This document shows, in pieces, positions 1 through 64,000 of a DNA stretch of 64,000 bases. The DNA lies in NCBI RefSeq assembly GCF_028736235.1, contig NZ_CP117884.1, positions 2,294,001 through 2,358,000 on the forward strand. Reading direction: 5' to 3'. Made by a program: the position numbers and the translations under genes. This stretch comes from Lacticaseibacillus pabuli. Its GTDB lineage: Bacteria; Bacillota; Bacilli; Lactobacillales; Lactobacillaceae. The stretch's first letter is position 1. The number at the start of each line of letters is the position of its first letter. The notes under the pieces were generated by a model. It was not told where the DNA came from. It worked only from the letters and a program-made list of their open reading frames with translations, and ran no database searches.

Positions 1-248
1 ATGCTGCCAAGGACCTGCTGTTGCATCTCCTTGTCCAGATTCTTCGTCGTGAAGGCCGGGGCAAATTTGTTGCCTTCTAACTTGGCCAACGCCGCGGCAC
101 GTTTTTCCTGATCTGCCTTGTCCCGCCGCAATTCACCGATTTGAATCCGGTCATGGATGGCAACCATCGCCCGACTCGCGAAGGGGTATAAGCAGATTAA
201 AATGCCGAGGGTGAGGAGCACGCGCCGAATCCAATCTCGTTTGGTCAT
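1..248 (-). CDS. srtC: Class C (pilus) sortase, N-terminal part only
   Basis: The first 82 residues of a membrane protein are visible; the rest lies beyond the left edge. It starts MTKRDWIRRVLLTLGILI, a short basic stretch followed by one membrane segment, then YPFASRAM and a charged helix rich in Lys, Glu and Ala. This is the usual N-terminus of class C sortases, which join pilin subunits through the pilin-motif lysine and the LPXTG Thr on the outer membrane face. The catalytic His, Cys and Arg are not in the window. It is the last visible gene of the pilin cluster, 15 nt after the major pilin, matching the tip-minor-major-sortase order of lactobacillar spa operons. The assignment rests on the N-terminus and context. 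Confidence 0.75.
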   Translation of the reverse strand, partial: MTKRDWIRRVLLTLGILICLYPFASRAMVAIHDRIQIGELRRDKADQEKRAAALAKLEGNKFAPAFTTKNLDKEMQQQVLGS

Positions 249-263
249 CGCGTGCACCCCCTT

Positions 264-1778
264 TTAGGCAGTTTTGTCGTTTTTCTTGTTGCGAAGGAAG
301 AATGCCCCAATCAGTAAGACCAGTCCAATGAGCACGATGGCAATCAGCCCGATACTACCTGTGGACGGCAATGAACCGTTCCCCATTGTCTTATAGTTTG
401 TAATGGTCTTTTGATCCTTGCTGTAAGTCTCAAACGCCACCGTGTAGTCAAACTTGGCGTCATCATCCTTAGGCACAAGGTGTCCTTCTGGCGTTTCAAC
501 TTCGATTAAGGTGTAGTCGCCGTACTTCAGACCAGGCACCGCAGCGAGTCCGTTTTCATCAGTCCGAATGACGGTTGGTTTGTCCGCGTCATCACTCGGC
601 GCCAGTTCATCCACCCAAGTAACGCCAGTGATGTTTGGCAACGTCCCCTCAAACCGGGCGTACTTGCCGCCGAGTGACAGCACGAACCCGGCGTCCTTTA
701 GTTTTTCGCCTTCCTCGTTGACCTTCATAATCTTCATGCCACCGGTGATAATTGCTGTGCTATCAACCTTCGTGGTGTGATTTTGGCCACCTGAGAAGTT
801 TTGGAAGGTGAGTTCGTTCATTGCGGCGTTATCCGGAACCAACGCCTGAGTCGTCTTCACCTTGTACTTCAAGCTGACCGTTTTACCCGCGTTGTCCTTG
901 TAGATTCCGGCGCGTTGCGGGTCCGTTGGTGCTAGCACAATCTTCCAGATAGTACCATTGCCCGGCTCAGTCAGCACGCCCCCCAGATCTGCCAGGGGTG
1001 TAGCTGTCTCCGCACCGTCCAGGTAAACCGCGAGTGAATCTTTGACGTAGTCCACCCCTGTCATCTTGTCGAGAATGGTGAAATTGATGTAGGCGTTCTG
1101 CGGCCGGGTAATATCCGTGGGGATGGTGAAATCCACTTGGTACTCGAGTTCGGTACCAACTTCAAAATCGCGGGGGCCATCCTCAGTTCCCGTCAAGAGC
1201 CGCTTACTCACTTGGTAGTTTTTCGGGTAAACCCTCACCACCCCGTCCTCATTTTCGATTGGCAAGATGATGATGAAGGGTACGCTCCCGTAATGACCTT
1301 TGGGGGTACCAGTTTCTTTCACCATAAAGACGGAGTAATTCGAACTAGTTTTCTCAGGCAATCCCGGGATATTCGCAACCCCATCTGCTCCCGTCGTCCC
1401 AGTGCTCGGCTCGATGCCGGCCGTGTAGGTCCCCGAGTTGAAAATGGCTTCTGCAATCAGTTCATCCCTAGACTTGTCTGGTTTGTTTTTGATCTCTGAA
1501 TAGAACTTATCGCTGATGTTGTAAATGCTGAACGTCGCGCCAGCAACAGGCTTAGTGTCTTGCAACATTTTATCCACGTCAGCCGCATTGCTGTTATCAA
1601 CCACTTGATTTAGCCCCGCCCCATCCCGTTTGTTCACCTGAATGGTCACAGAATCCCCGTCAGCGGCGGTCGTCACAACTGGACGCAAGGCACCGACTGC
1701 GCCGATAATTGTGCCCAGCACCATAATCAATGCTAACGCCAAGTGCTTTGCTTGATGTTTCATTCCCGATATTCTCAT
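264..1778 (-). CDS. spaA: LPXTG-anchored major pilin (backbone subunit)
   Basis: A 504-residue secreted cell-wall protein. It has a signal peptide (about residues 1-38, hydrophobic core LALALIMVLGTIIGAVGAL), a pilin motif YPKN at 184-187 with Lys186 as likely polymerisation lysine, E-box-like segments (VKETGTPKGH near 153, LIEVETPEGH near 430) expected for isopeptide-forming Cna-B/SpaA domains, and a C-terminal LPSTG at 470-474 followed by a membrane segment and a basic tail. Together these indicate the polymerising backbone subunit, consistent with its place just before the sortase. The start is chosen because AGGGGG lies 8 nt upstream. Family functions are known; which subunit it is, I infer from order and the pilin motif. 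Confidence 0.88.
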   Translation of the reverse strand: MRISGMKHQAKHLALALIMVLGTIIGAVGALRPVVTTAADGDSVTIQVNKRDGAGLNQVVDNSNAADVDKMLQDTKPVAGATFSIYNISDKFYSEIKNKPDKSRDELIAEAIFNSGTYTAGIEPSTGTTGADGVANIPGLPEKTSSNYSVFMVKETGTPKGHYGSVPFIIILPIENEDGVVRVYPKNYQVSKRLLTGTEDGPRDFEVGTELEYQVDFTIPTDITRPQNAYINFTILDKMTGVDYVKDSLAVYLDGAETATPLADLGGVLTEPGNGTIWKIVLAPTDPQRAGIYKDNAGKTVSLKYKVKTTQALVPDNAAMNELTFQNFSGGQNHTTKVDSTAIITGGMKIMKVNEEGEKLKDAGFVLSLGGKYARFEGTLPNITGVTWVDELAPSDDADKPTVIRTDENGLAAVPGLKYGDYTLIEVETPEGHLVPKDDDAKFDYTVAFETYSKDQKTITNYKTMGNGSLPSTGSIGLIAIVLIGLVLLIGAFFLRNKKNDKTA

Positions 1779-1847
1779 GATTTTTACCCCCTATTAGATA
1801 AGTCACAATAACTCTGTCACCTGCCATCATTATTAATTTTGTACAAG

Positions 1848-2009
1848 CTATTCTCTTTGCCGCGTTCGCCAAATGCGGACGTGAATATCCACCCATTCGT
1901 GGTGATGCCGACCCTGAGTGCCTTGCGTCCGACGCTGCCGTCTAACCAACGCATCTGTCACAAGGCCCAGGCTCAACAGCAGGGCGAAGGCCATCCTTGT
2001 TTGCATCAT
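1848..2009 (-). CDS. Small ORF inside the pilus operon (53 residues)
   Basis: This short frame begins 2 nt after the stop of the minor pilin gene, with AGGAGG 8 nt before its first ATG, so translation is well supported by the ribosome binding site. The product begins MMQTRMAFALLLSLGLVTDA, a possible single membrane segment or signal peptide, followed by a very basic stretch (RRQRR) and a His/Arg/Trp-rich tail (HHHEWVDIH). I do not recognise a family. It sits between the minor and major pilin genes in the same orientation. It could be a small pilus assembly or membrane factor, or a decayed remnant of a longer gene. Confidence 0.5.
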   Translation of the reverse strand: MMQTRMAFALLLSLGLVTDALVRRQRRTQGTQGRHHHEWVDIHVRIWRTRQRE

Positions 2010-2011
2010 CG

Positions 2012-3235
2012 TCAGTGCCTCCTATCCCGTTTGCGTGAGCGCCAGACAATTCCGGCACAGACCATGAGGATTAACCCCAGGCCAATCGTGATGAGACTCC
2101 GCCGGTTGCCTAGCTGCGGCAAAAAGTCCAGCCAGCCGTGTTGCGCCTGCTGGTGACTGTTCGGACTGCTGTTACTTGAGCCAGGACTGCTAGACCCAAT
2201 CTTTTCGTTGTACACGCGGACGCGCGCCAGCTTAATCTCGTGGTCTGGAAAGACACTCGTGGGGTACTCCACGATTTTTTGATGATCCACCGTGACGGCC
2301 TCCTGCCAAGTGCGCGGAATGTGCACCGGGACGGGCGTCGGCCGACGTGTGTACCCAGTCGGTGCCTCGACTTCTTGAAACTGGTAATCCCCACCTGGCA
2401 GCAGTACGTTGGGCGTCGCGACGAGGCCACTGGCATCCGATGTGAAGCGGCGAATACTACGGTCACCGGCCGGATCCGTGCTTAGCTGCCATCGCAACTG
2501 TGTGGTGCTGGGCTGCTTGTCAGCGAGGTAAAGCAATTCACCTGCCGTCGTGCGGCGGGCGAGAACGAAACTGGCACCCGCCAAACGCCACTCTTTGTCG
2601 TCATTACGGCCGAATTTAAAGAAGTACGGATCGCGCGCATAGATTTCGTTCTTTGGATAAAAATGAATGGGGTCAAGCACTGTCCCGTCCGCGCCGCGTA
2701 TGTTCAGCGCCAGCATGAGGGGCTTGAACTGCGCCGCAACCAAGTTGACCGTGCTAGTATCCTGCCAATCTTCAATCAGGTAAAAGGCTGTCGGCGCGCC
2801 GTGGCTCACTGACGGCAACTGCACCCTGGCCACACCATCCTCCCGCAACTGGGCGTCACGTCCCGTCGTGATAGTGGTCACATAATGCAGGCCTTGTTGA
2901 TCAATCAGTTGCTGCGCCGCCCCGATTTCCATGTTCGTGTAGGTAGAAGTGAATTCATCGGCAGTGGCACCCTGGCCAGCCGCAGCCGTGCGCAGCGGCG
3001 TCGCGTCATAGATTTTGAAACGAATCCCGTTCAAGCCCTCAGTTTTACTGAGTAGTGGCGAGTTGCCGGCCAGCTGTTCGCCGCTATTCGGGTACCGACC
3101 AGTCTCCTGTTTGGCTGCCGGCAACACGCGTTTGTGGAGGATGAGCTCGACCTTGCCAGATGTAGCATGGACGACGGTCGGGCTACCGAGCATCAGCAAA
3201 ATGAGGATGGCCAAAGCAATTGCAATTTTGCGCAT
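2012..3235 (-). CDS. spaB: LPXTG-like minor pilin subunit
   Basis: A 407-residue secreted protein. The signal peptide is about residues 1-24 (core IAIALAILILLMLG). A YPKN pilin-like motif lies at 193-196, an E-box-like QEVEAPTGY at 287-295, then a Ser/Pro/Asn-rich linker and a sorting signal LPQLG at 372-376 with a hydrophobic segment and a basic tail. LPQLG departs from LPXTG because Leu replaces Thr. The start is the ATG whose A is also the last base of the upstream TGA (TGATG), with AGGAGG 8 nt before it, so it is translationally coupled to the tip gene. A longer in-frame start upstream lacks a ribosome binding site. The basal or minor role is inferred from gene order. Confidence 0.82.
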   Translation of the reverse strand: MRKIAIALAILILLMLGSPTVVHATSGKVELILHKRVLPAAKQETGRYPNSGEQLAGNSPLLSKTEGLNGIRFKIYDATPLRTAAAGQGATADEFTSTYTNMEIGAAQQLIDQQGLHYVTTITTGRDAQLREDGVARVQLPSVSHGAPTAFYLIEDWQDTSTVNLVAAQFKPLMLALNIRGADGTVLDPIHFYPKNEIYARDPYFFKFGRNDDKEWRLAGASFVLARRTTAGELLYLADKQPSTTQLRWQLSTDPAGDRSIRRFTSDASGLVATPNVLLPGGDYQFQEVEAPTGYTRRPTPVPVHIPRTWQEAVTVDHQKIVEYPTSVFPDHEIKLARVRVYNEKIGSSSPGSSNSSPNSHQQAQHGWLDFLPQLGNRRSLITIGLGLILMVCAGIVWRSRKRDRRH

Positions 3236-5331
3236 CAGTCCCACCTCCTTTGCTGTCGGTGTATCAGGGTGGCCCCAAACATGAGGAGCAGGCCGGCTGA
3301 AATTAGCCACCAATGTCCCGGACCACCTGTGTGCGGCAGCGAACCCTGTGCAACTGGTGGTCCTGCCGCATGGTTCACGATGTAGACGACATAATCGGTT
3401 GCATTGCCCGTTGTACTAGGCACCATCTCCACCCGGTAGTCCTTCTTTTCTAAATCACTGCCGCTGTACGTCAGGTCTACCGTTTGATGATTGGCGCCAA
3501 TGGTCAACGTGAAGGTCCCTGCCAATTCGGCAAACCCTTCAGGTGCGGCCAGCTCCTCAATTTCGTAATTGCCCGGTGGTAAATCCGGCTTGGGGTCCAG
3601 CTCGAGCTCCCCCTGCCGGTTGGTCTTGCCTTGCGCAAAGACACTGTCGCCGGAAATCTGAAACGAGGCACCCGCGAGCCGCTCGCCCGTGCTGGCACTT
3701 TTGATTAACCTAAAGTGATACGGATTTTTACGATTATAGAAGGCGTTATTCCCGTTGACTTTAACGAGCCCATCCGCCGCAATCTGCGTATTATACTCAT
3801 CGTCCAGTGTCACGCTGACACGAAACTGGGCCCCAGGCTCGTAGCCTTCAGGTGCAACCGTCTCGGTGAAGAGGTACTCGCCCTCCAGCAGTTGAATCTC
3901 AAACATGCCGCCGGTGGGAGTCGTTTGTTTTAAATCATGGGCAACCTTGCCGTTCCGGGAAACCGAAAAAACCGCTCCGTTTAAGTGCTCCCAGTTTGCC
4001 AAAGCATCGCTACGTTTCCAGAAGTTGACGTACTGCCGTGGCGCATCGTTGTAAAACGTGTAAGCGCGATAAGGCACCGCCGCATCCAATTCAATCGACT
4101 CTTTATTCCATAGCGTTGCGGGTCTGTAACCGGCAATTCGGTCCGATACGACCACATCGCTTGGGTTGCCTGGTTGATAAGTTTCTTGGTCAAACATTTT
4201 AACAACGTAATGCCACTTTGCCCTGGTGTCTGGGTCACGGTATACCTCAAGATGATCAATCGTCACCATCGTATCCACGGGGCAAATATACTCGCCAGGC
4301 AGCGCATCTTGCCACGTCACGGGCTGTGTCGCGCTCGCGACTCTGAAAACTCTGAGGATTGTATCGCGTCTCGTGAAGAATTCATCACCCTCCTTAATGT
4401 TCGGCCCGTCGTTGCTCCAAAGTACTAAAGCCTGAATCCCGCTCACGGGTCCAGACGCCAGCGCCGTATCGTTTGGCTGTGGTTCAACGTCTGGGGTCAA
4501 TTCAGAATCCGGGATAATTTCTGGTTCTGGTGTCGTGATGATCGACGGTGGCTCGACTGCCGCCTCGGCATCTGTCGCGTCCGTGTCTGGAATTTTTTCA
4601 TCCTGCCGGTCCGGGCCTGATGCCTCGGTTGTCGTCACGTCCTCTTGGGTATCCGATTTTTCCTCAGGTTGCGCGGTGGCGGGTAGTTCGGGCTTTAGAT
4701 TGGCTGATTGATTTCCCGCAGATGCACTCCCGTCAGTCGATTGTTGGCTAGTCTGATTACCCGTTTGTTCGTCAGGATTAGCCGGTTGCGCATCTTCAGA
4801 CTCGGCGGTCTCCGAACCCGCAAAATCTTCGGTCGTCGCCGCCGCTATGGTCACCTTTTTGGGCTGGGCGTCCTCGCCCGCCAACATTTCTGTGGACTCC
4901 CCCAGCAAATGTCGGTCCACCTGCACCCGCACGTAAAGCTGCTGCACATCGCTTGCCGTGCGCACGATCACTTGACCCGTCGCCGCTGTCGCTGTCGGCG
5001 TTGCCATCCGCCACCACGGCTGTGTTTGCGCATCATCCTGCAAATCACCATGAACGTCTGTGGCAAGAGTCTGTCCCGCTTCGTCACTGCTGATGAATAA
5101 GCGCAACGACCGCGTGCTCGTATCTGTGCTAGGCGTCAGGTCATAGTCAATTTGCCAAGCAACGTAATCGTCATGGCGTGTCCCCTCTGCAGTCACCTGC
5201 ACCACCGGCGTACTGATAATGGCTTGTCCCGTTTGTGCATGGACGCGCCCTGCAGTGAACATCGTGAAACATGCCTGGAGTTGCACGAGAACCAAGCCCA
5301 ATATTGCAATCATTCGCCACAGTTTACGCAT
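3235..5331 (-). CDS. spaC: Large LPXTG pilin, probable tip adhesin
   Basis: A 698-residue secreted surface protein and first gene of the pilus operon. The signal peptide runs to about residue 33 (ending VHA). After an N-terminal domain comes a long Glu/Asp/Pro/Thr/Gln-rich linker (about 165-300) that looks unstructured. A folded region follows, then two Cna-B/SpaA-type repeats ending in E-boxes (ETVAPEGYEPG and EELAAPEGF), and LPHTG near 665 with membrane anchor. In related operons the first gene encodes the tip adhesin. I see no von Willebrand A MIDAS motif, so a ligand cannot be proposed. The start is taken at the ATG with AAGGGGG 7-8 nt upstream, 66 nt inside the longest frame. Confidence 0.82.
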   Translation of the reverse strand: MRKLWRMIAILGLVLVQLQACFTMFTAGRVHAQTGQAIISTPVVQVTAEGTRHDDYVAWQIDYDLTPSTDTSTRSLRLFISSDEAGQTLATDVHGDLQDDAQTQPWWRMATPTATAATGQVIVRTASDVQQLYVRVQVDRHLLGESTEMLAGEDAQPKKVTIAAATTEDFAGSETAESEDAQPANPDEQTGNQTSQQSTDGSASAGNQSANLKPELPATAQPEEKSDTQEDVTTTEASGPDRQDEKIPDTDATDAEAAVEPPSIITTPEPEIIPDSELTPDVEPQPNDTALASGPVSGIQALVLWSNDGPNIKEGDEFFTRRDTILRVFRVASATQPVTWQDALPGEYICPVDTMVTIDHLEVYRDPDTRAKWHYVVKMFDQETYQPGNPSDVVVSDRIAGYRPATLWNKESIELDAAVPYRAYTFYNDAPRQYVNFWKRSDALANWEHLNGAVFSVSRNGKVAHDLKQTTPTGGMFEIQLLEGEYLFTETVAPEGYEPGAQFRVSVTLDDEYNTQIAADGLVKVNGNNAFYNRKNPYHFRLIKSASTGERLAGASFQISGDSVFAQGKTNRQGELELDPKPDLPPGNYEIEELAAPEGFAELAGTFTLTIGANHQTVDLTYSGSDLEKKDYRVEMVPSTTGNATDYVVYIVNHAAGPPVAQGSLPHTGGPGHWWLISAGLLLMFGATLIHRQQRRWD

Positions 5332-5353
5332 ATCGCCGCCCCCCTTCTCAAGC

Positions 5354-5399
5354 GATTGCGCTCCTAGCACACCATCACAGCAAGAGATTAAGCGCAATC
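5354..5399. repeat. 9-bp inverted repeat in the pilus operon leader
   Basis: GATTGCGCT at 5354-5362 and its exact complement AGCGCAATC at 5391-5399 lie 22 bp upstream of the tip gene start. In a transcript this would be a stem with a 28-nt loop just before the ribosome binding site. It could be a regulatory stem or a protein operator. No T-run follows. Confidence 0.4.
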
Positions 5400-5587
5400 A
5401 TATCTTGTCTATAATTCCACAATACAAGGTTGCCCCAGGGCGATTCAAGCAGTTACTATCGTTATTTTAAATTTCACGTATAATTTGCTATAAATATGAT
5501 AATACTTACTGATACATAAATATGTGGTTCCAAATTTTTACCAATCAATACGTTATTGATTAATAACCACAGCCGAATATCGGACAC
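5400..5587. other. AT-rich upstream region of the pilus operon
   Basis: The region has no open frame with a ribosome binding site. It is strongly AT-rich between about 5465 and 5580, unlike the GC-richer genes on both sides, and presumably carries the pilus operon promoter on the minus strand. I could not fix a convincing -35/-10 pair. Confidence 0.4.
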
Positions 5588-5616
5588 AAAAAAAGGGCAG
5601 TGCTTTCGCACCGTCC
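5588..5616 (-). terminator. Intrinsic terminator (distal of a tandem pair)
   Basis: On the minus strand a GGACGGTGC / GCACTGCCC stem with a 4-nt loop is followed by seven T. It lies downstream of the 114-residue gene at 5818-6162. Confidence 0.7.
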
Positions 5617-5644
5617 AAGCGATTGCCACTTCAATTTAGGCCAA

Positions 5645-5683
5645 AGAAAAAGCCCGATGCCGCAAATGCGACATTGAGCTTTC
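5645..5683 (-). terminator. Intrinsic terminator (proximal of a tandem pair)
   Basis: On the minus strand a 14-bp stem (AAGCTCAATGTCGC with GCGGCATCGGGCTT, mostly G-U exceptions) is followed by a T-rich run. Further hairpins at 5754-5776 and about 5782-5800 lie between it and the gene, so the 3' region holds four stems. Confidence 0.75.
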
Positions 5684-5817
5684 ACGATCTCATCACACAA
5701 AAGCGCAATGGGATAGGCGCATGACTGGTGTGCCGGCTACTAAATCATGGTTGTCAGACGCTTCAGGCGACTGACTCCGTTCCTGGTGCAGTGCACCAAG
5801 AAACAGGAAAGCGCAGG

Positions 5818-6162
5818 CTAACGATTAGGTAGCACAACCACATGACCTGCGTACCATTCGGCAAGCGTCGGCTTTGCGTGGCCTTGTTTGTCATAGGTCA
5901 GGTCCAAATCGCTAATCAGTCCCGCGAAGTTGTCACTGCGCATCTGCAAAGCCCCTGCAAGCAGCTCATCGCTGTGCAAGGAGGTGTTTTCAAACAAGTA
6001 TTGATTAATGTCGGCGATGTAGCCACTCGTTTGATCAAGCTGGGCAAAGATGTCCAAACCATTCGTGCGGTAACGCCGTACGTAGAAACGAGCGAACTCT
6101 GCAACCGCCGTTTTCTTCGCGTCGTCGCTTAGTTCTTCGAAACTCAAAGCGGATTCTGCCAT
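5818..6162 (-). CDS. Conserved-looking hypothetical protein, 114 residues
   Basis: A soluble, mostly helical, acidic protein starting MAESALSFEELSDDAKK. It has no signal peptide, membrane segment or recognisable catalytic motif. The start is chosen at the ATG with GGAGG 7 nt upstream; an upstream in-frame ATG has no ribosome binding site. It is transcribed alone, between the pilus operon and brnQ, with tandem terminators after it. I do not recognise the family. Confidence 0.7.
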   Translation of the reverse strand: MAESALSFEELSDDAKKTAVAEFARFYVRRYRTNGLDIFAQLDQTSGYIADINQYLFENTSLHSDELLAGALQMRSDNFAGLISDLDLTYDKQGHAKPTLAEWYAGHVVVLPNR

Positions 6163-6253
6163 ATCATTTCCTCCAAACATATACTGACTGTCCAACCTTT
6201 ATCGTAGGTCTGAAAACGTTTTGATGCAAGTTATCACAACTGTTTTTAATTAA

Positions 6254-6287
6254 GAAAAAGAGAACCATCACTTCACTGACAGTTCTC
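6254..6287 (-). terminator. Terminator after brnQ
   Basis: On the minus strand AGAACTGTCA pairs with TGATGGTTCT through two G-U pairs, followed by CTTTTTCTT. It lies just after the brnQ stop codon. Confidence 0.75.
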
Positions 6288-6296
6288 CGAAAATTA

Positions 6297-7634
6297 TTAA
6301 TTTACAGGTCGCAGTTGCCGGTAAATCAGGGCAACGATAAACGCAATCACGGCGGGCACGGTCCACCCTAGTCCTTGGGCAAATCCGGGCAAGTAACCAC
6401 CCCAGTCGAGCAACTGCTGGATAAAGCCCGTGTGCATCCCCATCGGCAGGGCATTCACCCCATCGAGCAATGCTGGAATCAGCGTTACCCCAACCGTAAT
6501 CTTGTAAACGCGGTGATCATCATGGAACAAATCACTCGCTAGCGTCAGCAGGATCAGCACAATCGCAATGGGATACAGCGTGTATAGGAAGGGTTGTGAC
6601 ACAGCCAGAATGCTGTTCAGCCCAATATTCGCAAGTAGAAACGGCACCGCGGCCGCAATTAAAATGAGCACTTGGTAGTTCATCTTTGGGAAAAGTTCCT
6701 TGAACATATCCCCAAAGGCGGTAATCAAGCCAACCCCCGTCTTCAAGCAAGCGAGCACAACGATGACTGCGGTTAGAATACTACCGAGCGTGCCAAAGTA
6801 ATAACGAGCAATGTTGGCAATAATAATGCCACCGTTTGAAGCACGGTCAAATTCGCCTAAACTCGTGAGTCCCATGTAGGCCAGCACTGCGTACAAGACT
6901 GCCATCAGGACGGCCGCAATCAAACCGGCGCGCATCGTATCCTTGGCAACCGCGTTGGTATCCGTCACGCCCAGCTCCCGAATGGACCGCACAACAACGA
7001 CCCCAAAAGCGAGGCTGGCGAGTGCATCCATCGTCATGTAGCCGTTCGTAAAGCCGGTGACCACCGCCGCAGATTTGTACATCCCAGTTGCCGGTGCATG
7101 CCAGCCGCCGAGCGGGAACAGCACAACGAACAATAGCAACAAGATCAGGGTCACCATGAACGCCGGCGTCAAAATCTTACCCACGTAGGTCATGATTTTG
7201 CCCGGTTTACGGGAGAAGTACCACGCCGTCGCGAAGAATAGGAAGGAGAATAATGCCAAGGCAAGATGTTCGTACTTGCCAGGGACAAACGGCCGGAGCC
7301 CAATTTCATAGGAAATCGTGGCCAAACGGGGCGTCGCAAACAAAGGCCCAAGTCCAAGATAGAGGATGACCGTGAAGACATAAGCTGCACCCTTACCCAG
7401 CTTGCTGGCGACCCCAAACGCACCGTCCGTGTGGCTTTTGCCAATCGCGGCAACACCTAATAGGGGCAACCCCACCCCCGAAATCAAAAAGCCAATGATT
7501 GCGGGAACTAAATTGCGACCCGCCTGTTGTCCCAGGAAGACTGGGAAAATCAGATTACCGGCGCCAAAGAACATGCCGAACAGCATCGAGCCGATAAAGA
7601 ACATGTTGCGCCGTGATAACCGCTGCTTATCCAT
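6297..7634 (-). CDS. brnQ: Branched-chain amino acid transporter, LIVCS family
   Basis: A 445-residue polytopic membrane protein with about 12 hydrophobic segments. It has the typical opening of BrnQ carriers (FFGAGNLIFPVFLGQQAG near residue 22), which import Leu, Ile and Val by cation symport. Family length is about 440, so it is full length. I place the start at MDKQRLSRRN, with AGGGAGG about 10 nt upstream, rather than at an ATG 24 nt earlier that lacks one. It is monocistronic: its own terminator lies behind it and the YoaK-family gene is divergent. No T-box or leader peptide is visible upstream. Uptake fits the amino-acid theme of the window, but no direct link is shown. Confidence 0.92.
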   Translation of the reverse strand: MDKQRLSRRNMFFIGSMLFGMFFGAGNLIFPVFLGQQAGRNLVPAIIGFLISGVGLPLLGVAAIGKSHTDGAFGVASKLGKGAAYVFTVILYLGLGPLFATPRLATISYEIGLRPFVPGKYEHLALALFSFLFFATAWYFSRKPGKIMTYVGKILTPAFMVTLILLLLFVVLFPLGGWHAPATGMYKSAAVVTGFTNGYMTMDALASLAFGVVVVRSIRELGVTDTNAVAKDTMRAGLIAAVLMAVLYAVLAYMGLTSLGEFDRASNGGIIIANIARYYFGTLGSILTAVIVVLACLKTGVGLITAFGDMFKELFPKMNYQVLILIAAAVPFLLANIGLNSILAVSQPFLYTLYPIAIVLILLTLASDLFHDDHRVYKITVGVTLIPALLDGVNALPMGMHTGFIQQLLDWGGYLPGFAQGLGWTVPAVIAFIVALIYRQLRPVN

Positions 7635-7775
7635 AAGTGAATTGCCTCCCTGAGCCATTGTCTATTGCCACGTTAAAATGCCACAGTCCAGTTTACCATG
7701 ATACGCGGCCGCGTCATACTATCCCCCACCCGTGCTACAATATATAGCATCAATTCCAAGAAAGGACGTCCGACT

Positions 7776-8462
7776 ATGAATCCGAAAGTGCCAATAACAG
7801 AACGCGTACCCATGGGAATGCTACTCGCCGCAACGGCCGGTTCGCTGGATGCTTACACCTACCTCGCCCGGGGTGGCGTCTTCGCCGGCCTGCAAACTGG
7901 GAACATGATCCTGATGGGGGTCTCCTTGGGCCGCGGTGACTGGTCCGAGGTCATCACGCACCTGATTCCGTTCCTTGTGTTCGCCTGTGCCACCGTTGTC
8001 GTGCGCGGCTTGCAACACTCCCTCAATGAAAAGGAAACGTTGCGGCGTCGTGCCCTCATCGTCATCGGCGCCGAGGGTGTGCTGGCACTGCTCGCAGCGG
8101 CCCTGGCACCGATTCTTAACAACGTGATGGCCAGCTCGCTCGTCGCCATCATCGCGGCGGCGCAGCTACAAGAGTTCCGCAAGCTTAACGGCAAGCCCTT
8201 CATGTCCATCATGATGACGGGGAACCTGCGTACCGCCGCGGCTGGCTTCTATGACGGCATTGTCCACGGCAGTGTTGATTCCTTCATCGCAGCACGAAAC
8301 GCAGCGGCGACCATCATCGCCCTGATTGCCGGAGCAACCCTGTCCGCATTGACCACTCACTACTTGGGCACAGCGGGAATTATCTTCGCCGTCGTGCCAA
8401 TTCTCGGTGCGTTTATTTATCTGCTTTGCGCCCAGCCGCTATACCAGATTCCAGAAAAGTAG
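7776..8462 (+). CDS. YoaK/DUF1275 family membrane protein
   Basis: A 228-residue protein with about six membrane segments and the DUF1275 signature near the start (AGSLDAYTYLARGGVFAGLQ, then TGNMILMGV). The family is widespread, and its transport role is not established. The start at MNPKVPITERV is preferred because AAAGGA lies 9-10 nt upstream; the frame is open 78 nt further. It runs convergently into the histidine phosphatase gene and their 3' ends overlap by 50 bp. Confidence 0.85.
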   Translation: MNPKVPITERVPMGMLLAATAGSLDAYTYLARGGVFAGLQTGNMILMGVSLGRGDWSEVITHLIPFLVFACATVVVRGLQHSLNEKETLRRRALIVIGAEGVLALLAAALAPILNNVMASSLVAIIAAAQLQEFRKLNGKPFMSIMMTGNLRTAAAGFYDGIVHGSVDSFIAARNAAATIIALIAGATLSALTTHYLGTAGIIFAVVPILGAFIYLLCAQPLYQIPEK

Positions 8463-9114
8463 TGTCGTTGACGTCACCAATCGTGAAAACACCCTGGTCG
8501 TAATAGATGTTGGTCACGCTGCAGTTCTTCAGGGATTCAGCGCCAGGCTCGCCCTTACCGGCAAACGCGAGCCACATCAGCAGCGCCGTGCCGTGCGCCA
8601 CAACGAGTGTGCGCATGGCGTTCGTGTGCTCCGCGCGCTGAGCAATGCGGCGCAACGTCGCGTCAATCCGGGCAACCACCATGGCAGCAGACTCCGTCAC
8701 GGCTGGGTCTTCACCTGCGTTCGTTGCAAACGTCTTGTCCGCGATGGATTCGAGCGTGTAACGACCCGTTGCAATGGCGGCTTTGAAGTTGGGCACACCC
8801 AGCACAGTGCGGGCGTAGTCATCCACTGGCCAGCTCTCGAAGCGGCCGTAATTTTCCTCGCGTAGGCCGGGATCCTGACGCACACTCGGCGCATCAGTCA
8901 ACTCAGCGGCGGTCAACGTGGCGGTATCGTACGCCCGTTTGAGGTCACTGCTGTAAATCTGGCCATACGTTTTGCCTGCTACCTGCAAGCCACGACCCAA
9001 AGCGGCAGCCTGCGCGCGGCCATTTGGGGTCAATTCCGAATCGGCAACCCCTTGCACACGGCGTTCTTCGTTAAAAACAGTCCGACCATGCCTGACTAAA
9101 TCAATTTCAATCAA
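8413..9114 (-). CDS. Histidine phosphatase family protein (phosphoglycerate-mutase-like)
   Basis: A 233-residue cytoplasmic protein with the RHG phosphohistidine motif at residues 8-10 (DLVRHGRTVFNE), a distal catalytic Glu region (REENYGRFESW) and the second His in VAHGTALLMW. The branch holds broad-specificity phosphatases as well as mutases; the substrate cannot be read from sequence. The start codon is TTG, with AAGGAG 8 nt upstream, and the protein beginning MIEIDLVRHG fits the family. Its last 16 codons are antisense to the end of the DUF1275 gene. It is divergent from rnhA. Confidence 0.85.
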   Translation of the reverse strand: MIEIDLVRHGRTVFNEERRVQGVADSELTPNGRAQAAALGRGLQVAGKTYGQIYSSDLKRAYDTATLTAAELTDAPSVRQDPGLREENYGRFESWPVDDYARTVLGVPNFKAAIATGRYTLESIADKTFATNAGEDPAVTESAAMVVARIDATLRRIAQRAEHTNAMRTLVVAHGTALLMWLAFAGKGEPGAESLKNCSVTNIYYDQGVFTIGDVNDTTFLESGIAAGRKADK

Positions 9115-9178
9115 TGTGCTTGCTCCTTAGTTGTACAATTAGATCATCCGCAATTAGTTTACCAGAAAGAGGTACGAC

Positions 9179-9661
9179 ATGACTGACATTAGCATTTACA
9201 CGGACGGCGGCAACCGCAATCATGGCAATTACGCTGGCGGCAGCGTCAAGACCACCGACCCTAGCGCCTGGGCGGCATTGCTCATCTTTGGCGAGCACGA
9301 AAAGATGCTCAGCGATGGTGAATTTGGCCGGACCAATAACTATATGGAAATCATGGGCGTCATCCAGGGGCTATCCGCGCTCAAACGCACCGACCTGCCA
9401 GTCGATATCTATTCCGATTCCGCCTACGTTATCAACACCATGCAGCAAAAATGGTACGTCAAGTGGCGGCAGAACAACTGGCGTAAGGGCGGCAAGCCAG
9501 TTAAGAACAGCGAGCTCTGGCAACGCCTGCTTGAACAAGTCGACCGCTTCGACCAGATTACCTGGAACAAGGTTAAGGGCCACGCGACCAATAAGAACAA
9601 CAACCGCGTCGATGCGGCTCTGAACCAAACCATGGACCGCCTCGAGAAAGAACAAGCTTAA
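9179..9661 (+). CDS. rnhA: Ribonuclease HI
   Basis: A 160-residue enzyme that cuts the RNA strand of RNA-DNA hybrids. The DEDD metal-binding set is visible: Asp9 in IYTDGG, Glu57 in NYMEIMG, Asp80 in YSDSAYV and Asp145 in NNRVDAAL, with the flexible-loop His135 in VKGHATN. The basic-protrusion region KWRQNNWRKGGKPVKN (95-110) is present, so it is full length and probably active. An intrinsic terminator follows. Confidence 0.95.
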   Translation: MTDISIYTDGGNRNHGNYAGGSVKTTDPSAWAALLIFGEHEKMLSDGEFGRTNNYMEIMGVIQGLSALKRTDLPVDIYSDSAYVINTMQQKWYVKWRQNNWRKGGKPVKNSELWQRLLEQVDRFDQITWNKVKGHATNKNNNRVDAALNQTMDRLEKEQA

Positions 9662-9676
9662 TCAAACCACGACATG

Positions 9677-9711
9677 ATCGCCAGCGAAGTTATCTCGCCT
9701 GGCGATTTTTT
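9677..9711 (+). terminator. Terminator after rnhA
   Basis: An 8-bp perfect stem ATCGCCAG / CTGGCGAT is followed by six T. Confidence 0.88.
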
Positions 9712-9809
9712 GTTGGCCCCCCCTCACTGCCATTAATTTAGCTATCTTGCACAATGACAATACTTTTGTAGTGCTATAATCAACACCGGAAATCGTTGGA
9801 GGGAATATC

Positions 9810-10925
9810 ATGAAAAAGGGTCTAATTATTGCAACATCCGCCGCGCTGGCAGTCGTGCTTAGCGCGTGTGGCGGTCAGTCAAACAAGCACGCGACGACTA
9901 GCTCAATGCGCACGATCAAAACATCACAAGCGGCTAAGCCCGCTAAAAAAACTGGCGTCAATGTCGGTTGGGATGGCGACAAAGCAGATCAACTGCGCGA
10001 CTACATGGCTGATTTTGGCACCTCGATGCAACAGAAGTACGACGAGGTCACCGCAGCAAGCGACACCAACTTCATGGGCGTAAACCTGGGCCAGTATATC
10101 CAGGACAAGAAGCAGGTCAGCATCGGCGGCACAACACAGGCTGTGAAGTGGTTGCCGGGTGAGCATGGTGGCTCCAAGACGAAGGAAAACATTCTCGCCG
10201 TTTACGCCGACACGAGTGACAACATCTTGTACCTATTCGCCAAGAAAGGTGACACGGCCCGCGTGCTCGTCACCCAATCCGCCGCGCAAAATGGCGTGTT
10301 TGACGTGAAGGAAACGGCAAACACCGATATTAAAGACGCCTTTACCAACATAATGGCGGGGCATTCAACAACTAAACCACATAGCGGTAGTACCGCTGTT
10401 GCCGCTAATAGCCCCGCCAAAAAGGAGAAGGATAATACAAATATGGATCCACATGCTGATGGGTCCACCCCAACACAACAATTTCCATCCTGGATTCAAG
10501 GTACATGGTATTCGTACGATCAAGATACCGATGACGTTCATGTTATGACCTTCAAAAACAATGAATTACAATACTCGGGGTCAACACCAACCTATGCATA
10601 TGACGCTCGGCATCGTGATGCAAATGACCTCAAATGGCAAAACGGGGATATGAGCGCAACCATCCCTTACCGTGAGAATAATTGGATTGAAGTTAACGTT
10701 GGTCCCGTGATGGGTCACCCTGCTGTTAACATTCGAGGATGGTACCAATCTGCCGGTGCTGGCGAAACGTATTATCTTGTTAATCAAAATGTCCATGGCC
10801 AAACTATTCCCGTCATTACTGATGGCTCAGGAGCGGGTGCGTGGGGCTCAACGCATTACTTTAAATCGCAATCACTTGCTCAGCAAAACCGTAATGTTCA
10901 CTTCTCATCAGATCAAAGTAATTAA
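9810..10925 (+). CDS. Two-part lipoprotein with DUF4767-like domain
   Basis: A 371-residue lipoprotein with signal peptide and lipobox LSAC (Cys20). Residues about 55-185 resemble DUF4767 (WDGDKADQLRDYMADFG, then a long region ending before 190), a secreted domain common in lactobacilli whose function is unknown. A Lys/Asn/Pro linker leads to a second domain (about 225-360) containing WIQGTWYSY and IRGWYQSAGAGETYY, which I do not recognise. From about 10380 the DNA is visibly more AT-rich than in the first half, suggesting the halves have different histories. A TATAAT box lies about 35 nt before the start with a weak -35 (ATGACA). Confidence 0.8.
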   Translation: MKKGLIIATSAALAVVLSACGGQSNKHATTSSMRTIKTSQAAKPAKKTGVNVGWDGDKADQLRDYMADFGTSMQQKYDEVTAASDTNFMGVNLGQYIQDKKQVSIGGTTQAVKWLPGEHGGSKTKENILAVYADTSDNILYLFAKKGDTARVLVTQSAAQNGVFDVKETANTDIKDAFTNIMAGHSTTKPHSGSTAVAANSPAKKEKDNTNMDPHADGSTPTQQFPSWIQGTWYSYDQDTDDVHVMTFKNNELQYSGSTPTYAYDARHRDANDLKWQNGDMSATIPYRENNWIEVNVGPVMGHPAVNIRGWYQSAGAGETYYLVNQNVHGQTIPVITDGSGAGAWGSTHYFKSQSLAQQNRNVHFSSDQSN

Positions 10926-10936
10926 TTCTGGTAGCA

Positions 10937-10965
10937 ACGCACCCTCTACGCAGGGTGCGTTTTTT
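10937..10965 (+). terminator. Terminator after the DUF4767 lipoprotein
   Basis: A 9-bp stem ACGCACCCT / AGGGTGCGT is followed by a T-run. Confidence 0.88.
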
Positions 10966-10970
10966 ATATG

Positions 10971-11003
10971 AAAAAAGCATGTTTGCCAACTGACAAACAT
11001 GCT
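10971..11003 (-). terminator. Terminator after the antiporter gene
   Basis: On the minus strand GCATGTTTG / CAAACATGC with an 8-nt loop is followed by six T. It is back to back with the plus-strand terminator. Confidence 0.88.
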
Positions 11004-11022
11004 CTAAACAACCACAGATTAA

Positions 11023-12405
11023 TTAGGCCTTCACAACCTGACGAATCCGCTTCTCTTCCCCAATCGCAACGATGGCGAGCACGATAATGCTCAGCACAAC
11101 CGCAACGTAGAAGACGATGAACGTATCATCCCAGCCGTGGAGCAACTGGCCGAAAATCCGCATCCCGTTTGCCTTAGGATCAGCAATCGCAGCGAACCCG
11201 ACTTGCGCCATCAGGTCACCGAAGATGTACGCGAACGTCCCGGTTAACCCATCGGACACGTTCAGTGCGCTCTTTGGCACAAAGCTAATGACGGAAACCC
11301 CAATCAGGAGTTGTGGGCCGTAGATGAGCATCCCCAAGAAGAACAGGGAGGTGTTGATCATCATTGGGCTCGTCCCGTAGCGGTAACCGAGAACAACAAA
11401 CGCCGTCAGCGCCAGGCAGATGATGGAGACAACCGCGCGCCGGCCCTTGAGCCAGTCGGAAACGGTCCCCCAAAGCACACTGCCGATGATGCCGCCAAGC
11501 TGGAACAGCAGCAAGGTGTTGGCACCCTGCGCCACCGTGAAGTGAAGCTTCTGAACGGTGTAAAGTGGCGCCCAGTTAACGACCCCAATGCGGACAACGT
11601 AAACGAAGACGTTCGCGATACAGAGAAGCCATACCCATGGGCTGCGGACAACGAACTGCCAGAGAATCTGGAGCTTACTCATCTTGGCAGCTTCTTGGTC
11701 AGCTTCGGGTTCCTTCTCGTCGAAGATTTCGTAGCTGGAATCCCAGCCGAGTTCTTGGGGATCATCTGCCCCGTAGAACAGGCCCCAGAACCCAACAATC
11801 AGACCAATGACCGCTGGGAAGATAAACATCCCACCGACATTGCCGCCAAACAGGTGGTTAGCACCCCACAGCGCGATGACACCGGCAACGGCACCACCAA
11901 ATTCGTGTGAGATGTTCCAAATCCCGATGTAACGACCACGCGTCTTCGTCGTCGTCCACCGTGAAATGGTCGACAGTGACGCCGAGCCACCAGGTGACTG
12001 GAACAAACCATTCAGAGACCAGAGCACGATGATCAGGCCAACTGGTGCCTGATTCATTAACAGGACAACCCCAACAACCAGGGTCATGAATGCCGCGAGA
12101 ATCAATAAAAATGACATAAAGCGCTTAGTATTGCGGCCATCCACGACGTAGCCCAGCAAGGTTTTACCAATCCCGTACGTGAGCGAGAAACCATAACCAA
12201 TCCAGCCGAGCTCAGTAGTGGTAAAGCCCTTCTTGACCAGTAATGGTTGTGCAGCGGAGAGGTTGTTACGCACGAGGTACATGCAGAAGTAAACCATGAA
12301 GACGACCATAAAGGCCTTCATGAATTCCTTCAGCCACTTCTGACGCTGGACGGTGATTGCCAAACCCTTGTTGGCAGGCCGCCGGAGATCAAAGAAATGA
12401 GTCAT
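11023..12405 (-). CDS. uhpT: Organophosphate:phosphate antiporter (UhpT/GlpT type MFS)
   Basis: A 460-residue, 12-segment major facilitator protein. The OPA subfamily is indicated by MYLVRNNLSAAQPLL near residue 42, the GWIGYGFSLTYGIGKTLLGY loop and STISRWTTTKTRGRYIGIWN. These transporters exchange hexose phosphates or glycerol 3-phosphate for inorganic phosphate. Between helices 6 and 7 is an acidic loop (FDEKEPEADQEAAK). The start is MTHFFDLRRP with AAGGAG 8 nt upstream; the frame extends 60 nt further without a ribosome binding site. Which sugar phosphate is carried is not decidable. No two-component regulator adjoins it. Confidence 0.85.
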   Translation of the reverse strand: MTHFFDLRRPANKGLAITVQRQKWLKEFMKAFMVVFMVYFCMYLVRNNLSAAQPLLVKKGFTTTELGWIGYGFSLTYGIGKTLLGYVVDGRNTKRFMSFLLILAAFMTLVVGVVLLMNQAPVGLIIVLWSLNGLFQSPGGSASLSTISRWTTTKTRGRYIGIWNISHEFGGAVAGVIALWGANHLFGGNVGGMFIFPAVIGLIVGFWGLFYGADDPQELGWDSSYEIFDEKEPEADQEAAKMSKLQILWQFVVRSPWVWLLCIANVFVYVVRIGVVNWAPLYTVQKLHFTVAQGANTLLLFQLGGIIGSVLWGTVSDWLKGRRAVVSIICLALTAFVVLGYRYGTSPMMINTSLFFLGMLIYGPQLLIGVSVISFVPKSALNVSDGLTGTFAYIFGDLMAQVGFAAIADPKANGMRIFGQLLHGWDDTFIVFYVAVVLSIIVLAIVAIGEEKRIRQVVKA

Positions 12406-12599
12406 AAGTGACACTCCTTTATATAAGATTCGGTACACCGTTATTTTAGCGCTTGTCGGGCGCATTTGGACGCTGAATTTCGCATTTAGTGGTGTTACGA
12501 CACGCTTTGATTGTTCAATAATGAGCGCATTGTCCCGCCAACAGTGACCTTACATGGGCGCTTTCAATTGCAAAGTTGTGACTTTTTTTCACGAGAAAG

Positions 12600-12635
12600 T
12601 AAAAGGACGGCCCACCATCACTGGTGAGTCGTCCT
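12600..12635 (-). terminator. Terminator after the LTA-synthase-like gene
   Basis: On the minus strand AGGACG / CGTCCT encloses a second stem (ACTCACCA / TGGTGGG), followed by TTTTACTTT. Confidence 0.75.
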
Positions 12636-12644
12636 GTCGCCTTA

Positions 12645-15600
12645 CTACTTCACTTGTTGATTCATACCATCCTTAACGCTGTATTGCTTACCAGCCGTGA
12701 TGTCGTACTGAATCAGCTGATAATCGTGCATCAGTTGCTTCTGCGATGCCGTCAGCTGCGGGTACAATTCGGTCATGTTGTCATCCTTCACAAAACGAAT
12801 CCCCGTTGTGCTACTCGTGCTCGAGTTTGAGACCTTGGTCCAAATAGCAGGCAGCTTCTCGTTGACAGCGGTCAGCAGTGCGTTGTACGCGTTCAGTTTC
12901 AAGTTGCCCTGCTTGAACGCGAGCGCAATCAGGTCGTTGGTCCCGATGACACCGCCGTGCTGTTTGTCCAGCGCCCCGTGTTCACGGGCGTACTTATTGG
13001 CATAGACAAAGTAATCCGTCCGGTGCAGGAGCACATTATCCGTGATGCCAGGGTAAATACCAGGCAGGTGATCCCCATAGAAGACCCAGATGACCGGCTT
13101 GTTCAACTTGTCGATTTGCTTGCGGAACGCCTCAGCCGCCTCGTCGGTGTAATGCACACCGCGCGCATAAGTTTCAATCTGCTGCTTACGGGCGGACAAG
13201 GTCGCGCCGGTCGTCTTGGCAGTCACGCCGTTTGGATACCAGCCGTTGAACGGCATATGGTTCTGAATCGTAATCAGGTTCATGAACTGACCACCCCGCC
13301 GTGCGTTCACCTGGCGCATCGCGTTGGCATAAGCCGTGTTGTCTGAAAGGTAAGGACTGCTGCCAAGGTAGTGTTTATCAATAATCTTGTACTTACTCCC
13401 TAGATAGACGAACTTATTGAAGCCAAAGCGCTGGTATACTTGCGGCCGGTTGTAAAAACTACCGGTGTACGGGTGAACCGCAGTGGCGTAGTTAAAGTCG
13501 TTCGACACGTTCGGGTTTTTCTTCAGGCGTGGCACGAGCTGTGTGTACGGCGTGTTCAGGGTGCTGTCAAAGTTCCCGGTACTCAGGCCGGTCAATGACA
13601 TGTATTCCATGTCGGCGGTCCCACCACCGTATCCAAAGCTCATCAGCGAGCCACTCGTGTTGGTCTTCATCAGGTGCCGAATATGTGGCATTGGGTCCTG
13701 ACTAATCTTCACGCCCGGAATGCGCGTGGGATCCGCGAAGCTTTCGGACAAGTTGAAAATCACAGTCGTTTTCTGTGCCAAATTTGTCCGCGTTTGATTG
13801 GCGACGTTCGCCTCCTGCTGGTACTTCGTCACGATTCGTTTGATAGCCGCCTTTGAGTACCCCGCCGGCTGCGCCATCGCGTGGACGTCCAGGTTGCTAA
13901 AGAACTGCATGATGGGGCCATTCCACTGCGCAAACCGCAATTGGTTATTGTTGGCCATGACGATATTGGCGCTGTCTGTCAGGTTGCGCCAGTAGGAGTA
14001 GTGGTGGTTCATCGTGAACAGTCCTGCCCCAGCAACCAGTGCGATCAGCAATTTGGCCACGCGGTTGATGAACGACTGGTGCGTTGGCTTGGCGTGCCGT
14101 TCAACGTAAATAATCAAAACGATGAGCGCCACTAATGCCACCAGCACCGCTACAATTAGCGCAACAGGAATCATCTTGAGCAGCTGTGCACCCGCGTTCA
14201 GCTCGGCCACATCGCTCGGCACAATGGGTTCATCGCGGTAGAAAATCTTCACCCGGCTGGCAATCACGATGAAGCTCTGCAGTGCGAGGGTAATAATGAG
14301 CGACAGCCAGTAGCGGTCCGTCAGCGCGAGCAGGATCCAGTGAATCAGCAGCAAAATCAGCGCGCCGATTAACATGTTCGCAATTAAGCTCAAAGAGGTA
14401 AAACCCAGAACGGACAGGTGCGGGTTGTAGATGTTCTCAACCGTCTGCCAGGATTCGTTCATCGCCAAGGCGCCCAGCCATTGCGCAATAAACAATGCGC
14501 AAGCTGTGATGATTGGCCGCTGATAATCACGCCAAAGGACACGGAATGCGGCCTTTGGTTGTGCAGCAAACCGCTGCCAGGCCACCACAAAATTAACGTC
14601 GAGGTGTTCTGGTATCCGTTGCCACAATTTCGTGTGGCGGGCCAAGGCAAGGCTAGCGACCGCAACACCCAACACAACAATGCCAATCGTGACAACCACT
14701 AAGGGCAACCACAAGTAACTAAATTGGTCGAAGAACCGGTGCAAGTCTTCCACATAGCCGGCCATCAAATCGCGCCAGGTTGAGCCCGCGGACATGAGTG
14801 CGCCCAGCCAAATCGCGTAAACCGTGACTTGGGTGATGCGGTCAGGCCACGTCCCGGACTTTGCCGCCAGTCCAAGGCTCCACTTGATTAAGAACTGAAC
14901 CACCACCATGGCGGGCAAGAAAGTTAGCGGCGACAGCATCCCCACAAACCGAGCCGAGTTCAGGATTGCTAAGGCAGAGGCAGTCGTGCCGAACCCCATT
15001 GCGGGAATCGTCAAACAGCCAATGAGGTACAGTCCAAGTGCCTGCCAACGAATTTTCACATCAGGATTACCGGCCACTAAGCCCAGGCACCCGAGGACAA
15101 CGACGCCAAAGGTTGATCCGCCATTTCCAAGGATGAAGATGTCCCGGTTAAAGACCAGCGGCAAACAGAGCATGACGAGCCCAAATAGCCGCCATTCCCG
15201 CTTTGCCAGCCACTTTTGCAGCCACGGCGCCAGCACCGTAAAGAGCACAGCGCCTGTAATGAAGGGCTGTGCATTGCGCAGTACCGGCAATAGCTGGTCG
15301 TAAATGGCGGCTGGCCCGTTAAACTTACCCAGCGCCAGCTGCAGCGCAACTAGCAAGGCACCACTAATAATCGCTGTCATCCAAAAGCGAATGGTCGTCG
15401 TCATGCTGACGCGGCGGCGCGCAAAGTAGGCGCCCACCCAAATTAACCCAGCGTCAGCGGCGAGGCTCATCGAATATTTCAGTACGTTGCCGACGACCCA
15501 TAACTTTGTCGGCTTCGTACTATTTAGTGTATAAGCAAGGACACCGTTCTGACCGTAGCTAATGAAATAGGTCAGTACCGCGCCCAAAAGAATAATGCCA

Positions 15601-15659
15601 AAGATAATGACGAGGGTCAGCCGTGGACGCCGATCCCCTGTGTTCGATACGTGTTTCAT
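12645..15659 (-). CDS. LTA-synthase/sulfatase family protein with an extra membrane domain
   Basis: A 1004-residue membrane enzyme. Residues about 1-370 form many membrane segments not found in ordinary LtaS (about 650 residues). Residues 380-560 resemble the LtaS membrane part (KIFYRDEPIVPSDV near 471). The extracellular alkaline-phosphatase-like domain spans about 625-930 and keeps the expected catalytic set: Glu639 in NLSESFADP, Thr681 nucleophile in GGGTADMEYMS, Asp863-His864 in FYGDHLPG. The family transfers glycerol phosphate or related groups from lipids to cell-envelope polymers. The start is an ATG with GGAG about 9 nt upstream. Whether it makes or modifies a polymer is open. Confidence 0.82.
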   Translation of the reverse strand: MKHVSNTGDRRPRLTLVIIFGIILLGAVLTYFISYGQNGVLAYTLNSTKPTKLWVVGNVLKYSMSLAADAGLIWVGAYFARRRVSMTTTIRFWMTAIISGALLVALQLALGKFNGPAAIYDQLLPVLRNAQPFITGAVLFTVLAPWLQKWLAKREWRLFGLVMLCLPLVFNRDIFILGNGGSTFGVVVLGCLGLVAGNPDVKIRWQALGLYLIGCLTIPAMGFGTTASALAILNSARFVGMLSPLTFLPAMVVVQFLIKWSLGLAAKSGTWPDRITQVTVYAIWLGALMSAGSTWRDLMAGYVEDLHRFFDQFSYLWLPLVVVTIGIVVLGVAVASLALARHTKLWQRIPEHLDVNFVVAWQRFAAQPKAAFRVLWRDYQRPIITACALFIAQWLGALAMNESWQTVENIYNPHLSVLGFTSLSLIANMLIGALILLLIHWILLALTDRYWLSLIITLALQSFIVIASRVKIFYRDEPIVPSDVAELNAGAQLLKMIPVALIVAVLVALVALIVLIIYVERHAKPTHQSFINRVAKLLIALVAGAGLFTMNHHYSYWRNLTDSANIVMANNNQLRFAQWNGPIMQFFSNLDVHAMAQPAGYSKAAIKRIVTKYQQEANVANQTRTNLAQKTTVIFNLSESFADPTRIPGVKISQDPMPHIRHLMKTNTSGSLMSFGYGGGTADMEYMSLTGLSTGNFDSTLNTPYTQLVPRLKKNPNVSNDFNYATAVHPYTGSFYNRPQVYQRFGFNKFVYLGSKYKIIDKHYLGSSPYLSDNTAYANAMRQVNARRGGQFMNLITIQNHMPFNGWYPNGVTAKTTGATLSARKQQIETYARGVHYTDEAAEAFRKQIDKLNKPVIWVFYGDHLPGIYPGITDNVLLHRTDYFVYANKYAREHGALDKQHGGVIGTNDLIALAFKQGNLKLNAYNALLTAVNEKLPAIWTKVSNSSTSSTTGIRFVKDDNMTELYPQLTASQKQLMHDYQLIQYDITAGKQYSVKDGMNQQVK

Positions 15660-15815
15660 TGAGTGAATCTCCGATATCTATTATTCCCAACCCTGGGTCT
15701 CATTGTACACTAATTTTCACGGGTGACGTATATGCAGTTACGCACCGTCGCTTCCTTTTAGGGGCGGCTTCTAAGTCCGATCCCGACCCGTGATATCGCG
15801 TGTTAATGGCGAATC

Positions 15816-15842
15816 AATAATGACAAAAGTTAAATCATTATT
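15816..15842. repeat. Hairpin between LTA-synthase-like and GH1 genes
   Basis: AATAATGA and TCATTATT form an 8-bp stem with an 11-nt loop. The intergenic region 15660-15871 otherwise shows only a TACAAT box (minus strand, near 15703-15708) that may be the -10 of the LTA-synthase-like gene. Confidence 0.4.
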
Positions 15843-15871
15843 AATCACAATGGAAAATTCATTTGGACAGC

Positions 15872-15907
15872 AAAAAGACCCAGTGTCAATTTACCAACAC
15901 CGGGTCT
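15872..15907 (-). terminator. Terminator after the 6-phospho-beta-glucosidase gene
   Basis: On the minus strand AGACCCGGTGT / ACACTGGGTCT (one mismatch) is followed by TTTTTG. Confidence 0.85.
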
Positions 15908-15930
15908 CAATTGCGAACGCTATCGCCAGA

Positions 15931-17406
<1,476 letters not shown>

Positions 17407-17437
17407 TTAGTGTAACCGTATTCAGGAGAATGTGGAT

Positions 17438-17467
17438 TACAAATTGTGTAACAGGTCACAATTTGTA
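17438..17467 (-). promoter_or_regulatory. Inverted repeat upstream of the 6-phospho-beta-glucosidase gene
   Basis: TACAAATTGTG and CACAATTTGTA are exact complements separated by 8 bp, about 85 bp before the gene start. Size and symmetry suit a repressor or activator dimer, but no adjacent regulator is an obvious partner and the LysR gene lies 240 bp further away. Confidence 0.4.
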
Positions 17468-17483
17468 GGCTGCTTATCAGGGT

Positions 17484-17694
17484 CTGGCTGACGGGGCGGC
17501 AGATGGGACTGTCGGCTGGAACGTGCTCGGCCGCTTCGGAGATTTTGAACAAGAAACGTTCAAAATGCTCCTCTCGCTAAGAAATAAGACATTTTAAAAA
17601 GCAAAAATTTCTTATTTCTTGCCGGTATTGATGTCAACAAACGACATCAATACTACAGCACTGAGCCGGTCCCATCTGCCGCCCCGTCAGCCAG
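17484..17694. repeat. Intergenic palindromic element with three internal hairpins
   Basis: Two 25-bp perfect inverted arms (17484-17508 and 17670-17694) enclose three hairpins: attttgaac/gttcaaaat (17542-17566), aagaaataag/cttatttctt (17579-17620) and gtattgatgtc/gacatcaatac (17624-17653). There is no open frame. The whole could extrude as a many-armed cruciform or fold as a multibranched RNA. It sits between the GH1 gene and the 3' end of the LysR gene and may also end the LysR transcript. It fills most of the 353-bp gap. Confidence 0.7.
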
Positions 17695-17705
17695 CCTCAC
17701 ATTGT

Positions 17706-18614
17706 TTAATGGCGAATCGCCGCACCTAAGTACTGCTCGCCATAACGCTCAGCCAAATACCGCTCAATCTCGCGCCGCATCCGTTGCACACTCGGCGCCT
17801 GCTCTTGCGTGGGGTTAAGCAACATGCACAGCGTCCGGGCGAACGGATGTGAGAATGGATAAGTGTTCACCTCACCAACCAACTTGTTTAACGCCAGCTG
17901 CGGCAAAATGCCCAGGCCCAACCCCGATTCCACCATCGACAGGATGGACTGGTCATCAATGGAATACGTCAGGGACTTACCGCCCACATGGTATTCATCC
18001 AGCGCCGACTTGGTGTCACGGTCGTAGTCCTGCTGTTGCAGAATGAAGTTGCGCTCACCGATGTCGTCAATATCCACAAATTTCCCCGACCGCGGCTTGA
18101 AGGACTTTGGTGTCACGCAAAAGATTGGGTCTTTGATTAAAGGCTCAACCGTGACGTTTGCACTGACTGGCAGGAGTGAAAAACCGATATCTACGGACCC
18201 GGTGCGGACTAATTCGGCAATTTCATTAAAGCCTGCCTGCACCAGCTCGATTTTGACCTGTGGATAGCGCTTGTTGAACGCCCGAATAATCGGGGGCAAC
18301 CAGTTCGTCGATACGGACGAGAACGCCCCAATGCGTACTCGACCCGCTGCAAGGCCATTAATGTTGTCTGCAACCTGTCGCAACTGATCTTCAAGGTTCA
18401 AAATTCCCTGAATCACGGGCAGCACCGCCTGCCCATCCGTCGTGAGTTCCGCGCCACTGCGGGAGCGGATGAACAAGGGAAACCCTAGCTCCGTTTCTAA
18501 TTGACTAATACTGTGGGAAACCGCGCTGGGCGTGACGTTTAAAGCACCTGCCGCCTGGGCAAAAGTCCCGTAATTCACGACTGCCGTGAACACTTCATAC
18601 GAAAAGTTGGCCAT
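17706..18614 (-). CDS. LysR family transcriptional regulator
   Basis: A 302-residue regulator. The winged helix-turn-helix occupies residues 1-60 (FTAVVNYGTFAQAAGALNVT then SAVSHSISQLETELG), followed by the linker helix and a two-lobed effector domain from about 90 (RVRIGAFSSVSTNWLPPIIR). The start has GGAGG 6 nt upstream. It is divergent from the aminotransferase gene at 18767, the usual arrangement for a LysR protein and its target. The intergenic region has a short symmetric site TTCA-AAC-TGAA near 18671-18681. The effector is unknown. Confidence 0.9.
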   Translation of the reverse strand: MANFSYEVFTAVVNYGTFAQAAGALNVTPSAVSHSISQLETELGFPLFIRSRSGAELTTDGQAVLPVIQGILNLEDQLRQVADNINGLAAGRVRIGAFSSVSTNWLPPIIRAFNKRYPQVKIELVQAGFNEIAELVRTGSVDIGFSLLPVSANVTVEPLIKDPIFCVTPKSFKPRSGKFVDIDDIGERNFILQQQDYDRDTKSALDEYHVGGKSLTYSIDDQSILSMVESGLGLGILPQLALNKLVGEVNTYPFSHPFARTLCMLLNPTQEQAPSVQRMRREIERYLAERYGEQYLGAAIRH

Positions 18615-18766
18615 GATATTCCTCCGGGTTCATACATCGATAAGATTGCGTTGTTAGTTGAGCAAAATTCACTTCAAACTGAAATAGTTGAGGTTTACTA
18701 AAGTATACCACGCGTTTTAACATGGGGTTAAGCAATTCAACAAACTACCGAAACGGAGGAGACAAC

Positions 18767-19957
18767 ATGCAATACGCACAGCGAATTGATGAACAGAGTA
18801 GCTCAAATTTAGAGGCACTATTGGCCGCGCCAAAAGCCGGTCAGGTCTCCTTCGCGGGCGGTTTGCCCGACCCAGACCTGTTTCCCGAAGCTGAGCTGGC
18901 CACGGGTTTTGCCGAAGCCATCAGCCAGTCAGGCGATACTTGTTTACAATACAATAGCGCAGCCGGCTACTTGCCCCTTCGTGAAAAGGTCGCGCAACAC
19001 TTGCAGCGCAGTGGCGTTCCGGCAACCGCGGACTCGCTCATGCTCACCCAAGGCGCGCAGCAGGCACTCGATCTGATTGGCCGCCTCTTCATCGACCCTG
19101 GTACAAATGTCGTCGTCGAAGGTCCCACTTATGCGGGTGCCCTCGCAGCGTTCAATGCTTACCAGCCACATTACCTAACCGTGCCGGTGCGGCCAGATGG
19201 CATGGACATGGGCATTCTCAAAACGCAGGTCCAGCAGCACGACGTCCGCCTTGTCTACACCGTCCCTGACTTTCAGAATCCCACGGGCACCGTCATGAGT
19301 CTGACCAAGCGCCAGCAACTGCTCGCCTTGGCTGAACAATACGACTTCATGATTGTTGAAGACGCCCCCTACCGCGACCTGCGTTACAAGGGTGTGACGA
19401 TGCCGAGTCTGTACGAGCTCGACCACAAGGACCGCGTCATCCACGTCGGGTCCTTCAGCAAGATCCTCTCCCCCGGCCTGCGCCTGGGCTGGTTGAGCGC
19501 AAATCCCGAACTACTCACACGTCTGATTGACCTGAAGAACGGCGCCGACCTTGAATCTAGTAACCTGATGATGCGCGGGATCGATAATTACTTGCAGGCC
19601 AATGACCTGAGTGCCCACATTGAACAACTCCGGCAATCTTACGCCCGTAAATGCCAGACGATGGTCACGACCCTGCAAACAAACCTACCGGGAAACGTGC
19701 AGTGTAGCAATCCGGACGGCGGCTTCTTCGTTTGGCTCCAGTTGCCACGTAACATGAACACCGAAACCATTCTGGCAACCTGCAGCGATGACGTGACTTT
19801 CGTGCCATCCACGACCCTGTACGCTTCTGGCGCTGACAAATCTGGTATGCGTTTGGCCTTCACGAACCCAAGCGTTACCGAGATTAAGCGCGGCGCGGCC
19901 ATTTTAGCCAACACCATTTCCCGGGCAATGACGGGTGCTGTCGCACAAGCAAACTAA
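18767..19957 (+). CDS. PLP-dependent aminotransferase, class I/II
   Basis: A 396-residue fold-type I aminotransferase of the group that includes 2-aminoadipate and aromatic aminotransferases. Visible are the substrate segment SFAGGLPDPDLFP, the cofactor contact region DFQNPTGTVMS, Asp in VEDAPYRDL and the PLP lysine in SFSKILSPGLRLGW. MocR regulators share this domain, but no DNA-binding domain is present here. The start has GGAGGA 6 nt upstream. Divergent transcription from the LysR gene suggests regulation by it. Amino-acid specificity is not evident. Confidence 0.85.
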   Translation: MQYAQRIDEQSSSNLEALLAAPKAGQVSFAGGLPDPDLFPEAELATGFAEAISQSGDTCLQYNSAAGYLPLREKVAQHLQRSGVPATADSLMLTQGAQQALDLIGRLFIDPGTNVVVEGPTYAGALAAFNAYQPHYLTVPVRPDGMDMGILKTQVQQHDVRLVYTVPDFQNPTGTVMSLTKRQQLLALAEQYDFMIVEDAPYRDLRYKGVTMPSLYELDHKDRVIHVGSFSKILSPGLRLGWLSANPELLTRLIDLKNGADLESSNLMMRGIDNYLQANDLSAHIEQLRQSYARKCQTMVTTLQTNLPGNVQCSNPDGGFFVWLQLPRNMNTETILATCSDDVTFVPSTTLYASGADKSGMRLAFTNPSVTEIKRGAAILANTISRAMTGAVAQAN

Positions 19958-19973
19958 TTTCAAATGACGAACA

Positions 19974-20019
19974 AATAGGCACGCAAGCGTAATCCTAGGA
20001 CTGCGCTCGCGTGCCTATT
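19974..20019. terminator. Bidirectional terminator between convergent genes
   Basis: AATAGGCACGC and GCGTGCCTATT form a long stem extended by AAGCG / CGCTC, with moderately T-rich flanks on both sides. Confidence 0.7.
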
Positions 20020-20035
20020 CTCATTTATGCAAAGC

Positions 20036-21223
20036 TTATTTCGGTTGATCTGTCTTTGGCGCCTTCGTATCAGGCGTCGCAGCGTCCGGCGTTGCCGCAT
20101 CTGGCGCCGGCTTACGCATCCAACTGAAGAAGTGGAGCCGCGGTTCGTCGACCATGCACTTGAGCGCTGTCTTGGCGACCGCGTAAGCAGGAATCCCGAG
20201 AATCACCCCGAGCAGACCAAACATGTTCCCCGCCGTCAGCAGGAGCACCAGCACGGTCAGAGGGTGAATTTCCATCGACTTCCCGATGACATTCGGGTAG
20301 ACAAAGTTGTTGTCAATCTGCTGAACGGCAACAGCGACAATAATGGCGAGAATGACCTGCGTCCAGGAAACCGTCATCGCAACCAGCACGGCGGGCACTG
20401 CCCCCAGCCATGGCCCGATGTATGGGACCATGTTCATAATCCCAGCGGTAATCCCGATGATCAATGCGTACGGCGTGCCACTGATGGCGTAACCGATGCA
20501 GCTCAGGAGGCCGACAATCAGCATATCCATAAATTGGCCACTGAAGTAACTTTCCATAGTGCTGTTCATCTTACCAAGCAAATTAGCCACGAACTCGCGC
20601 CAGCGTGGTGACACGAAACGTTGGATACTGCCGGACAGCTTGCCGCCGTCCTTCATAAAGTAGAACAGGACCAGGGGCGCCATGAAAATGTTGACCAAGG
20701 CGTTCCCGATATGTCCGACGACGGTGCCCACGGTTGCGGCGCTCATCCCCGCGTACTTCGACGCGAAGCTGGCAATCTGTGAGCTATCCAGGTTAATGGA
20801 TTTCAGCACATCCCGGACGTGCAGTTCACCGGCCAGCTTGCTGTTAGCCAGGTCGCGGAGCCACACTTCAGCATCGCGCATGAAACTCGGTAAATTGCCA
20901 ATCAAACTGGCAATCTGCGTGACCACCTGGGGAATCAGGTACGCCAGCCCACCACCAAGAATCAAAATCAGCAGGACGAATGCCATGACGTTGGCAGCAC
21001 GACCGCGAACGTGAATCTTTTGCAGCAGCTTGACGAGTGGCTGCAGCAAGTAATATAGGAAGCCCGCAATCAAAAACGGTCCCATAATAGTCGAGATAAA
21101 TGTCGTAATTGGGCTGAAGACAAAGGATATCTTGCTCAGAATAAAGACGAGACCCGCGAGCACGAGCAACGTCACGCCAACGAGGAGCACTTCGACGAGG
21201 CGGTTCATCGATTCTCTTTTCAC
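20036..21223 (-). CDS. AI-2E family transporter (PerM/UPF0118)
   Basis: A 395-residue integral membrane protein with hydrophobic pairs at both ends and the family hallmarks PYIGPWLGAVPAVLVA and VYPNVIGKSMEIHPL. Members have been linked to autoinducer-2 export or Na+(Li+)/H+ exchange, and assignment by sequence is not reliable. The C-terminal tail is an Ala/Pro/Asp repeat (DAATPDAATPD). The start is GTG at 21223 with AGGAGG 7 nt upstream; an ATG lies 15 nt inside. It is separated from aroD by a terminator and so is not part of the aromatic operon. Confidence 0.85.
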   Translation of the reverse strand: MKRESMNRLVEVLLVGVTLLVLAGLVFILSKISFVFSPITTFISTIMGPFLIAGFLYYLLQPLVKLLQKIHVRGRAANVMAFVLLILILGGGLAYLIPQVVTQIASLIGNLPSFMRDAEVWLRDLANSKLAGELHVRDVLKSINLDSSQIASFASKYAGMSAATVGTVVGHIGNALVNIFMAPLVLFYFMKDGGKLSGSIQRFVSPRWREFVANLLGKMNSTMESYFSGQFMDMLIVGLLSCIGYAISGTPYALIIGITAGIMNMVPYIGPWLGAVPAVLVAMTVSWTQVILAIIVAVAVQQIDNNFVYPNVIGKSMEIHPLTVLVLLLTAGNMFGLLGVILGIPAYAVAKTALKCMVDEPRLHFFSWMRKPAPDAATPDAATPDTKAPKTDQPK

Positions 21224-21335
21224 AATCGCACCTCCTGCAAGTTGTTATTAGCTACATTATACACAACCGCAAGCCCGTACTCACTAAGCATTTTGACTGA
21301 GATGGTAGCGCTTATCCCGCAATGCGGCGTTGTAC

Positions 21336-21368
21336 TAAAAAAGACGTGCCAACTGTCGTCAGCACGTC
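21336..21368 (-). terminator. Terminator of the tkt-aro operon
   Basis: On the minus strand GACGTGC / GCACGTC is followed by six T, directly after aroD. Confidence 0.85.
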
Positions 21369-21373
21369 CCCCC

Positions 21374-22087
21374 TTATTTGCCAAAATCCTGTAATAACCG
21401 CTGTACTTCAGCCACTGGCATTTGGCCAGGCGCGGAACTCACACCCGCGCTGGCAAAGGTCAGTGCGGTGCCGAACAACCGACCGGCAACCCGTGTGATC
21501 CTCCCCAGGTTGCCCATCCCCATCAGCGCGACGGGGACATCCAGGTGTTGATGTGCCCATGCGCTAAGCTGCAGGATACGCAGGACATCCCCCGCCGTTT
21601 GCGGCATCAAGGCCAGCTTCAACAATGCCGGTTTTAGCGCCGCCATGTCGCACAGTCGCTGCTGCAACACCGCATCCGCTGGCGTACCCGCAAAGTCGTG
21701 CCAGGACAGCACGACGGGTAGCGGCGGCAATGTCGCCATAACAGCTGCGGCTACAGGGCCAAACTCCACATCAACCATGTCGGGCCGTAGCCGTGCGCAC
21801 CAAGTTTGCACCTGCTGACCGTATTGCTGTGCTGTCGCCAGGCCGCCCTGTTGCTGGGTACGCAAGGTGACCAAGAGTTGCTGACCGTTTGCTTGAATTC
21901 TGGCGGCCAGTTGCTGAGCCGCAGCAAGCTCGGTGGTACCCAAGCGCAACCCATCGACACGCCACTCAATCACGTCTGCTCCAGATGACAGTGCAGGCAC
22001 AATCTGTGCCTGCACCTCGGCAAGGGTTGCCGCCATAATGGGAACCGCCACGAGCGGTGTTTGTCGATTTGCAAATGGGTTGGCCAT
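21374..22087 (-). CDS. aroD: 3-dehydroquinate dehydratase, type I
   Basis: A 237-residue enzyme for the third step of the shikimate pathway, forming 3-dehydroshikimate through a Schiff base. Visible are the substrate motif ADVIEWRVD, catalytic His in SWHDF, the Schiff-base Lys in LLKLALMP and the MGNLGRITR ... SAPGQM C-terminal signature. The start codon follows the aroB stop after one base, with AGGAGG in the end of aroB, so the two are translationally coupled. It is the last gene of the operon. Confidence 0.92.
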   Translation of the reverse strand: MANPFANRQTPLVAVPIMAATLAEVQAQIVPALSSGADVIEWRVDGLRLGTTELAAAQQLAARIQANGQQLLVTLRTQQQGGLATAQQYGQQVQTWCARLRPDMVDVEFGPVAAAVMATLPPLPVVLSWHDFAGTPADAVLQQRLCDMAALKPALLKLALMPQTAGDVLRILQLSAWAHQHLDVPVALMGMGNLGRITRVAGRLFGTALTFASAGVSSAPGQMPVAEVQRLLQDFGK

Positions 22088-22088
22088 G

Positions 22089-23165
22089 TTACGCCTCCTG
22101 TAAGTTCAAGAAATCTGCGACTTCATCGCGCTTGAGCGGTACAATTTCGGGGCTGCCAATGTGCTTCAGAACCACTAAGTTCAGCTGATTACTCCGCATC
22201 TTCTTATCCATCAAAATTTGCGGCAGTAAGTCTGCGTCATGCAATAGTGGTGAATCGATGGGTAGCCCGACAGCCTGCAAGCGTTCTGCAATCTGATCTG
22301 CAGTGCCTGGTTCGGTCAAGCCGCGTGCTTCGGTGATGCGTGTCAGCTGCACCATCCCCACACTAACCGCCTCGCCATGTGCCAGAGCCCCGTGTGCCAG
22401 TAATTCAATGGCATGGCCCAGTGTATGGCCAAAGTTCAGCAATTGCCGCAAGCCTAAATCGTGCTCGTCGGCCGCAACTACGCTGGCCTTGTAGTGGATG
22501 GCAAAATCAATCAGTTCGGGAGACACGCGGCGAATATCGTCGGCACGATTTACACCACTGAGCATCCGCCAGCACAGCGCCGGGTCCGTTAAGGTTGCCA
22601 TCTTTAGCACCTCCGCGTAGCCCTCAGTCAGGTAGCGGTCACTGAGGGTCGCGAGGTAATCGGGATCGATCAGGACCAAATCGGGCTGGTAAAAGCTACC
22701 GACTGTATTCTTGGCGCTGCCCAAATTAATGGCGGTTTTGCCACCAACGGAGCTATCGACCTGCGCCGTCAAAGATGTGGGCACTTGGATGAACGCCACA
22801 CCACGCATGTAAGTCGCCGCAGCGAAACCTGCAAGGTCGCCGCAAACACCACCGCCCAGCGCCACGACACCGGCACTGCGGGTCATGTGTGCATTGGCCA
22901 TGACGTCGTAGACCCGTTCCAGTTCGGCAAGGCTCTTGCTACCCTCACCGAACGGCACGATCATCTCCGTAACGTCGAAACCAGCTGCCGTCAAACTGGC
23001 ACTGGCCTGCTGCAGATGCAGTGGCGCGATGTGTGTGTCCGTCAGCAGGAGCACCCGCCGCGGCGACCACACCTTTGCAATTGCGCCGCCCAGACGTGCG
23101 CGCAGTCCGCGTTCAATCAGAATCTCGTAACTGCGGGCGCCCAGGTCGAGCTTAATCCGCCGCAA
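22089..23165 (-). CDS. aroB: 3-dehydroquinate synthase
   Basis: A 358-residue NAD- and metal-dependent enzyme converting DAHP to 3-dehydroquinate. Recognisable segments are GGGVCGDLAGFAAATYMRG, VPTSLTAQVDSSVGGK and the metal-binding RQLLNFGHTLGHAIE. By homology the protein starts (L/M)RRIKLDLGARSYEI, which requires a TTG start at 23165. This start overlaps the aroF stop by 14 nt, has no strong ribosome binding site and probably depends on translating ribosomes from aroF. Confidence 0.92.
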   Translation of the reverse strand: MRRIKLDLGARSYEILIERGLRARLGGAIAKVWSPRRVLLLTDTHIAPLHLQQASASLTAAGFDVTEMIVPFGEGSKSLAELERVYDVMANAHMTRSAGVVALGGGVCGDLAGFAAATYMRGVAFIQVPTSLTAQVDSSVGGKTAINLGSAKNTVGSFYQPDLVLIDPDYLATLSDRYLTEGYAEVLKMATLTDPALCWRMLSGVNRADDIRRVSPELIDFAIHYKASVVAADEHDLGLRQLLNFGHTLGHAIELLAHGALAHGEAVSVGMVQLTRITEARGLTEPGTADQIAERLQAVGLPIDSPLLHDADLLPQILMDKKMRSNQLNLVVLKHIGSPEIVPLKRDEVADFLNLQEA

Positions 23166-24171
23166 CGGTCTGCTCGTTCAGTTCGGTGACGAGTTTGCGC
23201 AGCGCGAAGACCTTGCGTGTCATGTCCTTGTATTCCTCAGGCTTAAGCGCTTGGGGACCATCGGAGAAAGCGTGTGCTAGGTCATCATGGATTTCCACGA
23301 TTTCACCCTGGGCACCGGCCGGAACGGCGGCCATCGCCATTGGGGTCACGTAACGGGTGACACCAAGTGCGTGGCTAGGGTCCGCAATGACTGGGAAGTG
23401 GGTCAGTTCACGCAACACCGGAATGGCACCTAAATCAAAGGTGTTCCGGGTGTACTTGTTGTCGAAGGTCCGGATTCCGCGTTCAATCAAGAACACGTTG
23501 CGGTTCCCTTGCGCGGCAATGTATTCTGCAGCGTTAAGCAAATCGTCGATGGTGGCGGACATACCACGCTTGAGACCAACGGGGATATTCGTTTTGCCGA
23601 CTTCCTTCAACAAGGAGAAGTTCTGCATGTTACGCGCACCAATTTGGAAAATGTCAGTGTACTTGCCGACCAGATCCACGTGGGCGACATCCATGACTTC
23701 GGTAATCATGTCCATACCGTTCGCATCAGCGGCTGCACGCAGGAACTTCAGACCATCCTCACCAAGACCCTGGAAGGTGTATGGGGACGTGCGAGGCTTG
23801 AACGCACCACCGCGGACGATGGTCGCACCGCCTTCTTTGGCAACAGTTGCCATGCGCATGACGTGTTCCTCGGATTCAACAGAGCAAGGCCCTGCCATCA
23901 TTGTGAAGTGGTCCCCACCGATAACAGAATGTGGCAGTGTGATGATGGTGTCTTCTGGCTGGAACATACGGCTGGTGGTGGCGTAGCTAGGTTCGTTCGT
24001 GGTGATGCTTTCGATGGCGCCCTTTTCTTCGTCGGTCAAATCAACGTCTTTGACACCAATTGCGGCCATATGGGGGCCGACCACGACGACGTGACTTGGA
24101 ATGGCTTCGAGCTTTGCCTGAACCTGCTTCAAAATTGCGGTGTTAACTGGGGTCTTGAATTGAATAATCAT
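23152..24171 (-). CDS. aroF: DAHP synthase, type I-beta with N-terminal regulatory domain
   Basis: A 339-residue 3-deoxy-D-arabino-heptulosonate 7-phosphate synthase, joining erythrose 4-phosphate and phosphoenolpyruvate. Residues 1-70 form the ferredoxin-like regulatory domain through which Tyr or Phe inhibits related enzymes. The barrel begins near 85 (FTMMAGPCSVES, then RGGAFKPRTSPY, VIADPSHALG). The start has GAGGAG about 10 nt upstream. It lies 49 nt behind tkt, which makes its substrate. Likely control is at two levels, by feedback and by the leader upstream of tkt; the first is inferred from the family. Confidence 0.94.
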   Translation of the reverse strand: MIIQFKTPVNTAILKQVQAKLEAIPSHVVVVGPHMAAIGVKDVDLTDEEKGAIESITTNEPSYATTSRMFQPEDTIITLPHSVIGGDHFTMMAGPCSVESEEHVMRMATVAKEGGATIVRGGAFKPRTSPYTFQGLGEDGLKFLRAAADANGMDMITEVMDVAHVDLVGKYTDIFQIGARNMQNFSLLKEVGKTNIPVGLKRGMSATIDDLLNAAEYIAAQGNRNVFLIERGIRTFDNKYTRNTFDLGAIPVLRELTHFPVIADPSHALGVTRYVTPMAMAAVPAGAQGEIVEIHDDLAHAFSDGPQALKPEEYKDMTRKVFALRKLVTELNEQTVAAD

Positions 24172-24220
24172 AATGTAGAATCTCCTCTAATTTGTGTGTT
24201 TAGTTTAATTGTTAACAGAT

Positions 24221-26254
24221 TTAACCAATTTGGCGTAATTCCTGGAATGCGGGCTGGTCGTTTTCAACGGCCATGCTCAGGAAGGCATCCGCCGCGTGAA
24301 TTGGGGTGAAGCCAAAGTGCCGCAGCAGTGCGCTGCATTCGCCGCTAGCACCGAACGTGTCGATACCGAGTGTGACGCCCTCGAATCCGACGAAGCGTTC
24401 CCAACCAAGCGTTGAGCCCAGCTCCAGCGACATACGCCGGCGGATGTTACGCGGCAGGACCAGTTCCTTGTAGGCCTTAGACTGCTTGGCGAAAATCTCG
24501 AAGGACGAGATGCCCACAACGGAAACAAAGACATCTTGAATCGCGAGCACGCGCTGGGTCTTAAGTGCCAACTCAATTTCACTCCCCGTCGCTACGAGGA
24601 TGCCATCTTGCCGGCGACCAGCTGGCACTGGGGCGATGATGGCGGCACCGCGATCCAGGCTCGTGTCGCACTGTGGCTGCGGCAAGGCCATCATCTTCTG
24701 GCGGGTCAATACCAGGACGGTTGGGCCGTCGGTGTTGTCCAAGGCCTGCTGCCAGGCGCGAACGGTGTCCTGCGCGTCGCCGGGACGAATCACGGTGACA
24801 TTTGGAATATTGCGCAGTGTCATCAACTGTTCAATCGGCTGGTGCGTTGGACCGTCCTCGCCGACCGCGATGGAGTCATGCGTGAAGACGTAGATGACCG
24901 GCAGCTTCTGCAGTGCCGCCAAGCGAATCGCACCCTTCATGTAGTCGGAGAAGACCAGGAATGTGGATCCGAAGATGCGGGTACCCCCGTGGAGGGCAAT
25001 GCCGTTCATCGCGGCAGCTTCAGCAAACTCGCGGATCCCAAAGGCGACGTTGCGGCCGCCGCGGGTCCCGCGTTCGAAGAGCGCGGTATCCGGCAGGTTC
25101 GTCTTGTTGGAGCTGGCGAGGTCGGCACTGCCACCCCATAGTTCTGGAACGGTGGGACCAAGTGCATTGATTACTTGTTGGCTCGCATCCCGGCCGGCCA
25201 TTTCCTGTCCCGCCAAGTTTGGCAGTGCCTCGTGCCAGTTTGCTGGTAAGGTGCCGGCAATTGCACTCAGGAGCTGTTCAGCCAGGTCATCATCCTGCGC
25301 CTGCAGGCTGGCGAGTTGACCCAGCCAATCATGGTGGGCGCGACGACCGCGACGGCCGAACGTGGCGTTCATCCGCTGCGTCACGGCAACAGGTGTCGTG
25401 AAGGCTGGGTTATCCCAGCCGAGGTTCTCACGCAAGGCCGCCACTTCCGACTTGCTCAGCACGCTGCCGTGAACTTTATTCGTCCCAGCATTTGGTGTGC
25501 CAAACCCGATGATTGTCCGCACTTCGATGAGTGATGGCTGATCAGTGTTTGCCTTGGCCGCGGTAATCGCGGCGTCAATAGCATCGAGGTCGGTGCCATC
25601 TTCAACCCGCTGGTAATCCCAACCGTAGCTCGCAAAACGCTCACCGTTGTTGCCGCTCTCGCTGCGCCCCATAGGCCCATCGAGCGAGACGTCGTTGGAG
25701 TCAAGCAGGACAATCAGCTTGCCCAATCCGAGGTGACCGGCTAGGCTACCCGCTTCGTGGCTAATGCCTTCCATGAGGTCCCCGTCGCTAGCAAGAACGA
25801 AGGTGAAGTGGTCCACCACGTCCGCGTTTGGCCGGTTGTACTGGTCAGCCAAGTGCTGTTCGGCCATTGCCATCCCGACTGCCATGCCCAGGCCCTGGCC
25901 CAAGGGACCGGTCGTGGCTTCGACACCGGGTACCAAGCCAAATTCGGGATGACCTGGCGTGCGGCTACCGATTTGACGGAAACCCTTCAGGTCGTCGGTC
26001 GTGATGTCAAAGCCGGCGATGTGTTCCAGCGCGTAGAGCATCGCGGAACCGTGACCTGCGCTCAGGATGAAGCGGTCGCGGTTGAACCACTTCACATCCT
26101 GGGGGGTAACCCGCATGTGATTGCGGAACAAGACGTAGGCCATAGGTGCGGCGCCAAGTGGCAAGCCAGGGTGCCCGGAATTTGCGTTTTCGATCTCGTC
26201 GATGGCGAGCATCCGGATGGTATTAACAGCTAACTGATCAGTTTCATCAAACAT
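24221..26254 (-). CDS. tkt: Transketolase
   Basis: A 677-residue thiamine-diphosphate enzyme of the pentose phosphate pathway. Present are [12 protein letters not shown], the GDG..N cofactor motif ([14 protein letters not shown] ... [11 protein letters not shown]) and the pyrimidine-domain segment [19 protein letters not shown]. It is first in an operon with aroF, aroB and aroD, and it supplies erythrose 4-phosphate for the next enzyme. This placement suggests a dedicated copy under aromatic control. The start has GGAGGA 6 nt upstream, after a 255-nt untranslated leader with attenuator-like structures. Confidence 0.94.
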
Positions 26255-26320
26255 TGTTCTTCCTCCATTGTGATTTCCATGTTGCTGCACGTGATTTCTG
26301 GTCGCCGTTTGATGACAAAC

Positions 26321-26352
26321 AAAAGGGCCCAGACATCAGCTGTCTGGGCCCC
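26321..26352 (-). terminator. Second terminator-like hairpin in the tkt leader
   Basis: On the minus strand GGGCCCAGACA / TGTCTGGGCCC with a 5-nt loop is followed by TTTTGTTTG, between the first attenuator terminator and tkt. The T-run is interrupted, so its strength is uncertain. It could be a second checkpoint or an mRNA-stabilising stem. Confidence 0.6.
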
Positions 26353-26384
26353 GAATACGGAAAGAGATTCTTCTCCGTTTTGGT

Positions 26385-26433
26385 AAAAAAAGGCCGCACA
26401 GCTGAAAATTAAGAATTTTCTCACTATGCGGCT
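26385..26433 (-). terminator. Attenuator terminator of the tkt-aro operon
   Basis: On the minus strand GCCGCATA / TGTGCGGC plus an inner GAAAATT / AATTTTC stem is followed by seven T. Its 5' arm (26424-26437) is also complementary to the 3' arm of the preceding hairpin (26456-26472), so the two pairings exclude each other. Confidence 0.85.
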
Positions 26434-26509
26434 ACCAGTTATAAAGATGACAAATTGGTTTAGCTCGCATAGATACGTCCCACCAGGGCGCATCTACGCG
26501 ACCTAGCGG

Positions 26510-26560
26510 CTAGCTAAACCAGTAATAACGATTTGATTGTAAAATTCGTTTGTTTGTCAT
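26510..26560 (-). CDS. Leader peptide MTNKRILQSNRYYWFS of the tkt-aro operon
   Basis: A 16-codon frame with AAGGAG 8 nt before its ATG, starting about 23 nt after the inferred transcription start. Its last residues are Arg-Tyr-Tyr-Trp-Phe-Ser: four consecutive aromatic codons covering all three end products of the pathway encoded downstream. The stop TAG lies inside the 5' arm of the first hairpin. The chance of all three aromatic residues, adjacent and in front of an aro operon, is low. The likely role is to sense charged tRNA-Tyr, tRNA-Trp and tRNA-Phe through ribosome position. Confidence 0.85.
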   Translation of the reverse strand: MTNKRILQSNRYYWFS

Positions 26561-26589
26561 GATTAGAACTCCTTTAATTTGATGAGATA

Positions 26590-26618
26590 AAATTAACATG
26601 GATTACAAAGCCTGTCAA
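26590..26618 (-). promoter_or_regulatory. Promoter of the tkt-aro operon
   Basis: On the minus strand a perfect TTGACA (26618-26613) is followed after 17 bp by TAATTT (26595-26590). Transcription would start near 26583, about 23 nt before the leader peptide ATG. Confidence 0.75.
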
Positions 26619-26747
26619 ACCTTTTTTGAAAAATCATGAACGTTTTCAAATAACAGAATTGCTGAATCCCACGCCAGCGACGTGTTTGCTAGGTGAAAAA
26701 TTTTTTCAAACTTTTTTCATCAGCAGTTACCCTCACCTGCAAACATT

Positions 26748-26778
26748 AAAAAATGCCACCGCTACGCGCGGTGGCATT
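26748..26778 (-). terminator. Terminator after the GGDEF/EAL gene
   Basis: On the minus strand AATGCCACCGC / GCGGTGGCATT with a 5-nt loop is followed by TTTTAA. Confidence 0.88.
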
Positions 26779-26784
26779 AACGCC

Positions 26785-28650
26785 TCATAATCTTGGTAAA
26801 AACGGCTTGCTAAAGTAATAGCCCTGGAAGTGCTGAATTCCTAGCTTATCATGGGCCCAGTCGACTTCTTCCTTGTTCTCAACACCCTCGAGGACAAAGT
26901 CGAGCTGGTGCTCGCTGGCCACCTGAACCCAAAACTTAATGCGCTCATGCAGTGATTCCATGGTCGTAGTCTGGCGCAGGTTTTGCATCGCAAACTTCAC
27001 ACCATCCGCATAGGGAAGAAGCTTGTTTACGACTTCGAAGGAATTGTCACTGCCGACGTCATCGATTTCCACTAGTACTTGGCCCGCTCGGTAGATCGCC
27101 GCGATATCGCGCATGACCTTCAGTGATGGGACATCAGTAATTTCGATGCTTAACTCATCCGGTCCCTCTTTGCTCTGGGCAAATTCAACCAGCGCATTGG
27201 CCACGTTGCGATCACTAAACTGTGCGGTGGTCAGGTTAATGGCAATACGCCGCGTGCTGGATTGTGCTAATGTCCGGCGCATGAGGTCAATTTGCGTTTG
27301 CACGGAAATATCAAACATTTCAGGCAAGACCCAACGCTCGTGTTCCTGATCAAACATCCGCAGCAGCAGTTCATTCCGGTAGCGGCCCTTACCATCAGCT
27401 GGTTTAATTGGTTGCGTAAAGTACGCGTAGGTTGCAATCAAATCGCGTTCGCCATTACCATGCACGGTTTCACCCTCTACCGTAATCGTGTCGCGTCCAG
27501 CATGCTTACTCAGGTACAGGTTATCATCGGCACGCTTTGCCAGGTCGTCAATGCTGTAGTCATTTGGCCGCAATGCCGTGATGCCCATCGAAATGGTAAC
27601 CGAAATATCGTAATCACCGTAATGGTAGTGCGCCTTTTGCACCTGTTGCCAAATACTCTGCATTTCGTCTAGTACCGAATCGGGGTCGCAATCTGCAAAG
27701 GCAATCGCAAATTCCTCACCGCCCGTCCGGTAAAGCTTGTGTTTCCCAGGCAACTGACTGAGCTCGTCATCCAGTGTCGTCGCAACGCCAATCAGCACCG
27801 AGTTACCGGCGAGATGGCCATAATGATCATTGATTTGCTTAAAGTGATCAATATCGATGGAAACCATCGTGAGTTTGCGATTGTCCGCCCGTGCCTCGTC
27901 AAACATGTTGGCCATGTCCGCCTGGTACTGGTTGTAGTTTGCCGCATTGGTCAGCTGGTCAAAGCTGGCGAGCCGCTCGACTTCAGTTGCGTGGACAGCA
28001 CGCCGGTGTTCACGGATCCAGAGGAAGGTTGCAATCCCTGTGACCGCCATGTACATCACGACCGCCTGGAAAATGATGACGCCACGCTGACTCGGCGCAG
28101 AGAACGGCGGAATCAGCAGCCAGAAAGTGAGGGCGACATATAGGAAGGTTACGGTGCTGGCCCAGAGATTCTGCCGAATCCGTTGCGGGTTAATCCGCAT
28201 GTAAACAATGCCAATGAGTAGCAGGCCAACAGAAATGGCGAACTGCGGGCGGTTGAGCCCTAGCATGTGGTGCATGTACCAAACGGCGGCAATCCCGGCA
28301 ATGCGAACCGCCAGCTCCCAATTGTTAATGCCAACGTCAATCAAGGGGAAAACTAGTAGGAATAAGCCTAAGTTATGACAGGCCATGCCAGTATCGGGAT
28401 AGCTATACCCGATAAAGTGCAGCAGCATGCCCAAGCCAATGGTTAGCACCGGCATGAGCACCCGGGCAACAATCCGCCGCACGCGGTCGTTCTTCTCATC
28501 AAACGCGTATTCGTACAATTCTTGATAATGACGAATCACACCAGAAACGAAAAAGACGGCAACGAGGACCTCCACGAACCAAATCACAAAGTTCAACGGG
28601 TGCAGCCAAAGATGCATGATGATAGGCATACCAAATAAATTAATCTTCAA
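26785..28650 (-). CDS. Membrane GGDEF-EAL protein (cyclic-di-GMP turnover)
   Basis: A 621-residue protein with about seven N-terminal membrane segments (1-215), a GGDEF domain (about 230-385) with GGEEF in YRTGGEEFAIAF, then an EAL-type domain (about 400-620). The EAL domain is divergent, but the usual metal and substrate positions appear filled: ELLLR for EALLR, Asn in INLTTAQF, Glu in SIEIT, the Asp pair in EIDDVGS, Lys in DGVKFAM, Glu in LEGVEN and Gln in FQGYYFSKP. It may therefore make and break c-di-GMP. The start is inferred as TTG at 28650 with GAGGGGAAG upstream; the ATG 21 nt inside has no ribosome binding site. It is divergent from deoC. Confidence 0.85.
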   Translation of the reverse strand: MKINLFGMPIIMHLWLHPLNFVIWFVEVLVAVFFVSGVIRHYQELYEYAFDEKNDRVRRIVARVLMPVLTIGLGMLLHFIGYSYPDTGMACHNLGLFLLVFPLIDVGINNWELAVRIAGIAAVWYMHHMLGLNRPQFAISVGLLLIGIVYMRINPQRIRQNLWASTVTFLYVALTFWLLIPPFSAPSQRGVIIFQAVVMYMAVTGIATFLWIREHRRAVHATEVERLASFDQLTNAANYNQYQADMANMFDEARADNRKLTMVSIDIDHFKQINDHYGHLAGNSVLIGVATTLDDELSQLPGKHKLYRTGGEEFAIAFADCDPDSVLDEMQSIWQQVQKAHYHYGDYDISVTISMGITALRPNDYSIDDLAKRADDNLYLSKHAGRDTITVEGETVHGNGERDLIATYAYFTQPIKPADGKGRYRNELLLRMFDQEHERWVLPEMFDISVQTQIDLMRRTLAQSSTRRIAINLTTAQFSDRNVANALVEFAQSKEGPDELSIEITDVPSLKVMRDIAAIYRAGQVLVEIDDVGSDNSFEVVNKLLPYADGVKFAMQNLRQTTTMESLHERIKFWVQVASEHQLDFVLEGVENKEEVDWAHDKLGIQHFQGYYFSKPFLPRL

Positions 28651-28807
28651 CTAACTCGCTTCCCCTCATATGCGCCGCCATCATCAAAAACCATGGAGTG
28701 CCGCAGTTGAATTCTATATCAGGAATGTATATTATTAAAGTTAAATTGATTGTTATTTGTCACAATTTTTGGAATGACATTCGGACACCCTTTCTGAAAT
28801 TGTTCAG

Positions 28808-28847
28808 TTTAACCGTTCAAAAATATGTCAGGACTTAATCGGTTAAA
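28808..28847. promoter_or_regulatory. Inverted repeat upstream of deoC
   Basis: TTTAACCG (28808-28815) and CGGTTAAA (28840-28847) are exact complements with a 24-bp spacer, just upstream of the deoC promoter. It is a possible operator for a DeoR-like regulator, which is not present in the window. Confidence 0.35.
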
Positions 28848-28856
28848 TTTTGTCTT

Positions 28857-28895
28857 ATGAAACCGCTTGACAGGCTACATCCATGTGGGTATTAT
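28857..28895 (+). promoter_or_regulatory. deoC promoter with a cre-like site
   Basis: TTGACA (28867-28872) and TATTAT (28890-28895) are 17 bp apart. ATGAAACCGCTTGACA, overlapping the -35, resembles a catabolite-responsive element with about one mismatch to WTGNAANCGNWNNCW. CcpA control would suit nucleoside catabolism but is inferred. Confidence 0.6.
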
Positions 28896-28927
28896 GATTA
28901 TGTAATTACCTAATAGGAGGAAAGCTC

Positions 28928-29650
28928 ATGTCAGTCTACACACTCGATGATTTTGCCCGTCTCATTGATCACACCGATCTACATGCCGACGCCACCCGCG
29001 AAGACATGGTTCAATTATGCAAGGAAGCGAAAGAATATCACTTCAAGATGGTTGCCATCAACCAAGTTCAGTCCAAACTCTGTGCGGAGCAGCTAGCTGG
29101 TACCGATATCGACACGGGGGCGGCAATTGCCTTTCCTCTGGGTCAGACCACAATCGAAGCTAAGGAATTTGAAACGCAAAACGCTATCGATAATGGTGCC
29201 AACGAAATTGATTACGTCATCAACATTACCGAGCTCAAGGCGAAGAACTATGCCTACATTGAAGACGAAATGACCCGGATTGTGAAAATCTGTCATGCAG
29301 CTGGTATCCCTTGCAAAGTGATTTTTGAGAATCCTTACCTCACGAAAGACGAAATCAAGCAGGTTGCCCTCATTGCAAAGCGCGTGCAGCCTGACTTCAT
29401 CAAGACCGCAACCGGCTTTGGCCCAAGTGGTGCAACCGTTGAAGACGTTCGTCTCATGAAGGCAACCGTGGGCCCAGACGTGAAGGTCAAGGCAGCAGGT
29501 GGTATCCGCAACTCTGACGACTTCCTCGCCATGATTGCGGCTGGTGCACAACGCATCGGGACTAGCTCTGGGATCAAGATCATTAACGCGCTCAAGGAAC
29601 GTATGGCAACTGACGGCGTCACCAGCATTGAAGTTGATGATGGTCGCTAA
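28928..29650 (+). CDS. deoC: Deoxyribose-phosphate aldolase
   Basis: A 240-residue class I aldolase splitting 2-deoxyribose 5-phosphate to glyceraldehyde 3-phosphate and acetaldehyde. The Schiff-base Lys159 is in [10 protein letters not shown], the second Lys188 in VKAAGGIR and Asp95 in [14 protein letters not shown] lies 7 nt before the start. It stands alone, without the deoxynucleoside phosphorylase genes often beside it. Confidence 0.93.
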
Positions 29651-29656
29651 TGGATG

Positions 29657-29693
29657 AACAGCCTGGATGCCTGGCATTCAGGCTGTTTGTATT
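29657..29693 (+). terminator. Terminator-like hairpin after deoC
   Basis: AACAGCCTG / CAGGCTGTT with a 13-nt loop is followed by a short T-rich stretch. Confidence 0.65.
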
Positions 29694-29730
29694 TATGGGA
29701 TAATAAGGCGAACGCGCTTCTCTGCGGACT

Positions 29731-30354
29731 TTAGAACGGCTCCGAAACTCATAAGTCTGCGGCTAACAAAGAAATGACTTAGACCAGCAAAAAACGTTGG
29801 CCCAAGCCATTTATCCGTTAGTCCTCAACTTCTAAACGCGTTTCTCCGCACACTTTTTAGAACGGCTCCGAAACGCAGAAGTCTGCGGCTAACAAAGAAA
29901 TGACTTAGACCAGCAAAAAACGCTGGCCCAAGCCATTTATCCGTTAGTCCTCAACTTCTAAACGCGTTTCTCCGCACACTTTTTAGAACGGCTCCAGACC
30001 GCAGAAACCTGCGGCTAACAAAATAATGGTCTAACCCAGCAAAACCCGCTGGCTTAAACCATTATTCCGTTAGTCCTCGGTTTCTAAACGCGGTCTTCCG
30101 CACACTTTAGAACGGCTCCAGACCGCAGAAACCTGCGGCTAACAAAATAATGGCTTAACCCAGCAAAACCCGCTGGCTTAAACCATTATTCCGTTAGTCC
30201 TCGGTTTCTAAACGCGGTCTTCCGCACACTTTAGAACGGCTCCAGACCGCAGAAACCTGCGGCTAACAAAATAATGGCTTAACCCAGCAAAACCCGCTGG
30301 CTTAAACCATTATTCCGTTAGTCCTCGGTTTCTAAACGCGGTCTTCCGCACACT
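29731..30354. repeat. Five tandem copies of a 124-126 bp structured element
   Basis: Units begin with TTAGAACGGCTCC at 29731, 29857, 29983, 30107 and 30231. The first two are 126 bp and alike, the last three 124 bp and nearly identical to each other. Each folds as outer stem, second stem and central hairpin. Between types both arms change together: GAAACGC/GCGTTTC in unit 2 against AGACCGC/GCGGTCT in units 3-5, and AGAAGT/ACTTCT against AGAAACC/GGTTTCT. The central hairpin is TGACTTAGACCAGC with GCTGGCCCAAGCCA, or TGGCTTAACCCAGC with GCTGGCTTAAACCA. No open frame with a ribosome binding site is present. The array fills the gap between deoC and the GntR gene. The unit junction recurs at 53710-53743. 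Confidence 0.9.
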
Positions 30355-30374
30355 TACTCGAAAGGATGGTGCCC

Positions 30375-31115
30375 ATGACTGCGCCGAAATACCAATTTAT
30401 TGAAGAGGACTTGCGCCAGCAAATCCTGGATGGTACTTATCCTGAGGGCACCATCATCCCCAAAGAACTCGAACTTGCCGCCCACTACAGCGTCAGCCGA
30501 CCCACCATCCGCCAAGCCGTTCAAAACTTAGTTGATCAAGGCCTGCTGGAAAAGAAGCGCAAACGCGGCACCATGGTCCGGCAAAATAAGATTCGCCAGG
30601 AATTCACGCACATTATTGAGAGTTACGACCAGGAGATGCACGCTAAGGGACTCGCCACCACGACGCGAGTGCTCGATTTTCGCACCGAAGACGCGACCGC
30701 CGAAGTGGCCGCCAACCTGAAGCTGGATGCCGGTAGCAAAGTCTTCAAGCTAGTCCGCCTGCGTTACGCCGGCACGACACCAATTGTCCTCGTCACAACC
30801 TACCTGCCGTATGCACCACTACAAGATATGGCAACCCTCGACTTCACCCAGGTTTCTTTGTACGCCGAGCTCGCTAAGCGCAAAGCCGCCATCGTGCACG
30901 TCCGGCGTAAACTCGAGGTCATGGCCGCTGACGACACGACCAGTGCGCTACTCGATGTTCCCACCGCGTCTCCGTTATTCTTCTTCCACACGTTTGGGGA
31001 TGCCAGTGGTGGTCGGCGCATCGAATACTCGATTGCGAGCTACCGCGGTGATACGAATTACTTTGTTTTCGATATCGACAATTCCAGTAGCAACCGTGAT
31101 TTCCACATGTCATGA
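30375..31115 (+). CDS. GntR/HutC family transcriptional regulator
   Basis: A 246-residue regulator with an N-terminal winged helix-turn-helix (residues 4-68; LAAHYSVSRPTIRQAVQNL) and a UTRA ligand domain from about 85. HutC-type members often sense sugar phosphates or amino-sugar phosphates. NagR is one such protein and nagB in this window carries NagR-like sites, so this gene is a candidate but is 9 kb away. The start is taken at the second ATG, 9 nt after AAAGG; the first overlaps that ribosome binding site. The structured repeat array ends just upstream. Confidence 0.85.
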   Translation: MTAPKYQFIEEDLRQQILDGTYPEGTIIPKELELAAHYSVSRPTIRQAVQNLVDQGLLEKKRKRGTMVRQNKIRQEFTHIIESYDQEMHAKGLATTTRVLDFRTEDATAEVAANLKLDAGSKVFKLVRLRYAGTTPIVLVTTYLPYAPLQDMATLDFTQVSLYAELAKRKAAIVHVRRKLEVMAADDTTSALLDVPTASPLFFFHTFGDASGGRRIEYSIASYRGDTNYFVFDIDNSSSNRDFHMS

Positions 31116-31116
31116 C

Positions 31117-31163
31117 ACAAAAAACAGTGTTTCCAGAAAATTTATCTGGAAACACTGTTTTTA
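31117..31163. terminator. Bidirectional terminator between GntR and oppA genes
   Basis: A 17-bp stem AAAACAGTGTTTCCAGA / TCTGGAAACACTGTTTT with a 7-nt loop has T-rich flanks in both directions and serves the convergent genes. Confidence 0.92.
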
Positions 31164-31172
31164 TATGCAGCA

Positions 31173-32828
31173 TTATTTGATGTATGCCGTCTTATAACTC
31201 CACTGCGTCCCGGCCGTGTTGTGCACAAGGCCATGTACGTTCGACTTCTGCATCCAGGAGTAAACGCTCTGGTAAAGTGGTGTCACAGCCTGGTCGCGGG
31301 AAATAATCTTGCTGGCCTGAACCATGTCGTTCCAGCGGGCCTTAGGATTGTTGGCGTCCGACGTTGCGGCCTTGTTAACTAGCGTGTTGTACTGCACGTT
31401 CGCATACTTGCCGTAGTTATAAGCGGAGCCCTTCGTCATAATCTGCAGGAAGGACATTGGGTCGTTGTAATCAGCACCCCAACCACTCAGCATGATGTCG
31501 TAGTCACCGTTCTTCTCCTGCTCGTTGGCACCCTGCGTCGGCATGAGCTTGATGTTGATGGACATGCCAGGCATCAGATCCTCGACCTGGGCCTTGACGT
31601 ACTGGACAACTTCCTTAGCAGTTGGATCATCACCACTGTCTGAGGCAGCCAGAAGGGTAATCTTCGCCTTGGATATTCCGGTTTCACGCTTGGCAGCATC
31701 CCACTTGGACTTGGCTAGCGCCTTGTCGTAAGTGTTCACGCCGCTAATCTGCTGGTCCTTGGAGAAATCAGTCCCCGTTTCCGGATTGCTTGCCAAAGAG
31801 CTAGCAACAAAGCCGGTTGGGATAATCGTGTTGACGCCGACAACCTTCTTCGACAACAGCTTGCGGTCAAGCGATGCGGAAAGTGCCTGCCGGAAGTTGC
31901 CGTTGTTCAAGAGTTTGTTCGTCTTAGCATTCTTACTGTTGAAATTGTAGTTCAGGAAGCTAACGAAGGAATAAGGATACGTGTGGTACTCCTTGTTCTT
32001 TGCGTAGTTAGACACCTGTGTCGGGTCAAGCTGACTCATATCCAGCTTGTTGGTCTGGAACAAATCCAAACTCGTAGCAGAATCAGAGACAACCTGGTAA
32101 TTAATCTTGTTCAGCTTAACCTTGCTCTTGTCCCAGTAGTATGGGTTCTTGCTAAAGCTCCAGGTGTTCGCCGTCCCGTTCCACTTGGAAACCTTGAATG
32201 GCCCCGAGTAAACCGAGTACTTCGCGTTGGTACCATACTTCTTGCCGTACTTGTCAGCCACCTTTTGGCTTTGCGGGCCAAACAGTGGGTATGCCATCAG
32301 GACCTTGAAGTAACCAATGGGCTGATCCAGTTGAATCTGAAGCGTCCGCTTACCGGTTGCTTTAATCCCGAGTGTAGCGGGATCCGCCTTGCCGGTTGAA
32401 ATGGCGTCCGCATTTTTCACGCCTGTAAACAGGTAGGCGTATGGGGATGCGGTCTTTGGTGTCACACTACGACGCCAGGAGTACACAAAATCGCTGGCCG
32501 TGATGGGGTCGCCATTGCTCCACTTGGCGTTCTTACGAATCGTGAACTGCCAAGTTTTCCCATCTGCGCTCTTCTTGGAAGATGCAGCGAGACCGGCAAT
32601 CGGCTTGCCCTTCTTGCCCAGGCGGTAAAAGCTTTCGTAGACATTACCCGTCTGACCATAACCAGTGGACTTAGAGATATCAATCGTGTCCAGCTGTGCC
32701 GCAGCAGGCAGGTTCAAGACCTGTTTGTTGCTGGCACTGTTGGACTTGCCGCCGCACGCCGCGAGGACCAGAGCGGACAACGCAACGGTAGCGGATACAG
32801 CAACAATCTTTTGCCAATTCTTTTTCAT
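31173..32828 (-). CDS. oppA: Oligopeptide ABC transporter substrate-binding lipoprotein
   Basis: A 551-residue extracellular lipoprotein with signal peptide and lipobox LAAC followed by GGKSNS. The SBP_bac_5 fold is supported by KWSNGDPITASDFVYSWRR near residue 110 and by LSGWGADYNDPMSFLQIMT near 435. It binds peptides for import. No permease or ATPase genes adjoin, so it must work with a transporter encoded elsewhere. GGGAG lies upstream of the start. The transcript appears to carry an unusually long leader of about 240 nt. Confidence 0.92.
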   Translation of the reverse strand: MKKNWQKIVAVSATVALSALVLAACGGKSNSASNKQVLNLPAAAQLDTIDISKSTGYGQTGNVYESFYRLGKKGKPIAGLAASSKKSADGKTWQFTIRKNAKWSNGDPITASDFVYSWRRSVTPKTASPYAYLFTGVKNADAISTGKADPATLGIKATGKRTLQIQLDQPIGYFKVLMAYPLFGPQSQKVADKYGKKYGTNAKYSVYSGPFKVSKWNGTANTWSFSKNPYYWDKSKVKLNKINYQVVSDSATSLDLFQTNKLDMSQLDPTQVSNYAKNKEYHTYPYSFVSFLNYNFNSKNAKTNKLLNNGNFRQALSASLDRKLLSKKVVGVNTIIPTGFVASSLASNPETGTDFSKDQQISGVNTYDKALAKSKWDAAKRETGISKAKITLLAASDSGDDPTAKEVVQYVKAQVEDLMPGMSINIKLMPTQGANEQEKNGDYDIMLSGWGADYNDPMSFLQIMTKGSAYNYGKYANVQYNTLVNKAATSDANNPKARWNDMVQASKIISRDQAVTPLYQSVYSWMQKSNVHGLVHNTAGTQWSYKTAYIK

Positions 32829-32883
32829 ATTTCTTCTTCTCCCTACTTCAATTCGGGCACAGGCAATACGTGATACGCTTGCC

Positions 32884-32932
32884 CGCGTTAATAGCGGTTG
32901 TCCTGCCAATGAGGAACAACGACTTTAACGCG
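32884..32932 (-). promoter_or_regulatory. Stem-loop in the oppA leader
   Basis: Nested pairing GCGTTAA / TTAACGC around GTTGTTCCT / AGGACAAC lies within the long untranslated leader. No T-run follows, so it is not a terminator as it stands. I found no T-box or riboswitch signature. Confidence 0.4.
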
Positions 32933-33075
32933 CGGACTCGTCGCGCATGACGATACTGTGCCGAGCACAATCAACTTCTAGCGTCTGCGTTGGACAGCAA
33001 CACATGCGCAACCAGCTCCTTTTCTGTGGTCAATTTGTCTGATCCAGCCTGAGCCAGAACAGAACATCCGTGATT

Positions 33076-33105
33076 ATTATGACAAAGTTGCTTACCTTTA
33101 GTCAA
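33076..33105 (-). promoter_or_regulatory. Probable oppA promoter
   Basis: On the minus strand TTGACT (33105-33100) and CATAAT (33081-33076) are 18 bp apart, placing the transcription start near 33069. The rest of 33106-33307 holds no supported feature. Confidence 0.55.
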
Positions 33106-33307
33106 GAAAAGAATTGGCATCAGGTTTACCAAATGCCAATTCGCGTCAGCTGACAACGCGTTCTCACCACCAACATCTGCAATAAAATAAGTGTTATCTG
33201 ATGCGGGTTGACCCCTCACAAACACAAGTGACACATTTACGTTAGACGCTTGCTACCAGTCGTGCCCACCTAATTGTGGCGCAATTGATTACCATACAAA
33301 ATGACGA

Positions 33308-33340
33308 TAAAAAAACAAGCGGCCATAGCCACTTGTTTTC
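33308..33340 (-). terminator. Terminator after the nitroreductase gene
   Basis: On the minus strand ACAAGTGGC / GCCGCTTGT is followed by seven T. A hairpin (CCTGC / GCAGG core near 33408-33431) lies between it and the gene. Confidence 0.8.
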
Positions 33341-33451
33341 TTTTGGCGGGGAAAGTTGGAAGGGATGGCGGCAGCGAGCAGCGATAAACGCGCTTACCTC
33401 AGAGCTTCCCTGCGCCGTGCAGGATGCTCAGCACGCTCCCTTTCGTGTTAA

Positions 33452-34057
33452 CTAGTCGCCCAGGACACGGAACCGATCGGCACGGTCCATAAAGTCCTTG
33501 TCGCCAGCAGGTGCTTCGATAGAACCGAATGGCATCTGGGCACGCAGGCGCCAGTTAGCTGGAACATCAAATGCGGCACGGACTTCATCGTCAATGATTG
33601 GGTTGTAGTGCTGCATGTTCATGCCAATATTGTTGGTCGCAAGGGCCGTCCAGAATGCCAGGCTGGCGTTCCCGATTGCCTGTTCTGACCAGTCGTAGAA
33701 GTTATCCTTGTACAATGGGAAGTTGTCCTCAAGGTTCTTGATGACGTCCATGTCCGTGAACATCATGACGGTCCCATAAGCAGCCTTGAAGCTATTAATC
33801 TTCTCCAGGGTCTTCTGGTAAGCAGCCTCAGTTGGCACTTCGGACTTCAAACGCTTTGCGACGATGTCCCAAAGCTGGTCGTGCTTGTCGCCAAACAAGA
33901 TAATCGCACGGGTACTCTGGGAATTGAAGGATGATGGGCTGTTTTCGATGATGCTCTCAATCAGTTCAACAATCTCCTGATCGCTCTGCTTCACGTTCTT
34001 ACCTAGGGCGTAAATGCTGCGGCGTTGCTTTAAGTTGTTTAATACATCGTTGTTCAT
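33452..34057 (-). CDS. Nitroreductase family protein
   Basis: A 201-residue flavoprotein of the FMN-dependent nitroreductase fold, beginning LKQRRSIYALGKN with the FMN-contact segment SPSSFNSQSTRAII and a C-terminal PFGSIEAPAG. The group reduces nitro compounds or quinones with NAD(P)H and is often induced by oxidative or electrophile stress through HxlR or MarR regulators. Two symmetric sites upstream (34086-34124) would fit such control, although no regulator gene adjoins. The start has AAGGAG 8 nt upstream. Confidence 0.88.
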   Translation of the reverse strand: MNNDVLNNLKQRRSIYALGKNVKQSDQEIVELIESIIENSPSSFNSQSTRAIILFGDKHDQLWDIVAKRLKSEVPTEAAYQKTLEKINSFKAAYGTVMMFTDMDVIKNLEDNFPLYKDNFYDWSEQAIGNASLAFWTALATNNIGMNMQHYNPIIDDEVRAAFDVPANWRLRAQMPFGSIEAPAGDKDFMDRADRFRVLGD

Positions 34058-34085
34058 GGTTGGAACTCCTTTGTGAATTAATTTG

Positions 34086-34124
34086 CTTACTAATCGTAAG
34101 GTATTGACTTACAAAAGTAAAGTC
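34086..34124 (-). promoter_or_regulatory. Two palindromic sites upstream of the nitroreductase gene
   Basis: CTTAC-TAATC-GTAAG (34086-34100) and GACTTAC-AAAA-GTAAAGTC (34106-34124) are closely spaced symmetric sequences sharing TTAC/GTAA half-sites, as expected for HxlR- or MarR-type dimers. They lie about 30-70 bp before the start codon. Confidence 0.5.
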
Positions 34125-34225
34125 ACAAACTAACGTTCAGGGTTATTATAGACCCTATGACACCGGTATCAATGCTTTCACCACAAGAGTTTTTAAATAT
34201 TAAATTGAGATTGTTTTAAAGTTTG

Positions 34226-34256
34226 AAAAAAGCCAAGCGCAACGGCGTTTGGCTTT
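34226..34256 (-). terminator. Terminator of the Lys-rich/TauE/DUF1634 operon
   Basis: On the minus strand AGCCAAACGC / GCGCTTGGCT with a 4-nt loop is followed by a T-run. Confidence 0.85.
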
Positions 34257-34267
34257 CTGAAATATAA

Positions 34268-34645
34268 CTAAATGCCGTAATACCCAATCCACATCGCGAT
34301 GATGAGGATAATCAGGACGGCGGTCGTGATAATCGTATAGAAGTGGTCGCGTTCCTTCGCAAAAGCATATATCGAAACGACAACCCGCAAAACTGGTGTC
34401 AAAATGAGCAAGAATAAACCCAACATCATGACAGCATCTGGCTTCGCCGCAACGATGCCCTGGTAAATTGCCGGGAACGTGTGCGGGTGGACGCCTGCTG
34501 GATAACCATCATTGCCCTGAGCAAACATCAAGAGTAAGCCAATCAGGATGACAATGGCAGCGAGGACAACCCCAATCTGCATGATGCGCCCGATGATCTG
34601 TTCGACTTGTTTATTCTCATTAGCAAGTTTCTTTTTTTCGTCCAT
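34268..34645 (-). CDS. DUF1634 family membrane protein
   Basis: A 125-residue protein with three membrane segments (about 20-43, 72-92, 103-122). DUF1634 genes are commonly found beside TauE/SafE exporters, as here, and a partner role is inferred from that. Its ATG shares its A with the TAA stop of the TauE gene (TAATG), so they are translationally coupled. Confidence 0.82.
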   Translation of the reverse strand: MDEKKKLANENKQVEQIIGRIMQIGVVLAAIVILIGLLLMFAQGNDGYPAGVHPHTFPAIYQGIVAAKPDAVMMLGLFLLILTPVLRVVVSIYAFAKERDHFYTIITTAVLIILIIAMWIGYYGI

Positions 34646-35490
34646 TAGATTGACACCCCAAATCCTTTAAGTAGCATTTGGATGCCCATGTAACCCATGA
34701 TTGGCACGAAAATCATCCGCAGTACCCGCGTTGGCAACAGAACCATGACGCGAGTCCCAATCGTGGCACCGAGCAAAATCCCGATGGCGAGCGGTGCGGC
34801 AATGCCGGGTTGGAGACTGCCGTTAAAGAAATAGACAGTCGCACTTGCGGCAGCCGTGACACCCATCATCAGATTACTGGTGGCAGAAGATGGCTTCAGC
34901 GGCATGTGCATAATGGTATCCATCGCGATCACTTTGAACGCCCCTGATCCAATACCGAGCATCCCAGATGCCAGACCGGCGCCAAACATCATGGTGAACC
35001 CACCTGGCACGTTGGTCACCGAGTAGTCCACGTTCTTACCGGTCGATTTATCGTAGTACGAACCGCCCAGTCGCAACTTGTCGGCAATTTTGTCATCGGC
35101 TTCAGCAGGAATGGCGTCCTTCTTACCCATGAGTTTGCGCACCATGTTGTAGGTGGAGAAAATCAGCAGGGCTCCAAACAACCAGTACAGGAAGTTCCCA
35201 GGGACAAAACCGGCAGCAATCGCGCCAACGATGGCCCCAACTGTGGTGGCAATTTCAAGAAACATCGCCACCCGCAGGTTCAGCAGATCATCACGCAGGT
35301 AGGCAATCGTCGCACCTGAGCTCGTCGCAATGACGGCGATGATGCTGGCCGCAATCGCGTACTTGATATCCACGCCCATCAGTATCGTGATGACCGGGGT
35401 GACAATCATCCCGCCCCCGATACCAAGGATCGCGCCCAAAATACCGGCAGCTAATCCAGTGACAAGTAACAGCGCCATGTTAGCCGCCAT
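34645..35490 (-). CDS. TauE/SafE family (sulfite/sulfonate) exporter
   Basis: A 281-residue protein with about eight membrane segments and the duplicated glycine-rich motifs AGILGAILGIGGGMIVTP near residue 14 and ASGMLGIGSGAFKV near 170. Family members export small organosulfur or other anions; substrate unknown. A soluble loop (about 118-155) separates the halves. Its ATG overlaps the stop of the Lys-rich gene by one base (TAATG), and it is coupled in the same way to DUF1634 downstream. Confidence 0.87.
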   Translation of the reverse strand: MAANMALLLVTGLAAGILGAILGIGGGMIVTPVITILMGVDIKYAIAASIIAVIATSSGATIAYLRDDLLNLRVAMFLEIATTVGAIVGAIAAGFVPGNFLYWLFGALLIFSTYNMVRKLMGKKDAIPAEADDKIADKLRLGGSYYDKSTGKNVDYSVTNVPGGFTMMFGAGLASGMLGIGSGAFKVIAMDTIMHMPLKPSSATSNLMMGVTAAASATVYFFNGSLQPGIAAPLAIGILLGATIGTRVMVLLPTRVLRMIFVPIMGYMGIQMLLKGFGVSI

Positions 35491-36113
35491 TATTTCGCCG
35501 CTTTCTTAGCCGTTGTCCGTTTCCGTGTGGTCGTGGACTTCTTGGCCGTGGTCTTCCGCTTGGTTGTTGTCTTCTTGGCCGTCGTACGCCGCGTTGTCTT
35601 CTTAGTCGTCTTGGCCTTGTTGGCTGGGACTTCCTTAACGACAGGTGCCGGCTTGGCCGCCTCTTCGGTAATGTGTGCGACTTGTTCAACTGCAGTTGTC
35701 GCAGCGAGCTGCGTGTACGCCACTGCCTTGGCCACAAAGTCGTCGGTTGTCGCCAGCTCATCGATCCGCAGACCGGAAGCATTCAAGAACTTGTTTTCGG
35801 TCACGAGGTAGACGTTGACGGGAACAATCTCGTCGGCTTCAAAGAATCCACCCACCTTCTTGGCGTTGGCCAGTGGTAAGTTAATAATGCCCGTTTCAAA
35901 ACTAATTAAAGTCGGTTCGGTGCCTTGCAAGGTCAGGGTTGCGCGAATCAATTCGCCCTGGTTCACCGCGTCGACCACGGCATCAGCGAGTGGCTGTAAT
36001 GCGGCCACCATCGCTTCCGTGTCAGCGACGGCTGCAGGTGTGGTCAGCTGGTCGAAGTGCTTGACCTGTTCGTCGGCGGTTCGGTTCAAATAATGTTGCA
36101 CGTTGATGTCCAT
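35490..36113 (-). CDS. Protein with histone-like Lys/Thr-rich tail, coupled to TauE
   Basis: A 207-residue cytoplasmic protein. Residues 1-150 form an acidic mixed domain (MDINVQHYLNRTADEQVKHF ...) that I do not recognise. Residues 154-207 are a Pro/Ala hinge followed by repeats such as KTTKKTTRRTTAKK, strongly basic and like bacterial histone-H1-type or ribosome-associated tails, suggesting nucleic-acid or polyanion binding. The start has GGAGGA 7 nt upstream; a frame open 234 nt further upstream is not used. It is first in a three-gene coupled unit with two membrane proteins, an odd combination, and is divergent from the helicase gene. Confidence 0.75.
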   Translation of the reverse strand: MDINVQHYLNRTADEQVKHFDQLTTPAAVADTEAMVAALQPLADAVVDAVNQGELIRATLTLQGTEPTLISFETGIINLPLANAKKVGGFFEADEIVPVNVYLVTENKFLNASGLRIDELATTDDFVAKAVAYTQLAATTAVEQVAHITEEAAKPAPVVKEVPANKAKTTKKTTRRTTAKKTTTKRKTTAKKSTTTRKRTTAKKAAK

Positions 36114-36234
36114 AATGTGCTCCTCCACTGTGCTCCGTTCAGTCATTTCACGGGAACAATCATAGCGAACGCAGACGCATAAGGCAAACGCGCGGTACAA
36201 TAGAAGTAATATTTTAAAGAATGGAGGACGCCGA

Positions 36235-38604
36235 ATGCTTGCGAACCGGATTGGCGTACGCGAACTAGTTGAATTTACCGTGCGCACTGGGGATCTCAAT
36301 CCCGCAAACAGTCCCAGCGCCAATACCGCCGCGCTCGGCAGCCGCATTCACCGGCAAGTCCAGGACGCACACGATGAGTCCGGCTATGAAAGTGAAGTCT
36401 ACCTCAAAACCGAAGAAACCGTGGCCGGCCAGTCTTACACCATCGATGGTCGAGCAGATGGCGTGCTCACAAGTGATGACGGTGTCTTGCTCGAGGAAAT
36501 CAAGACCTCGGCGCGTGACTTCGACAAATTGCCACAGAATACACGTGACCGCTACTGGGCCCAGGCCAAGGTATACGGCCACTACTTGTGTGATCAGCGC
36601 GACCTGCCAGGGTTAACGATTGACCTCATTTACTTTGATACGCGTGAGAAAAAGGCCGAACACCACAAGATTGATTGCACCGCGGCAGAACTGACTGATT
36701 TTTACGACCACCTACTCGCCCAATTCGCGGTCTGGATCCAGATGCGCAGCGACATCATTACCGCGCGCAACAAGAGCGCCCAGGCGCTGCACTTTCCCTT
36801 TCCAAAGTTCCGCACCGGTCAGCACGAACTCGCTGGGGCCGTGTACAAAACTATCTATAGTAATAACCGGCTGTTTGCACTCGCGCCAACCGGTACCGGT
36901 AAAACGATTTCGACCCTCTTCCCCACCATCAAGGCGATGGGCGAAGGCCTGATTAATCGCGCCTTTTACCTGACTGCTAAGGCCGCGACGCGCACAGTTG
37001 CCGAGGACGCGATGGCACTCATGGCCGGTGAGGGGCTGATGGCCAAGAGTATCACTCTGACCGCCCGCGACACGATTAAGTTTAACGACGAGCCAGATGA
37101 ACCGAGTGAGAACCCGTACATGCTGGGCTACTACGACCGGTTGTTGCCCGCGTTGCAGGACATGCTGGCAAACGAAAACCAGTTGACCCGCAGTGTGATT
37201 GAGCGCTATGCCCAAAAGCACACGCTGGACCCCTTCGAGTTTTCCCTCGACGCGAGTCTATTTTGCGACGTCGTTATCTGCGACTACAACTACCTCTTTG
37301 ACCCGCGCGTGTTCTTACAGCGCTTCTTTGCCGAAGATGATTCGGGCAACTTCTTTCTCATCGACGAAGCGCACAACCTCGTTGATCGTGCCCGGAATAT
37401 GTACAGTGCCGCGGTGGACCGCGAATCCTTTGTCGCAATCAATGAGGACTTAAAGGATGAAAAGGGCCGCCAAGTGAACCGTCTAAAAAAATCGATTCGC
37501 GAATGCATCGACTGCTTGGACATTATCGCCGGTAACCTCAAGGGTCAGGAACACTTTCAAAAGGACCAGATTGAAGAACTGCGCGACGTCTTGGATGGCT
37601 TCACCAGCCGCTTCCACGACTGGCTCGAAATGGAGCCCACACCGCAAAGTAAGTTTGTCGTGGACACCTGCCTCGATACCTTCTTTTTAGCCAACGCCTT
37701 TCTCAAGATTGGTGAGTTTTACGACGACGGTTTTGTCACCCGCATTTACCGCGATGATGGCAAGCTCTTTGTGAAACTGCTCTGCTTGAACCCCAGCCCG
37801 CTCCTAGATGCCAGCATGAAGAAGGGCGGCGGCGCAGTGCTGTTCTCCGCAACCCTCAGCCCAATGAATTACTACCGGGACATGCTCGGCGGCGTTGAAG
37901 ACAGCATGGGCTATACCCTCCCTTCACCGTTCCCACCGGATAACCAACGTGTCATCGCCTGTGCGAATGTCGACACGACTTACCGTCAGCGCCAAAACAG
38001 CCTGCCGACCATCACGGCCTGCTTAACCGCCATGGTGCGCGCCAAGAACGGCAACTACATGGTGTTCGCACCCAGTTACGCTTACTTGGACATGGTGCAC
38101 CAGGCCTTTGTACGTGCAAACCCCGATTTGCGTGTTGTTGCCCAAGAAAGTGGCATGACTGCTAGCGAGCGCACTGCCTTCTTGGATGCCTTTGCGGATG
38201 GCGACCCCGTCACGGGCTTTGCCGTCCTGGGTGGGTCTTTCTCAGAAGGAATTGATCTACGTGGCGATGCCTTATTGGGTAGCGCCATCGTGTCAGTTGG
38301 TCTCCCTGGCCTATCCGGGGAAACGGATCAGCTGCGCGACTACTATCAGGAACGGAGCGGCCAAGGCTTTGCTTATGCCTACCAACTACCAGGCTTCAAT
38401 AATGTGTTACAGGCGGCCGGTCGCGTCATTCGCGGCGAACGCGACGTCGGCGTGGTCCTATTACTGGATCGCCGCTTTGCCACGCGGCGCTACACTGAGC
38501 TCTTTCCACCGCAATGGTCGAACTATGACGTCACCCGAGATACACGCGGTCTCGCGACCAACCTGACGACCTTTTGGCAAGGCCACCAGACAAATGAAGG
38601 TTAA
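36235..38604 (+). CDS. Rad3/DinG-like helicase with N-terminal PDDEXK nuclease domain
   Basis: A 789-residue protein. Residues about 30-135 look like a RecB/Cas4-type PDDEXK nuclease (Asp71 in TIDGRADGV, then LLEEIKTS at 85-92). The superfamily 2 helicase follows: Walker A APTGTGKT at 217-224, DEAH at 377-380 (LIDEAHNLVDRA) and motif VI QAAGRVIRGERD near 710. XPD/DinG relatives have four Fe-S cysteines between Walker A and the DEAH box. Here the equivalent stretch (KFNDEPDEPSENPYMLGYYDR and KHTLDPFEFSLD) has none of them. It probably acts in DNA repair or replication; the family role is known only in outline. An AGGA ribosome binding site (aatggaggacgcc) precedes the start. Confidence 0.85.
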   Translation: MLANRIGVRELVEFTVRTGDLNPANSPSANTAALGSRIHRQVQDAHDESGYESEVYLKTEETVAGQSYTIDGRADGVLTSDDGVLLEEIKTSARDFDKLPQNTRDRYWAQAKVYGHYLCDQRDLPGLTIDLIYFDTREKKAEHHKIDCTAAELTDFYDHLLAQFAVWIQMRSDIITARNKSAQALHFPFPKFRTGQHELAGAVYKTIYSNNRLFALAPTGTGKTISTLFPTIKAMGEGLINRAFYLTAKAATRTVAEDAMALMAGEGLMAKSITLTARDTIKFNDEPDEPSENPYMLGYYDRLLPALQDMLANENQLTRSVIERYAQKHTLDPFEFSLDASLFCDVVICDYNYLFDPRVFLQRFFAEDDSGNFFLIDEAHNLVDRARNMYSAAVDRESFVAINEDLKDEKGRQVNRLKKSIRECIDCLDIIAGNLKGQEHFQKDQIEELRDVLDGFTSRFHDWLEMEPTPQSKFVVDTCLDTFFLANAFLKIGEFYDDGFVTRIYRDDGKLFVKLLCLNPSPLLDASMKKGGGAVLFSATLSPMNYYRDMLGGVEDSMGYTLPSPFPPDNQRVIACANVDTTYRQRQNSLPTITACLTAMVRAKNGNYMVFAPSYAYLDMVHQAFVRANPDLRVVAQESGMTASERTAFLDAFADGDPVTGFAVLGGSFSEGIDLRGDALLGSAIVSVGLPGLSGETDQLRDYYQERSGQGFAYAYQLPGFNNVLQAAGRVIRGERDVGVVLLLDRRFATRRYTELFPPQWSNYDVTRDTRGLATNLTTFWQGHQTNEG

Positions 38605-38667
38605 TGGATGTGAAAATGGGGTTGTGACATAACTTCGAGTGACACGAACGTTTCCTCCTAGTCGCGC

Positions 38668-38772
38668 GCCAAAAGGCAGGCCCCTGATATACAAACATGA
38701 GGAACCATAAATCCTAAGTTCGGGATTTACGGTTCCTCATGCTTGTATATCGGGGCCTAAACGCCTTTTGGC
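38668..38772. repeat. Long intergenic hairpin downstream of the helicase gene
   Basis: Arms of about 47-50 bp (38668-38714 and 38723-38772) pair around an 8-nt loop: GCCAAAAGGC / GCCTTTTGGC outside, AGGCCCC / GGGGCCT next and CATGAGGAACC / GGTTCCTCATG inside. There is no T-run and no ORF. It may stop helicase transcription or protect its 3' end. Confidence 0.8.
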
Positions 38773-38817
38773 ACAGCCTCATTTCGTCTGGAAAAACCAA
38801 TTCAAAATCGAAGGCAT

Positions 38818-38840
38818 AAAAAAACCACCGCAAGCGGTGG
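38818..38840 (-). terminator. Minus-strand terminator with no gene upstream of it
   Basis: On the minus strand CCACCG-CTTG-CGGTGG is followed by seven T. No minus-strand coding sequence lies to its right before nagB, so it probably ends a short RNA. Confidence 0.75.
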
Positions 38841-38919
38841 AAAGTTTGGGGGAACTTTTTTGGGGAAGTGTAAGTTTAGTTGTGTATAGGACTTGTTCGT
38901 CCTTACACTTTGTATATTA
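38818..38919 (-). ncRNA. Candidate small RNA ending at an orphan terminator
   Basis: On the minus strand a block AGTGTAAG ... CTTACACT (8 bp, 38909-38902 with 38874-38867) encloses a GGAC / GTCC hairpin and is followed about 25 nt later by a strong terminator. TAATAT at 38919-38914 could be a -10, but no good -35 lies 17 bp away. About 90 nt long. Support is structural only. Confidence 0.4.
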
Positions 38920-39260
38920 AACGCATTGTTCGGGTAGCGGGACGCAACATTCGCAATTTATTTTTCGATTTTTGATTTTAATGTTTCGCATACACTTATT
39001 AATTACTTAACGATTAGCTTTAAATTTTTGAGGCCCCTGTTATTGTGAAATTAGACAGAACTATTGATGTGGTTGCAAAATAACACGGATTTTCATAAAC
39101 AAAATAATAATTGTGACCAAAACTGTGTCTCAGTGCAACATTACAGTATCAGCTACGTATGTTTAACATTCATGATTAGTTATAGCAGATGAATTATAAC
39201 GTCTTTTTTCAAGCCAATTGGTCTGCACCGACGAAAACTTCGCAAAAATATTTTTGGTTG
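38920..39260. other. AT-rich intergenic region before nagB, nothing supported
   Basis: No frame with a ribosome binding site, no repeat and no clear hairpin was found. It is distinctly AT-rich relative to the flanking genes. Confidence 0.4.
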
Positions 39261-39333
39261 TTGGTATAGACCCATTGACACCCAAATGGCTCGTGTTATA
39301 ATTGGACTATACCAATAGAAGTGATAGCACTTC
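39261..39333 (+). promoter_or_regulatory. nagB promoter flanked by NagR-like operators
   Basis: TTGACA (39275-39280) and TATAAT (39297-39302) are 16 bp apart. TTGGTATAGACCCA (39261-39274) abuts the -35, and an inverted copy (TTGGACTATACCAA, 39302-39315) abuts the -10. These resemble the dre sites of NagR/YvoA-type GntR repressors. A perfect palindrome GAAGTG-ATAG-CACTTC lies at 39318-39333 near the start of transcription and may be a further site. Induction by amino-sugar phosphates is the expected outcome. Confidence 0.75.
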
Positions 39334-39357
39334 GTCAATCTAAGGAGATTAATAAAA

Positions 39358-40065
39358 ATGCAAGTACGCGTATTTGACAATAAGGATGAAGCTAGTCAGG
39401 CAGCATTCGAAATCATCAAGGACAGCATGGCAAACGGGGCTAAGGTACTTGGCCTTGCCACTGGTTCATCACCAGTCGCCCTTTACGACAAGATGACCGC
39501 TAGCGACCTCGACTTCTCAAACATGACTTCCGTTAACCTGGATGAATATGTTGGTCTCTCTGGTGATAACGACCAGAGCTACCGCTACTTCATGAACCAG
39601 CACTTGTTCAACAAGAAGCCATTCAAGGAAAGCTTCGTACCAAATGGTCTGGCAACGGACGCTGACAACGAACCTGCCCACTACGACAAGGTTATCGAAG
39701 AGCACCCAATCGATGTTCAGCTCCTCGGTATCGGCCGTAACGGTCACATCGGTTTCAACGAACCAGGTTCACCACTTGATGGCGGTACCCACAAGGTTGC
39801 TTTGACCCAGTCCACCATCGACGCCAACGCTCGTTTCTTCGCAAACGAAAACGATGTGCCTCGCTTCGCCTACTCCATGGGGATTGGCTCCATCATGAAG
39901 AGCAAGAAGATCATTCTCCTTGCCTTTGGTGAAAACAAGGCCGACGCAATCAAGGCCACCGTTGAAGGCCCAGTTACCGACCACGTGCCAGCTTCTGTAT
40001 TGCAGAACCACAAGGATGCCATCATCCTTGTTGACAAGGCTGCTGCAAGCAAGCTCAGCAAGTAA
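39358..40065 (+). CDS. nagB: Glucosamine-6-phosphate deaminase
   Basis: A 235-residue enzyme converting glucosamine 6-phosphate to fructose 6-phosphate and ammonia, linking amino-sugar catabolism to glycolysis. Clear motifs are [26 protein letters not shown] (catalytic Asp) and [13 protein letters not shown] (active-site His and Glu). AAGGAG lies about 10 nt upstream. The absence of nagA next to it implies nagA lies elsewhere. Confidence 0.96.
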
Positions 40066-40097
40066 TTAAACATCGGACATATTTCTTCGTCCACCTT

Positions 40098-40142
40098 AAG
40101 ATGTTCCGGACTGGTCAACGCCAATCCGGGGCATCTTTTTTG
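40098..40142 (+). terminator. Terminator after nagB
   Basis: AAGATGTTCCGGA / TCCGGGGCATCTT (with G-U or minor mismatch) is followed by six T. Confidence 0.85.
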
Positions 40143-40248
40143 TCTACATTTTTGACTGCGGGAGAAGATGCCAGCAATATCACACTAGACGAAGCGGCAT
40201 ATAATGGGCACTGGATAACCGTTTACACAATCGAAAGGAGAAATCATT

Positions 40249-40821
40249 ATGAAGAAAAATATTGCGCTTATCGCCGCGGCACTGCTCGCAGCCTCACCAG
40301 TCATCGCACCTGCCATGAATACCATGGCGGCAACTGCGAAGCCTGATACCGCTGCGGCCGCAAACGCCGCCTTCCCGCACGCCGGCGCTGAATCACTGGA
40401 AAACGGTGTGGTGACCGTCGCCATTATTGGCAAAGGTGCCCCCGTTTACTCGACCTACAAGGATTCTGCCAAGACTAGCCGCTACTTACCATACGGCAGT
40501 AGCTGGAAATACCGTGGCGTCGTCAAGTACACGGATGGTTCCACCTGGTTCGATCTTGGTGGTAATCAGTGGGTTAAGTATGGTGATCTGATCCATGGCA
40601 CACTGTCTAAGCAGAGTGGGACACTGAAGATCAACTACGTCCCTGGCTACGCCATCGCCGTTTGGAACAATTACGAGTATGGCCAGTTCACTGGGAAGCG
40701 GCTAAAGCACGGCACCAGCTGGAAGTACTTCAAGATTGTTTACGCTGACAACGGTAAGGTCATGTACAACGTCGGCGGCAACCAGTGGATCGACGGGCAC
40801 TACGTAAAAGTGATGAAGTAG
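40249..40821 (+). CDS. Secreted protein with two SLAP-like repeats
   Basis: A 190-residue exported protein with a signal peptide ending near MAA (residue 28). Two related repeats follow, each with a Tyr/Trp-rich core and GGNQW (TWFDLGGNQWVKYGD and MYNVGGNQWIDGHYVK). This resembles the lactobacillar S-layer-type SLAP domain, which attaches proteins non-covalently to the wall. There is no enzymatic domain, so it may be an adhesion or wall-coating protein. GAAAGGAG lies before the start. Confidence 0.78.
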   Translation: MKKNIALIAAALLAASPVIAPAMNTMAATAKPDTAAAANAAFPHAGAESLENGVVTVAIIGKGAPVYSTYKDSAKTSRYLPYGSSWKYRGVVKYTDGSTWFDLGGNQWVKYGDLIHGTLSKQSGTLKINYVPGYAIAVWNNYEYGQFTGKRLKHGTSWKYFKIVYADNGKVMYNVGGNQWIDGHYVKVMK

Positions 40822-40865
40822 TCACCCCTCGGCTCAACCGATTTGTTCACAATAGCAATTAAACC

Positions 40866-40899
40866 GCTGCACGTTTGGATTCGGACGTGCAGCCTTTTT
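40866..40899 (+). terminator. Terminator after the SLAP-like protein gene
   Basis: GCTGCACGT / ACGTGCAGC is followed by TTTTT. Confidence 0.85.
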
Positions 40900-40915
40900 G
40901 CGTCCAAAAATCAGC

Positions 40916-40954
40916 AAAAAAATGGCCTGATCCAGTTAAACTGGAATCAAGCCA
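40916..40954 (-). terminator. Terminator after the helical lipoprotein gene
   Basis: On the minus strand TGGCTTGATTCCAG / CTGGATCAGGCCA is followed by seven T. Confidence 0.82.
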
Positions 40955-41012
40955 CAGATGTCCTTGTTACAATTTAATTTGAATATATTCTACGCGGACA
41001 AGACGGTCACGA

Positions 41013-41930
41013 CTACTTCCAGTTACCGTCTTCCAAATCATCCCCGTTAGAACTCATGACGGTGTAGGAGCCATCATTGTTGATGTAAGTCGTCCCGGCC
41101 TTGCTACCATCCTTGGCCTGCCAGTTGATGATGAAGCCATCCTCGGTCGTATCCGCCTGCGTGTAGTTCAACGCGTTCTTTTGACCGAACGGCATCCCCT
41201 GCGCAATCTTAATTGCCTGGGCTGAGGTCATCCCAATCGCATTACTCGACTTCGGTGCTGGCGTTGACTGCTGCGTCTGGCCCTGCTGGCTCTGACCCGA
41301 CTGCGTTTGCGAGGCATTTGCAGCCGACTGTGCCGCGTTCACGCCAGCGGTTACCTTGCTGACCAGGTCGTCATAGGTTGACTTGAGTGGTTCCAGGTAA
41401 GCCAGAGACCAATCTGTCCCGGTCAGGGTGTTCAGTGTACTCTCGGCACTGTTAAACTGCTTGGCGTCGACCTGCTTTTGCGTATTGGTCAACGCGGCGT
41501 TCACCGTGTCGTAGGTGTTGTTAGCCGCCGTAATTTGCTTGCTGAGTTCGGTCACCTTTGCCGCCAGTGCGTCAGGACCATCCTCAACCGCTAAGGCCTT
41601 TTGAATCTGCTTGGTCGCCTTGGTCAAATCGCCGTTCTTGAAGTCCTTCTTGGCTGCGACAAAAGCCTTGGTCTGCTTCAAGTACGCCTTGGCCTTTGTG
41701 CTACTAGGCTTAGTGGCAACCGCCTTGTCAAAGTAACTAATGGCCTTTTTGTACTTGCTATCCTCAAGTGCGCTCACACCCTTGGACATGTTGTGCTTAT
41801 ACGTGCTCGTGGCATCGCTGGAACTGCGCACTGCGCTGTCCGTGGATTTGCTGGCGTGATTGCCACATGCGCTGAGGCCGACTAAACAAACGGCCAGAAA
41901 CAGACTTGCTTTAACATAACCTTTTCTCAT
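41013..41930 (-). CDS. Helical repeat lipoprotein
   Basis: A 305-residue lipoprotein (lipobox LSAC, Cys22). Residues about 45-105 form a TPR-like pair (ALEDSKYKKAISYFDKAVAT), then long helices, a Gln/Ser-rich linker (GQSQQGQTQQS) and a C-terminal domain of about 75 residues (MTSAQAIKIAQGMPFG ... WQAKDGSKAGTTYINNDGSY) seen in other lactobacillar lipoproteins. Function unknown. GGAGG lies 6 nt before the start. Confidence 0.78.
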   Translation of the reverse strand: MRKGYVKASLFLAVCLVGLSACGNHASKSTDSAVRSSSDATSTYKHNMSKGVSALEDSKYKKAISYFDKAVATKPSSTKAKAYLKQTKAFVAAKKDFKNGDLTKATKQIQKALAVEDGPDALAAKVTELSKQITAANNTYDTVNAALTNTQKQVDAKQFNSAESTLNTLTGTDWSLAYLEPLKSTYDDLVSKVTAGVNAAQSAANASQTQSGQSQQGQTQQSTPAPKSSNAIGMTSAQAIKIAQGMPFGQKNALNYTQADTTEDGFIINWQAKDGSKAGTTYINNDGSYTVMSSNGDDLEDGNWK

Positions 41931-42042
41931 GATTAACCTCCGAAAATGATGATCGAAACCGATGACTCGTCACCTGAAAGTATATCGCTTTCCGTGGACA
42001 GATAACAAATGGGCCGCCAGAGAAATGCCGCCAAACCCACGC

Positions 42043-42077
42043 TAAAAAAGGCACCACTCGTTGTCGAGTGGCGCCTT
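42043..42077 (-). terminator. Terminator of the lysine operon
   Basis: On the minus strand AGGCGCCACTCG / CGAGTGGTGCC with a 4-nt loop is followed by six T, directly after asd. Confidence 0.88.
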
Positions 42078-42099
42078 AGCTTCATCAAAACAGCTAACA

Positions 42100-43182
42100 C
42101 TAGTTAAACAGTTCTGCACTGCCCTCTGGAACGCGGACCAAATCACGCTTCACGAGTTCTTGGGCAATTTGCACCGCATTCCAAGCGGCACCCTTGAGCA
42201 GATTATCCGCGACAACCCACATGTGGTAGCTGCCCGGGTTTTCAACGTCGGCACGGATCCGGCCGACAAAGGTATCGCGCTTGCCCTCTGCGGTGACGGG
42301 CTGTGGGTACAACTGCTGGCTCGGGTCATCTTGGACGACCACACCAGGTGCAGTCGCGAGGACCTGCTTGATTTCTGCAGGGGTTGGTTCCTGCGCCGTT
42401 TCAAAGTAGACCGTCTCACCGTGGCCAATTGGGACTGGGACACGGACGCAAGTTGCGGTGACCTTGATGTCCTTTGCAAACTTGTCGCCAAGCATGATCT
42501 TCTTGGTTTCGCGGATCATCTTCCACTCTTCGTGGGTGTAATCTGCCTCTTCAAAAACATCAATCTGTGGTAACAGGTTAAACGCTAGCGGGTAGTGCTT
42601 CTTGTCGCCCTTGACTGGGAGAATTTCAGCCTGCATTGGCTTGCCGTCGAGCTTCTCCTGCGCTTCGCGGTACAGCTCATTAATCGCGGACTGCCCCGCA
42701 CCCCCAGCGGCCTGGTAAGTTGACACAATGACCTGCTTCAGCCCAAACTGCTTGCGAATGGGTTCCAGCGCCACCACCATCTGAATCGTGGAACAGTTCG
42801 GGTCGGCGATGATGCCGTGGTGATTTTCAAGGGCGTCCACGTTAACTTCGGGCACCACCAAAGGCACGTTGTCGTTCATGCGGAAATGTGAGGTGTTATC
42901 GACACAGACCGCGCCGCGCTTGACCGCTTCTGGCAGCAAGCGTGCGGAAATGTCACCACCCGCCGATGCCAGCACCAAATCCACGCCATTAAAGGAGTCT
43001 GGCACCGCCTCTTCCACGGCAACTTCTTGGCCGTTGAACTTGAGCTTCTTGCCGACGGAGCGCTTGGATGCGAGTAGGTGAATTTCGCCCACTGGAATCG
43101 TGCTCTGTTCGAGTTGTTCAATCATGCGGGTGCCGACAGCGCCGGTCGCGCCAAGAATTGCTACGGTGTATTGCTTTGTCAT
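42100..43182 (-). CDS. asd: Aspartate-semialdehyde dehydrogenase
   Basis: A 360-residue NADPH enzyme making aspartate semialdehyde, the branch point to lysine, threonine and methionine. The nucleotide motif GATGAVG is near residue 11, the active-site Cys130 in DPNCSTIQ and the substrate/His region [10 protein letters not shown] near 245. The start is [14 protein letters not shown] with GGAGG 8 nt upstream; a longer frame is open. It is last in the lysine operon, so it follows lysine-riboswitch control although its product also feeds the met-hom operon. Confidence 0.94.
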
Positions 43183-43196
43183 ATTGCTATCCTCCA

Positions 43197-44369
43197 TTAA
43201 TGTGTTGCACAAAACTGCTGAATGCGGGCGACGGCTTCTTTGAGATTGGCCTCGCTTGCCGCGTAAGACAGGCGCAGGTAGCCCGCGCCGCCGGGACCAA
43301 AGACACTCCCAGGGACCAGCCCGACTTTGGCATCTTCTGCCAAGCGATAGGTCAGCGCCACGTCATCGGTGCCAAAACGCGCCGGCATTTTGGCGAACAA
43401 GTAGAACGCCCCGCCAGGCTGCGCCGCTGTGAATCCGGCAGCTGTCAGGCCTTGCAGAACGATGTCCCGCCGCTTTTGATACTGCGCGCGCATCACTTGC
43501 GGGTCGTGCCGGCCATTCGTGAGGGCTTCTAGCGCGCCCATCTGAATGGGACTGGGCGCGGTCGTCACTAAGTATTGGTGCATCTTACCGATTTGCTTCG
43601 TCAGGACAGCAGGTCCGGCCACGTAACCCAGCCGATAGCCGGTCATTGCGTGGGACTTGCTCAGGCCCGAAATGAGCACGGTTTGTTCAGGCAATAGCTT
43701 GCCCAAACTCAAGTGTTCCTCGTCGTAGGTCAGTTCCGCATAAATCTCATCGCTGATCAGCAACAAGTTCGTCTGCGCCACCGTCTTTGCCAACGCCTGA
43801 ACTTCCGCATGGGTGTAGGTCACGCCAGTTGGATTACCAGGATAATTCACAATCATGGCTTTCGCGTCGGGGTGCTTGGCCAACGTGCGCGCGAGTAGCT
43901 CTGGCGTCATGATGAACCGCGGCGCCGTGTTCACTTCAACCACGTTCAGGCCCTGCAACCGCCCAACTGCCGCGTACAGTGGAAACGTCGGCGTTGGAAC
44001 AATCAAGGTGTCACCAGGGTTGAATAAAGCCTGCAACGTCGCGGCAATTGCCTCCGTCGCACCGACCGTCACGATGACCTCCTCGCTGCTGTAATGTGCA
44101 TCGAATCGGTCCGCCAAATAATCTGCGACTGCCTGGCGCAACGCCGGATAGCCCATCGATGGGGCGTAATGGGAAACGTCGTCGGCAATGGCCTGTTGCG
44201 TTGCTGCCTTCACGTGCTCGGGCACCGCAAAATCCGGCTCGCCGAGCGTTAACTTGATGATGCCGGGAATCGGCGAAATCCGCTGATCGACGGCCCGAAT
44301 GGCGGAGGGTTGCACCTGTGCCAAACGCGTGTTGCCTAATTGATTGAGTGCTGCTTTTAGCTCAGGCAT
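43197..44369 (-). CDS. patA: N-acetyl-LL-diaminopimelate aminotransferase
   Basis: A 390-residue class I/II PLP aminotransferase with [11 protein letters not shown] and PLP lysine in [16 protein letters not shown]. Its place among dap genes using the acetyl route points to the transamination of N-acetyl-2-amino-6-oxopimelate. AAGGGAG lies 6 nt before the start. On sequence alone other aminotransferases of the family are possible; context decides. Confidence 0.88.
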
Positions 44370-44390
44370 GCTTTGCTCCCTTCAAGAAAC

Positions 44391-45137
44391 CTACAACAAC
44401 GTGTCCAGACCAATCGTCAGGGCATCTGGCAAGCCGTTCACACTAGCAATTGCCAGGTGCACGCCCGCCATGAAGCTCGAGCGGTCAAAGGAATCCTGGC
44501 GAATCGTCAGGGCCTCACCTGGCGCGCCGAAGATGACTTCCTCGCTGGCATTAAAGCCCGGCAGCCGAACCGCGTGCACTTGCACGCCATCAATCCGGTC
44601 CCCACGCGCCGCCGCATCGGATTCAGGGGTCCGCGGCTTGGCCTTCCGGTTGGCCGCGATAATCTGGGCTGTTGCTCGCGCAGTTCCGGATGGTGCGTCA
44701 AGCTTGTCCTCATGGTGATACTCCAGGACTTCAGCATCTGGGAAGTACGCTGCGGCTTTGGCGGCGAACTGCATTAACAGCACGGCTGAGATGGAGAAGT
44801 TTGGCACCATCAGCAAGTGCTGCCCGTTTGCTTGGGCCAAATTGCCCAGGGCCTGCTGCTCATCAGCGGTTAGGCCGCTGGTACCAATGACGGTGTCAAA
44901 GCCGTGTGCGAGCGCAAATTCCCCGTTAGCCTTTGCGCCGGCGGGAGTGGTCATGTCCATCCACACATCTGCCTGCACATCGATGTCTGCATACTTGGTA
45001 AATACCGGAAAATCCGGGCTGGTGCCGCCAACTGGGCTAAATGCGGCGACGATTTCCAAATCATCACTGGCCTGAATCATCGCGGTAATCCGCTGACCCA
45101 TTTTGCCGAACGCGCCGGCGAGCAATACTGTTGTCAT
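44391..45137 (-). CDS. dapB: 4-hydroxy-tetrahydrodipicolinate reductase
   Basis: A 248-residue NAD(P)H-dependent reductase with GAFGKMGQRI at the N-terminus and the signature EYHHEDKLDAPSGTA containing the catalytic His and Lys. It is directly adjacent to dapA (stop followed at once by its ATG), so coupled expression is likely. It makes tetrahydrodipicolinate for DapH. Confidence 0.94.
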   Translation of the reverse strand: MTTVLLAGAFGKMGQRITAMIQASDDLEIVAAFSPVGGTSPDFPVFTKYADIDVQADVWMDMTTPAGAKANGEFALAHGFDTVIGTSGLTADEQQALGNLAQANGQHLLMVPNFSISAVLLMQFAAKAAAYFPDAEVLEYHHEDKLDAPSGTARATAQIIAANRKAKPRTPESDAAARGDRIDGVQVHAVRLPGFNASEEVIFGAPGEALTIRQDSFDRSSFMAGVHLAIASVNGLPDALTIGLDTLL

Positions 45138-46010
45138 CTATTCTGCCTCCAAAACTGCAGCCGTCTGGGCCGCCTCGTCATCATTCAACCGAATCAGCGG
45201 CAGGCGCACGCCCCCATTGATTTCGCCGCGCCGCTCAAGCTCGTACTTGGTTGGCACTGGGGATGGATAAGCGAACAGCGCGTGCATCCGCGGCAACAGC
45301 CAGTCCATCTCGTCGTCGGCCGTCACGTGGTCTCCCGTATGTTCGGCTTCCAAACATTCGAGCATCTCGGGGCCAAACAAGTGACTTGCCACGGAAATGA
45401 CCCCGTTAGCACCCGCGCGTACGGCGTTGAGCATCTGGTCGTCCTCGCCGGTGAAGATGGTGAAATCGGCTGGTGCGTTGGCCTTGAGGTAGGCAATGTC
45501 CTCGTTGCTGGTGCATTGCTTGACCGCATTGATATTCGGGTGATCGGCCAGCTTGAGGACCGACTCGTTGTCCAAGCGAACCACCGTGCGACCCGGAATG
45601 TTGTAGAGCATTACCGGCACCGCGCTGGCATCGGCAATCGCCGTGAAGTGGGCAATCATCCCCGCCTGACTCGGCTTGTTGTAGTACGGTGTAACAGCAA
45701 GCAACGCATCCACCCCATTAATCGCGCTGGCGGCCTGCGCGAGCGCAACGGATTCGGCGGTGTTGTTACTCCCAACGTTGGCCACAACCAGCGCCTTATT
45801 CTTGCAGTGCGTCGCAAAGTACTGGAACAACGCAATCTTTTCGGCGTTGGTCAACGTCGGCGCTTCACCCGTCGTCCCGGCCACAATAAAGCCTTGCGTC
45901 CCTTCACCGAGCATACGTTCAACGAGTTTGTCGAGTGCCGGAAAATCAATGTCACCCGCCTCGTTAAACGGGGTCACGATGGCTGTCATCAACTGAATGT
46001 CTTCATACAT
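45138..46010 (-). CDS. dapA: 4-hydroxy-tetrahydrodipicolinate synthase
   Basis: A 290-residue class I aldolase condensing pyruvate with aspartate semialdehyde. Schiff-base Lys164 is in NAVKQCTSN, Tyr136 in LYNIPGR, and GTTGE lies at 45-49. It is the first committed step to diaminopimelate and lysine. GAAAGG lies upstream of the start. Confidence 0.94.
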   Translation of the reverse strand: MYEDIQLMTAIVTPFNEAGDIDFPALDKLVERMLGEGTQGFIVAGTTGEAPTLTNAEKIALFQYFATHCKNKALVVANVGSNNTAESVALAQAASAINGVDALLAVTPYYNKPSQAGMIAHFTAIADASAVPVMLYNIPGRTVVRLDNESVLKLADHPNINAVKQCTSNEDIAYLKANAPADFTIFTGEDDQMLNAVRAGANGVISVASHLFGPEMLECLEAEHTGDHVTADDEMDWLLPRMHALFAYPSPVPTKYELERRGEINGGVRLPLIRLNDDEAAQTAAVLEAE

Positions 46011-46034
46011 AGCGATTACACCTTTCGTTTCTGC

Positions 46035-47186
46035 TTATTCTGCCATCCGATGCGTCAAGAACCGTGTCAGGGCCTGTACACCCGGCAACAGTGATGCCTC
46101 GTCTGGACTCATCTGATCTGAATGGAGCGTGTGCTGCGGGTCACCGACGCCGAGCCACACCATCGTGCCTGGAAACTGCTGGAGCAGGAAGCCGAAGTCC
46201 TCACCTGTCATGGCGGGCGCGATGTCGGAAAAATCGGTTGCCGGATCCGCCGTCATGAAATCAATGAGGTCACGCGTCTGCTCAGGGGCGTTTTCAACGG
46301 GCATGTACCCGCCCTGAATCAGTTGTAGGCCAGCCGTCACGCCATAAGTCGCAGCGACCCCCTCGGCAATCGCCCGCACCCGGCCCTGCATCATTTCGAT
46401 GTCTGTTTGCCGGAACGCGCGAATCGTCCCATCCAGGTGGGCGCTGCCGGCAATCACGTTGCCGATGGTGCCTGCATGCAAGTCGCCAATGGTAACCACG
46501 CCGCCGCGAACTGGATCCACGTTGCGGGACACAACGGTTTGCACCTGCATCACGAAGGCGGCTGCGGCAACCAACGCGTCGTTGGCCTGCTGCGGAAACG
46601 CCGCGTGTCCGGAAACACCCGTGAACGTCAGGTGAATCTCGGTGGTGCCGGCGAATAGTGTGCCCATCCGACTGGCAATTTGACCGGCTGGGAGTTGCGG
46701 GTTGTCGTGGAGACCAAAGAATTCATCCGGACGCCACATCCCGCTAAATGCACCGGCATCAAACACGCGCTTGCCGCCATAATCATTTTCCTCAGCAGGC
46801 TGGAAGAAGAACACCATGTTCTGTTCCGGTTGCACCTGCGTGAAATGTTGCAGGATACCCAGCGCAATGGTCATGTGGACGTCGTGTCCGCACGCGTGCA
46901 TCTGACCGGGGATGGTACTGGCAAATGGCAATCCCGTCTTCTCGGTCACCGGCAAGGCATCAATATCCGTCCGGTAGCCGATGGTGCGCTCCCCGCGAGT
47001 TCCTGCAAGGTGGACGAGAATGGCGGTTGGTACGGCCGGTACCGCTTTGATGGTCATGTATGGTGTCTGCCAAGCGTTGATTTTGCCCAGCAGGTAATCA
47101 TGCGTTCGCGTTTCGTGCAGTGCCAGTTCCGGAATTTGGTGCAAGTCCTCCCGAATCTGGCTGAGCTCTGAGGCCGTTAAGTCCAT
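46035..47186 (-). CDS. dapL: N-acetyldiaminopimelate deacetylase (M20 family)
   Basis: A 383-residue metallo-aminoacylase. The zinc-site motifs are visible: HACGHDVHMTIALG near 97, PAEENDYGGK near 131 and HDNPQLPAG with HSD further on. M20 enzymes of this branch remove acetyl from N-acetyl-LL-diaminopimelate, and the operon fits that step. It is followed by dapA after 24 nt. Gene names for this family vary. Confidence 0.88.
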   Translation of the reverse strand: MDLTASELSQIREDLHQIPELALHETRTHDYLLGKINAWQTPYMTIKAVPAVPTAILVHLAGTRGERTIGYRTDIDALPVTEKTGLPFASTIPGQMHACGHDVHMTIALGILQHFTQVQPEQNMVFFFQPAEENDYGGKRVFDAGAFSGMWRPDEFFGLHDNPQLPAGQIASRMGTLFAGTTEIHLTFTGVSGHAAFPQQANDALVAAAAFVMQVQTVVSRNVDPVRGGVVTIGDLHAGTIGNVIAGSAHLDGTIRAFRQTDIEMMQGRVRAIAEGVAATYGVTAGLQLIQGGYMPVENAPEQTRDLIDFMTADPATDFSDIAPAMTGEDFGFLLQQFPGTMVWLGVGDPQHTLHSDQMSPDEASLLPGVQALTRFLTHRMAE

Positions 47187-47217
47187 TCCAATCGCCGCTT
47201 TCTTCTATTGAGACAGT

Positions 47218-47934
47218 TTACAAATCGCGCAATTCATCAACTAAGCCCGTCTTCGACTCGGTCTTGGCATCCACGTGCTTGATGACCTTGGCAGGCACCC
47301 CGCCGACCACTTCACCAGCCGCAACATCCTTCGTTACCACGGCACCGGCCGCTACGACGGCGCCTTTGCCAACGCGAACGCCTTCGAGCACCACGGCGTT
47401 GGCCCCAATCAGCACGTCGTCTTCAATGATGACGGGTGTCGCTGAAGCGGGTTCAACCACACCGGCGAGGACCGTGCCGGCACCGATGTGGCAGTTATTA
47501 CCAACCGTTGCCCGGCCGCCGAGCACAACGCCCATGTCGATCATCGTCCCATCACCGATAACAGCGCCAATGTTAATCACAGCTCCCATCATGATGACCG
47601 CCTTATCGCCAATCGCCACGTGTTCGCGGATAATCGCCCCCGGTTCAATGCGGGCGTTCACCTTCGCAATATCGAGCAAAGGCACCCCTGAGTTGCGGGC
47701 GCTGATTTCGGCGCGCTGCGCAGTGATGTGCGCCGCATTAGCCTGAAGCCAGTCAGCCAGCACGTCCGCATCCCCGTATAGTTGACCCGTCTTCGTGTCT
47801 AAAAAGGCCTGCACGCCGACTGGTACCGCAGTGAGTTGAGCCATATCACCGGCAATCGTCAGGTGCATCGGCGTCTGCTTTGGCGCGTTGGCAATGTAGC
47901 TAATAATCTTCTCTGCATCAAATGTTTGGGTCAT
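47218..47934 (-). CDS. dapH: Tetrahydrodipicolinate N-acetyltransferase
   Basis: A 238-residue left-handed beta-helix acyltransferase. Hexapeptide repeats run from about residue 95 to 215 ([20 protein letters not shown], then [15 protein letters not shown]). The partner deacetylase and aminotransferase follow, so the acetyl route is used rather than the succinyl one. It lies between lysA and the deacetylase gene, in the same operon. Confidence 0.93.
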
Positions 47935-47953
47935 CGTTTTCTCCTATTAAAAA

Positions 47954-49240
47954 CTAAGCGTCGTAATCAAGGTCGTGGTCAACAAGATCCTGCCAGGTTT
48001 CACGGCGGACGACCACGCTGGACTTGCCGTTTTCGGCGAACACCACTGCCGGCCGCGGGTTGCGGTTGTACAGGGATGCCATCGAATAGCCGTAAGCCCC
48101 CGTTGCCAGAACCGCCAGCGTGTCGCCGGGATGTACCGGTGGCAACGCAACGTCTTTGGCAATGATGTCACCAGATTCGCAATTCTTACCAGCAATGGTC
48201 AAGGTTTCTGACTTCGGCGCATCCGGCTGGCTGGCGAGCAACACGTCGTACTTGGCTTGGTAGAGCGCAGGGCGAATGTTGTCCCCCATGCCCCCATCGA
48301 TGCTCTGGTAAGTCCGAATACCTGGGACCACTTTACGACTGCCTGCCGTGTAGAGCGTGTAGCCGGCGGGACCTACGATGGAGCGGCCCGGTTCAAGCCA
48401 GATGTCCGGCACCGTCATGTTTGCGGCTGCGCAGGCCTCTTGGATCGCCGGTGTCAAGGCATCGATGAAGGTCGTGGTTGGCAGCGGCTTGTCGTCGTCC
48501 GTGTAACGAATGCCGAAGCCGCCTCCCAGGTCAATGATTTCAGGCTGGTAATGGGCTTCAGCGGCCAACGCAACCAGCTTCTGCGCTTCCGCAACATACC
48601 CGGCCACCTCAAAAATCTGTGACCCGATATGCGCGTGGATACCGCGCAGGTTAATCCCGGGCAACTGTTGCGCCTTGGCAATGGCTGCCAGTGCCTGCCC
48701 ACTCGCGACGTCATAGCCAAACTTGCTATCAGCCTGGCCGGTCATAATGTACGCGTGGGTGTGCGCAGAGATGCCAGGTGTCACCCGCAGGAGAATGTCC
48801 TGCGTGGCACCGCGGTCGCTTGCGAAACGGCTCAAACGTTCCAGCTCGTAGTCGTTGTCCACGATGATGGTGCCCAGGCCGCTGTCGAGTGCCAGTTGCA
48901 GCTCCTCGTCAGTCTTGTTGTTCCCATTGAATGACGTGTGTTGCATGTTGAAGCCAGCCTTGAGCGCCGTGGTAATTTCCCCACCGGAAACGAGATCCAG
49001 GTGCGCTCCCTCGCTCGCGGCGACTTGGAACATCGCCACGGTCGCGAAGGCTTTGGCAGCGTAGCTCGCGCTGTAGTTAATCGCCTGCGTCGCGAAAGCC
49101 TGCTTGTAAGACTGAATCGCCTCACGAATGCGGCTCACGTCGTAAACGTACAGCGGCGTGCCGTATTGCTGGGCAAGCTGTGTGGCGGGAACACCGCCAA
49201 TCATCAATTCGCCTTGGTCGTTTGTTTGGTATGCGCTCAT
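47954..49240 (-). CDS. lysA: Diaminopimelate decarboxylase
   Basis: A 428-residue PLP enzyme of fold type III giving lysine from meso-diaminopimelate. PLP Lys63 is in SYAAKAFATVAM, the glycine loop in DLGGGFGIRY, and the substrate motif GKNCESGD is present. It follows the alr-like gene after 11 nt and is the final step of the pathway encoded by this operon. Confidence 0.94.
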   Translation of the reverse strand: MSAYQTNDQGELMIGGVPATQLAQQYGTPLYVYDVSRIREAIQSYKQAFATQAINYSASYAAKAFATVAMFQVAASEGAHLDLVSGGEITTALKAGFNMQHTSFNGNNKTDEELQLALDSGLGTIIVDNDYELERLSRFASDRGATQDILLRVTPGISAHTHAYIMTGQADSKFGYDVASGQALAAIAKAQQLPGINLRGIHAHIGSQIFEVAGYVAEAQKLVALAAEAHYQPEIIDLGGGFGIRYTDDDKPLPTTTFIDALTPAIQEACAAANMTVPDIWLEPGRSIVGPAGYTLYTAGSRKVVPGIRTYQSIDGGMGDNIRPALYQAKYDVLLASQPDAPKSETLTIAGKNCESGDIIAKDVALPPVHPGDTLAVLATGAYGYSMASLYNRNPRPAVVFAENGKSSVVVRRETWQDLVDHDLDYDA

Positions 49241-49251
49241 TTGTTTATCTC

Positions 49252-50379
49252 CTATTCACCGTCGAAGTGGTCGACAAGTTGACGTGGCAGGCGGTCCTGC
49301 AACTTAATGGAAAGTTCCCATGGCGAGATACCCACGTGGTCCGCCCAGTCGTAAAGGGTAATGCGCTTGTCGCCGTCCTGGCCAAGCACCGTCACCTTAG
49401 TTCCTAACGGCAGTGGTCCCGGCAAGCTAATCATCATGGCGTCCATGGCCAGTTTGCCAACAATCGGGCATTCCTGACCGTTGACGAGCACCTTGAAGCC
49501 CGTCATCTTCCGCACCAGTCCGTCGCCGTAACCCAGTGGAATCGTGCCAATCCACTCGCCCTCATGCGCGTAATAGATGTGGCCGTACGAGACACCCTCG
49601 CCGCCCTGCATCTGCTTCACGAAGATGAGCTCGGTTTCCAGACGCTCAATCTGGTGCAGGTAGCCGGGGTCGCGCAGACTGCCAAGTGATGGCTCGATGC
49701 CGTATACCGAAGTGCCGGAGCGGATGACATCGTGTGGAATTTCATCGGGGTGGTAAAGCGCCGCGGCCGAGTTTGCCACGTGCGCCATCGGCGGCTGTTC
49801 CAGCGTGTCGGTCAGTTTGTGCCAGCGGGCGAGCTGCTGGTGAAAGTAGTCGACGTGCTTGGAATCGGATTCCGCAAAGTGGGTCATGAGCGCGGCGTAC
49901 TCGAGCTGCTGGGGATGGGCGTGGATGATGGCGAGACTCTCGTCAATCTCCGCCCGGTCCCGGTAACCGATGCGACCCATGCCGGTATCAACGGCGATGT
50001 TCACTTTGAGCGGCGTGCGGGTGTCGAGTGTGCTGAGGGCATCCCGCAACCAGTCGGCAGAAGCGACGGTGACAATCAGGTCATTGTCGGCACAAACCTG
50101 TGCGTAAGCGGGCTGGATGAGCGAGATGATCATGATAGGTTCGGTCACACCGGCATTGCGTAACGCCAGTGCTTCGTCAATCACAGCAACGGCTAGGCCA
50201 TCCGCACCATTGCGAAGGGCAGCTTTGCCAACTTCCACGAGGCCAAATCCATAGGCGTTCGCCTTCACTGCCAACCACTGAAATTTGCAGTGCGAGATAT
50301 CCCGCATTTCCTGCAGGTTGTGGGCAATAGCCGCTTCGGATAGGAGCAAGCGGGTGGGACGGTGATAAGCTACGACCAT
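49252..50379 (-). CDS. alr: Alanine-racemase-like PLP enzyme, first gene of the lysine operon
   Basis: A 375-residue fold-type III racemase with catalytic Lys39 (VKANAYGFG) and Tyr265 (VSYGHIYY) at the canonical positions and GYGDG near 283. The usual CMDQ or AMDQ segment reads AMDAMM (311-316), so the residue after Asp is changed. GGAGG lies 8 nt before the start. It is the first gene behind a lysine riboswitch, while no diaminopimelate epimerase (dapF) occurs in the window. Either it is an alanine racemase for wall synthesis co-regulated with diaminopimelate, or it has a different racemase or epimerase substrate. The second is speculation. Confidence 0.82.
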   Translation of the reverse strand: MVVAYHRPTRLLLSEAAIAHNLQEMRDISHCKFQWLAVKANAYGFGLVEVGKAALRNGADGLAVAVIDEALALRNAGVTEPIMIISLIQPAYAQVCADNDLIVTVASADWLRDALSTLDTRTPLKVNIAVDTGMGRIGYRDRAEIDESLAIIHAHPQQLEYAALMTHFAESDSKHVDYFHQQLARWHKLTDTLEQPPMAHVANSAAALYHPDEIPHDVIRSGTSVYGIEPSLGSLRDPGYLHQIERLETELIFVKQMQGGEGVSYGHIYYAHEGEWIGTIPLGYGDGLVRKMTGFKVLVNGQECPIVGKLAMDAMMISLPGPLPLGTKVTVLGQDGDKRITLYDWADHVGISPWELSIKLQDRLPRQLVDHFDGE

Positions 50380-50421
50380 GAAAAACGCCTCCGATTCTAG
50401 AATGACTTAATATATTGAGTT

Positions 50422-50508
50422 CTGCATTTCGCTAGGTTCGTGTGGCTAAGTAACTGCGCGAACGCCGCTTCGCGACGTCGCTCGTAACTTTGCCATCACT
50501 CACTAAGC
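50422..50508. repeat. 87-bp structured direct repeat, copy A
   Basis: Identical at 86 of 87 positions to 50550-50636, 128 bp away; the one difference is G/A in ctaGgtt against ctaAgtt. The unit has an imperfect outer stem (TTTCGCT / AGCGAAA-type ends), a second stem (AAGTAAC / GTAACTT) and two small GC hairpins (GCGAA-TTCGC and GCGACGTCGC). It lies between the riboswitch terminator and alr. Confidence 0.88.
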
Positions 50509-50549
50509 TGAAAACCTTGGTAGTCATAAGATGCTCACGCATCTAATGA

Positions 50550-50636
50550 CTGCATTTCGCTAAGTTCGTGTGGCTAAGTAACTGCGCGAACGCCGCTTCG
50601 CGACGTCGCTCGTAACTTTGCCATCACTCACTAAGC
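50550..50636. repeat. 87-bp structured direct repeat, copy B
   Basis: The partner of copy A, ending 9 bp before the riboswitch terminator T-run. Between the copies is another hairpin (TCATAAGATGC / GCATCTAATGA, about 50524-50549). All of this would be part of the 5' leader of the lysine operon mRNA. Confidence 0.88.
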
Positions 50637-50644
50637 GAAATTGC

Positions 50645-50693
50645 AAAAAAAGGCTCGCTCACATATGCGGCTAATCGCACATGCAAGCGAACC
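50645..50693 (-). terminator. Lysine-riboswitch terminator
   Basis: On the minus strand GGTTCGCTTGCATGTGCG pairs with CGCATATGTGAGCGAGCC (with mismatches) and is followed by seven T. It is the expression platform of the aptamer just upstream. Confidence 0.9.
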
Positions 50694-50699
50694 CTAAAA

Positions 50700-50915
50700 T
50701 GACTGTATGTAAAACAATCAATTCCCGTTCACTAGATGCGATAGCGCTCCGCCGCAATGCGACGACAGTTCTGCGGTTATTCACCTCAGCCCCAAGCCCG
50801 GATTTGTCATCACCCGTACTTTCGGCGGCCTCCCCTTTCACACACCCTCTTCATTTCGTGACGAAATTCAGATGCGCTACTCTTGTCGGCCGCAACCTCT
50901 ATCTTTTTGTTATTG
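50700..50915 (-). promoter_or_regulatory. Lysine riboswitch (L-box) of the alr-lysA-dap operon
   Basis: On the minus strand the conserved L-box blocks occur in order: GATAGAGGTTGCGG, then AAGAGTAGCGCATCTGA, GAAAGGGGAGGCCGCCGAA, and CTGAGGTGAATAACCGCAG. These match the lysine aptamer core known from Bacillus lysC. A terminator follows at 50645-50693, so lysine binding should stop transcription before the operon. The divergent aspartokinase gene is not covered by it. Confidence 0.93.
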
Positions 50916-50920
50916 GCATT

Positions 50921-50949
50921 AGAATACGTCTCATTCGGAATACTGTCAA
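50921..50949 (-). promoter_or_regulatory. Promoter of the lysine operon
   Basis: On the minus strand TTGACA (50949-50944) and TATTCT (50926-50921) are 17 bp apart, directly upstream of the riboswitch. A plus-strand TTGACA at 50954-50959, a possible -35 for the aspartokinase gene, lies 4 bp away, so the two promoters are back to back. Confidence 0.8.
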
Positions 50950-51077
50950 GGAGTTGACATTATTAATTTTTAACGTTTAACTATGTGACGAATCTAATTT
51001 TACGAATCGTTGTGTCACGCGCCCCGTTTTTCGTCACGAACGCGTTCGTCAAAAATCAAAGTAAAGGTCGTATTGCC

Positions 51078-52454
51078 ATGAAAGTCATCAAGTTTGGTGG
51101 ATCCTCGCTCGCTACCGGCGAACAGGTCCAAAAAGCAATCAACATTATCGTTGCCGATCCTGCCCGACGCATTGTCGTCGTCTCCGCACCCGGTAAACGC
51201 CAAAAAGGTGACACCAAGGTAACCGACCTGCTCGTGAACCTCGCCGGCGCCGTGCAAAGTCAACAGGATACCACCGCCATTCGTGATAGTATTCTAGACC
51301 GCTACCGCGACATCGCCGATTACTTTGGTCTTGACGGCGTCATCATCGCCCAACTGCGTGAACACTTGCAGCACCTTGAGCAGCGCCATTACCCTTCAGC
51401 TGAGCACCTCTACGCCGCGTTCATGGCGCAAGGCGAAAATATGAACGCCCGCCTGATTGCACGTGTCATGGCGCACATGGGTTACCGCGCGCGGTTCGTC
51501 GATCCTAAAGAGCTGGGGATGGTTGTTTCGGGCGCACCACGATCCGCGACGATTCTTGAAGGCGCCTATGCCACAATTGCCCACTACCAAATTCCAGACG
51601 GCGAAATCATGGTCGTCCCCGGGTTCTTCGCCTACGACAAGGACGGTAACTACGCGACCTTTGCGCGCGGCGGCAGTGACATCACTGGCTCCATCCTCGC
51701 CCGCGGTTTTGACGTCGACCTCTACGAAAACTTCACCGATGTATCGGCAATTTACGCGGTTAATCCCGACGTGGTCGATCACCCCCGCGCCATCAACACG
51801 CTGACATACCGGGAAATGCGGGAACTTTCATACGCCGGCTTCTCCGTATTCAACGATGAAGCCATCATCCCCGTCATCCACGCCGGTATTCGCGTGAACG
51901 TGAAGAACACGAACCATCCTGACGCGCCAGGCACGATGATTGCGCCAACCAAAGACGTGCGGCACCACCACTACATCACGGGTGTTGCGGCTAGTCAGGG
52001 CTTCACGGCCTTATACCTGCACAAGTATCTGCTGAACAAGGAAGTCGGGCTAACACTCAAGATCCTGCAAGTGCTCTACAAGTACAACGTCAGTTACGAA
52101 CACATGCCATCAGGGATTGATGACCTGACCATTATTTTTGACAAGCATCAGCTGAACGCGAGCCAGATGAGCGCGATGACCGACGAAATCCGGGCGGCGA
52201 TTAATCCCGACCAGATTCAGTGGTTCGATGATTTCGCCATCGTCATGATTGTTGGCGAGGGCCTCTACGCTGACCCAACCCTTGTTGCCCACGTGATGGA
52301 TGAGCTGGCCAAGGTCGGCATCGCGCCAACCATGATTAACCAGGGCGCATCGCGGATCAGTACCATGCTCGGCGTCGATGCCGACCGCGCAGACGATGCC
52401 GTGCGGGTAATTTACAGTTTGAGTGGCTGTGAAAAGTCGCAACACGTGTTGTAA
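51078..52454 (+). CDS. lysC: Aspartate kinase, monofunctional
   Basis: A 458-residue kinase making aspartyl phosphate, the first step for lysine, threonine and methionine. KFGGSSLA is at residues 5-12, the catalytic part contains FARGGSDITGSILARG, and ACT-type regulatory repeats fill residues from about 310. Length and sequence resemble the longer single-chain kinases such as Bacillus YclM rather than the two-subunit LysC. The start is MKVIKFGGSS with a weak AAAGG about 10 nt upstream; the frame is open 93 nt further. No riboswitch precedes it on its own strand, so control is more likely allosteric. Confidence 0.92.
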   Translation: MKVIKFGGSSLATGEQVQKAINIIVADPARRIVVVSAPGKRQKGDTKVTDLLVNLAGAVQSQQDTTAIRDSILDRYRDIADYFGLDGVIIAQLREHLQHLEQRHYPSAEHLYAAFMAQGENMNARLIARVMAHMGYRARFVDPKELGMVVSGAPRSATILEGAYATIAHYQIPDGEIMVVPGFFAYDKDGNYATFARGGSDITGSILARGFDVDLYENFTDVSAIYAVNPDVVDHPRAINTLTYREMRELSYAGFSVFNDEAIIPVIHAGIRVNVKNTNHPDAPGTMIAPTKDVRHHHYITGVAASQGFTALYLHKYLLNKEVGLTLKILQVLYKYNVSYEHMPSGIDDLTIIFDKHQLNASQMSAMTDEIRAAINPDQIQWFDDFAIVMIVGEGLYADPTLVAHVMDELAKVGIAPTMINQGASRISTMLGVDADRADDAVRVIYSLSGCEKSQHVL

Positions 52455-52529
52455 GCGCGTTGCGTCAGATTTGGTCGCTTAAGGGTAGCACGCCATTTGT
52501 CTGAGTAATAAATTAAAACAGAATGGCAC

Positions 52530-52558
52530 TTGACCCTTGTTTAGAATAGGTTTACTCT
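52530..52558 (+). promoter_or_regulatory. Promoter of the met operon
   Basis: TTGACC (52530-52535) and TACTCT (52553-52558) are 17 bp apart, just before the T-box leader. The stretch 52455-52529 shows nothing else. Confidence 0.6.
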
Positions 52559-52565
52559 TTGTTTA

Positions 52566-52876
52566 AACATTTTTAGTGACGATGACGAGATAAGTAGTCT
52601 GTCGCAGTGACAACAGAGAGCCGGGATGGTGCAAGCCGGCGTCACCAGCGCAAACGAAAATGGTCTCCGAGTACGTGCCGCTACGAGCCCTCAGGTGAGT
52701 AGCGACCGGCAAGCACCCGTTAACGTGCACTGGTATCGAATCTACGCGCCACATTTCAAAGCGCTGATGGTTCCGTACCAATCGAGTGCACGTCGGTAAC
52801 GGCGTGCAGAACACGGGTGGTAACACGCAATTGGCGTCCCGCAATCCAAATCATGGATTGCGGGACTTTTTTTGTT
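52566..52876 (+). promoter_or_regulatory. T-box leader with Met (AUG) specifier
   Basis: The leader has the ordered T-box elements: AGTAG, then the stem I distal motif AGAGAGCCGGGATGG, the specifier region GAAA-ATG-GTCTCCGAG with AUG at 52660-52662, and the antiterminator T-box sequence ACGGGTGGTAACACGC (52813-52828). Its TGGT can pair with a tRNA ending ACCA. A terminator follows. Uncharged tRNA-Met should allow read-through into metA-metB-metC-hom. Confidence 0.93.
52836..52873 (+). terminator. T-box terminator
   Basis: A perfect 12-bp stem GTCCCGCAATCC / GGATTGCGGGAC is followed by seven T. Confidence 0.93.
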
Positions 52877-52896
52877 CAAATTTAGGGGGAATTACC

Positions 52897-53712
52897 ATGA
52901 CATCTGTCTGTTTACTGAGTGGTCTGACAAGTACCAATTCAATTCAGGCCAAGCCGAACGCCCGGCACATTCTAGTCTTGAACCTGATGCCTAATCGGGC
53001 CGTGACGGAGCAACAGTTTGTCCGGATTTTCAAAGCGAGTGGCCAGGACGTGACCCTCACCTTCTGCTTACCGAGCACGCACCATCTTCGGCAGCACACT
53101 TTAGCGCTGCACCGGGCTTACAAGTTGTTCAACGAGGTGAAGGACCAGTACTTCGACGGTCTCATCATCACCGGCGCGCCGCTTGATCAAACAGATTTCG
53201 CTGACGTGGATTACTGGGACGAGCTGAAAGAGATTCTCGATTGGCGGCGCAGTCATGTCCGCAGCAGTCTCTTCCTCTGCTGGGGCGCACTGGCAGCCGG
53301 CCACATCGAAGGCGACTTCGAAGGCAAGCGCCTCAATCATAAAATCGTGGGCGTCTATAACGTCGACGGCTACAAGATTCCGCAGTCACGCTATTTTTAC
53401 ATCCCCACCACCGGCATCAGTCACGGCTTCGTCGTTGCTGGCAATGATGAGCTTGGCGCCTGCATCATCGAGAATCCTGCCACGCATTCCACCTACGTCA
53501 CCGGCCATTTTGAATATCTTCCCGGGACGCTTGCGTCCGAGTACTTCCGCGACCGGGCCAAGCGCGGTGATGCCGCACCTCGGCCAGCAAATTACTTTAA
53601 CGCCGACATGCGCCCTAGCGCCGACTGGTCCCATGACGCAACACAATTTTATAGTGATTGGTTAAACGCCATTCCATATGAATCAGAGACATTACGGAGC
53701 GCGGCGCTATAA
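52897..53712 (+). CDS. metA: Homoserine O-acyltransferase, MetA family
   Basis: A 271-residue enzyme activating homoserine for methionine synthesis. Catalytic Cys128 is in FLCWGALAAGH, and the His204/Glu206 pair in TGHFEY. It is shorter than typical MetA (about 300), mainly at the N-terminus. At the position that governs acyl choice (Gly in succinyl-type, Glu in acetyl-type enzymes, after TGAPL/V) it has Asp97 (TGAPLDQTDF). Donor preference is therefore uncertain, acetyl being nearer by charge. The start has AGGGGG 6-7 nt upstream, behind the T-box terminator; the frame is open 111 nt further into the leader. Confidence 0.92.
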   Translation: MTSVCLLSGLTSTNSIQAKPNARHILVLNLMPNRAVTEQQFVRIFKASGQDVTLTFCLPSTHHLRQHTLALHRAYKLFNEVKDQYFDGLIITGAPLDQTDFADVDYWDELKEILDWRRSHVRSSLFLCWGALAAGHIEGDFEGKRLNHKIVGVYNVDGYKIPQSRYFYIPTTGISHGFVVAGNDELGACIIENPATHSTYVTGHFEYLPGTLASEYFRDRAKRGDAAPRPANYFNADMRPSADWSHDATQFYSDWLNAIPYESETLRSAAL

Positions 53713-53743
53713 ACGCGCTTCTCCGCACACTTTTAGAACGGCT
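53710..53743. repeat. Fragment of the 29.7-kb repeat unit between metA and metB
   Basis: Starting at the metA stop codon, AAACGCGCTTCTCCGCACAC and TTTTAGAACGGCT match the junction between units of the tandem array at 29731-30354. CCGCACACTT is then repeated before metB. Only the unit boundary is present, not the hairpin core. Confidence 0.75.
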
Positions 53744-53769
53744 ACGGACCGCACACTTAGGAGGCAACA

Positions 53770-54885
53770 ATGACCAAATTAAGCACCCAACTAGTTCAAG
53801 GTAGTAACGGCACGGACGACGCTGAAACTGGCGCCGTTGTCACGCCCCTGTACTTCTCAACCGCATTCCGGCACCCCGGCCTCGGCAAATCTACCGGCTA
53901 CGATTACTCGCGTTTGTCCGAGCCGACCCGTAGCATCCTAGAAAAGCAGCTCGCCGCCATCGAGCACGGCACCGACGCTGTCGCCGTTAGCTCTGGCATG
54001 GCCGCTATCGACCTGGTCTTTTCCGCCTTGACCCGCACCGGTGACCACTTCATCTCTAGCGATGACCTGTACGGCGGCTCCTTCCGTTACTTTGATAACC
54101 GAGCCGACAAGTACAACATTCCCTACGACACCTGGAACGGCATCAACGTGGATGACCTCCTGCTCCTCCTGAAGCCCAACACCAAGCTCATCTGGATTGA
54201 ATCCCCATCCAACCCCACGATGAAGGTCATCGACATCGAAGGCGTCGCCACCGCCGTGCACGCGGTCCGGCCCGACATCCTGATTGCGGTCGACAACACC
54301 TTCTTGACGCCCGTTTACCAGAACCCGCTCGACTTAGGTGCCGACCTCGTCGTTCATTCCGCCACGAAATACCTCGGTGGTCATAACGACATCCTCGGTG
54401 GTGCCGTCATTGCCAAGGACCCGCAGCTCGGCAACACCTTGCGTGAACAGCTGACAACGACGGGACAAGTCATGGATCCATTCGATGCTTGGCTACTGAT
54501 TCGCTCGCTCAAGACCCTCAAGGTGCGGATGGAAGCCCACACGGCCAACGCCCGCTTCTTGGCTGAGCAGTTGCCAACCCTTGCCGGCATCGACAAAGTG
54601 CTCTACGCTGGCGTCGGTGGCATGATCAGCTTCTACCTCGCTGATGATTACGACGTGGACACCTTCCTGCAGTCACTGCAGGTGTGTTCGTTCGCCGAAA
54701 GTCTCGGCGGCGTTGAAAGCCTCGTAACCGTGCCCTATGTACAAACCCACCACGACATGCCCGTCCAGCAGCGACTAGACTTGGGCATCACCCCACAGCT
54801 GTTGCGGCTGTCAGTGGGACTCGAAGACAAAGACGATTTATGGGGCGACCTGCAACAAGCAGTGGCCGCTGCCAAGGAGGACTAA
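53770..54885 (+). CDS. metB: Cystathionine gamma-synthase-type PLP enzyme
   Basis: A 371-residue Cys/Met-metabolism enzyme with PLP Lys200 (SATKYLGGHND) and the family segments DYSRLSEPTR and ESPSNPT. In a metA-metB-metC order it should join acyl-homoserine with cysteine to cystathionine, or with sulfide. AGGAGG lies 5 nt before the start. Separating gamma-synthase, sulfhydrylase and lyase within this family by sequence alone is unreliable. Confidence 0.88.
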   Translation: MTKLSTQLVQGSNGTDDAETGAVVTPLYFSTAFRHPGLGKSTGYDYSRLSEPTRSILEKQLAAIEHGTDAVAVSSGMAAIDLVFSALTRTGDHFISSDDLYGGSFRYFDNRADKYNIPYDTWNGINVDDLLLLLKPNTKLIWIESPSNPTMKVIDIEGVATAVHAVRPDILIAVDNTFLTPVYQNPLDLGADLVVHSATKYLGGHNDILGGAVIAKDPQLGNTLREQLTTTGQVMDPFDAWLLIRSLKTLKVRMEAHTANARFLAEQLPTLAGIDKVLYAGVGGMISFYLADDYDVDTFLQSLQVCSFAESLGGVESLVTVPYVQTHHDMPVQQRLDLGITPQLLRLSVGLEDKDDLWGDLQQAVAAAKED

Positions 54886-54888
54886 ACC

Positions 54889-56031
54889 ATGCATGATTGG
54901 ACCAAGATTATTAAGAAGACGACGGTTGCGGACAAGACGAGTGGCGCGGTGAACACGCCCATTTACCTCTCTTCAACCTTCAACCAGGAAAGCTTCGACC
55001 ACTTTGGCGAGTTCGACTACGCCCGCAGTGGTAACCCAACGCGTAAGGTCGCTGAAGAGGCGGTCGCCGCACTAGAAGACGCCAAGTACGGCTACCTCTT
55101 TAGCACCGGCATGGCGGCCATCTCGTCCGTTCTGCTCACCTTCAGCAAGGGCGACCACCTGATTGTGTCCAAGTACGTTTATGGTGGCACTTTCCGGATC
55201 TTGGAAGAAGTCCTACCACGCTTCGGCATCACCCATACTTACGTGGACCTCGCTGACCTCGACGCGGTGCGTGCGGCCATTCAGCCCAACACCAAGGCCA
55301 TCTACATCGAGACGCCTTCGAACCCAATCCTGGCCGTTAGCGACATTGCCGCATTGTCCCAGATTGCGCACGAACACGACCTGCTGTCGATTGTCGATAA
55401 CACCTTCATGTCCCCTGTCCTGCAGAAGCCACTGAATCTCGGCGCTGACATCGTCGTTCACTCCGCCACCAAGTTCCTGGCCGGCCACTCTGACATCTTA
55501 GCCGGTGCCGCCATCGCCAAGGACAAGGATATCGCAGACAAGATTTACTTCATCCAAAACGCGGTTGGTGCCACGCTCGGTGTGACCGACAGCTGGTTGC
55601 TCCTGCGCGGCATGAAGACCCTCGGCATCCGCATGCAACAGAGCAGCACCGCCGCCCAGAAGATTGCAGAATGGCTCGAAGCACAGCCGCAAGTGACGCG
55701 GGTCTGCTACCCAGGGCTGAAGAGCAACGCTGGGTACGCCGTGCAGCAAAAACAGGCCGTTAACGGTGGTGCCGTGCTGTCCTTTGATGTTGGTAGCGAA
55801 GACGCCGCGCGGACGGTTGCCGAAGAAACTAAGATTCCTGAATTTTCCGTTTCCCTCGGTGGCGCCGAAACCATCTTGTCCTACCCACCAAAGATGAGTC
55901 ACGCTGAGCTCAGTCCTGCAGAGCAAGCCAAGTCTGGCATTACGCCTGGCCTACTTCGCTTCTCCGTTGGGCTAGAAGACCCTGATGATTTGATTGCCGA
56001 CCTCAAGCAGGCGTTCGCGAAAATTAAGTAA
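54889..56031 (+). CDS. metC: Cystathionine beta-lyase-type PLP enzyme
   Basis: A 380-residue paralogue of the preceding protein with PLP Lys195 (SATKFLAGHSD) and DYARSGNPTRK. It follows 3 nt after the metB stop, with AAGGAGG inside the end of metB, so the two are coupled. The expected reaction is cystathionine to homocysteine, pyruvate and ammonia. Roles of the pair are assigned by order and resemblance. Confidence 0.87.
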   Translation: MHDWTKIIKKTTVADKTSGAVNTPIYLSSTFNQESFDHFGEFDYARSGNPTRKVAEEAVAALEDAKYGYLFSTGMAAISSVLLTFSKGDHLIVSKYVYGGTFRILEEVLPRFGITHTYVDLADLDAVRAAIQPNTKAIYIETPSNPILAVSDIAALSQIAHEHDLLSIVDNTFMSPVLQKPLNLGADIVVHSATKFLAGHSDILAGAAIAKDKDIADKIYFIQNAVGATLGVTDSWLLLRGMKTLGIRMQQSSTAAQKIAEWLEAQPQVTRVCYPGLKSNAGYAVQQKQAVNGGAVLSFDVGSEDAARTVAEETKIPEFSVSLGGAETILSYPPKMSHAELSPAEQAKSGITPGLLRFSVGLEDPDDLIADLKQAFAKIK

Positions 56032-56041
56032 GGAGGCTGCC

Positions 56042-57283
56042 ATGAGCCAGATCAATATTGGATTACTCGGACTCGGTACCGTTGGGAATGGCGTGGTAAA
56101 CATCCTGCGCGCCAACCGTCCTCAGCTCGCCGCACTGAATTTGAAAATCACACGTGCTGCCGTGCGCAACCTTTACCCCAAGCGGGAGGCGCTATACGCG
56201 GACATCGCGTTAACCACAGATCCAGCCAGCATCGTGGCCGACCCCGATATTGATATCGTGGTGGAAGTGATGGGTGGCGTGAAGGACACTTATCCCCTCT
56301 TGGTCGCGGCACTCAAGCATGGCAAGCACGTCATTTCAGCAAACAAGGACCTGCTTAGTGAATATGGACCGGCGCTCACCGACCTCGCGCGTGCTAATCA
56401 CGTGGGATTGTACTACGAAGCCGCCGTTACCGGCGCCATCCCCATTCTGCACACCCTGTCGCAAAGTTACGCTGGCGACACCATCACGCGCGTGGCCGGC
56501 ATCGTTAACGGCACGAGTAACTATATCCTGACGCAGATGGTACGCGAAGGCCGCACTTACGAAGCCGCCCTCAAGTCTGCACAGGAGTTGGGTTTTGCGG
56601 AGGCCAACCCGAAGAACGACATCGAGGGGTTCGACGCGTGCTACAAGCTCCTCATCTTGAGCCGGTTCGCGTTTGGCATGACACCCAAGCTGACCGACAT
56701 TGACCGCCAAGGCATTACCGACCTAACAGCCGGTGACTTTAAGGCCGCTCGTACGCTGGGCTATGTCATCAAGCCACTTGCCGTCGCCGCCATGCAGGAA
56801 GGTAAGCTGGTACTAACTGTCAGCCCGCAACTTGTCGCAAGCAGTCATCCTCTGGCATCAATCATTTACGAGAACAACGCGGTACTCGTGGATTCTCTGA
56901 ACACCAAGGAGATTATGATGTCTGGGCCCGGCGCCGGCTCACTACCAACCGCGAATTCGGTCATTGCCGATTTGAACACGATTGCTTCTGCCATCCGCGA
57001 CAATCGTGAACCCGCCCCATTCACCAGTTTGCGTGCCGAGACGGTAGTTGCAAATGGCAACGACCGTCGTGCGGCCCGGTTAGTCGCGGTTCGGCGCCCT
57101 GAAAGTGCCGCCGATGCGGTGCGCACCGCAATCGGAACGACTTACACGAAACCACTGACCGAAAACGGCGTGAGCTACGTGCTGACCAAGACCTTGAGTT
57201 GCGACCAGGTTGAGGACGTGAAGGCAAAGATTAACGCCATTGACGGCGCGGAATTCTTGCACGCACTGCCTGTTTTCGAATAA
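56042..57283 (+). CDS. hom: Homoserine dehydrogenase
   Basis: A 413-residue NAD(P)H enzyme reducing aspartate semialdehyde to homoserine. GLGTVGNGVVN is at the N-terminus, NKDLLSEYG and VNGTSNYILTQM in the centre, and ANPKNDIEGFDACYKL is the substrate signature. The C-terminal region after about 340 is short for a full ACT domain. The start is MSQINIGLLG with AAGGAGG 5 nt upstream, 10 nt after metC; an upstream in-frame ATG would overlap metC. Placing hom under a Met T-box ties the threonine branch to methionine supply. Confidence 0.94.
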   Translation: MSQINIGLLGLGTVGNGVVNILRANRPQLAALNLKITRAAVRNLYPKREALYADIALTTDPASIVADPDIDIVVEVMGGVKDTYPLLVAALKHGKHVISANKDLLSEYGPALTDLARANHVGLYYEAAVTGAIPILHTLSQSYAGDTITRVAGIVNGTSNYILTQMVREGRTYEAALKSAQELGFAEANPKNDIEGFDACYKLLILSRFAFGMTPKLTDIDRQGITDLTAGDFKAARTLGYVIKPLAVAAMQEGKLVLTVSPQLVASSHPLASIIYENNAVLVDSLNTKEIMMSGPGAGSLPTANSVIADLNTIASAIRDNREPAPFTSLRAETVVANGNDRRAARLVAVRRPESAADAVRTAIGTTYTKPLTENGVSYVLTKTLSCDQVEDVKAKINAIDGAEFLHALPVFE

Positions 57284-57302
57284 ACTCAGCTCTAATAAAC
57301 AA

Positions 57303-57345
57303 CAAAATGGCTTTATCGCGATTCAACGTGATAAAGCCATTTTTA
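57303..57345. terminator. Bidirectional terminator between hom and the MFS gene
   Basis: AAATGGCTTTATC / GATAAAGCCATTT with T-rich flanks serves both convergent genes. Confidence 0.88.
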
Positions 57346-57362
57346 TGGTCAATTTGTTAAAT

Positions 57363-58790
57363 TTACAACGAATTTTCCTCGTTCGGCTTTTGAATATAAT
57401 GCGTCAGTAGCAACCCCACGACCAGTAACACAATCGTGAAGTAAACCCCGTAATGCACCCCGTTCGTGAAAGCGACGTTCGCAGGCTTGCTACTTGCGTT
57501 TGCGACACCGAGGCTCAGCAAACTGGTCACCAGAGCCGTCGCAATCGCACCAACAATCTGCTGCATGGTGTTCATGATGGTACTGCCATCCGCGGCCTGC
57601 GCGCCAGACAAAGCGCTCAATGCGTGGGTTTGCGCCGGTGACAATGCGAGTGGACTCCCAATCATGATGATGATGTGCGCAACGATAACTAAAACGATTG
57701 AACTGTGACTATTCGTCAGGGCCAGCGTCACGGCGCCGATCAGCGCAATGATTAACCCGACCCGCGTTGGTGTCTTGGCACCATAGCGATCGTAGAGGCG
57801 ACCGGCCAATGCCGCAACACCCGCATTAATCAAACCACCCGGTAACATGACAATCCCTGCAAGAGCGACCGGAATCAACAGGCCCTTCTGAATGTACATC
57901 GGCAGTAAGTACATCGTCGACAGGATGACACTGAAGTCAATCATCACAAGTAGTGCCCCCGTCCGGAATGCGGGAATCGCAAAGACGCGCAAGTTCAGAA
58001 TTGGTGTCGTTGCGTGCAGCTGACGGTGTGTGTAGAACGCCAACACGATGATGCCTAGTGCCAGCAAACCTAGCACGACGGGTGAACCCCAACCGCGGCT
58101 GCTGGCCAGACTTGAACCGGCAACCAAGCTAGCAAAGCCGACGATGGATTCCAAGATGGCAATGACATCCGCTTTAGGCCGCGTGATTTCGCCCACATTC
58201 CGCAGACTGACAACGGCGAAAATTAACGCCACGACCAAGAATGGTTCGAACAACCAGAACACCCAGTGCCAGTTCAGACTCGCCAAGATGAGCCCCGTCA
58301 CAGTTGGCCCGATGACGGGTGCAAAAAGAATGACCAATGCGCACAAGCCCATTGCGGCACCAAGTTTGCTAGGCTGGAAGACCTGCATTGCCACGGTGAA
58401 CATCAGCGGCAGAATCAGTCCCGTCGCAACACCCTGGATCATGCGCCCTATCAGCAACACCGGAAAGTTGGCAGCAGTGGCCGCAATCAATGCACCCACG
58501 ATGAAATCACTCAGGCCAAAGATGACCACCTGCCTGGTAGTGAACCATTTGCTGATAAAGCTAGAGAATGGCAGGACCATCCCAATCATGAGCATATAGC
58601 CCGTCACGAGCCAAGATGCCGTCGCCGTGGTGATATGTAGACTCACAGTCAGGCTGGGGAGCGCAATGTTGAGGGATGTTTCACTGAACATCCCCACGAA
58701 TGCACCGAGTAAAATACTGACCATGGCGAGCATGGGATGTGCCACCTGTACGCGAGCCTGATCTGTCGATTTGTTGAAACTAGTATCCAT
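57363..58790 (-). CDS. MFS multidrug-type exporter, DHA2 (14-segment) family
   Basis: A 475-residue protein with about 14 hydrophobic segments and the EmrB/QacA motif pattern: LGAFVGMFSETSLNIALPSL in helix 1, WLVTGYMLMIG, GRMIQGVATGLILPL and VIGPTVTGLIL. Drug or metabolite efflux is the family role; substrate not predictable. The start is MDTSFNKST with AGAAGG 9 nt upstream. A TATAAT box and a near-palindrome overlap its likely -35. Confidence 0.87.
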   Translation of the reverse strand: MDTSFNKSTDQARVQVAHPMLAMVSILLGAFVGMFSETSLNIALPSLTVSLHITTATASWLVTGYMLMIGMVLPFSSFISKWFTTRQVVIFGLSDFIVGALIAATAANFPVLLIGRMIQGVATGLILPLMFTVAMQVFQPSKLGAAMGLCALVILFAPVIGPTVTGLILASLNWHWVFWLFEPFLVVALIFAVVSLRNVGEITRPKADVIAILESIVGFASLVAGSSLASSRGWGSPVVLGLLALGIIVLAFYTHRQLHATTPILNLRVFAIPAFRTGALLVMIDFSVILSTMYLLPMYIQKGLLIPVALAGIVMLPGGLINAGVAALAGRLYDRYGAKTPTRVGLIIALIGAVTLALTNSHSSIVLVIVAHIIIMIGSPLALSPAQTHALSALSGAQAADGSTIMNTMQQIVGAIATALVTSLLSLGVANASSKPANVAFTNGVHYGVYFTIVLLVVGLLLTHYIQKPNEENSL

Positions 58791-58845
58791 TATGTTTTGC
58801 CTTCTTTCACGAGTGACACCAATTGCAGGCCCGCCACAAACGGGC

Positions 58846-58877
58846 ATTATAATCGCCTTTGATTGAACAATTGGTCA
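58846..58877 (-). promoter_or_regulatory. MFS gene promoter with possible operator
   Basis: On the minus strand TATAAT is at 58851-58846. TGAACAATTGGTCA (58864-58877) is palindromic except for one base pair and covers the -35 position, which suits a MarR- or TetR-type repressor. The remaining intergenic stretch 58878-59051 is AT-rich and shows nothing else. Confidence 0.45.
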
Positions 58878-59051
58878 TACTATCAGAAAATTTTGTTTTG
58901 TGTAAGCACTAATTTTCACGAAAATTTGCATTTAAGCAGCTTTGCCATTTTATTTTTTGCAGACATTAGATGGTGGAAACAAGAGAAAAATATGCGTCAA
59001 TGGCATCAAAAAAATTTTTTTAGCAACGCCTTAGTCCCTGGATTTTGTCAT

Positions 59052-59078
59052 AAAAAAGGAACCGGTTTGGCCGATTCC
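59052..59078 (-). terminator. Terminator after the cytochrome-b5-like gene
   Basis: On the minus strand GGAATCGG-CCAAA-CCGGTTCC is followed by six T. Confidence 0.88.
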
Positions 59079-59098
59079 GCGCAGTGTCATCTCAAAAT

Positions 59099-59335
59099 TT
59101 ACACAATCAGTTTGCCCACAACTGGCAACTTTGGCAAAACACGCTTCAAATGTGGCGAGTTCAGGATTGCCTTCGATAAGTCTTGACCCGCGACGTTGCC
59201 ATGGTGCTTACCACCTGCCCACTGCGGAACGGCGGACAAATTATAGACCACGCCATCGATGGCAACGTAGGCTGGTTGTCCATTTTGACCGTTATATTTT
59301 TTAAGTTCGTCTAGCGTAAAAGTTTGATCACTCAT
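59099..59335 (-). CDS. Small cytochrome-b5-like heme/steroid-binding domain protein
   Basis: A 78-residue single-domain protein without signal peptide. FTLDELKKYNGQNGQPAYVA, DGVVYNLSAVPQW and HHGNVAGQDLSKAILNSPH follow the cytochrome-b5 domain outline, with His residues in GGKHHG and SPH as possible heme ligands; the classical HPGG is not kept. The start has GGAGG 7 nt upstream. It is transcribed alone. What it binds in a bacterium that generally lacks heme synthesis is unknown. Confidence 0.8.
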   Translation of the reverse strand: MSDQTFTLDELKKYNGQNGQPAYVAIDGVVYNLSAVPQWAGGKHHGNVAGQDLSKAILNSPHLKRVLPKLPVVGKLIV

Positions 59336-59737
59336 TATTGTGCCTCCATGATGATTGGTTGTTTTGGTCATATTAATTAGGTTTTCTAGGTGTGTCAAAC
59401 AAAAATGCAGGGTACTCTTATTAAATTGGAGCGGATTGTTCCCGATGTGTCATGGCATGCCATAGTTTGTATTTTAATGACTATCCTGCCCCCGCACGTT
59501 CATAGTGAGTTAGCTTTTCCTCTTCAACAGGCTATATGGTTGCGTTAGTTAACTTTCGTGTGAAATACCTAATTTAATGGCAGCTATTGCAGACAATCAG
59601 CAGTTGCGCCATATCGATGACAAGACACGGCAATCAGCAGTAATCGCCAAGGATGAGTGCGACCAATTAAAATAACTATATCGAGGTAATTGCTAGTTGG
59701 CCCCATCTGGTTTTTAATAGGACGTGGAGGTGAATCC
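59336..59737. other. Intergenic region without a supported gene
   Basis: A 32-codon frame (59577-59675) has no ribosome binding site. A short palindrome ATGGCATGCCAT lies near 59453. I find no terminator, repeat or convincing promoter. Confidence 0.4.
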
Positions 59738-60070
59738 ATGTATCTAATTTGTACAATCATCACCGCAATCAGTGCGCTCGTCGGCCTTGGCTTCGCTAGT
59801 CAGGCTTACTTTCAATCGCGGGGCAATGATGGTGTTGCTTTGACCAATGCCAAATACGCATTATCCCGCAGTACTGCCCTGGTAATCGCCGCTTGCGGCC
59901 TGCTGGTTTTTCATGATTCAGGCTATCTCGTCGCACTTGCGATTGTGATGGTGGCAGTCCAATTCTTCGACGGAATAATTGGTAAGAAAATCAGTGTTTT
60001 CAAAACGGTCGGACCACTATTGACCGCGGCTGCAAATGCCGTTGTTCTCATTTTATACCTCATGCAATAA
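59738..60070 (+). CDS. Small four-segment membrane protein
   Basis: A 110-residue hydrophobic protein with about four membrane segments (1-22, 46-62, 66-85, 92-110), starting MYLICTIITAISALVGLGFA. GGAGG lies 7 nt upstream. A DUF4267-like or similar small integral protein is possible, but I cannot assign a family with confidence. It is convergent with coaBC. Confidence 0.7.
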   Translation: MYLICTIITAISALVGLGFASQAYFQSRGNDGVALTNAKYALSRSTALVIAACGLLVFHDSGYLVALAIVMVAVQFFDGIIGKKISVFKTVGPLLTAAANAVVLILYLMQ

Positions 60071-60084
60071 CAAAAGGCGTTAAT

Positions 60085-60127
60085 CAAAACAAGCCCGCAG
60101 ACTGAAATTGTCTGCGAGCTTGTTTTG
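60085..60127. terminator. Bidirectional terminator before coaBC 3' end
   Basis: ACAAGCCCGCAGAC / GTCTGCGAGCTTGT with a 7-nt loop is flanked by T-rich or A-rich runs, between convergent genes. Confidence 0.88.
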
Positions 60128-60159
60128 TAGAAACTTTCATAATTTCGAGGTGCTGGTGC

Positions 60160-61377
60160 CTAATTATCGCGTAGCTTAATCGCAATCTGCTTCAGAATAT
60201 TAAGCGCGAGGTCGTCCTTACTAGCCGTCTCGAGTTGCAACGGATCTTCATCCTTGGTCAACAGCGTCACCCGGTTATTGTCACTGCCAAACCCGATGGC
60301 AGGATTGCTGACGTCGTTGGCGGCGAACATGTCCGCGCCCTTCGCCGCCAGTTTGGCACTGGCGTTCTTCAGCAGGTCGTCCGTCTCAGCGGCAAAGCCC
60401 AGCAGAAACTGGTCACTGCGCTTGCGTTTGCCCAGTGAAGCTAGGATATCAGGCGTCTTCTGGAGTTGCAGATCCAGCCCGGTGGTATCCGGCTGTTTCT
60501 TAATCTTGTGCTTTGCTACCTCGGCTGGTGCAAAGTCCGCCACAGCCGCAGCCATCAAGGTGATATCGCTGGTCGCAAACCGGTCCGTCATCTCTTGCTG
60601 CATCTGGGCGGCTGACTCCACGCGGACGGTTGCGATGCCACTCGGGTCAGGTAATGGCGCGGTCGTGACTAGCGTGACCTGGGCACCCAAAGCACGCGCA
60701 GCGCGTGCCAAGGCGTAGCCCATTTTACCAGATGACCGGTTGCCGATATAGCGCACAGGATCAATCGCCTCACGCGTCCCACCGGCTGACACGAGCACGG
60801 TGCGGCCCGCCAAGAGCTGCTGGCCAGACGTACGGATAAAGTCACTGAGTGCATCCACGATGGCTTCAGGCTCGGCTAAACGACCACTACCGCTGTAGCC
60901 CTCGGCAAGAAAGCCAACACCTGGATCAATAAAGTGCACGCCGTCAGCGCGCAACTGGGCCACGTTACGCTGGGTCGCCGGATTCTGCCACATGTGGGAG
61001 TTCATCGCGGGTGCGACAAATTTTGGCGCCACCGTTGCCAGCAAGGTTGAGCTAGCGGCGTCATCCGCCAACCCGTGCGCCATCTTGGCCAGCAAATCAG
61101 CGCTGGCAGGTGCAACAATCGCGATGTCAGTCCAGTCTGCAACGGAAATATGCTTGATTGGGTCCTCCGACGTCGCACTGAACAGGTCCGTCAAAACCGG
61201 GCGTTGTGTCAACGTTTGGAACGTCAACGGCGTCACAAACTGCGCAGCGGCCGCAGTTAACACGACCTGCACGTCCGCGCCGGCCTTAATCAACAAACGG
61301 CACAGAACGGCGCTCTTGTAAGCGGCAATACTGCCGGAAACATAAAGGGTGATATGCATGCCATTTAGATTTTTCAT
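60160..61377 (-). CDS. coaBC: Bifunctional phosphopantothenoylcysteine synthetase/decarboxylase
   Basis: A 405-residue coenzyme A biosynthesis enzyme. The N-terminal CoaC flavoprotein domain (to about 190) has GSIAAYKSAVLCRLL, the active-site His in DPIKHISVADW and PAMNSHMWQNPATQ. The C-terminal CoaB part begins at SAGGTREAIDPVRYIGNRSS. The start follows the zinc-ribbon gene stop after one base without its own ribosome binding site, so coupling is likely; a second ATG lies 18 nt inside. Confidence 0.93.
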   Translation of the reverse strand: MKNLNGMHITLYVSGSIAAYKSAVLCRLLIKAGADVQVVLTAAAAQFVTPLTFQTLTQRPVLTDLFSATSEDPIKHISVADWTDIAIVAPASADLLAKMAHGLADDAASSTLLATVAPKFVAPAMNSHMWQNPATQRNVAQLRADGVHFIDPGVGFLAEGYSGSGRLAEPEAIVDALSDFIRTSGQQLLAGRTVLVSAGGTREAIDPVRYIGNRSSGKMGYALARAARALGAQVTLVTTAPLPDPSGIATVRVESAAQMQQEMTDRFATSDITLMAAAVADFAPAEVAKHKIKKQPDTTGLDLQLQKTPDILASLGKRKRSDQFLLGFAAETDDLLKNASAKLAAKGADMFAANDVSNPAIGFGSDNNRVTLLTKDEDPLQLETASKDDLALNILKQIAIKLRDN

Positions 61378-61378
61378 A

Positions 61379-61591
61379 TTAGCTGTTCATCAGGAAGTCC
61401 AGTACGTTCATCCCCGTGCTGGTCTTTGCCTTGTACAGTTCGGTGTAACCACACTGGGTGCAGCTGATAGTCACGAAGCGCTTGTTTTGCACGTTCATCA
61501 GCTTGGTGAAGGTCCCACCTGTTGCCTGAAATTGGTCACTCTCGTAGCTTGTGTTGCCGCACTTAGGGCAAACGTACTGTTTCTGATCCAT
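61379..61591 (-). CDS. Zinc-ribbon nucleic-acid-binding-type protein
   Basis: A 70-residue protein with CPKCGN (residues 8-13) and CTQCGY (about 44-49), a four-cysteine zinc ribbon separated by a beta-rich stretch, and a short C-terminal tail. AAGGAG lies 8 nt before the start. Coupled to coaBC; such small proteins are widespread in Firmicutes and their role is unknown. Confidence 0.82.
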   Translation of the reverse strand: MDQKQYVCPKCGNTSYESDQFQATGGTFTKLMNVQNKRFVTISCTQCGYTELYKAKTSTGMNVLDFLMNS

Positions 61592-61793
61592 GATGAAGTC
61601 TCCTTTGTGGTCTTGATGTCCTCATTATATGCTGAATGACTGCTAAATGGATAGGGCGCAAGGCTGAAGTTAGCAACATTAGCCCCCGCGATGTCACACA
61701 CGCCCCGTGTAACATTCTGACTCAATTTACCCATTGCCGCTGCCGCGTCTGATATGATTATTCGCAGTACAAATTATTTATCGGAGGCAGACA

Positions 61794-63158
61794 ATGGCAA
61801 AAGACACGGGAAAAATCCAACCAGTACGCCCTGAAGCACGCCAGATGGGGAACTGGGACATGCTCGCGACCTGGATTGGCGCCAACGCGAATAACGGCAC
61901 CTGGTACATCGGCGGCGTCATCGCTGCGGCCGGCATGCTCACCGCGTCAACCGCACTCATCGTGGCAGGCGTTATTTCATACATACTCCTCGCCTTCGCC
62001 AGCTACATGGGCCACCGGACCGGATTACCCGCCATGGCGCTCACCCGGCCTTCCTTTGGCGTGCGCGGATCGTTCATCCCCTCCATCATCAACCTGGTGC
62101 AGTTCATCGGTTGGGCGGCCGCCAACACTTTTATCGCCGCCATCTCCATTTCGGTTATCTTCAAGGACCTGCTCGGCTGGCCAGCGTACGGCACGCCGGG
62201 CGGCAACCGCGGGCTCATCGTCGGCATTCTCATCATGTCACTGCTGCACCTGGGCTCGATTTCATTAGGCGAACGCTCCGTGCGCATGATTGAACGGGTC
62301 GGCATCGTCCTGGTGATGTTGTTTGTCATCTGGGAATCGGTCGTCGTGTTCCGTCACGTGTCACTCAGTGCGATTCTCGCTTGGCGGCCATCTGGTCACT
62401 TCCACATGACGAGTGGTGGCGCCATCGACGTCTTAGCAGCGTTCAACCTCGCTTGGGTCACAGCCGCTGCAGACTTCTCACGGTTCACAAAAAAGAAGCA
62501 GGCCGCCACGACCTTCTCCTTCCTAGGCGCAAACATCGGCCTGCTCTGGTTCGCTCTAATCGGCCTAGTCGCAACTATCGCGACGGCGATTGAATCCGGC
62601 GCGTACAATCCGAATGATTCCGACCCCTCGACCATCGCGACCAAGCTCGGCCTTGGCATCGTAGCACTGCTGGTCATCGTCATCACGAGCACGACGGCGA
62701 ACGCGGTCAACCTGATGGCGGCGGGCTCGGCGCTCACCAATATGTTTCACAGGTTGAAACTGACACCTGCACTGTGGCTGGTCACTTTAATTGCAACCTG
62801 CGTGTCATTCATCCCGCTATTCTTCAGCACGTTCCTAGATGCGTTCATCGCCTTCCTCGACATGATTGGGATGTTCTTAGGACCAGAAATTGCGGTCTTC
62901 CTGGTTGATTACTTCTTCATCAGGAAGCAAGACTACGACGCAAACGAGTTCAACCGCAAGCAAGGCGCATACTGGTACCAAGCGGGCTTCAACTGGCGTG
63001 CCATCGTCTCCTGGGCGTTCGGAATTGCCATCTACTTTGGTCTCAAGCGCTTGCCCCTCATCGCCAACACGGTTGGGGCAACCTTTGTGGCGATGGCGTT
63101 AACGGCCATCTTATACGGAATTTTAGCAACGCGTAATCGCACGCAACACACTATCTAG
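61794..63158 (+). CDS. codB: NCS1 family permease (cytosine/purine or related)
   Basis: A 454-residue transporter with 12 hydrophobic segments. NCS1 features are WIGANANNGTWYIGG at the start, RPSFGVRGSFIPS, and NLAWVTAAADFSRF in the middle. Members carry cytosine, purines, hydantoins or thiamine precursors by cation symport. No TPP or purine riboswitch is visible in the 200 bp upstream, so nothing narrows the substrate. CGGAGG lies 8 nt before the start. Confidence 0.83.
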   Translation: MAKDTGKIQPVRPEARQMGNWDMLATWIGANANNGTWYIGGVIAAAGMLTASTALIVAGVISYILLAFASYMGHRTGLPAMALTRPSFGVRGSFIPSIINLVQFIGWAAANTFIAAISISVIFKDLLGWPAYGTPGGNRGLIVGILIMSLLHLGSISLGERSVRMIERVGIVLVMLFVIWESVVVFRHVSLSAILAWRPSGHFHMTSGGAIDVLAAFNLAWVTAAADFSRFTKKKQAATTFSFLGANIGLLWFALIGLVATIATAIESGAYNPNDSDPSTIATKLGLGIVALLVIVITSTTANAVNLMAAGSALTNMFHRLKLTPALWLVTLIATCVSFIPLFFSTFLDAFIAFLDMIGMFLGPEIAVFLVDYFFIRKQDYDANEFNRKQGAYWYQAGFNWRAIVSWAFGIAIYFGLKRLPLIANTVGATFVAMALTAILYGILATRNRTQHTI

Positions 63159-63167
63159 TTTCAGCTT

Positions 63168-63202
63168 AAGCGTCGTTCGCAATCCGCGAGTGACGTTTTT
63201 TT
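63168..63202 (+). terminator. Terminator after the NCS1 permease gene
   Basis: GCGTCGTTCGC / GCGAGTGACG (two G-U pairs) is followed by seven T. Confidence 0.82.
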
Positions 63203-63331
63203 ATATGCTCCACTAGCTAAATTTGCAACATCAGCGGACAGTTAACTATGTTATACTTTGCCTTAATTAAACGACGTCATCATGCAATTTCACGCCACTG
63301 ACGAACAGTGAGAAAGAATAGGTATCATGCG

Positions 63332-63646
63332 ATGCTCTGGATTCCAAAAATATTGTTAGGCGTTTACGGTTTGCTAATCGCGGCCGCAAACGGTCAGCTC
63401 CTCACAAAACGTGAACACATTGCAGTTCCACTACTAGGCATGTTGGGTGCACTGCTAACCCTGATTGCACCGTGGTTAGCGACGCCACTTAACCTCTGGC
63501 TAGCAGCAATAGGCCTGCTTCTGATCCAAGTGCAGGCAATCTTAACCGGTGCATTGATCAACGGCAAAATCCATTGGTCCCACCACCTAATTCGGCTAAT
63601 TGTCCACTTAGCACTGTTTTGCATTCTGTTTGTGCTGACCCGTTAA
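63332..63646 (+). CDS. Small hydrophobic membrane protein
   Basis: A 104-residue protein with about four membrane segments (MLWIPKILLGVYGLLIAAAN, then LLGMLGALLTLIAPWL and others). I take the ATG at 63332 with AGG 9 nt upstream; a GTG at 63308 would add eight residues but lacks a ribosome binding site. No family recognised. A strong terminator follows. Confidence 0.6.
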   Translation: MLWIPKILLGVYGLLIAAANGQLLTKREHIAVPLLGMLGALLTLIAPWLATPLNLWLAAIGLLLIQVQAILTGALINGKIHWSHHLIRLIVHLALFCILFVLTR

Positions 63647-63699
63647 TTCCAACACTATCAACCCCTATTGATGACACCGAACCAGCGGCCGTCAATAGC

Positions 63700-63737
63700 A
63701 ATGCCACCATGCAAAACTACGCATGGTGGCATTTTTT
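63700..63737 (+). terminator. Terminator after the last gene
   Basis: AATGCCACCATGC / GCATGGTGGCATT with a short loop is followed by six T. Confidence 0.9.
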
Positions 63738-63743
63738 GCGAAG

Positions 63744-63963
63744 GCGTCATGGCCCGGGTGGGGTGCGGAGGAAGAAGGTGGTGATGGTGAAAGTTCTGTT
63801 GCTCGCTTGCGAGCTTACAGAACCGGAAACATGGAGACTCAGCGTGGTTTTCGCTGAGGCTTCATGTTTAGCGGGAAGCCAATTTCAGCGAACTTCTGAA
63901 ATTGGCTGAAGCGTCGCACCATCACCAGCCTTCTTCCGGAGCACCCCACCCGGGCCATTACGC
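63744..63963. repeat. Intergenic palindromic element with three internal hairpins
   Basis: Near-complementary arms of about 46 bp (63744-63789 and 63917-63963; core GGCCCGGGTGGGGTGC) enclose three hairpins: GTTCTGT/ACAGAAC (63793-63823), ACATG-...-CTCAGCG/CGCTGAG-...-CATGT (63828-63868) and AGCCAATTTCAG/CTGAAATTGGCT (63877-63907). No ORF. The architecture matches the element at 17484-17694 although the sequence differs. The last 37 bases of the window hold nothing I can support. Confidence 0.75.
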
Positions 63964-64000
63964 TGGACGGACCACAAAGCAAAAAAAAACCAGTCACCAT

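Follow-up and report, generated by a model that had tools for sequence, protein, structure and literature searches.

The window analysed here is a stretch of 64,000 nucleotides from Lacticaseibacillus pabuli (contig NZ_CP117884.1, positions 2,294,001 to 2,358,000). Its minus strand carries tkt (transketolase, 24221-26254), aroF (DAHP synthase, 23152-24171), aroB (3-dehydroquinate synthase, 22089-23165) and aroD (type I 3-dehydroquinate dehydratase, 21374-22087), with a gene for an AI-2E family transporter further downstream. Pfam matches (DHQ synthase and type I dehydroquinase for aroB and aroD, respectively) bear out all four genes named in the original prediction, which had placed an attenuator in front of this operon. 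The start of tkt given here is an ATG with the Shine-Dalgarno sequence GGAGG; the list of open reading frames has a longer frame from 26290. Directly upstream of the leader lies a GGDEF-EAL gene (26785-28650, minus strand) with its own terminator-like hairpin (26778-26752).

The leader, also on the minus strand, had been predicted to possess a promoter, a ribosome binding site and a short aromatic peptide. The -35 hexamer TTGACA can be read directly (26613-26618), but the -10 element 17 nt downstream is weak (TAATTT, three of six positions) and a consensus scan returned no promoter at threshold. The Shine-Dalgarno sequence AAAGGAG (26569-26575) and the 16-codon open reading frame (26510-26560; ATG at 26560, stop codon TAG at 26512-26510) were both read directly in the predicted place. 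The frame encodes MTNKRILQSNRYYWFS, and its regulatory codons, TAT TAC TGG TTT, form what we call segment a. The predicted fold of the leader has an energy of -78 kcal/mol against a mean of -48.6 kcal/mol for shuffled sequences (z = -6.9), and none of 200 shuffles was equally stable. A scan of the window with Rfam at the gathering score returned no known leader; the sole match is a lysine riboswitch away from the leader (RF00168, 50734-50909, minus strand, 102.7 bits). A T-box at 52573-52844 on the plus strand (81.2 bits) falls under its family cut-off.

Lactic acid bacteria and their relatives are known as T-box users, and this genome holds 23 T-boxes at E ≤ 0.01. None of the 23 is at the window leader, where the covariance model RF00230 is without a match, and a T-box reading was rejected for this leader. 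A scan of 15 related loci at E ≤ 0.5 gave a single T-box match (L129, 3461-3673), which stands away from the leader (1012-1136). We therefore give almost no credence to the idea that the leader is a T-box sensing uncharged tRNA.

A relay of alternative pairings in the leader

From 5' to 3', the minus strand presents the regulatory codons, hairpin A after the stop codon, hairpin B, antiterminator 1, terminator T1, antiterminator 2 and a second terminator, T2. Hairpin A (b:c, 26480-26509) begins directly after the stop codon, and hairpin B (c:d, 26466-26500) is mutually exclusive with both hairpin A and antiterminator 1. A lower stem (26457-26520) joins the Trp-Phe-Ser codons (26520-26512) to the tail of segment d (26465-26457) by canonical pairs. 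Antiterminator 1 (d:e, 26424-26472) comprises 14 canonical base pairs between 26472-26456 and 26437-26424. T1 (e:f, 26385-26432) is a hairpin at 26432-26393, with canonical pairing of 26432-26424 to 26401-26393, followed by CTTTTTTT. In antiterminator 2 (f:g, 26336-26405), nucleotides 26405-26398 (UCAGCUGU) face 26343-26336 (ACAGCUGA), and T2 (g:h, 26324-26352) is again a hairpin, followed by TTTGTTTG. The original prediction had named the codon-containing hairpin, the 14-bp alternative pairing and the first terminator; all three are real, but they are part of a longer relay in which hairpin A (26509-26480) and T2 (26352-26324) had been overlooked, the latter falling beyond the coordinates considered.

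This arrangement is, very probably, that of a ribosome-mediated transcription attenuator in which a relay of RNA segments leads to two successive terminators. In the model we propose, which draws on folding calculations and on analogy for the stalling, the order of folding and the read-through, starvation for Tyr, Trp or Phe would stall the ribosome at the aromatic codons of segment a. The first structure to form would then be hairpin A (b:c), occupying c and leaving d free to pair with e in antiterminator 1, so that T1 (e:f) would be blocked; f would in turn be free for g in antiterminator 2, T2 (g:h) would be blocked as well, and the operon would be transcribed. When charged tRNA is plentiful, the ribosome would proceed to the stop codon and mask the 5' arm of hairpin A, and c:d would form hairpin B; once the ribosome has left, the tail of d would take up the codons, both e:f and g:h would form, and transcription would end. 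The choice of amino acids sensed would thus lie in the leader codons.

Enteric trp and phe attenuators consist of a leader open reading frame with regulatory codons, mutually exclusive 1:2, 2:3 and 3:4 pairings, and a terminator. The window leader has a regulatory-codon frame, exclusive pairings and a terminator in common with them, although at the gathering score it has no match to the Rfam models of the enteric trp and phe leaders. It differs from them in reading three aromatic amino acids in one leader, in the hairpin A that follows the stop codon, and in the second antiterminator-terminator step. The his attenuator of Escherichia coli is a chain of more than four alternating segments in which only the last hairpin is a terminator; the window leader likewise has more than four alternating segments, but here T1 and T2 can both be terminators.

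Occurrence of related leaders

A DNA search of 41 genomes with the window leader matched nothing besides the leader itself, and homologues were therefore sought through aroF and with RNA models. Among the best 80 loci of named genomes found with the AroF query, an aromatic leader is present in 70: 63 were recovered with the first peptide pattern, one (L026) with a widened pattern, and six (L039, L062, L063, L064, L074 and L077) with the RNA model R1. No leader was found in the other ten (L004, a short contig; L046, L067-L069, L073, L075, L076, L078 and L080). At E ≤ 0.05 Rfam gave no match in five of these leaderless loci (L067, L068, L069, L073 and L075); the other five were scanned at the gathering score only, which is a weak test because 20 of the 23 T-boxes of the L. 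pabuli genome score below gathering.

The analysis covered 68 aro leaders at 67 loci, namely 64 of the 80 aroF loci, the window, and two loci of its own genus (L088 and L089) that were added; two false peptide matches (L048 and L071) were dropped. As far as the scan tells, these leaders have tkt, aroF or aroE as their first gene. RFYYYWF, RFSYYWS, RYYYFGWFR and YAWYAYFL are typical peptide ends, and Trp, Tyr and Phe all occur within the last ten codons in 67 of the 68, a count that is high partly because the search pattern demanded Trp. Leaders that keep the hairpins and lack the aromatic codons were not seen, a weak check since most aro leaders were chosen by an aromatic or Trp pattern and the RNA models include the codons; a partial case is provided by three Limosilactobacillus leaders (L062-L064), which have kept Tyr and Phe and lost the Trp codons. 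Outside this family but within the order, leaders of aroE and aroF read YYFSYFR or FYFSYFR and have no Trp. An A/T-rich linker (about TTTTTAGCATGATTAAA) recurs between segments d and e of many aro leaders in alignment A1.

At E ≤ 0.01, 156 of 397 genomes of the family, in 25 of 40 genera, have a match to model R1. For model R2, at E ≤ 0.02, the figures are 204 of 345 genomes of the order, in 55 of 79 genera, and 21 of 250 genomes of the class, where four of the matching genomes do not belong to the order. The E-values of both models are rough and both searches were run with strict filters. Within the window's own genus AroF was found in five of 30 genomes, and the leader model matches at least 22 genomes, this one included, with several of the matches standing before transporters. 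In Agrilactobacillus yilanensis (L003 and L130) aroE has one leader and tkt-aroF another, and T2 was not detected in the former.

Conservation of the alternative pairings

Hairpin B, T1 and T2 were all detected after the stop codon in 65 of the 68 aro leaders, and the three others were dropped before the pairing tests. Hairpin A and the two antiterminators had been suggested by reading the sequences, and the pairings were tested by swapping partners between loci, a procedure that leaves the relatedness among loci in place. Because the consensus of R1 and R2 contains only 21 pairs, the test was made sequence by sequence. For antiterminator 1 (d:e) the native mean was -16.3 kcal/mol against -13.3 kcal/mol for permuted partners; for antiterminator 2 (f:g) the values were -16.7 and -11.9 kcal/mol, and for the pairing of the codons with the tail of d they were -15.0 and -11.3 kcal/mol. 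In none of the three cases did any of 2000 permutations reach the native value, while pairings outside the model (f:h, d:g, a:e and e:g) were without excess over the permutations in the same 65 leaders. Compared with distant single swaps, the native pair was in the best 5% in 14 of the 65 leaders for d:e, 34 for f:g and 30 for codons:tail, and the f:g duplex occurs in 56 distinct forms across leaders.

A second set of 42 further places, drawn mostly from other families and from transporter leaders of the window's genus, gave the same outcome for d:e, f:g and codons:tail (0/2000 each), with d:e clearing the permutations narrowly (-13.1 against a lowest permutation of -13.0), and no excess for f:h, d:g or e:g. 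This set derives from 48 of 66 model matches; those omitted were repeats of identical or near-identical places, L166, L168, L181-L184 and L194, and, on the opposite strand, five weak matches. From the 48, L141, L144 and L145 were left out as used before, and three of the remaining 45 were without T1 or T2; in L186 and L193 the stop codon was taken in a wrong frame.

In the alignment by MAFFT the lower stem of the window and part of antiterminator 1 are out of register, and covariation was accordingly assessed only for T1 and the core of antiterminator 1. In T1, 93.3% of the cells are paired and seven of nine pairs have two-sided changes. The core of antiterminator 1 is paired in 78.4% of cells with two-sided changes in four of seven pairs, a count that is not above shuffles (197/500), whereas its covariation score is (0/500). 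From genus to genus the reading frame, the aromatic codons and the pairings are kept, with compensatory changes.

A reading that overlaps with this one, and differs solely in the last step, is a leader-peptide attenuator in which only T1 matters; T2 would then terminate independently, and f:g would arise as a by-product of hairpins that resemble each other. The classic layout is already present in T1 by itself, with a long U-run in the window, and the Trp-type elements inspected seem, by eye, to have one terminator. The permutation results for f:g in both sets, set against those for f:h, e:g and d:g, speak against such a by-product. Moreover, in 19 of the 65 leaders no stretch of eight bases at the end of T1 contains five T or more; these 19 keep f:g (0/2000), and 17 of them have a U-run at T2. 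T1 is therefore unlikely to be an ordinary terminator in these leaders, which fits a relay, and we consider the T1-only mechanism unlikely.

Correspondence between leader codons and downstream genes

The same RNA is found elsewhere before ABC_sub_bind transporter operons, aroE, aroC and pheA, as well as before an aminotransferase gene that is accompanied by a dehydrogenase-like gene (the latter by eye). The codons differ with the target. Leaders of shikimate operons in the Lactobacillaceae carry codons for all three aromatic amino acids, while Trp leaders precede trpB and Trp-type transporters. The pheA leader, known from two genomes of one genus outside the order, reads MSNTYMQTQLNTFFFSDFR or MSNTYMQTQSNTFFFSDFR (with QLNTFFFSDFR), with Phe only in the cluster and a poor Shine-Dalgarno sequence. 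In L129, L131 and L134, leaders such as NRYYYFWFFHKHL stand before the aminotransferase gene; the stretch between the open reading frame and T1 is much shorter there than in the aro leaders, and hairpins A and B look, by eye, reduced or absent.

Genes for paralogous binding proteins are preceded by leaders of the types YYYGYYG, FFAGFFG and similar, in tandem in the nine genomes inspected, and the window's genome has both kinds (YYYGYRG at C1:419146-419295 and FFFDFFG at C1:420556-420710). On a tree of 52 binding proteins the leader type changes seven times, where the least possible is four and the mean after shuffling is 30.4; none of 200 shuffles was as low. One protein with a Tyr leader (L149) was lost from the tree to a name clash, and 16 of 17 Trp-type loci entered it, their rows labelled W for standing behind the trpB motif (RF04312). 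These 16 rows form one group (100/99). Within the window's genus a Phe group of six (100/98) stands apart from a Tyr group of eight, two of them mostly Tyr (100/96); the Tyr and Phe proteins of this genome, with several others, lie outside both groups. A binding protein with a Trp leader shares 60% identity with the structure 3lft, whose title has it 'in complex with L-Trp'. Of the solved chains, 6hni comes closest to the Tyr-leader protein of this genome and to its Phe-leader protein alike, a comparison that does not separate Tyr from Phe.

Taken alone, the folding results are compatible with a protein regulator, TRAP-like or other, that binds the leader, with the open reading frame incidental. 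The link between codons and target genes argues against such a regulator, as does the fact that the codons themselves are the 5' arm of the first stem, and we hold this explanation to be extremely unlikely. The ribosome-sensing attenuator put forward for this locus is the best fit, as frame, codons and pairings recur and the identity of the codons changes with the downstream gene. The attenuator reading, with its predicted aromatic codon code and two-terminator relay, is strongly supported by these sequence comparisons.

Folding with the ribosome at successive codons

The effect of the ribosome was modelled by hiding the RNA as far as 12 nt beyond the beginning of the A-site codon, an assumed footprint, and d:e was evaluated in transcripts ending in the T1 loop. 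The predicted d:e pairing peaks at an aromatic codon in 50 of the 65 leaders, against 19.1 expected, and elsewhere in 15. The mean number of expected d:e pairs is 10.4 at the aromatic codons, 3.7 with no ribosome, 4.8 in the early open reading frame and 7.3 at the stop codon, the mean at the aromatic codons exceeding that at the stop codon in 47 of the 65. In transcripts ending after c, the mean energy of hairpin A is -14.6 kcal/mol when the modelled ribosome occupies the first aromatic codon, -12.5 kcal/mol for Trp and -1.7 kcal/mol for the stop codon; moving the ribosome from the aromatic codons to the stop costs the hairpin at least 2 kcal/mol in all 65 leaders. With the ribosome at Trp, shuffled segments (mean -5.7 kcal/mol) give a weaker hairpin than the native sequence in 65 of 65; the hairpin formed from the sequence after the stop codon alone is modest relative to shuffles (mean z -1.6; 25 of 65 at the 5% level). 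In the window, hairpin A is calculated at -14.1 kcal/mol with either Tyr codon or the Trp codon in the modelled A-site and at -4.1 kcal/mol at the stop codon.

The modelled balance between antiterminator 1 and hairpin B in the window shifts with the position of the ribosome, with calculated energies of -38.9 and -49.3 kcal/mol, respectively, when there is no ribosome. At the two Tyr codons they are -34.6 and -38.4, and -34.0 and -35.7 kcal/mol, antiterminator 1 being 3.8 and 1.7 kcal/mol behind, and at Trp the two are level (-33.9 and -33.6 kcal/mol; transcript ending in the T1 loop). At the stop codon the values are -25.4 and -29.1 kcal/mol. At Phe they are -26.0 and -33.6 kcal/mol, and as antiterminator 1 is then 7.6 kcal/mol behind, the sensing of Phe in the window is weakly supported. 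A weak point raised at the outset, that the upper half of the first hairpin could form despite a stalled ribosome, is thus answered in the model by hairpin A, best for Trp, less well for Tyr and poorly for Phe.

For the four leaders examined, equilibrium folding of transcripts reaching T1 or T2 comes out on the side of termination wherever the ribosome is placed. In the window, with the ribosome at Trp and the transcript complete to the end of T1, the read-through fold reaches -38.9 kcal/mol and the terminated one -54.6 kcal/mol; for the end of T2 the figures are -64.5 and -87.7 kcal/mol, and termination is favoured by 15.7 and 23.2 kcal/mol, respectively. Equilibrium folding of these longer transcripts was discarded as evidence for switching, of which it shows none. 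Once T1 or T2 is complete the equilibrium lies with termination; read-through would therefore have to be kinetic, and timing would have to matter.

Relation to published RNAs

Some related loci match the trpB motif (RF04312) under its cut-off; the window leader has no match to it at the gathering score. RF04312 was found in 9 of 200 genomes of the class (E ≤ 0.001) and in 98 of 198 genomes of the order (E ≤ 1e-4), 41 of them over the cut-off; the genome of the window gave no match in either scan. An upstream open reading frame with at least two Trp in its last nine residues is present at 26 of the 35 fetched RF04312 places, where 0.05 would be expected from mononucleotide shuffles. Since RF04312 excludes the codons, this test is independent of the pattern used in the leader search. 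Over the cut-off, 25 of 31 places have the Trp-rich frame, which ends in WQNWRR, WQSWRK and similar, most often 12-25 nt before the motif. In the six others, W..W lies slightly further in (L238, L239 and L247), there is one Trp (L229 and L251) or none (L237). Below the cut-off, L205 is of Trp type, L202 has YYFSYFR, and L201 and L203 are without such a frame. A trpB-like gene follows three of the places (L231, L236 and L240; Pfam PALP was tested for L231).

The available text of the paper on the trpB motif describes a strong riboswitch candidate with more than 900 members, upstream of ABC transporter genes and trpB, and leaves a classic attenuator possible (PMC11109978). Its two hairpins, the second a terminator, with an antiterminator in the right shoulder of P1, resemble the relay of the window; what the present work adds is the Trp-rich frame upstream. 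A second set of candidates is formed by the 5' untranslated regions of gbs1262 and gbs2033 in Streptococcus agalactiae, which head ABC transporter operons, with one relative before aroFBC-tyrA of Enterococcus faecium. According to the available part of that report, RNA-seq gave short and long RNAs indicating premature termination, and riboswitches were proposed (PMC4448216); the words 'leader peptide' are absent from it. From their context, the gbs1262 and gbs2033 leaders would belong to the aromatic leader family. A riboswitch that binds an aromatic metabolite, the kind of explanation put forward for these RNAs and the trpB motif, would agree with conserved hairpins and with a terminator and antiterminator upstream of genes for amino-acid transport and synthesis; Rfam types the trpB motif as cis-regulatory, and 28 columns are at least 90% conserved in 50 aligned leaders. 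No column is invariant in those 50, however, W, Y and F codons switch with the target on one scaffold, and the Trp-rich frame precedes the trpB motif in most fetched places. A riboswitch is for these reasons very improbable.

The third published RNA is sRNA_2410 of Enterococcus (RF02863), whose cut-off is exceeded at the leader by three of 15 related loci (L160, L165 and L172); the window has no match at the gathering score. The accessible text describes it as an sRNA of 195 nt, and as two transcripts (PMC5593968). Two terminators would explain two transcripts, and sRNA_2410 may be a terminated leader. The leader of the window had been called undescribed. This needs qualification, as RNAs of its relatives are in print as riboswitch candidates or an sRNA, but in the portions of the three papers available to us no leader peptide is reported for them (PMC11109978, PMC4448216, PMC5593968). 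Among titles and abstracts of the open-licence literature, no paper was recognised that describes the family as leader-peptide attenuators.

As far as the excerpts of the respective papers go, ribosome-mediated or upstream-frame attenuation outside the Proteobacteria is represented by Rli60 of the Listeria ilv-leu operon (PMC5864092), the His leader of bacilli (PMC2965389) and uORFC-13-1, a proposed upstream frame with Phe codons before Acholeplasma aroF (PMC8632094). These resemble the window leader in its proposed mechanism; Rli60 and the His leader concern other amino acids, the Acholeplasma frame has Phe codons, and a double relay is reported in the available text of none.

Implications

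We think it likely that these leaders make up an order-wide regulon built on one RNA scaffold, in which the leader codons set the specificity, one stall opens two serial terminators in an eight-segment domino, and the trpB motif and sRNA_2410 are pieces of the same system. Under such a code, Trp uptake and trpB would be marked by W, the paralogous transporters by Y or F, pheA by F, and the shikimate genes by Y with F or by all three. Codon differences among paralogous operons amount to swap experiments made by nature, which makes the claim directly testable. If it is true, lactic acid bacteria and their relatives would control much of their supply of aromatic amino acids through stalled ribosomes, the trpB motif, an orphan riboswitch candidate with, by the available account, more than 900 published members, would gain a mechanism, an sRNA of unknown role would become a terminated leader, and the substrates of uncharacterised transporters would be predictable from the codons of their leaders.
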